DNA from: Alphaproteobacteria bacterium
GTDB lineage: Bacteria; Pseudomonadota; Alphaproteobacteria; UBA828
Length of the DNA: 11,791 nt
Direction: 5' to 3'
NCBI GenBank assembly: GCA_029937205.1
Contig: JAPYQV010000043.1
Location: 1 to 11,791 of the forward strand
Shown: piece by piece, positions 1-11,791 of the stretch
How the letters are laid out: every line of letters starts with the position of its first letter
How positions within the stretch are numbered: the stretch's first letter is position 1
The notes under the pieces: generated by a model
What the model was told of the DNA's origin: nothing
Databases searched by the model: none
The model's input: the letters and a program-made list of their open reading frames with translations, nothing else
Position numbers and translations under genes: made by a program

Positions 1-207
1 TTTTGGGAGAAGCACGGCCTGCAATGCGGCTTCTGCACGCCGGGTATGCTGATGACGGCGCTCGAGCTATTGCGTGAGAATCCCGATGCAAACAAAGCAG
101 AAATTCGCGAAGCCCTGTCGGGTAATTTGTGCCGCTGCACGGGCTATCAAACCATTGTCGAGGCAGTCGAATCGGCGGCCGCGACAATGCGGGGAGCAGA
201 TCAATGA
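1..207 (+). CDS. [2Fe-2S] small subunit of a molybdenum hydroxylase (3' end only)
   Basis: This is the C-terminal 68 residues of a CoxS/XDH-type iron-sulfur subunit; the start lies outside the window. The frame from base 1 reads through QCGFCTPGM and then LCRCTGY. These are the two Cys-x2-Cys and Cys-x-Cys motifs of the second [2Fe-2S] cluster domain, the one that sits close to the molybdopterin. The missing part should carry the plant-ferredoxin-like first cluster. The role known for the family is to pass electrons from the Mo centre toward a FAD subunit or another acceptor. The stop codon TGA overlaps the ATG of the next gene (ATGA at 204-207), which suggests translational coupling and a fixed subunit ratio. 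No FAD (CoxM-like) subunit is visible; it could lie upstream. Sure of the family, not of the substrate. Confidence 0.93.
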
Positions 208-2666
208 CGTTGGACGCCCATATCCCGGAGAGCCGGCAGACCGAAAAACCGCGCGAGTCGTATCAGTGGATCGGCAAGAGCATGAAGCGGGTCGAGGATC
301 CGAGGCTCCTCGTCGGTCGCGGCATGTTTGCCGATGACACCAATCTTCCGGAGATGGCCCATTCTGCCATCCTCCGAAGCCCGCATGCTCACGCCCGAAT
401 CTTGCGCATCGATAAAAGCAAAGCCGAGGCACTGCCCGGCGTTCTGTGTGTCATGACCGGCGCGGAAGCGGCGGAAGTCACCGGCCCGTTGCCGAGCTGG
501 GCGAACCCGCCGGTTCATCAGTATTGCATCGCCCAGGAAAAGGTCCGCCATGTCGGTGAGGCCGTCGTGGCGGTCGCCGCCGAAACCCGCTACATCGCGG
601 AAGACGCCTGCGATCTAGTCGAAGTCGAATATGAGCCCCTGCCGGCGGTGGTCGATCTCGAAGAAGCCCTAAGCTCGACCGGCGACGCCGTACTGCATCC
701 CTATCGCGGCGACACCAATGTGGCGCTCGCGCGCACCTTTACCTTCGGACCCGTGGAAGAGGATTTCGCCAAGGCCGATCGGGTGATCGAGCGCCGTCTC
801 CGCTGGCCACGCTCGGGCGGCACGCCGATGGAAACCCACGGCGCTGTGGCGAGCTTCGATCCGGGCACCGGCAAGTTCACCATTACCGCCAACACCTCGA
901 TGTATAATTACTGCGGCTGGATGATCGCCGATTCACTCGGCGTTCCAGCGCACAAGCTGAACATTGTCCCCACCCTCGCCGGTGGCAGCTTCGGCGCCAA
1001 GCTGTTCAGCCATAAGCCTTGCGTGCTAGCGGCAACGCTGGCGCGCGCCACCGGGCGGCCGGTCAAATTCATGGAAGACCGCATCGACAACACCACCGGT
1101 TGCGACGCGCACGGTTCCGATCGGGTATATTACGCCAAGCTCGCCATCAAGGATGACGGCACGCTGCTGAGTCTGAAAACCCACATCATCGACGATTACG
1201 GCGCCTATTTTCAGTTTGGTGTCGGCCAGCACGGCAACGCGCTTTCGCAGTGCGTTGGCCCGTACCAGATCAACAGCGTCGAAGTCGCGCTCGAGGCGGT
1301 GCTGACCAACAAATGCCAGCAAGGCGCCTATCGCGGCTTTGGTTCCGAGGTCGCCAATTTCGTTATCGAACGTCTGGTCGACGGCGCGGCGGCGGAACTC
1401 GGCATGGACGTGGTCGACATTCGGCGCAAGAATTTTATCACCCCCGATCAGTTCCCCTACTTGATCCCGACCGGCAACATGTATGACAGCGGAGACTATG
1501 AGGCGGTGCTCGACGCCGCGCTCGAATTGTCCGAATACGACGCGTGGCGCGAAAAACAGGCGGAGATGCGAAAAGAAGGCCGCTATGTCGGCATCGGCGT
1601 CGCCACCTGCCAGGAGCGCAGCGTGTTTAGCACCACCGAGTTTTGGATGTGGAATCTGGAACCTGGCGGAGAATGGACCAGCTCACCCGACGCTGTGTCC
1701 CTCAAGATCGACCCCACTGGAAAGGCTTTCGTAACCCTGCACTCTCCGTTCTGGGGCAACAGCCCGGAAACGGTGGTCGTGCAAATCCTAGCCGAGCAAT
1801 TGACCATCGACCCCTCTGACATTGAGGTTACGTATTCTGATTCCGATCAAGGATTCAATTCCACCGGACCCGGCGGCAGCCGCTTTACCGTGATGGTGGC
1901 AGGTGCCGTGGTCGGCGCTTCGCACAAAATCAAGAAAAAGCTTCTCCGCATCGCCGGTCATCTAATGGAGGCGGACACTGCCGATCTTGAAATTAAAGAT
2001 GGCGCGGTCTCGCTCAAAGGCGCGCCTGACAAGCGCCTGACCATCGCGGAACTTGCCAATACGGCGCATTATTTCCGGCTCGATCTGCCCGCCGATATGG
2101 ACCTGACGAGCGGCTTGGATGCGAGTTACGTCTATGACCACCCGGTCACGACCCTGCCAGCCAAAGATAATTCGCACATGGGCATCTTCTATCCGATTAT
2201 GGGCCACATGTGTCATATCCCGGTCATCGAAGTCGATATCGAAACGGGCCAAATATCATTCCTGAATTACGCGTGCGTGCACGATTGCGGCACTATGGTC
2301 AATCCGATGACCTTGCAGGGGCATGTCCGGGGTGGCGTGGTGAACGGAATCGGAAGCGCGCTTATGGAGCATTATCATTACGACGAAACCGGCCAGTTGC
2401 AGAACGTTCTGTTTACCGACTATCTCCTGCCGTCGGTCCTCGAATCGCCGGACGATATAAAAATCGGCCATGTTGTGACGCCTTCGCCATTCACTGAATA
2501 TGGCATCAAGGGCGGCGGCGAAGGCGGACGCATGGGCGCCCCACCTGCGCTGGCTGCCGCGATTGAGGATGCCCTGCGCCCACTCGGCATCACGATTGAC
2601 GAGTTGCCTCTCAGTCCAAACCGTTTGCGGCGCTTGATTCGCGAGGCTCAGGCCGGGCAGCCCTAG
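204..2666 (+). CDS. Xanthine/CO dehydrogenase-family molybdopterin-binding large subunit
   Basis: The product is an 820-residue catalytic subunit of a molybdenum hydroxylase. Such enzymes hydroxylate a carbon centre (purines, N-heterocycles, aldehydes) or oxidise CO. The frame stays open upstream to an ATG at 129, but I start at 204: this ATG has GGGGAG at 191-196, forms the ATGA overlap with the small subunit, and the normal N-terminus [19 protein letters not shown] follows about 20 residues later. Visible motifs are GGSFGAK (260-266), AYRGFG (375-380) in the active-site loop, and KGGGEGG (769-775), whose Glu773 matches the catalytic base. The loop is not the AYxCSFR of form I CO dehydrogenase, so genuine CODH activity is unlikely. 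Where bovine xanthine oxidase has Gln767 this protein has Ser232, and where it has Glu802 this protein has Leu267, by residue spacing. The substrate is unknown. No obvious terminator follows. Confidence 0.93.
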
Positions 2667-2774
2667 TAAGTATCCCATTATTGCATTGTCGCTTCGTCTG
2701 TGATAGCGAAGGAATTATCTTGCCGTTTTGCAACTCGGTGTAACTCGCCAAATACTTAATCGGGATTGATCTAT

Positions 2775-2834
2775 CACTATGCTCTCAAACACTATGCTCT
2801 CAAACACTATGCTCTCAAACACTATGCTCTCAAA
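2775..2834 (+). repeat. Four perfect 15-bp tandem direct repeats
   Basis: The unit CACTATGCTCTCAAA occurs four times head to tail without a mismatch (2775-2789, 2790-2804, 2805-2819, 2820-2834). The array ends 35 bases before the possible -35 box of the transporter promoter. Such an array could be a set of iteron-like binding sites for an activator or repressor, or a slipped-strand microsatellite that varies in copy number and alters spacing. The unit has no internal dyad, so a simple dimer operator in each unit is not obvious. Each unit also contains an ATG, giving a trivial open frame (see rejected items). Confidence 0.95.
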
Positions 2835-2869
2835 AAATTTGATTTACGCCTCGACAAATTCCTTTTGGC

Positions 2870-2897
2870 TTGATTGAATGAGGCAGCCCGGTATAGA
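2870..2897 (+). promoter_or_regulatory. Possible sigma70-like promoter for the ABC operon
   Basis: TTGATT (2870-2875) and TATAGA (2892-2897) are separated by 16 bases, a fair match to a housekeeping promoter. Transcription would start near 2904, leaving a leader of about 65 bases that includes the inverted repeat at 2925-2945 and the Shine-Dalgarno. The prediction rests on consensus matching by eye only. Confidence 0.35.
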
Positions 2898-2924
2898 CGG
2901 GAACAAAAGTCCAAGTAAGAAACC

Positions 2925-2945
2925 CCTAAGTTTTTGTCTCTTAGG
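2925..2945 (+). promoter_or_regulatory. Small inverted repeat in the transporter leader
   Basis: CCTAAG (2925-2930) and CTTAGG (2940-2945) are perfect reverse complements separated by nine bases. The repeat lies just downstream of the possible promoter and about 25 bases before the start codon. It could be a repressor operator or a weak leader hairpin; a 6-bp arm can also occur by chance. Confidence 0.35.
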
Positions 2946-2969
2946 TAGTTCTAATCAAGGGAGGTACTC

Positions 2970-4136
2970 ATGAAATTATGGACACTATCGGCCGCGATCG
3001 CCTTAGGTTTGGCGCTCGCACTTAGCACGCTGGTTCCAAGCCAGGCAAAGGCGGAATCATGGTCGCAAGACATCCAGGTTTATAACCCGGCTTGCACGAA
3101 CGGTGATGAGGCATGCTGGGCCGTTGCTCAGGGCGCAGGCCTCGAAATTGTTACGTACACGGCCTTAGAAAAAGCTGACGCAAAACATCATATCTGCGTT
3201 TCTTTTCCACACCTCAAAGACTCTTACTGGGTTGGCGCAGCGTATGGAATTATTGAAGAGGGTAAACGTCTCGGGCAGAAGATCACTTTGGTGGAAGCCG
3301 GAGGGTATACTCAACTCGAAAAGCAAATTTCTCAAATTGAGGACTGCATCGCTAACGGTGCCGACGCGCTCGTTATGGCTGCAATCTCCAATGACGGTAA
3401 TGTCAAGCAAATTCAGGAAATTCGCGCCAAGGGTATTCCTGTCATCGATCTGATTAACGGTGTTAAGACCTCAGTAGATGCGAAATCTCTTATGAGCTAC
3501 TATTCAATGGGGCATACATCGTGCAAATGGGTAGCAGATCAGCATCCCGCAGGTAGCGGAAAAGTTAAAATTGCCTGGTTTCCGGGACCCCCAGGAGCAG
3601 GTTGGTCCACCGGCGGAGATAAAGGCTGTAATGATGCTGTAGCAGGAAGCGACGTGGAAATCGTCCAGACTAAATGGGGCGACACCGGTAAAGAGATCCA
3701 GCTCAAATTGGTGGAAGACGTAATTCAGTCCCAGACCTTTGATGGTGTACTTGCCCTTGATTATATTGTTGGCGTTGGCCCAGCGATTGAAAGCGCGATC
3801 GCAACCCTCAGAGATCTCGACCTCTCAGGAAAAGTCAAACTAGCATCCTACTACTATACGCCAGGCATGCACATGTTCCTGCAGCAGGGCCGCATGGATA
3901 TGGCGCCAACTGATCAGATGATCATTCAGGCACGTATTTCTATCGATCAGGCCGTAAGGCTTCTCGAGGGTAAGGGCTATGCTACGGGTGGTCGCCCGGA
4001 GTTTGGTGACACAGGCCGTATAATTGAGCACGCTCAGCCTATCGGCATTATTGTGACACCTGCAAACATCAAGGACTTTGACACAAGTACTACTTTGGCC
4101 CCCAAGGGCTGGGTTCCTTCCTTTAGCGTCGACTGA
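2970..4136 (+). CDS. TorT-like periplasmic substrate-binding protein of an ABC importer
   Basis: The 388-residue product has a clear signal peptide (MK, hydrophobic stretch, cleavage probably after SQAKA near residue 28) and a periplasmic-binding-protein fold of the ribose/TorT class. The segment LKDSYW (82-87) followed by EAGGYTQL closely matches the TorT protein of Escherichia coli as I remember it (LKDSYW, EAGGYSQL). TorT binds trimethylamine N-oxide and works with the TorS sensor kinase. No kinase is present here; an ATPase and a permease follow directly, so this copy should deliver a solute to a transporter. It is longer than TorT (about 340 residues), partly through an N-terminal stretch with Cys42 and Cys49 that could form a disulfide. 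The start is fixed by AAGGGAGG at 2957-2964. The gene looks less GC-rich than its neighbours. The ligand is unknown; a small methylated amine, N-oxide or amide is a guess. Confidence 0.88.
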   Translation: MKLWTLSAAIALGLALALSTLVPSQAKAESWSQDIQVYNPACTNGDEACWAVAQGAGLEIVTYTALEKADAKHHICVSFPHLKDSYWVGAAYGIIEEGKRLGQKITLVEAGGYTQLEKQISQIEDCIANGADALVMAAISNDGNVKQIQEIRAKGIPVIDLINGVKTSVDAKSLMSYYSMGHTSCKWVADQHPAGSGKVKIAWFPGPPGAGWSTGGDKGCNDAVAGSDVEIVQTKWGDTGKEIQLKLVEDVIQSQTFDGVLALDYIVGVGPAIESAIATLRDLDLSGKVKLASYYYTPGMHMFLQQGRMDMAPTDQMIIQARISIDQAVRLLEGKGYATGGRPEFGDTGRIIEHAQPIGIIVTPANIKDFDTSTTLAPKGWVPSFSVD

Positions 4137-4184
4137 CGTTGGAAGCACGAAAAGCAAAGTCTAACTGATGAAGGCCAGATTCAA

Positions 4185-5759
4185 GTGCCTGAAACATCCG
4201 TGACAGATAAAACTGCGTCCCCGGAGACACAAATCTCCGGGGACGTAATTCTTAAACTTGAAAGCATTTCCAAACAGTTCCCCGGCACACTTGCGCTCGA
4301 CCACGTTAATTTTGACGTGCGGGGCGGTGAAGTGCATGTGCTGTTTGGCGAGAACGGCGCTGGGAAATCCACGCTCATTCAACTGGTCGCGGGGGTTTAT
4401 CGGCAATCCTCAGGCACCATCCAATTTAAGGGTCAGGAAGTTTCGCTAACGTCGGTGAAACAGGCGCGCGATCTCGGTGTAAGCGCGGTTTTCCAGGAAT
4501 TTTCCTTGGTTCCTGAACTAAGCGTTGAAGACAATCTATTTCTTGGTTCCGAACTGACGCGCGGTCCCTTTTTGAACAAGGTGTTGTTGCGCAAACAGGC
4601 GAGGGAAACGCTCGACCGGCTCGGTTTCCCGCTGAAAGCCAATTCTATCGTTCTTTACCTGACACGCGCAGAGCAGCAAATGGTCGAAATCGCCAAGGCG
4701 TTTCGCACCAAGCCCTCAATCATGATTTTTGACGAACCGACGGCGTCGCTCACGGAAAAGGAAACCCAGCGACTGTTTCAGTTGATTGAACAGTTAAAGA
4801 CTCAGGGCATCGGCATCATCTATATCACGCACCGCATGAACGAGATCAAGCGGATCGGCGACCGCATCACGGTACTCCGCGACGGCCGGCTCATCGACAC
4901 AATTCCGGTGGAAAAGGCGAGCGATCAGAAGCTCGTCGAGTTGATGACCGGTCGCATCATCGAACAAATTTTTCCGAAGATAAAAAGGCAGGCTGGCGAA
5001 GAGTTGCTGTCGATTGAGAATTTGAATATCTCCGGCGACAACGCGGTTCACAATGCGTCGATCAACGTGCATCGCGGCGAAGTGGTGGGAATTGCCGGCC
5101 TGGTAGGTTCGGGTAAATCCTCTATAGGGCGGGCCTGCTTCGGACTTGAACGAATCCTGGCGGGCAAAATCACATTCAAAGGCGAGGTCGTTTACGATCG
5201 CGAGTCCCACTTGAACAAATTGGGCCCGAGACCGATGCTCAATCGAGGATTATACTATCTTCCGTCCAACCGCCGGGCTGAGGGTCTGGTGATGTTACAG
5301 AATGTTCGGGAAAATGTGACGATCGCCTCGCTGGCTTTGTCAAAATTTTCCAACAAATTTTTTCTTAAGAAAAAGAATGAGCGGCGCGAAGTTAGGCAAG
5401 TAGCGGAACGGCTTGATTTATCTCCGCCTAATATTGAACGAGATCTGGAACATTTCTCCGGCGGTAATCAACAAAAAGTCATGGTCGGGAAATGCCTGGT
5501 ACGGGATGTCGACCTTTTCATTTTCGATGAACCCACCGTTGGCGTGGATGTTGGCGCACGCGTGGCGATTTACGAATTTGTCAGGGATTTATGCGAGGCG
5601 GGAGCCGGGGTATTGTTAATTTCCTCGGACCTACCGGAGATACTTCATCTCACGCACCGAAGCTATGTCATGTATCGCGGCGTAGTCCGCGCTGAACTCG
5701 ATAAGTCGGAGATCAGCGAAGAGTCTGTCTTGAACTATTTCTTTGAGAAATCCGCATGA
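4185..5759 (+). CDS. RbsA-type ABC importer ATPase with two nucleotide-binding domains
   Basis: This 524-residue cytoplasmic ATPase powers uptake with the neighbouring binding protein and permease. Domain 1 has Walker A GENGAGKS (55-62), Q-loop Gln104, an altered signature LTRAEQQM (159-166), Walker B IFDEPT (181-186) and His216. Domain 2 has Walker A GLVGSGKS (305-312), signature SGGNQ (425-429) and Walker B IFDEPT (446-451). In many RbsA-like proteins the second Walker A is degenerate (GAGRTE type), so the intact Lys311 is notable. The His switch of domain 2 is replaced (SSDLPE, 480-485), as is common in the family. I use the GTG start at 4185, with AAGG at 4171-4174, because no ATG, GTG or TTG lies in frame between the GTG at 4200 and the domain's first strand. 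A strong hairpin (4216-4245) lies inside the first codons. It starts 48 bases after the binding-protein stop. Confidence 0.95.
   Translation: MPETSVTDKTASPETQISGDVILKLESISKQFPGTLALDHVNFDVRGGEVHVLFGENGAGKSTLIQLVAGVYRQSSGTIQFKGQEVSLTSVKQARDLGVSAVFQEFSLVPELSVEDNLFLGSELTRGPFLNKVLLRKQARETLDRLGFPLKANSIVLYLTRAEQQMVEIAKAFRTKPSIMIFDEPTASLTEKETQRLFQLIEQLKTQGIGIIYITHRMNEIKRIGDRITVLRDGRLIDTIPVEKASDQKLVELMTGRIIEQIFPKIKRQAGEELLSIENLNISGDNAVHNASINVHRGEVVGIAGLVGSGKSSIGRACFGLERILAGKITFKGEVVYDRESHLNKLGPRPMLNRGLYYLPSNRRAEGLVMLQNVRENVTIASLALSKFSNKFFLKKKNERREVRQVAERLDLSPPNIERDLEHFSGGNQQKVMVGKCLVRDVDLFIFDEPTVGVDVGARVAIYEFVRDLCEAGAGVLLISSDLPEILHLTHRSYVMYRGVVRAELDKSEISEESVLNYFFEKSA
4216..4245 (+). promoter_or_regulatory. 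Perfect 12-bp RNA hairpin inside the 5' end of the ATPase gene
   Basis: CGTCCCCGGAGA (4216-4227) pairs perfectly with TCTCCGGGGACG (4234-4245) around a six-base CACAAA loop. A G-U and a U-A pair could extend it outward. It lies 79 bases after the binding-protein stop and 31 bases into the ATPase reading frame. No T-run follows, so it is not a classical terminator. A likely role, by analogy with other binding-protein operons, is to protect the upstream message from 3' exonucleases or to reduce ATPase translation, so that the binding protein is made in excess. Confidence 0.7.
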
Positions 5760-5802
5760 GAACGGTCATAACTGAATAAATTGTGAATCCGGGAGAACTT
5801 TC

Positions 5803-6837
5803 ATGGCGAATGTTACCGCTCCAAGCGAAGAGTCATTACTTTCCAAAATTGAACATAGAGCGGCGGTTATATTCGTAAAGGGCGGAGTACTTCCCTGGTT
5901 CTTGGTCATGGCAATCTTGATATTTTGGCTCTCCACCGACAATTTCTTATCAGGCAGAAACATGCTCAGTATGCTGCGGCAGGCAACCTATTTGACCATG
6001 GTTGCCATGGCGCAGATGGTTGTTCTTCTAACTGCCGGGTTAGATTTATCGGTCGGCGTTATGTTTGCCATAACCTCGGTTATTTCGTCGATGGTGATGG
6101 TCGGCGCCTGGTCGGGAGATATGATGGATCCAGGTTGGGGTGCCATTGCGTTAGGCTGCGCGGCAGGTATGGGGGCTGGCACATTAGTTGGCGTATTCAA
6201 CGGCATCGGCGTCGCGATCTTCCGCGTGCCGCCTTTCATGATGACACTCGCCATGGCATCGATCGTCTTCGGTCTCGCACTGACCATCACTGGCGGAACG
6301 CCGATTTACGGCATGCCGACCGCTTTCGCCTCGACCTTTGGATACGGCAAATTCCTTTCGATTCCCGTGCCCATCTGGTTGACCATCGGCTTCATCATCA
6401 TGATGTACCTCTTTATCAACTGGACCCGGATGGGCCGCTATCTCTATGCCCTCGGCGGCAATCTGAAAGCATCTCAGCTTTCCGGTATCAATACGCGGCT
6501 CTACCTGTTCCTGGCATATGTGGTGTGCGCGGCGATAACCACGTTCTGCGCTCTCATGCTGACCGCGCGGCTCGAAAGCGGCGAATCGAACATCGGAACG
6601 CACTACCCGTTGCTTTCGATATCCGCCTGCGTGATCGGCGGTGTTAGTCTATTCGGCGGCACCGGGCGGCTGCCCAACGTGGTGCTGGGCGCAATATTTA
6701 TTATTTTGGTGCAGAACGGCATGAACCTATTGCGGATCAACTCCTACCTGCAAATGGTCGTGATTGGGCTTTTGCTTATCCTCGCCGTGATTGGCGACAA
6801 TTACCGCCAGCGGGTCATGCTGACGCTGCGTGATTGA
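5803..6837 (+). CDS. RbsC-type ABC importer permease
   Basis: The product is a 344-residue inner-membrane permease of the ribose/branched-chain (BPD_transp_2) class, with roughly eight to ten hydrophobic segments between about residue 30 and residue 331. Family hallmarks are AGLDLSVG (78-85), VFNGIGVAIFRVPPFMMTL (131-149) and GGVSLFGG (279-286). The N-terminal 25 residues are hydrophilic and probably cytoplasmic. The ATG at 5803 has GGGAGAA a few bases upstream. It follows the ATPase stop by 43 bases, and no second permease gene is present, so the channel is expected to be a homodimer, as in ribose transport. It completes the importer with the TorT-like binding protein and the two-domain ATPase. 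Sure of the family; the substrate is unknown. Confidence 0.95.
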   Translation: MANVTAPSEESLLSKIEHRAAVIFVKGGVLPWFLVMAILIFWLSTDNFLSGRNMLSMLRQATYLTMVAMAQMVVLLTAGLDLSVGVMFAITSVISSMVMVGAWSGDMMDPGWGAIALGCAAGMGAGTLVGVFNGIGVAIFRVPPFMMTLAMASIVFGLALTITGGTPIYGMPTAFASTFGYGKFLSIPVPIWLTIGFIIMMYLFINWTRMGRYLYALGGNLKASQLSGINTRLYLFLAYVVCAAITTFCALMLTARLESGESNIGTHYPLLSISACVIGGVSLFGGTGRLPNVVLGAIFIILVQNGMNLLRINSYLQMVVIGLLLILAVIGDNYRQRVMLTLRD

Positions 6838-6844
6838 AAGGCGG

Positions 6845-6860
6845 GTGGCCTCTTGGCCAC
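6845..6860 (+). other. Short hairpin after the permease gene
   Basis: GTGGCC (6845-6850) and GGCCAC (6855-6860) form a perfect 6-bp GC-rich stem with a TCTT loop, starting eight bases after the permease stop. There is no T-run, so termination is doubtful. It may mark a partial transcript end or a processing point between the transporter and DMFase-like genes. Confidence 0.4.
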
Positions 6861-6875
6861 GATCTGAAACCGATG

Positions 6876-6921
6876 TGCGGACATGCCGAGCTGAAGAGTG
6901 CGGACACGCCGCGCTGAAGAG
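6876..6921 (+). repeat. Imperfect 23-bp tandem duplication
   Basis: Two adjacent 23-bp units (6876-6898 and 6899-6921) share the pattern TGCGGACAyGCCGmGCTGAAGAG and differ at two positions. They fill most of the gap upstream of the DMFase small-subunit gene and end 21 bases before its Shine-Dalgarno AGAGAGG (6943-6949). They could be a local duplication of a regulator site or a neutral slippage product. Confidence 0.75.
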
Positions 6922-6954
6922 TAAATACAACATATTCGAATAAGAGAGGCAGTC

Positions 6955-7380
6955 ATGATACCCAACATTCCGGAGAAAACCGGGGTCCAGGAAAACCGCG
7001 GCCATTCGCTGACCGATGACTTCATCACGCGGACTTACGTCCTGCCACTGCTCACTGATGCAGAAACCAAGGCCCGGATCATATCCGAGCACAAAAACAA
7101 TCCAATCGGCGTGCCGGGCAAGGCGGGCAATAAGGCGATCGGCCATAGTGACGATTTGGCGCGGGTACTCGACAAACTGCGACGTCAGCCGATGACTGGC
7201 AAATATGTTCGGGTGTGCGTCAATCCGCACGAGGGCTATTGCATCGGCATCGTCTCGGGTGTGCGCGGTCAACCGGTGGAAATACTGCGCGACGAGGCCT
7301 ATCCGAACGAAGACGCGTGCGAACACGCAATTTTCGTACGCCGGGTCGAAGACCTTCTGGCCTCTTACGGCCTCGGCTAG
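6955..7380 (+). CDS. dmfA1: N,N-dimethylformamidase-like small (alpha) subunit
   Basis: The 141-residue soluble protein resembles, as I remember it, the roughly 132-residue small subunit of dimethylformamidase. Shared features are a helical first half, a HxxNPxG segment (HKNNPIG, 46-52), RRQPMTGKYVRV (76-87) and a C-terminal helix HAIFVRRVEDL (124-134). In the characterised enzyme the small subunit packs against the catalytic large subunit and is needed for activity; it carries no catalytic iron itself. Placement immediately before the large-subunit gene, on the same strand, supports the assignment. Cys88 and Cys96 are spaced by seven residues, a pattern repeated in the small protein at 9890-10246. 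The ATG at 6955 has AGAGAGG five bases upstream. Confidence is good for the family but the true substrate may not be dimethylformamide. Confidence 0.8.
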   Translation: MIPNIPEKTGVQENRGHSLTDDFITRTYVLPLLTDAETKARIISEHKNNPIGVPGKAGNKAIGHSDDLARVLDKLRRQPMTGKYVRVCVNPHEGYCIGIVSGVRGQPVEILRDEAYPNEDACEHAIFVRRVEDLLASYGLG

Positions 7381-7442
7381 ACGCCCCAGCGGCGACCATA
7401 ACGCCGTAGGCGACTGACATAACAACTTTTGAGACACCCCAC

Positions 7443-7472
7443 GGTACCGCGCGGGAGAACCCGGCGCGGACC
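7443..7472 (+). promoter_or_regulatory. GC-rich bulged hairpin between DMFase-like subunit genes
   Basis: The arm GGT-a-CCGCGCGGG (7443-7455) pairs with CCC-g-GCGCGGACC (7460-7472) around an AGAA loop. This makes 12 base pairs, interrupted by one bulged base on each side (A7446, G7463). The hairpin ends seven bases before the Shine-Dalgarno GGAAGGAA (7480-7487) of the large-subunit gene. There is no T-run. It could set the ratio of small to large subunit by stabilising the upstream message or by affecting ribosome access. The wider 115-base gap (7381-7495) shows nothing else I can name. Confidence 0.6.
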
Positions 7473-7495
7473 GGACACGGGAAGGAAGACGGCAC

Positions 7496-9847
7496 ATGTT
7501 GCGAATTACTGGTTACAGCGATCGCTATTCAATTTGCCCTGGCGAGAAGATTCAGTTTTACGTGAATTCCGAGAAGGGTGAGAGCTACCATGCCGACATC
7601 GTCCGAATGATTCACGGCGACACAAATCCGGACGGCCCCGGTTTTAAGATCGAGGAACTCGACACTCCGGTGAGCAAGGACTATCCCGGGCGCAATCAGG
7701 TCGTTCATGGCGGCTCCTATGCGGTAGTACCGCACGATCATCGGATGGATGTTGAAAGTTTCACATTGCAGGCGTTTATTTTTCCAACAACGCCTGACAA
7801 AGGCGTTCAGGGCGTCTTGACCAAATGTGTTGGAACGACGGGCTGTGGCCTCTTTATTGACGAAAACGCCAACCTGGCGCTGTGGATTGGCGACGGCAAC
7901 GGCAAGGTCGAGAAAATTGCCAGCGGCAAGGCGCTGCTGCGCAAGGTCTGGTATCTCGCCGCCGCTTCCTACGACGCGGCCAGTGGCGAGGTGCGGCTCT
8001 ATCAGGAACCGATCGTGACCTCGGCCAATGGCGGTCTCGGCATGTCGCTACTACACCCGGTGGAGGAGACAGCATCTGTGGTCGAGGGCCGTTCGGCCGT
8101 CGCCCCTGGTGCCAACGATGCACCGCTGCTTATGGCGGCACGCACCGAGGTTTCGAAGTCCGGGCGTACAATCTTTGGCGGCCACTACAAAGAGGCGCGG
8201 GCGCCCATTGAGCTGCCGCAACAGGCGGACGTCTATAATGGCAAGATCGATCGTCCGCGCTTCGCTAGCCGGGCGCTCGATAAAAGCGAGATCGATGCGC
8301 TAGCGCGCGGAGTCAAGAGCTGTTCGGCGGAGCTTCGCCAATGCGTGATTGGGGCATGGGATTTCCATGCCAACATCTCCGACAATATCGCCTCGACCCA
8401 AATTATAGACACATCGCCGAGCGTGCTGCACGGTCACATCGTCAATCTACCGGCGCGTGCCATGACCGGATATAACTGGACCGGCGACGAGATTGTCTAT
8501 CATCACGCGCCCGCGGAATATGGCGCCATCCATTTCCACGACGACGACATCGACGATGCGCGCTGGGAAGTGGATTTCGGCTACACCGTGCCCGAGGGCA
8601 CCAAGAGTGGCGCCTATGCAGCGCGGCTTCGTGTCGGTGGTGAAAGTTCGCCCGAAACGGAGGATTACATAACATTCTTCGTCCGCCCGCCGCAGGGAAC
8701 GGCAACCGCGAGCGTTTGCTTGATCATCCCCTCGGCGAGTTATCTGGCCTATTCCAACGACAATCTGTCGACGAATTCGGTGGTTGCCGAATTGCTCGCC
8801 GGCAAGGTGCCGATCATGCAGGCTTCCGATCTTTATCTGAACGAGCACCGCGAATACGGCTTGTCGACCTATTCGCTGCATTCGGACGGCAGTGGCGTGT
8901 GCTATTCCTCACGTCTCAGGCCGATACTCAACATGCGGCCGAAATATCGCCACTGGCTGTCGCCTTCTCTGTGGCAGCTCAACGGTGATCTGCATTTGAC
9001 GGATTGGCTGGAGCAGAAAGGCTTCGATTTTGACGTGCACACGGACGAAGATCTCGACCGTGAGGGCGTCGACCTGCTCAAGCGCTACCCCGTGGTACTG
9101 ACCGGTAGTCACCCTGAATATTCCTCGGAGAAGATGGTCGACGCCTATGAGGCTTATCAGCAGCAGGGTGGGCGCTGGCTTTACCTCGGCGCCGACGGTT
9201 TCTACTGGGTTACCGAGTTCCATCCCGACAACGGCAACATCGTCGAAGTGCGCAAGGGCGAGGCCGGGACACGCGCCTGGACGGCGAATCCGGGCGAATA
9301 CAACAACGCCTTCGACGGCAAATATGGCGGCATGTGGCGCGCCCGCGGGCGCATTCCGAGCAAGGTCTGCGGTTTAACCTTTACGGCCTACGGCTTCGAC
9401 GTCTCGTCCTACTACCGGCGCGACGTTGATAGCTTCCGCCCTGAATGCGCATGGATGTTCGAGGGCATCGGCGATGACGAAATTATAGGCGATTTCGGAC
9501 TTGTCGGTGGCGCTGCCGCCGGGCTGGAGTTGGACCGCTATGACCTTGAATTCGGCACCCCGCACAATGCCTATCTGCTGGCGCGTTCCGAGGGTCACAC
9601 CGATCTCATGATGCAGGTCAACGAGGAGATTCATTTCACCGTTCGCGGCTATTACGGCGGCGGCGACGAAAATCCGATGATCCGGGCGGACATGATTTAC
9701 TACAAGACGCCCAACGACGGCGCGGTATTTGCGCCGGGTTCGCTTGCCTGGTGCGGCAGCCTGTCGCACGACAATTACGCCAATAATGTTTCGCAACTCA
9801 TGGAGAACGTCATCCGGGGCTTCCTCAAGGAAGGTCCGCTGCCCTAG
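7496..9847 (+). CDS. dmfA2: N,N-dimethylformamidase-like large (catalytic) subunit
   Basis: The 783-residue protein matches the dimethylformamidase large subunit (about 762 residues) along its length as I remember it. Dimethylformamidase hydrolyses N,N-dimethylformamide to dimethylamine and formate. Residues about 85-270 look like a LamG/concanavalin-type beta-sandwich, and the C-terminal half is the catalytic domain. The published Paracoccus structure shows a mononuclear iron held by two tyrosines and one glutamate (Tyr399, Tyr440, Glu521, from memory). The equivalents here are Tyr419 in SYLAYSN, Tyr459 in YGLSTYS and Glu541 in GSHPEY, with His539 also kept. The spacings 40 and 82 compare with 41 and 81. 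Other conserved blocks are GDLHLTDWLEQKGFDFDV (497-514) and GLVGG (668-672). There is no signal peptide, so it acts in the cytoplasm. The start is supported by GGAAGGAA at 7480-7487. Substrate range is not predictable; formamides or other small amides are likely. Confidence 0.9.
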   Translation: MLRITGYSDRYSICPGEKIQFYVNSEKGESYHADIVRMIHGDTNPDGPGFKIEELDTPVSKDYPGRNQVVHGGSYAVVPHDHRMDVESFTLQAFIFPTTPDKGVQGVLTKCVGTTGCGLFIDENANLALWIGDGNGKVEKIASGKALLRKVWYLAAASYDAASGEVRLYQEPIVTSANGGLGMSLLHPVEETASVVEGRSAVAPGANDAPLLMAARTEVSKSGRTIFGGHYKEARAPIELPQQADVYNGKIDRPRFASRALDKSEIDALARGVKSCSAELRQCVIGAWDFHANISDNIASTQIIDTSPSVLHGHIVNLPARAMTGYNWTGDEIVYHHAPAEYGAIHFHDDDIDDARWEVDFGYTVPEGTKSGAYAARLRVGGESSPETEDYITFFVRPPQGTATASVCLIIPSASYLAYSNDNLSTNSVVAELLAGKVPIMQASDLYLNEHREYGLSTYSLHSDGSGVCYSSRLRPILNMRPKYRHWLSPSLWQLNGDLHLTDWLEQKGFDFDVHTDEDLDREGVDLLKRYPVVLTGSHPEYSSEKMVDAYEAYQQQGGRWLYLGADGFYWVTEFHPDNGNIVEVRKGEAGTRAWTANPGEYNNAFDGKYGGMWRARGRIPSKVCGLTFTAYGFDVSSYYRRDVDSFRPECAWMFEGIGDDEIIGDFGLVGGAAAGLELDRYDLEFGTPHNAYLLARSEGHTDLMMQVNEEIHFTVRGYYGGGDENPMIRADMIYYKTPNDGAVFAPGSLAWCGSLSHDNYANNVSQLMENVIRGFLKEGPLP

Positions 9848-9889
9848 GCAAGGTGCGGCCGGGAGAGCAATAAAGGGCGCTCAAACGAC

Positions 9890-10246
9890 ATGTCGGAAAA
9901 AACGCGCAGCTCTCCCATGCCGCTCGTGAAGCCGCCGCCCGGCAAGCATATGATGCCGACGCGGGAGCAGCCGGCGAGCGCGCTGGAGCAATCACTCTTG
10001 GGCGACCTCGATCCCGAAAAGCTCAGCGACCTCGCCGAGGTGTTGTTCGCCTTGAACAATCATCAACACGGTCCGATCCCGGGCTTCTATGTGGTGGTGT
10101 GCACCAAATCGGACCGTGAATGGTGCGTCGGCCAACTCTGCGCTGATCGCGAGAAGCCGCTGTTGCTGTTCGAGGACAAGCTCTACGATTCGCCTGAAAC
10201 CGCTCAGGCCGCCGCCGAACGTCTGAAGGCAGCGCAATCCGCCTAA
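9890..10246 (+). CDS. Second DmfA1-like small protein
   Basis: I do not know a named family for this 118-residue protein, but its C-terminal two thirds align with the small subunit encoded at 6955-7380. SDLAEVLFAL (46-55) matches DDLARVLDKL (66-75), and GFYVVVC-x7-CVG (65-81) matches GKYVRVC-x7-CIG (82-98), with the same Gly-to-Cys and Cys-to-Cys distances. The N-terminal 30 residues are different: basic, Pro-rich and probably disordered. It follows the large-subunit gene by 42 bases, so it belongs to the same operon. It could be an alternative small subunit, a regulatory subunit or an assembly partner. The start at 9890 has AAGGG 12 bases upstream, a rather long spacing; the ATG at 9917 is an alternative. 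Its stop overlaps the stop of the convergent gene by four bases. Confidence 0.75.
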   Translation: MSEKTRSSPMPLVKPPPGKHMMPTREQPASALEQSLLGDLDPEKLSDLAEVLFALNNHQHGPIPGFYVVVCTKSDREWCVGQLCADREKPLLLFEDKLYDSPETAQAAAERLKAAQSA

Positions 10247-11348
10247 GTTCCGTTGGGCAGGTCCATATTGTAAAAACGGGCGCAGTTCCTGAAGACGATG
10301 TCATCGCGCACGGACTCGTCGAGATGACCAAAGACCTGCTCGATCACCGCTTTGGTATCTGGATAGGTGCAGCGCGCGTGGGGGAAATCCGAGCCCCACA
10401 TGATGGTTTTGTGGTCGATCACGTCGAGCACCTTATCGAGATAGGGATCGTCGATCAGGCCATGATAGATCTGGCTCAAATATTCCTCGATCGGTTTACC
10501 GATTGTGGGAATGTCCATTGCCGGCCCGAAATCGTCCTGGATTTGTTTTGTGCGGAACAACCAGTAGGGCAGCCACGAGACTTCATATTCCGAGAGCACG
10601 AGCTTGAGTTTCGGAAAGCGGTCAAGCACGCCGCCGAATATGAACTCGTTGGTCAGTACCGGACCCGCTTCAGCAAACACACCGAGCGTGCTGCGTGGCA
10701 CATCGATGCGATCCTTGCCATGTAGGGTAAACAGATCTACCTCGTTGCCGGTGATGATGTGCAGCGTAACCGGCTGATCCAATTCCTGCGCACGCGCCCA
10801 AAATGGATCATAGACCTTATCCTGATAGCGCGGCCATTCACGCCGCGCGTCACAGTTGATAATGCAGCTCTTGAGGCCTTTCTTGGCGGTACGCTCCAGC
10901 TCGCGCACCGCCCAATCGATATCGGCCATGTGGATCATTGAAGTGCCGTAGAGCCGCTTGGGCGCATGGCTGCAATATTCCGCCAGCCAATCGTTGAACA
11001 CCTGACAACATTCCTCGACCAACCGATCGTCCAGCGCCCGCATGACGTAGAGACACCAGGTGGAGTTCACGATCTCGCCCCACACGCCGTCCTCATCCAT
11101 GCATTTCAAGCGCATCGCGGGATCATTGCCTGAGGCCACCAACTTTTGCTGAAGCGCCTCGTCACCCTCGACAATCTCATCAATCCGGACATATTCAAAA
11201 CCGGTAAAAAAATGTTCTGCCTTTACGCCGTTATACTGATCGACGATGTGGGGCACCGCATCGCCATATTTTTTACCCAAGGGCTGCGCCACAGTTCGGC
11301 GGGCTCGATCACATGCGAATCGCCTGAAATTATCGGTTTTGGCGTCAT
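10243..11348 (-). CDS. Amidohydrolase-2 family metal hydrolase, frameshifted near its N-terminus
   Basis: This is an ACMSD/amidohydrolase-2 (TIM-barrel) enzyme of about 368 residues, of the type that hydrolyses or decarboxylates small acids and amides at a metal centre. The natural start is the ATG at 11348, with GGGAGAG and AAGGA just upstream; it encodes ISGDSHVIEPAELW, containing the family's N-terminal Asp-x-His motif. That frame stops 27 codons after the frameshift region at most, while the body of the protein (TLHIITG, SEYEVSWLPYW, MWGSDFPH) lies one frame over, open from 11292 to 10243. The frames join at a run of six A residues on the coding strand (11269-11274): one more A would give WVKKYGDAVPHIVD. 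In repaired numbering the expected ligands are Asp10, His12, His197 and Asp321. It may be a sequencing error, a fresh pseudogene or programmed slippage. It lies 31 bases downstream of the next minus-strand gene. Confidence 0.85.
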
Positions 11349-11379
11349 TCCTTACTCTCCCTGAATGCTCTTGAAGTCC

Positions 11380-11790
11380 TTACTCGGCGGCGCGTTGGGC
11401 CAGACCGCCCGTCATGCCGATCTCGTTGATGCGCGCTTGGGTATAGACATCGCTCCACATGTCGTATGAAAACTCGGAACGCAAGCGCCGCACATTCTTG
11501 TTGATCTCGAGCTCAACCGTCTCGCCGCCTTGGATGATTTCGCAGATGCGCGAGCGATCCTGCAGAATTGTGATATCGGCCAGTGGGTCGCCATCAATAA
11601 TCAGGATATCTGCCAGCCGCCCCGCTTCAAGCGCACCCACTTGACCGTCCTCGCGAACAAAAGTGCCGTTGTTGACGGTCGCACATTTCAGTGTCTCTGC
11701 CGGGCTGAAGCCGAGATATTTCACATAATGCTCCAGCTCGCGCGCGTGCCATTCGCCATAAGGCGTAACGGCAAACCCCGCATCCGAGCC
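11380..11790 (-). CDS. Imidazolonepropionase-like amidohydrolase (C-terminal 136 residues)
   Basis: The gene runs off the right edge of the window, so its start is missing. The visible frame begins GSDAGFAVTPYGEWHARELE and continues through GFSPAETLKCATVNNG and VGALEAGRLADILIIDGDPL. These are typical of the C-terminal third of amidohydrolase-1 family enzymes (imidazolonepropionase and prolidase-like members). The Asp of GSDAG is the expected metal-binding or catalytic aspartate, and the AGRLADILIIDGDP part forms the small beta-sandwich after the barrel. About 50 residues of charged tail follow. These enzymes hydrolyse cyclic amides, ureides or related C-N bonds in the cytoplasm; the substrate here is unknown. 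It is probably co-transcribed with the amidohydrolase-2 gene that starts 31 bases downstream. Confidence 0.88.
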   Translation of the reverse strand, partial: GSDAGFAVTPYGEWHARELEHYVKYLGFSPAETLKCATVNNGTFVREDGQVGALEAGRLADILIIDGDPLADITILQDRSRICEIIQGGETVELEINKNVRRLRSEFSYDMWSDVYTQARINEIGMTGGLAQRAAE

Positions 11791-11791
11791 G

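Follow-up and report, generated by a model that had tools for sequence, protein, structure and literature searches.

A TorT-like ABC importer linked to a three-gene DMFase-family amidohydrolase set as a candidate system for uptake and hydrolysis of small N-substituted amides

What does a periplasmic protein resembling TorT do when it is encoded not with a sensor kinase but next to an ABC importer and an enzyme of the dimethylformamidase (DMFase) family? The question is raised by an alphaproteobacterial metagenome-assembled genome (G000; 3,377,451 bases in 630 contigs, 87% complete and 6% contaminated), of which one complete contig, C559 (11,791 bases), constitutes the window analysed here. The genes for a TorT-like substrate-binding protein (SBP), an RbsA-type ATPase, an RbsC-type permease and DmfA1- and DmfA2-like proteins, from which a linked import and hydrolysis system had been surmised in the original prediction, are all present at the coordinates given in Table 1. 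Together with a further small gene, termed here DmfA3, they form a run on one strand in the order SBP-ATPase-permease-DmfA1-DmfA2-DmfA3, with intergenic gaps of 42-117 bp. The gene order from the upstream molybdenum hydroxylase to the 118-residue DmfA3 protein is kept in the closest relative with the locus, an uncultured alphaproteobacterium (G010, the genome of locus L006). The hydroxylase (scanned as 207-2666, the start ATG at 204 being our reading of the ORF) has as its top NCBIfam match a CODH model, at 521 bits and below the cut-off of 950; in L006 such a gene likewise lies 5' of the SBP gene, and L008 has one close to it.

Table 1. Genes of the window with their positions, strands and the matches on which the assignments rest
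Feature	Position	Strand	Basis
Xanthine-dehydrogenase-family molybdenum hydroxylase large subunit (CODH-like)	204..2666	+	Pfam PF02738/PF20256/PF01315
TorT-like periplasmic substrate-binding protein (SBP) of ABC importer	2970..4136	+	NF008185 match; N-terminal signal peptide, judged by eye
RbsA-type double ATP-binding cassette ATPase	4185..5759	+	PF00005, two stretches
RbsC-type permease	5803..6837	+	PF02653, 97.5 bits
DmfA1-like small subunit, DMFase-family amidohydrolase	6955..7380	+	6lvb_B, E 2.1e-5; small-subunit profile set
DmfA2-like large catalytic subunit (iron amidohydrolase)	7496..9847	+	PF20254, 313 bits; 6lvb_A, E 1.4e-182
DmfA1 paralogue, proposed third subunit 'DmfA3'	9890..10246	+	BLASTP and hhalign against DmfA1
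Amidohydro_2 enzyme, convergent	10243..11292	-	PF04909
Prolidase/ochratoxinase-type amidohydrolase, C-terminal part, cut by contig end	11380..11790	-	PF01979

The SBP bears both of the segments that had marked it as TorT-like, LKDSYW (residues 82-87) and EAGGYTQL (residues 109-116), and scores 309.6 bits against the NCBIfam TorT model NF008185, above its cut-off of 200, and 225.8 bits against a second TorT model, TIGR02955, below its cut-off of 310. It shares the fold and core residues of TorT from the TorT/TorS/TorR systems of E. coli and Vibrio. Its best solved relative by sequence is, at 309 bits, 4yhs of Bradyrhizobium, by name a CUT2-family ABC binding protein with the motif MKDAYW, as in the lactamase-linked loci L063 and L064; the TorT structure 3o1h follows at 153 bits. 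When importer-type relatives and those paired with TorS are aligned (12 rows), the residues D84, Y86, W87, E109, A110, G112 and Y113 are invariant, and the TorT motifs are therefore not diagnostic of sensing. In contrast to the TorT/TorS/TorR systems, the window has ABC genes and no TorS-type kinase among the nine proteins scanned, and a distinct pair of a TorS-type kinase and a TorT-like SBP is found elsewhere in G000, on contig C318. The Peripla_BP_4 binding protein with an adjacent double-cassette ATPase and RbsC-type permease presents a CUT2-type layout. Among the matches listed, the ATPase has AraG/RbsA models at the top (AraG at 459 bits, below cut-off) and the permease AraH/RbsC models, and no NCBIfam sugar model passes its cut-off for the SBP, the ATPase (best 25 of 192) or the permease.

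In a tree of 65 SBP rows (16 loci repeating the same genomes left out; rows trimmed to the last 400 residues, or to the last 390 for L015 with its over-long ORF), the window protein falls in a clade, here clade A, with a support of 100/100. Both ABC genes lie within 10 kb of the SBP gene in all 18 clade-A loci with usable flanks; L043 was scored as 'none', its ATPase being cut by the contig end and under the score limit, and the importer rows L075 and L081-L083, outside clade A, have flanks of just 1.5 kb. The Amidohydro_2 gene is a recurrent neighbour of the clade-A importer, which it adjoins in L007-L013 and L054, and a full-length relative of the truncated amidohydrolase of the window (L054:16163-17521) matches amide hydrolase structures. 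The presence of both ABC genes alongside, with the TorS/TorT-type pair separate in the same genome, fits a role of the clade-A TorT-like protein in transport. The proposal that the TorT fold has here been used for transport instead of sensing thus agrees with the window SBP, but its TorT-like importer is one of a broader group already named CUT2, as 4yhs illustrates.

The products of the DmfA1- and DmfA2-like genes match, respectively, the small (6lvb_B) and large (6lvb_A) subunits of DMFase. The large subunit of the N,N-dimethylformamidase of Paracoccus and Methylobacterium (pAMI2, pLVM1; PDB 6lvb) is 43% (pAMI2) and 42% (DM1) identical over the alignment to that of the window, with the same iron ligands, and the small subunits are homologous. 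The window DmfA2 retains the equivalents of Y399, Y440, H519, E521, E657 and F693, all identical in the 120 closest homologues listed (the window's own record included), and among them the 2-Tyr-1-Glu iron site and the catalytic Glu (Y399, Y440, E521, E657). It departs from the pAMI2/pLVM1 enzyme at N547, where the window and 85 of the 120 homologues listed have Asp; Asn is present in L016-L018, L020 and L021. In parDMFase, Asn547 is essential and N547A is inactive (PMC7686228).

The original prediction of an enzyme pair was right as to the two subunits named but overlooked a trio: just past the end assigned to the system lies an ORF for a 118-residue protein homologous to DmfA1 (BLASTP E 3e-8; hhalign probability 96.9), which recurs beside DmfA2 in other loci. 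DMFase is an alpha2beta2 enzyme with one kind of small subunit, whereas the window, on gene evidence, encodes a second small-subunit paralogue, which is likely the third subunit of a DMFase-family enzyme. The pAMI2 and pLVM1 loci have the order LuxR-DmfA1-DmfA2, with no match to DmfA3 or to an RbsA-type importer in the stretch examined. The small-subunit tree comprises 48 rows, with 14 repeated loci left out and ORFs of more than 200 residues trimmed to the last 145; L093, where a lone small subunit accompanies two DmfA2-like copies (65% and 69%), was scored as 'single', and the DmfA2 of G427 (L132) stops at the contig end, which hides its small subunits. Since a related enzyme, 8huy, is an N-acetyl-beta-phenylalanine acylase, the substrate could also be larger.

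We surveyed DmfA2 in 49 genomes behind 50 of 51 TorT-like loci (L047 left out). A DmfA2 of the same clade, at an identity of at least 74%, occurs in 16 of the 19 genomes with a clade-A SBP, the window's own included; among the 18 fetched genomes this amounts to 15, at 74-91% identity, one of them (G422, the same as G012) with one in-frame stop. The exceptions are L007, from a genome 67% complete, and the basal members L015 and L019. None of the 31 genomes with other TorT-like SBPs has a DmfA2 at 65% or above, two having a distant copy at 36-43% (15/18 against 0/31, Fisher p = 5e-10, a value that ignores kinship). Within the window's order (22 genomes), the clade-A SBP is found in 10/10 genomes with a DmfA2 at 75% or above (G019 with a partial gene at the contig end) and in 1/12 of those without (G011, with the SBP alone; Fisher p = 3e-5, likewise ignoring kinship). 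The genomes G419-G426, G435 and G465 are presumably the same as those of the order set among G010-G020, judging by their matching places and lengths. As these p-values ignore kinship, the stronger points are the both-or-neither pattern within the genus, where of six genomes only G000 and G010 have either a clade-A SBP or a DmfA2 at 75% or above, and the occurrence of three layouts: the same strand in the window and L006, a divergent arrangement in L054, and opposite strands in the Thioglobus/SUP05 type. Of the 18 clade-A loci whose flanks are usable, 8 have DmfA2 within 10 kb of the SBP. Importer and DmfA2 are on different contigs in seven (G012, G014-G017, G019, G020) of the ten same-order genomes that carry both, and the importer's neighbour there, where read, is the Amidohydro_2 gene. 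The link is real and recurrent, not a matter of chance, and the expected co-location of DMFase-like with TorT-like ABC genes in other genomes is borne out, in three layouts and in distant bacteria. Judged from its sequence, the locus is a variant assembled from known parts, with the same pairing in distant bacteria.

The neighbourhoods of related importers offer hints as to the class of ligand. In the basal clade-A locus L015, from Salipiger pentaromativorans P9, the importer adjoins genes for trimethylamine monooxygenase (Tmm; 838 bits, NCBIfam cut-off 675) and TMAO demethylase (Tdm; 1166 bits, cut-off 1100), and the contig also carries genes for dimethylamine monooxygenase of the haem N-demethylase family (Dmm), sarcosine oxidase subunits, and GmaS-like and glutamate-synthase-like (Mgs-like) genes; a clade-A importer is hence found inside a Roseobacter-type methylated-amine island (tmm, tdm, gmaS, dmm). 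In its sister, L019, a GcvT-like gene lies between the SBP and the ATPase. The clade-A importer is presumably of a different type from TmoXWV. The latter is the TMAO importer named for Roseobacter-type islands (PMC4543880). The window is not itself such an island, with none of Tmm, Tdm, GmaS or Dmm among its nine scanned proteins. G000 has a GmaS-like gene on contig C332, no match to PF11927 and no Tdm over the cut-off (best 217 of 1100 bits, from the GcvT part only); the GmaS-like enzyme (TIGR03105) passes its cut-off in 22 of 25 genomes and does not discriminate, because it is also found in same-genus genomes without the locus. Of the 28 importer-linked TorT-like rows outside clade A, 21 have a gene for PxpB or PxpC no more than 10 kb away, often accompanied by PxpA, biotin carboxylase, GabT and GabD, and an Aestuarium record names LamB, 4-aminobutyrate transaminase and GabD; we read these PxpABC-type sets of the sister clades as probably lactam-opening.

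From the methylated-amine and lactamase contexts it follows that the enzymes partnering this family are ones for small, polar compounds of the N-alkyl or amide kind, and these pairings favour an N-methylated amide for the window. A small N-methylated ligand, as originally suggested, hence draws indirect support from the methylated-amine island of the basal relative. Dimethylformamide (DMF) fares worse: it is disfavoured as a substrate because the dimethylamine monooxygenase family PF11927, one known dimethylamine sink, is present in 0 of the 16 genomes holding both SBP and DmfA2. A monomethyl amide, such as N-methylformamide, would be the more likely ligand. By analogy, and as a suggestive point only, N-methylformamide is the most efficient substrate of parDMFase in Table 1 of PMC7686228.

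Building on what computation shows (the genes present and their homologies, the retention of catalytic residues, a third small protein and a linkage that recurs), we propose that the locus probably serves to take up and hydrolyse a small N-substituted amide, most likely an N-methylated one. The TorT-like SBP would capture the compound in the periplasm and hand it to the RbsC/RbsA (CUT2-type) transporter, predicted to act as an importer. In the cytoplasm, the three-part DMFase-family iron enzyme, with DmfA2 as the catalytic subunit and DmfA1 and DmfA3 as its putative partners, would then cleave the amide bond, presumably yielding a short acid and an amine.

A comparable enzyme set recurs in another setting. 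In the Thioglobus/SUP05-type loci L016-L018, L020 and L021, the clade-A importer and the DMFase trio flank genes encoding rhodopsin, flotillin, a hybrid kinase and a response regulator, and by gene content they match the FArhodopsin (flotillin-associated rhodopsin) cluster (PMC10308929). That paper already lists a dimethylformamidase and a PxpA-like gene and interprets the cluster in terms of membrane structure; the words TorT and lactam are absent from its main text (PMC10308929). In G696 and G766 the trio stands alongside rhodopsin, flotillin, PxpA and biotin carboxylase, with no TorT-like SBP; the G766 stretch adds PxpB/C and that of G696 a sodium:solute symporter. On an Aminobacter plasmid the order flotillin-DmfA1-DmfA2-DmfA3 is accompanied by a LIV-type importer, and in G427 a flotillin gene lies 5' of DmfA2. 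These associations suggest that amide and lactam utilisation may be the metabolic core of the FArhodopsin cluster. The window, unlike that cluster, has no rhodopsin next to flotillin, neither being among its nine scanned proteins; in G000 (87% complete) there is no match to flotillin PF15975, and none to rhodopsin PF01036 in a search whose controls were also silent.

Several observations count against the amide-uptake reading: the Asn547-to-Asp change, the split contigs in 7 of 10 genomes, and the lack of the DmfA2 clade in L015 and L019. Further such points are the trio without a TorT-like SBP in G696 and G766 and the sister clades, which point to lactams. It is conceivable, albeit unlikely, that TMAO or some other N-methylated amine, and not an amide, is the cargo of the importer. 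The DMFase-like enzyme would then have another substrate, be it different, later in the pathway or unrelated, and would be linked to the importer only as part of a nitrogen-scavenging island. The Tmm and Tdm genes adjoining the L015 importer, the core residues common to the window SBP and E. coli TorT, and the separate contigs of importer and DmfA2 would all be accommodated by TMAO transport. However, neither Tmm nor Tdm is among the nine window proteins scanned, G000 has no Tdm over the cut-off, and the importer and DMFase are kept together in three layouts; in L015, moreover, no DmfA2 of this clade is present, as though one partner stood in for the other.

We also consider it doubtful that the ligand is a lactam or a larger cyclic amide whose ring the DMFase-like enzyme would open. 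The PxpB/PxpC linkage outside clade A (several rows with GabT/GabD), the Aestuarium record and the PxpA and biotin carboxylase genes with the trio in G696/G766 point in that direction, as does a PxpC-like gene 7.7 kb from DmfA2 in the clade-A genome G020 (L091). Yet no Pxp match occurs around the clade-A importers themselves (some stretches end at contig ends), and the excerpted parDMFase paper mentions no lactam activity (PMC7686228). That this is an ordinary CUT2 sugar importer beside an amidase by chance, as the sugar-importer models topping the ATPase and permease matches might imply, is very improbable: no sugar cut-off is reached among the matches listed, the SBP is TorT-like and not sugar-like, and the linkage with DmfA2 recurs.

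More broadly, though we hold this tentatively and at less than even confidence, the TorT-like proteins may constitute a family whose members are dedicated to importing small, polar N-alkyl compounds (TMAO, N-methylated amides and lactams) and are each coupled to an enzyme that breaks down the ligand, with TorS-coupled sensing as one branch, a three-subunit DMFase-family amidohydrolase as the clade-A partner, and the marine flotillin-rhodopsin island as an amide/lactam utilisation core. If true, this would provide a testable ligand class for a branch of ABC importers labelled 'TMAO reductase system periplasmic protein TorT' in databases, and would extend by one further subunit an enzyme family that has been described with two. 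It would also give DMFase-like enzymes a natural role in organic nitrogen use, as opposed to one in solvent pollution, and would supply a concrete function for the flotillin-rhodopsin island, as yet unexplained, that widespread marine bacteria carry.

Besides the DmfA2-like gene of the window, its genome carries four more DMFA2_C-family genes of ~49-52% identity, on contigs C7, C157, C311 and C427, and a genome of the same family (G016) yields nine DmfA2-like matches. At the position equivalent to N547, a residue described in PMC7686228 as essential in parDMFase, the window protein has Asp, and the copies linked to flotillin and rhodopsin retain Asn. A DmfA1-DmfA2 pair also occurs in a haloarchaeon, on plasmid 2 of Halalkalicoccus jeotgali, and in one clade-A genome (G020) a PxpC-like gene lies 7.7 kb from a DmfA2 trio.

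Five Thioglobus/SUP05-type loci (L016-L018, L020, L021) possess a second ABC set, in which the ATPase is extended and the permease is of double length (about 717-736 aa each); the adjoining rhodopsins retain the helix G lysine, judged by its sequence motif. On plasmid p1 of Aminobacter niigataensis DMFA1, conjugative by plasmid typing, DmfA1-A2-A3 adjoin flotillin, and a LIV-type importer is present too.

Positions of features in the window and in other loci
Feature	Location	Positions
CODH-like molybdenum hydroxylase large subunit	window	204-2666
DmfA2-like protein	window	7496-9847
Amidohydro_2 enzyme and prolidase/ochratoxinase-type amidohydrolase	window	10243-11790
TorS-type hybrid kinase and second TorT-like SBP	C318 of window genome (L098)	2-3774
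PxpC-like gene	G020:C167 (L091)	12157-13722
Second ABC set	L016-L018, L020, L021	about 15990-20620

Of the window's flanking genes, the Amidohydro_2 gene adjoins the importer in eight further fetched loci (L007-L013, L054), and the prolidase/ochratoxinase-type gene lies near it in three (L007, L009, L054). No medium or small subunit partnering the molybdenum hydroxylase was found among the scanned window ORFs.

Separately from the window locus, the same genome encodes a second TorT-like SBP and, oriented divergently from it, a TorS-type hybrid kinase. In Salipiger pentaromativorans P9 (L134-L135), a methylated-amine island encloses a TorT-like CUT2 importer, a candidate TMAO importer of a type other than TmoXWV.
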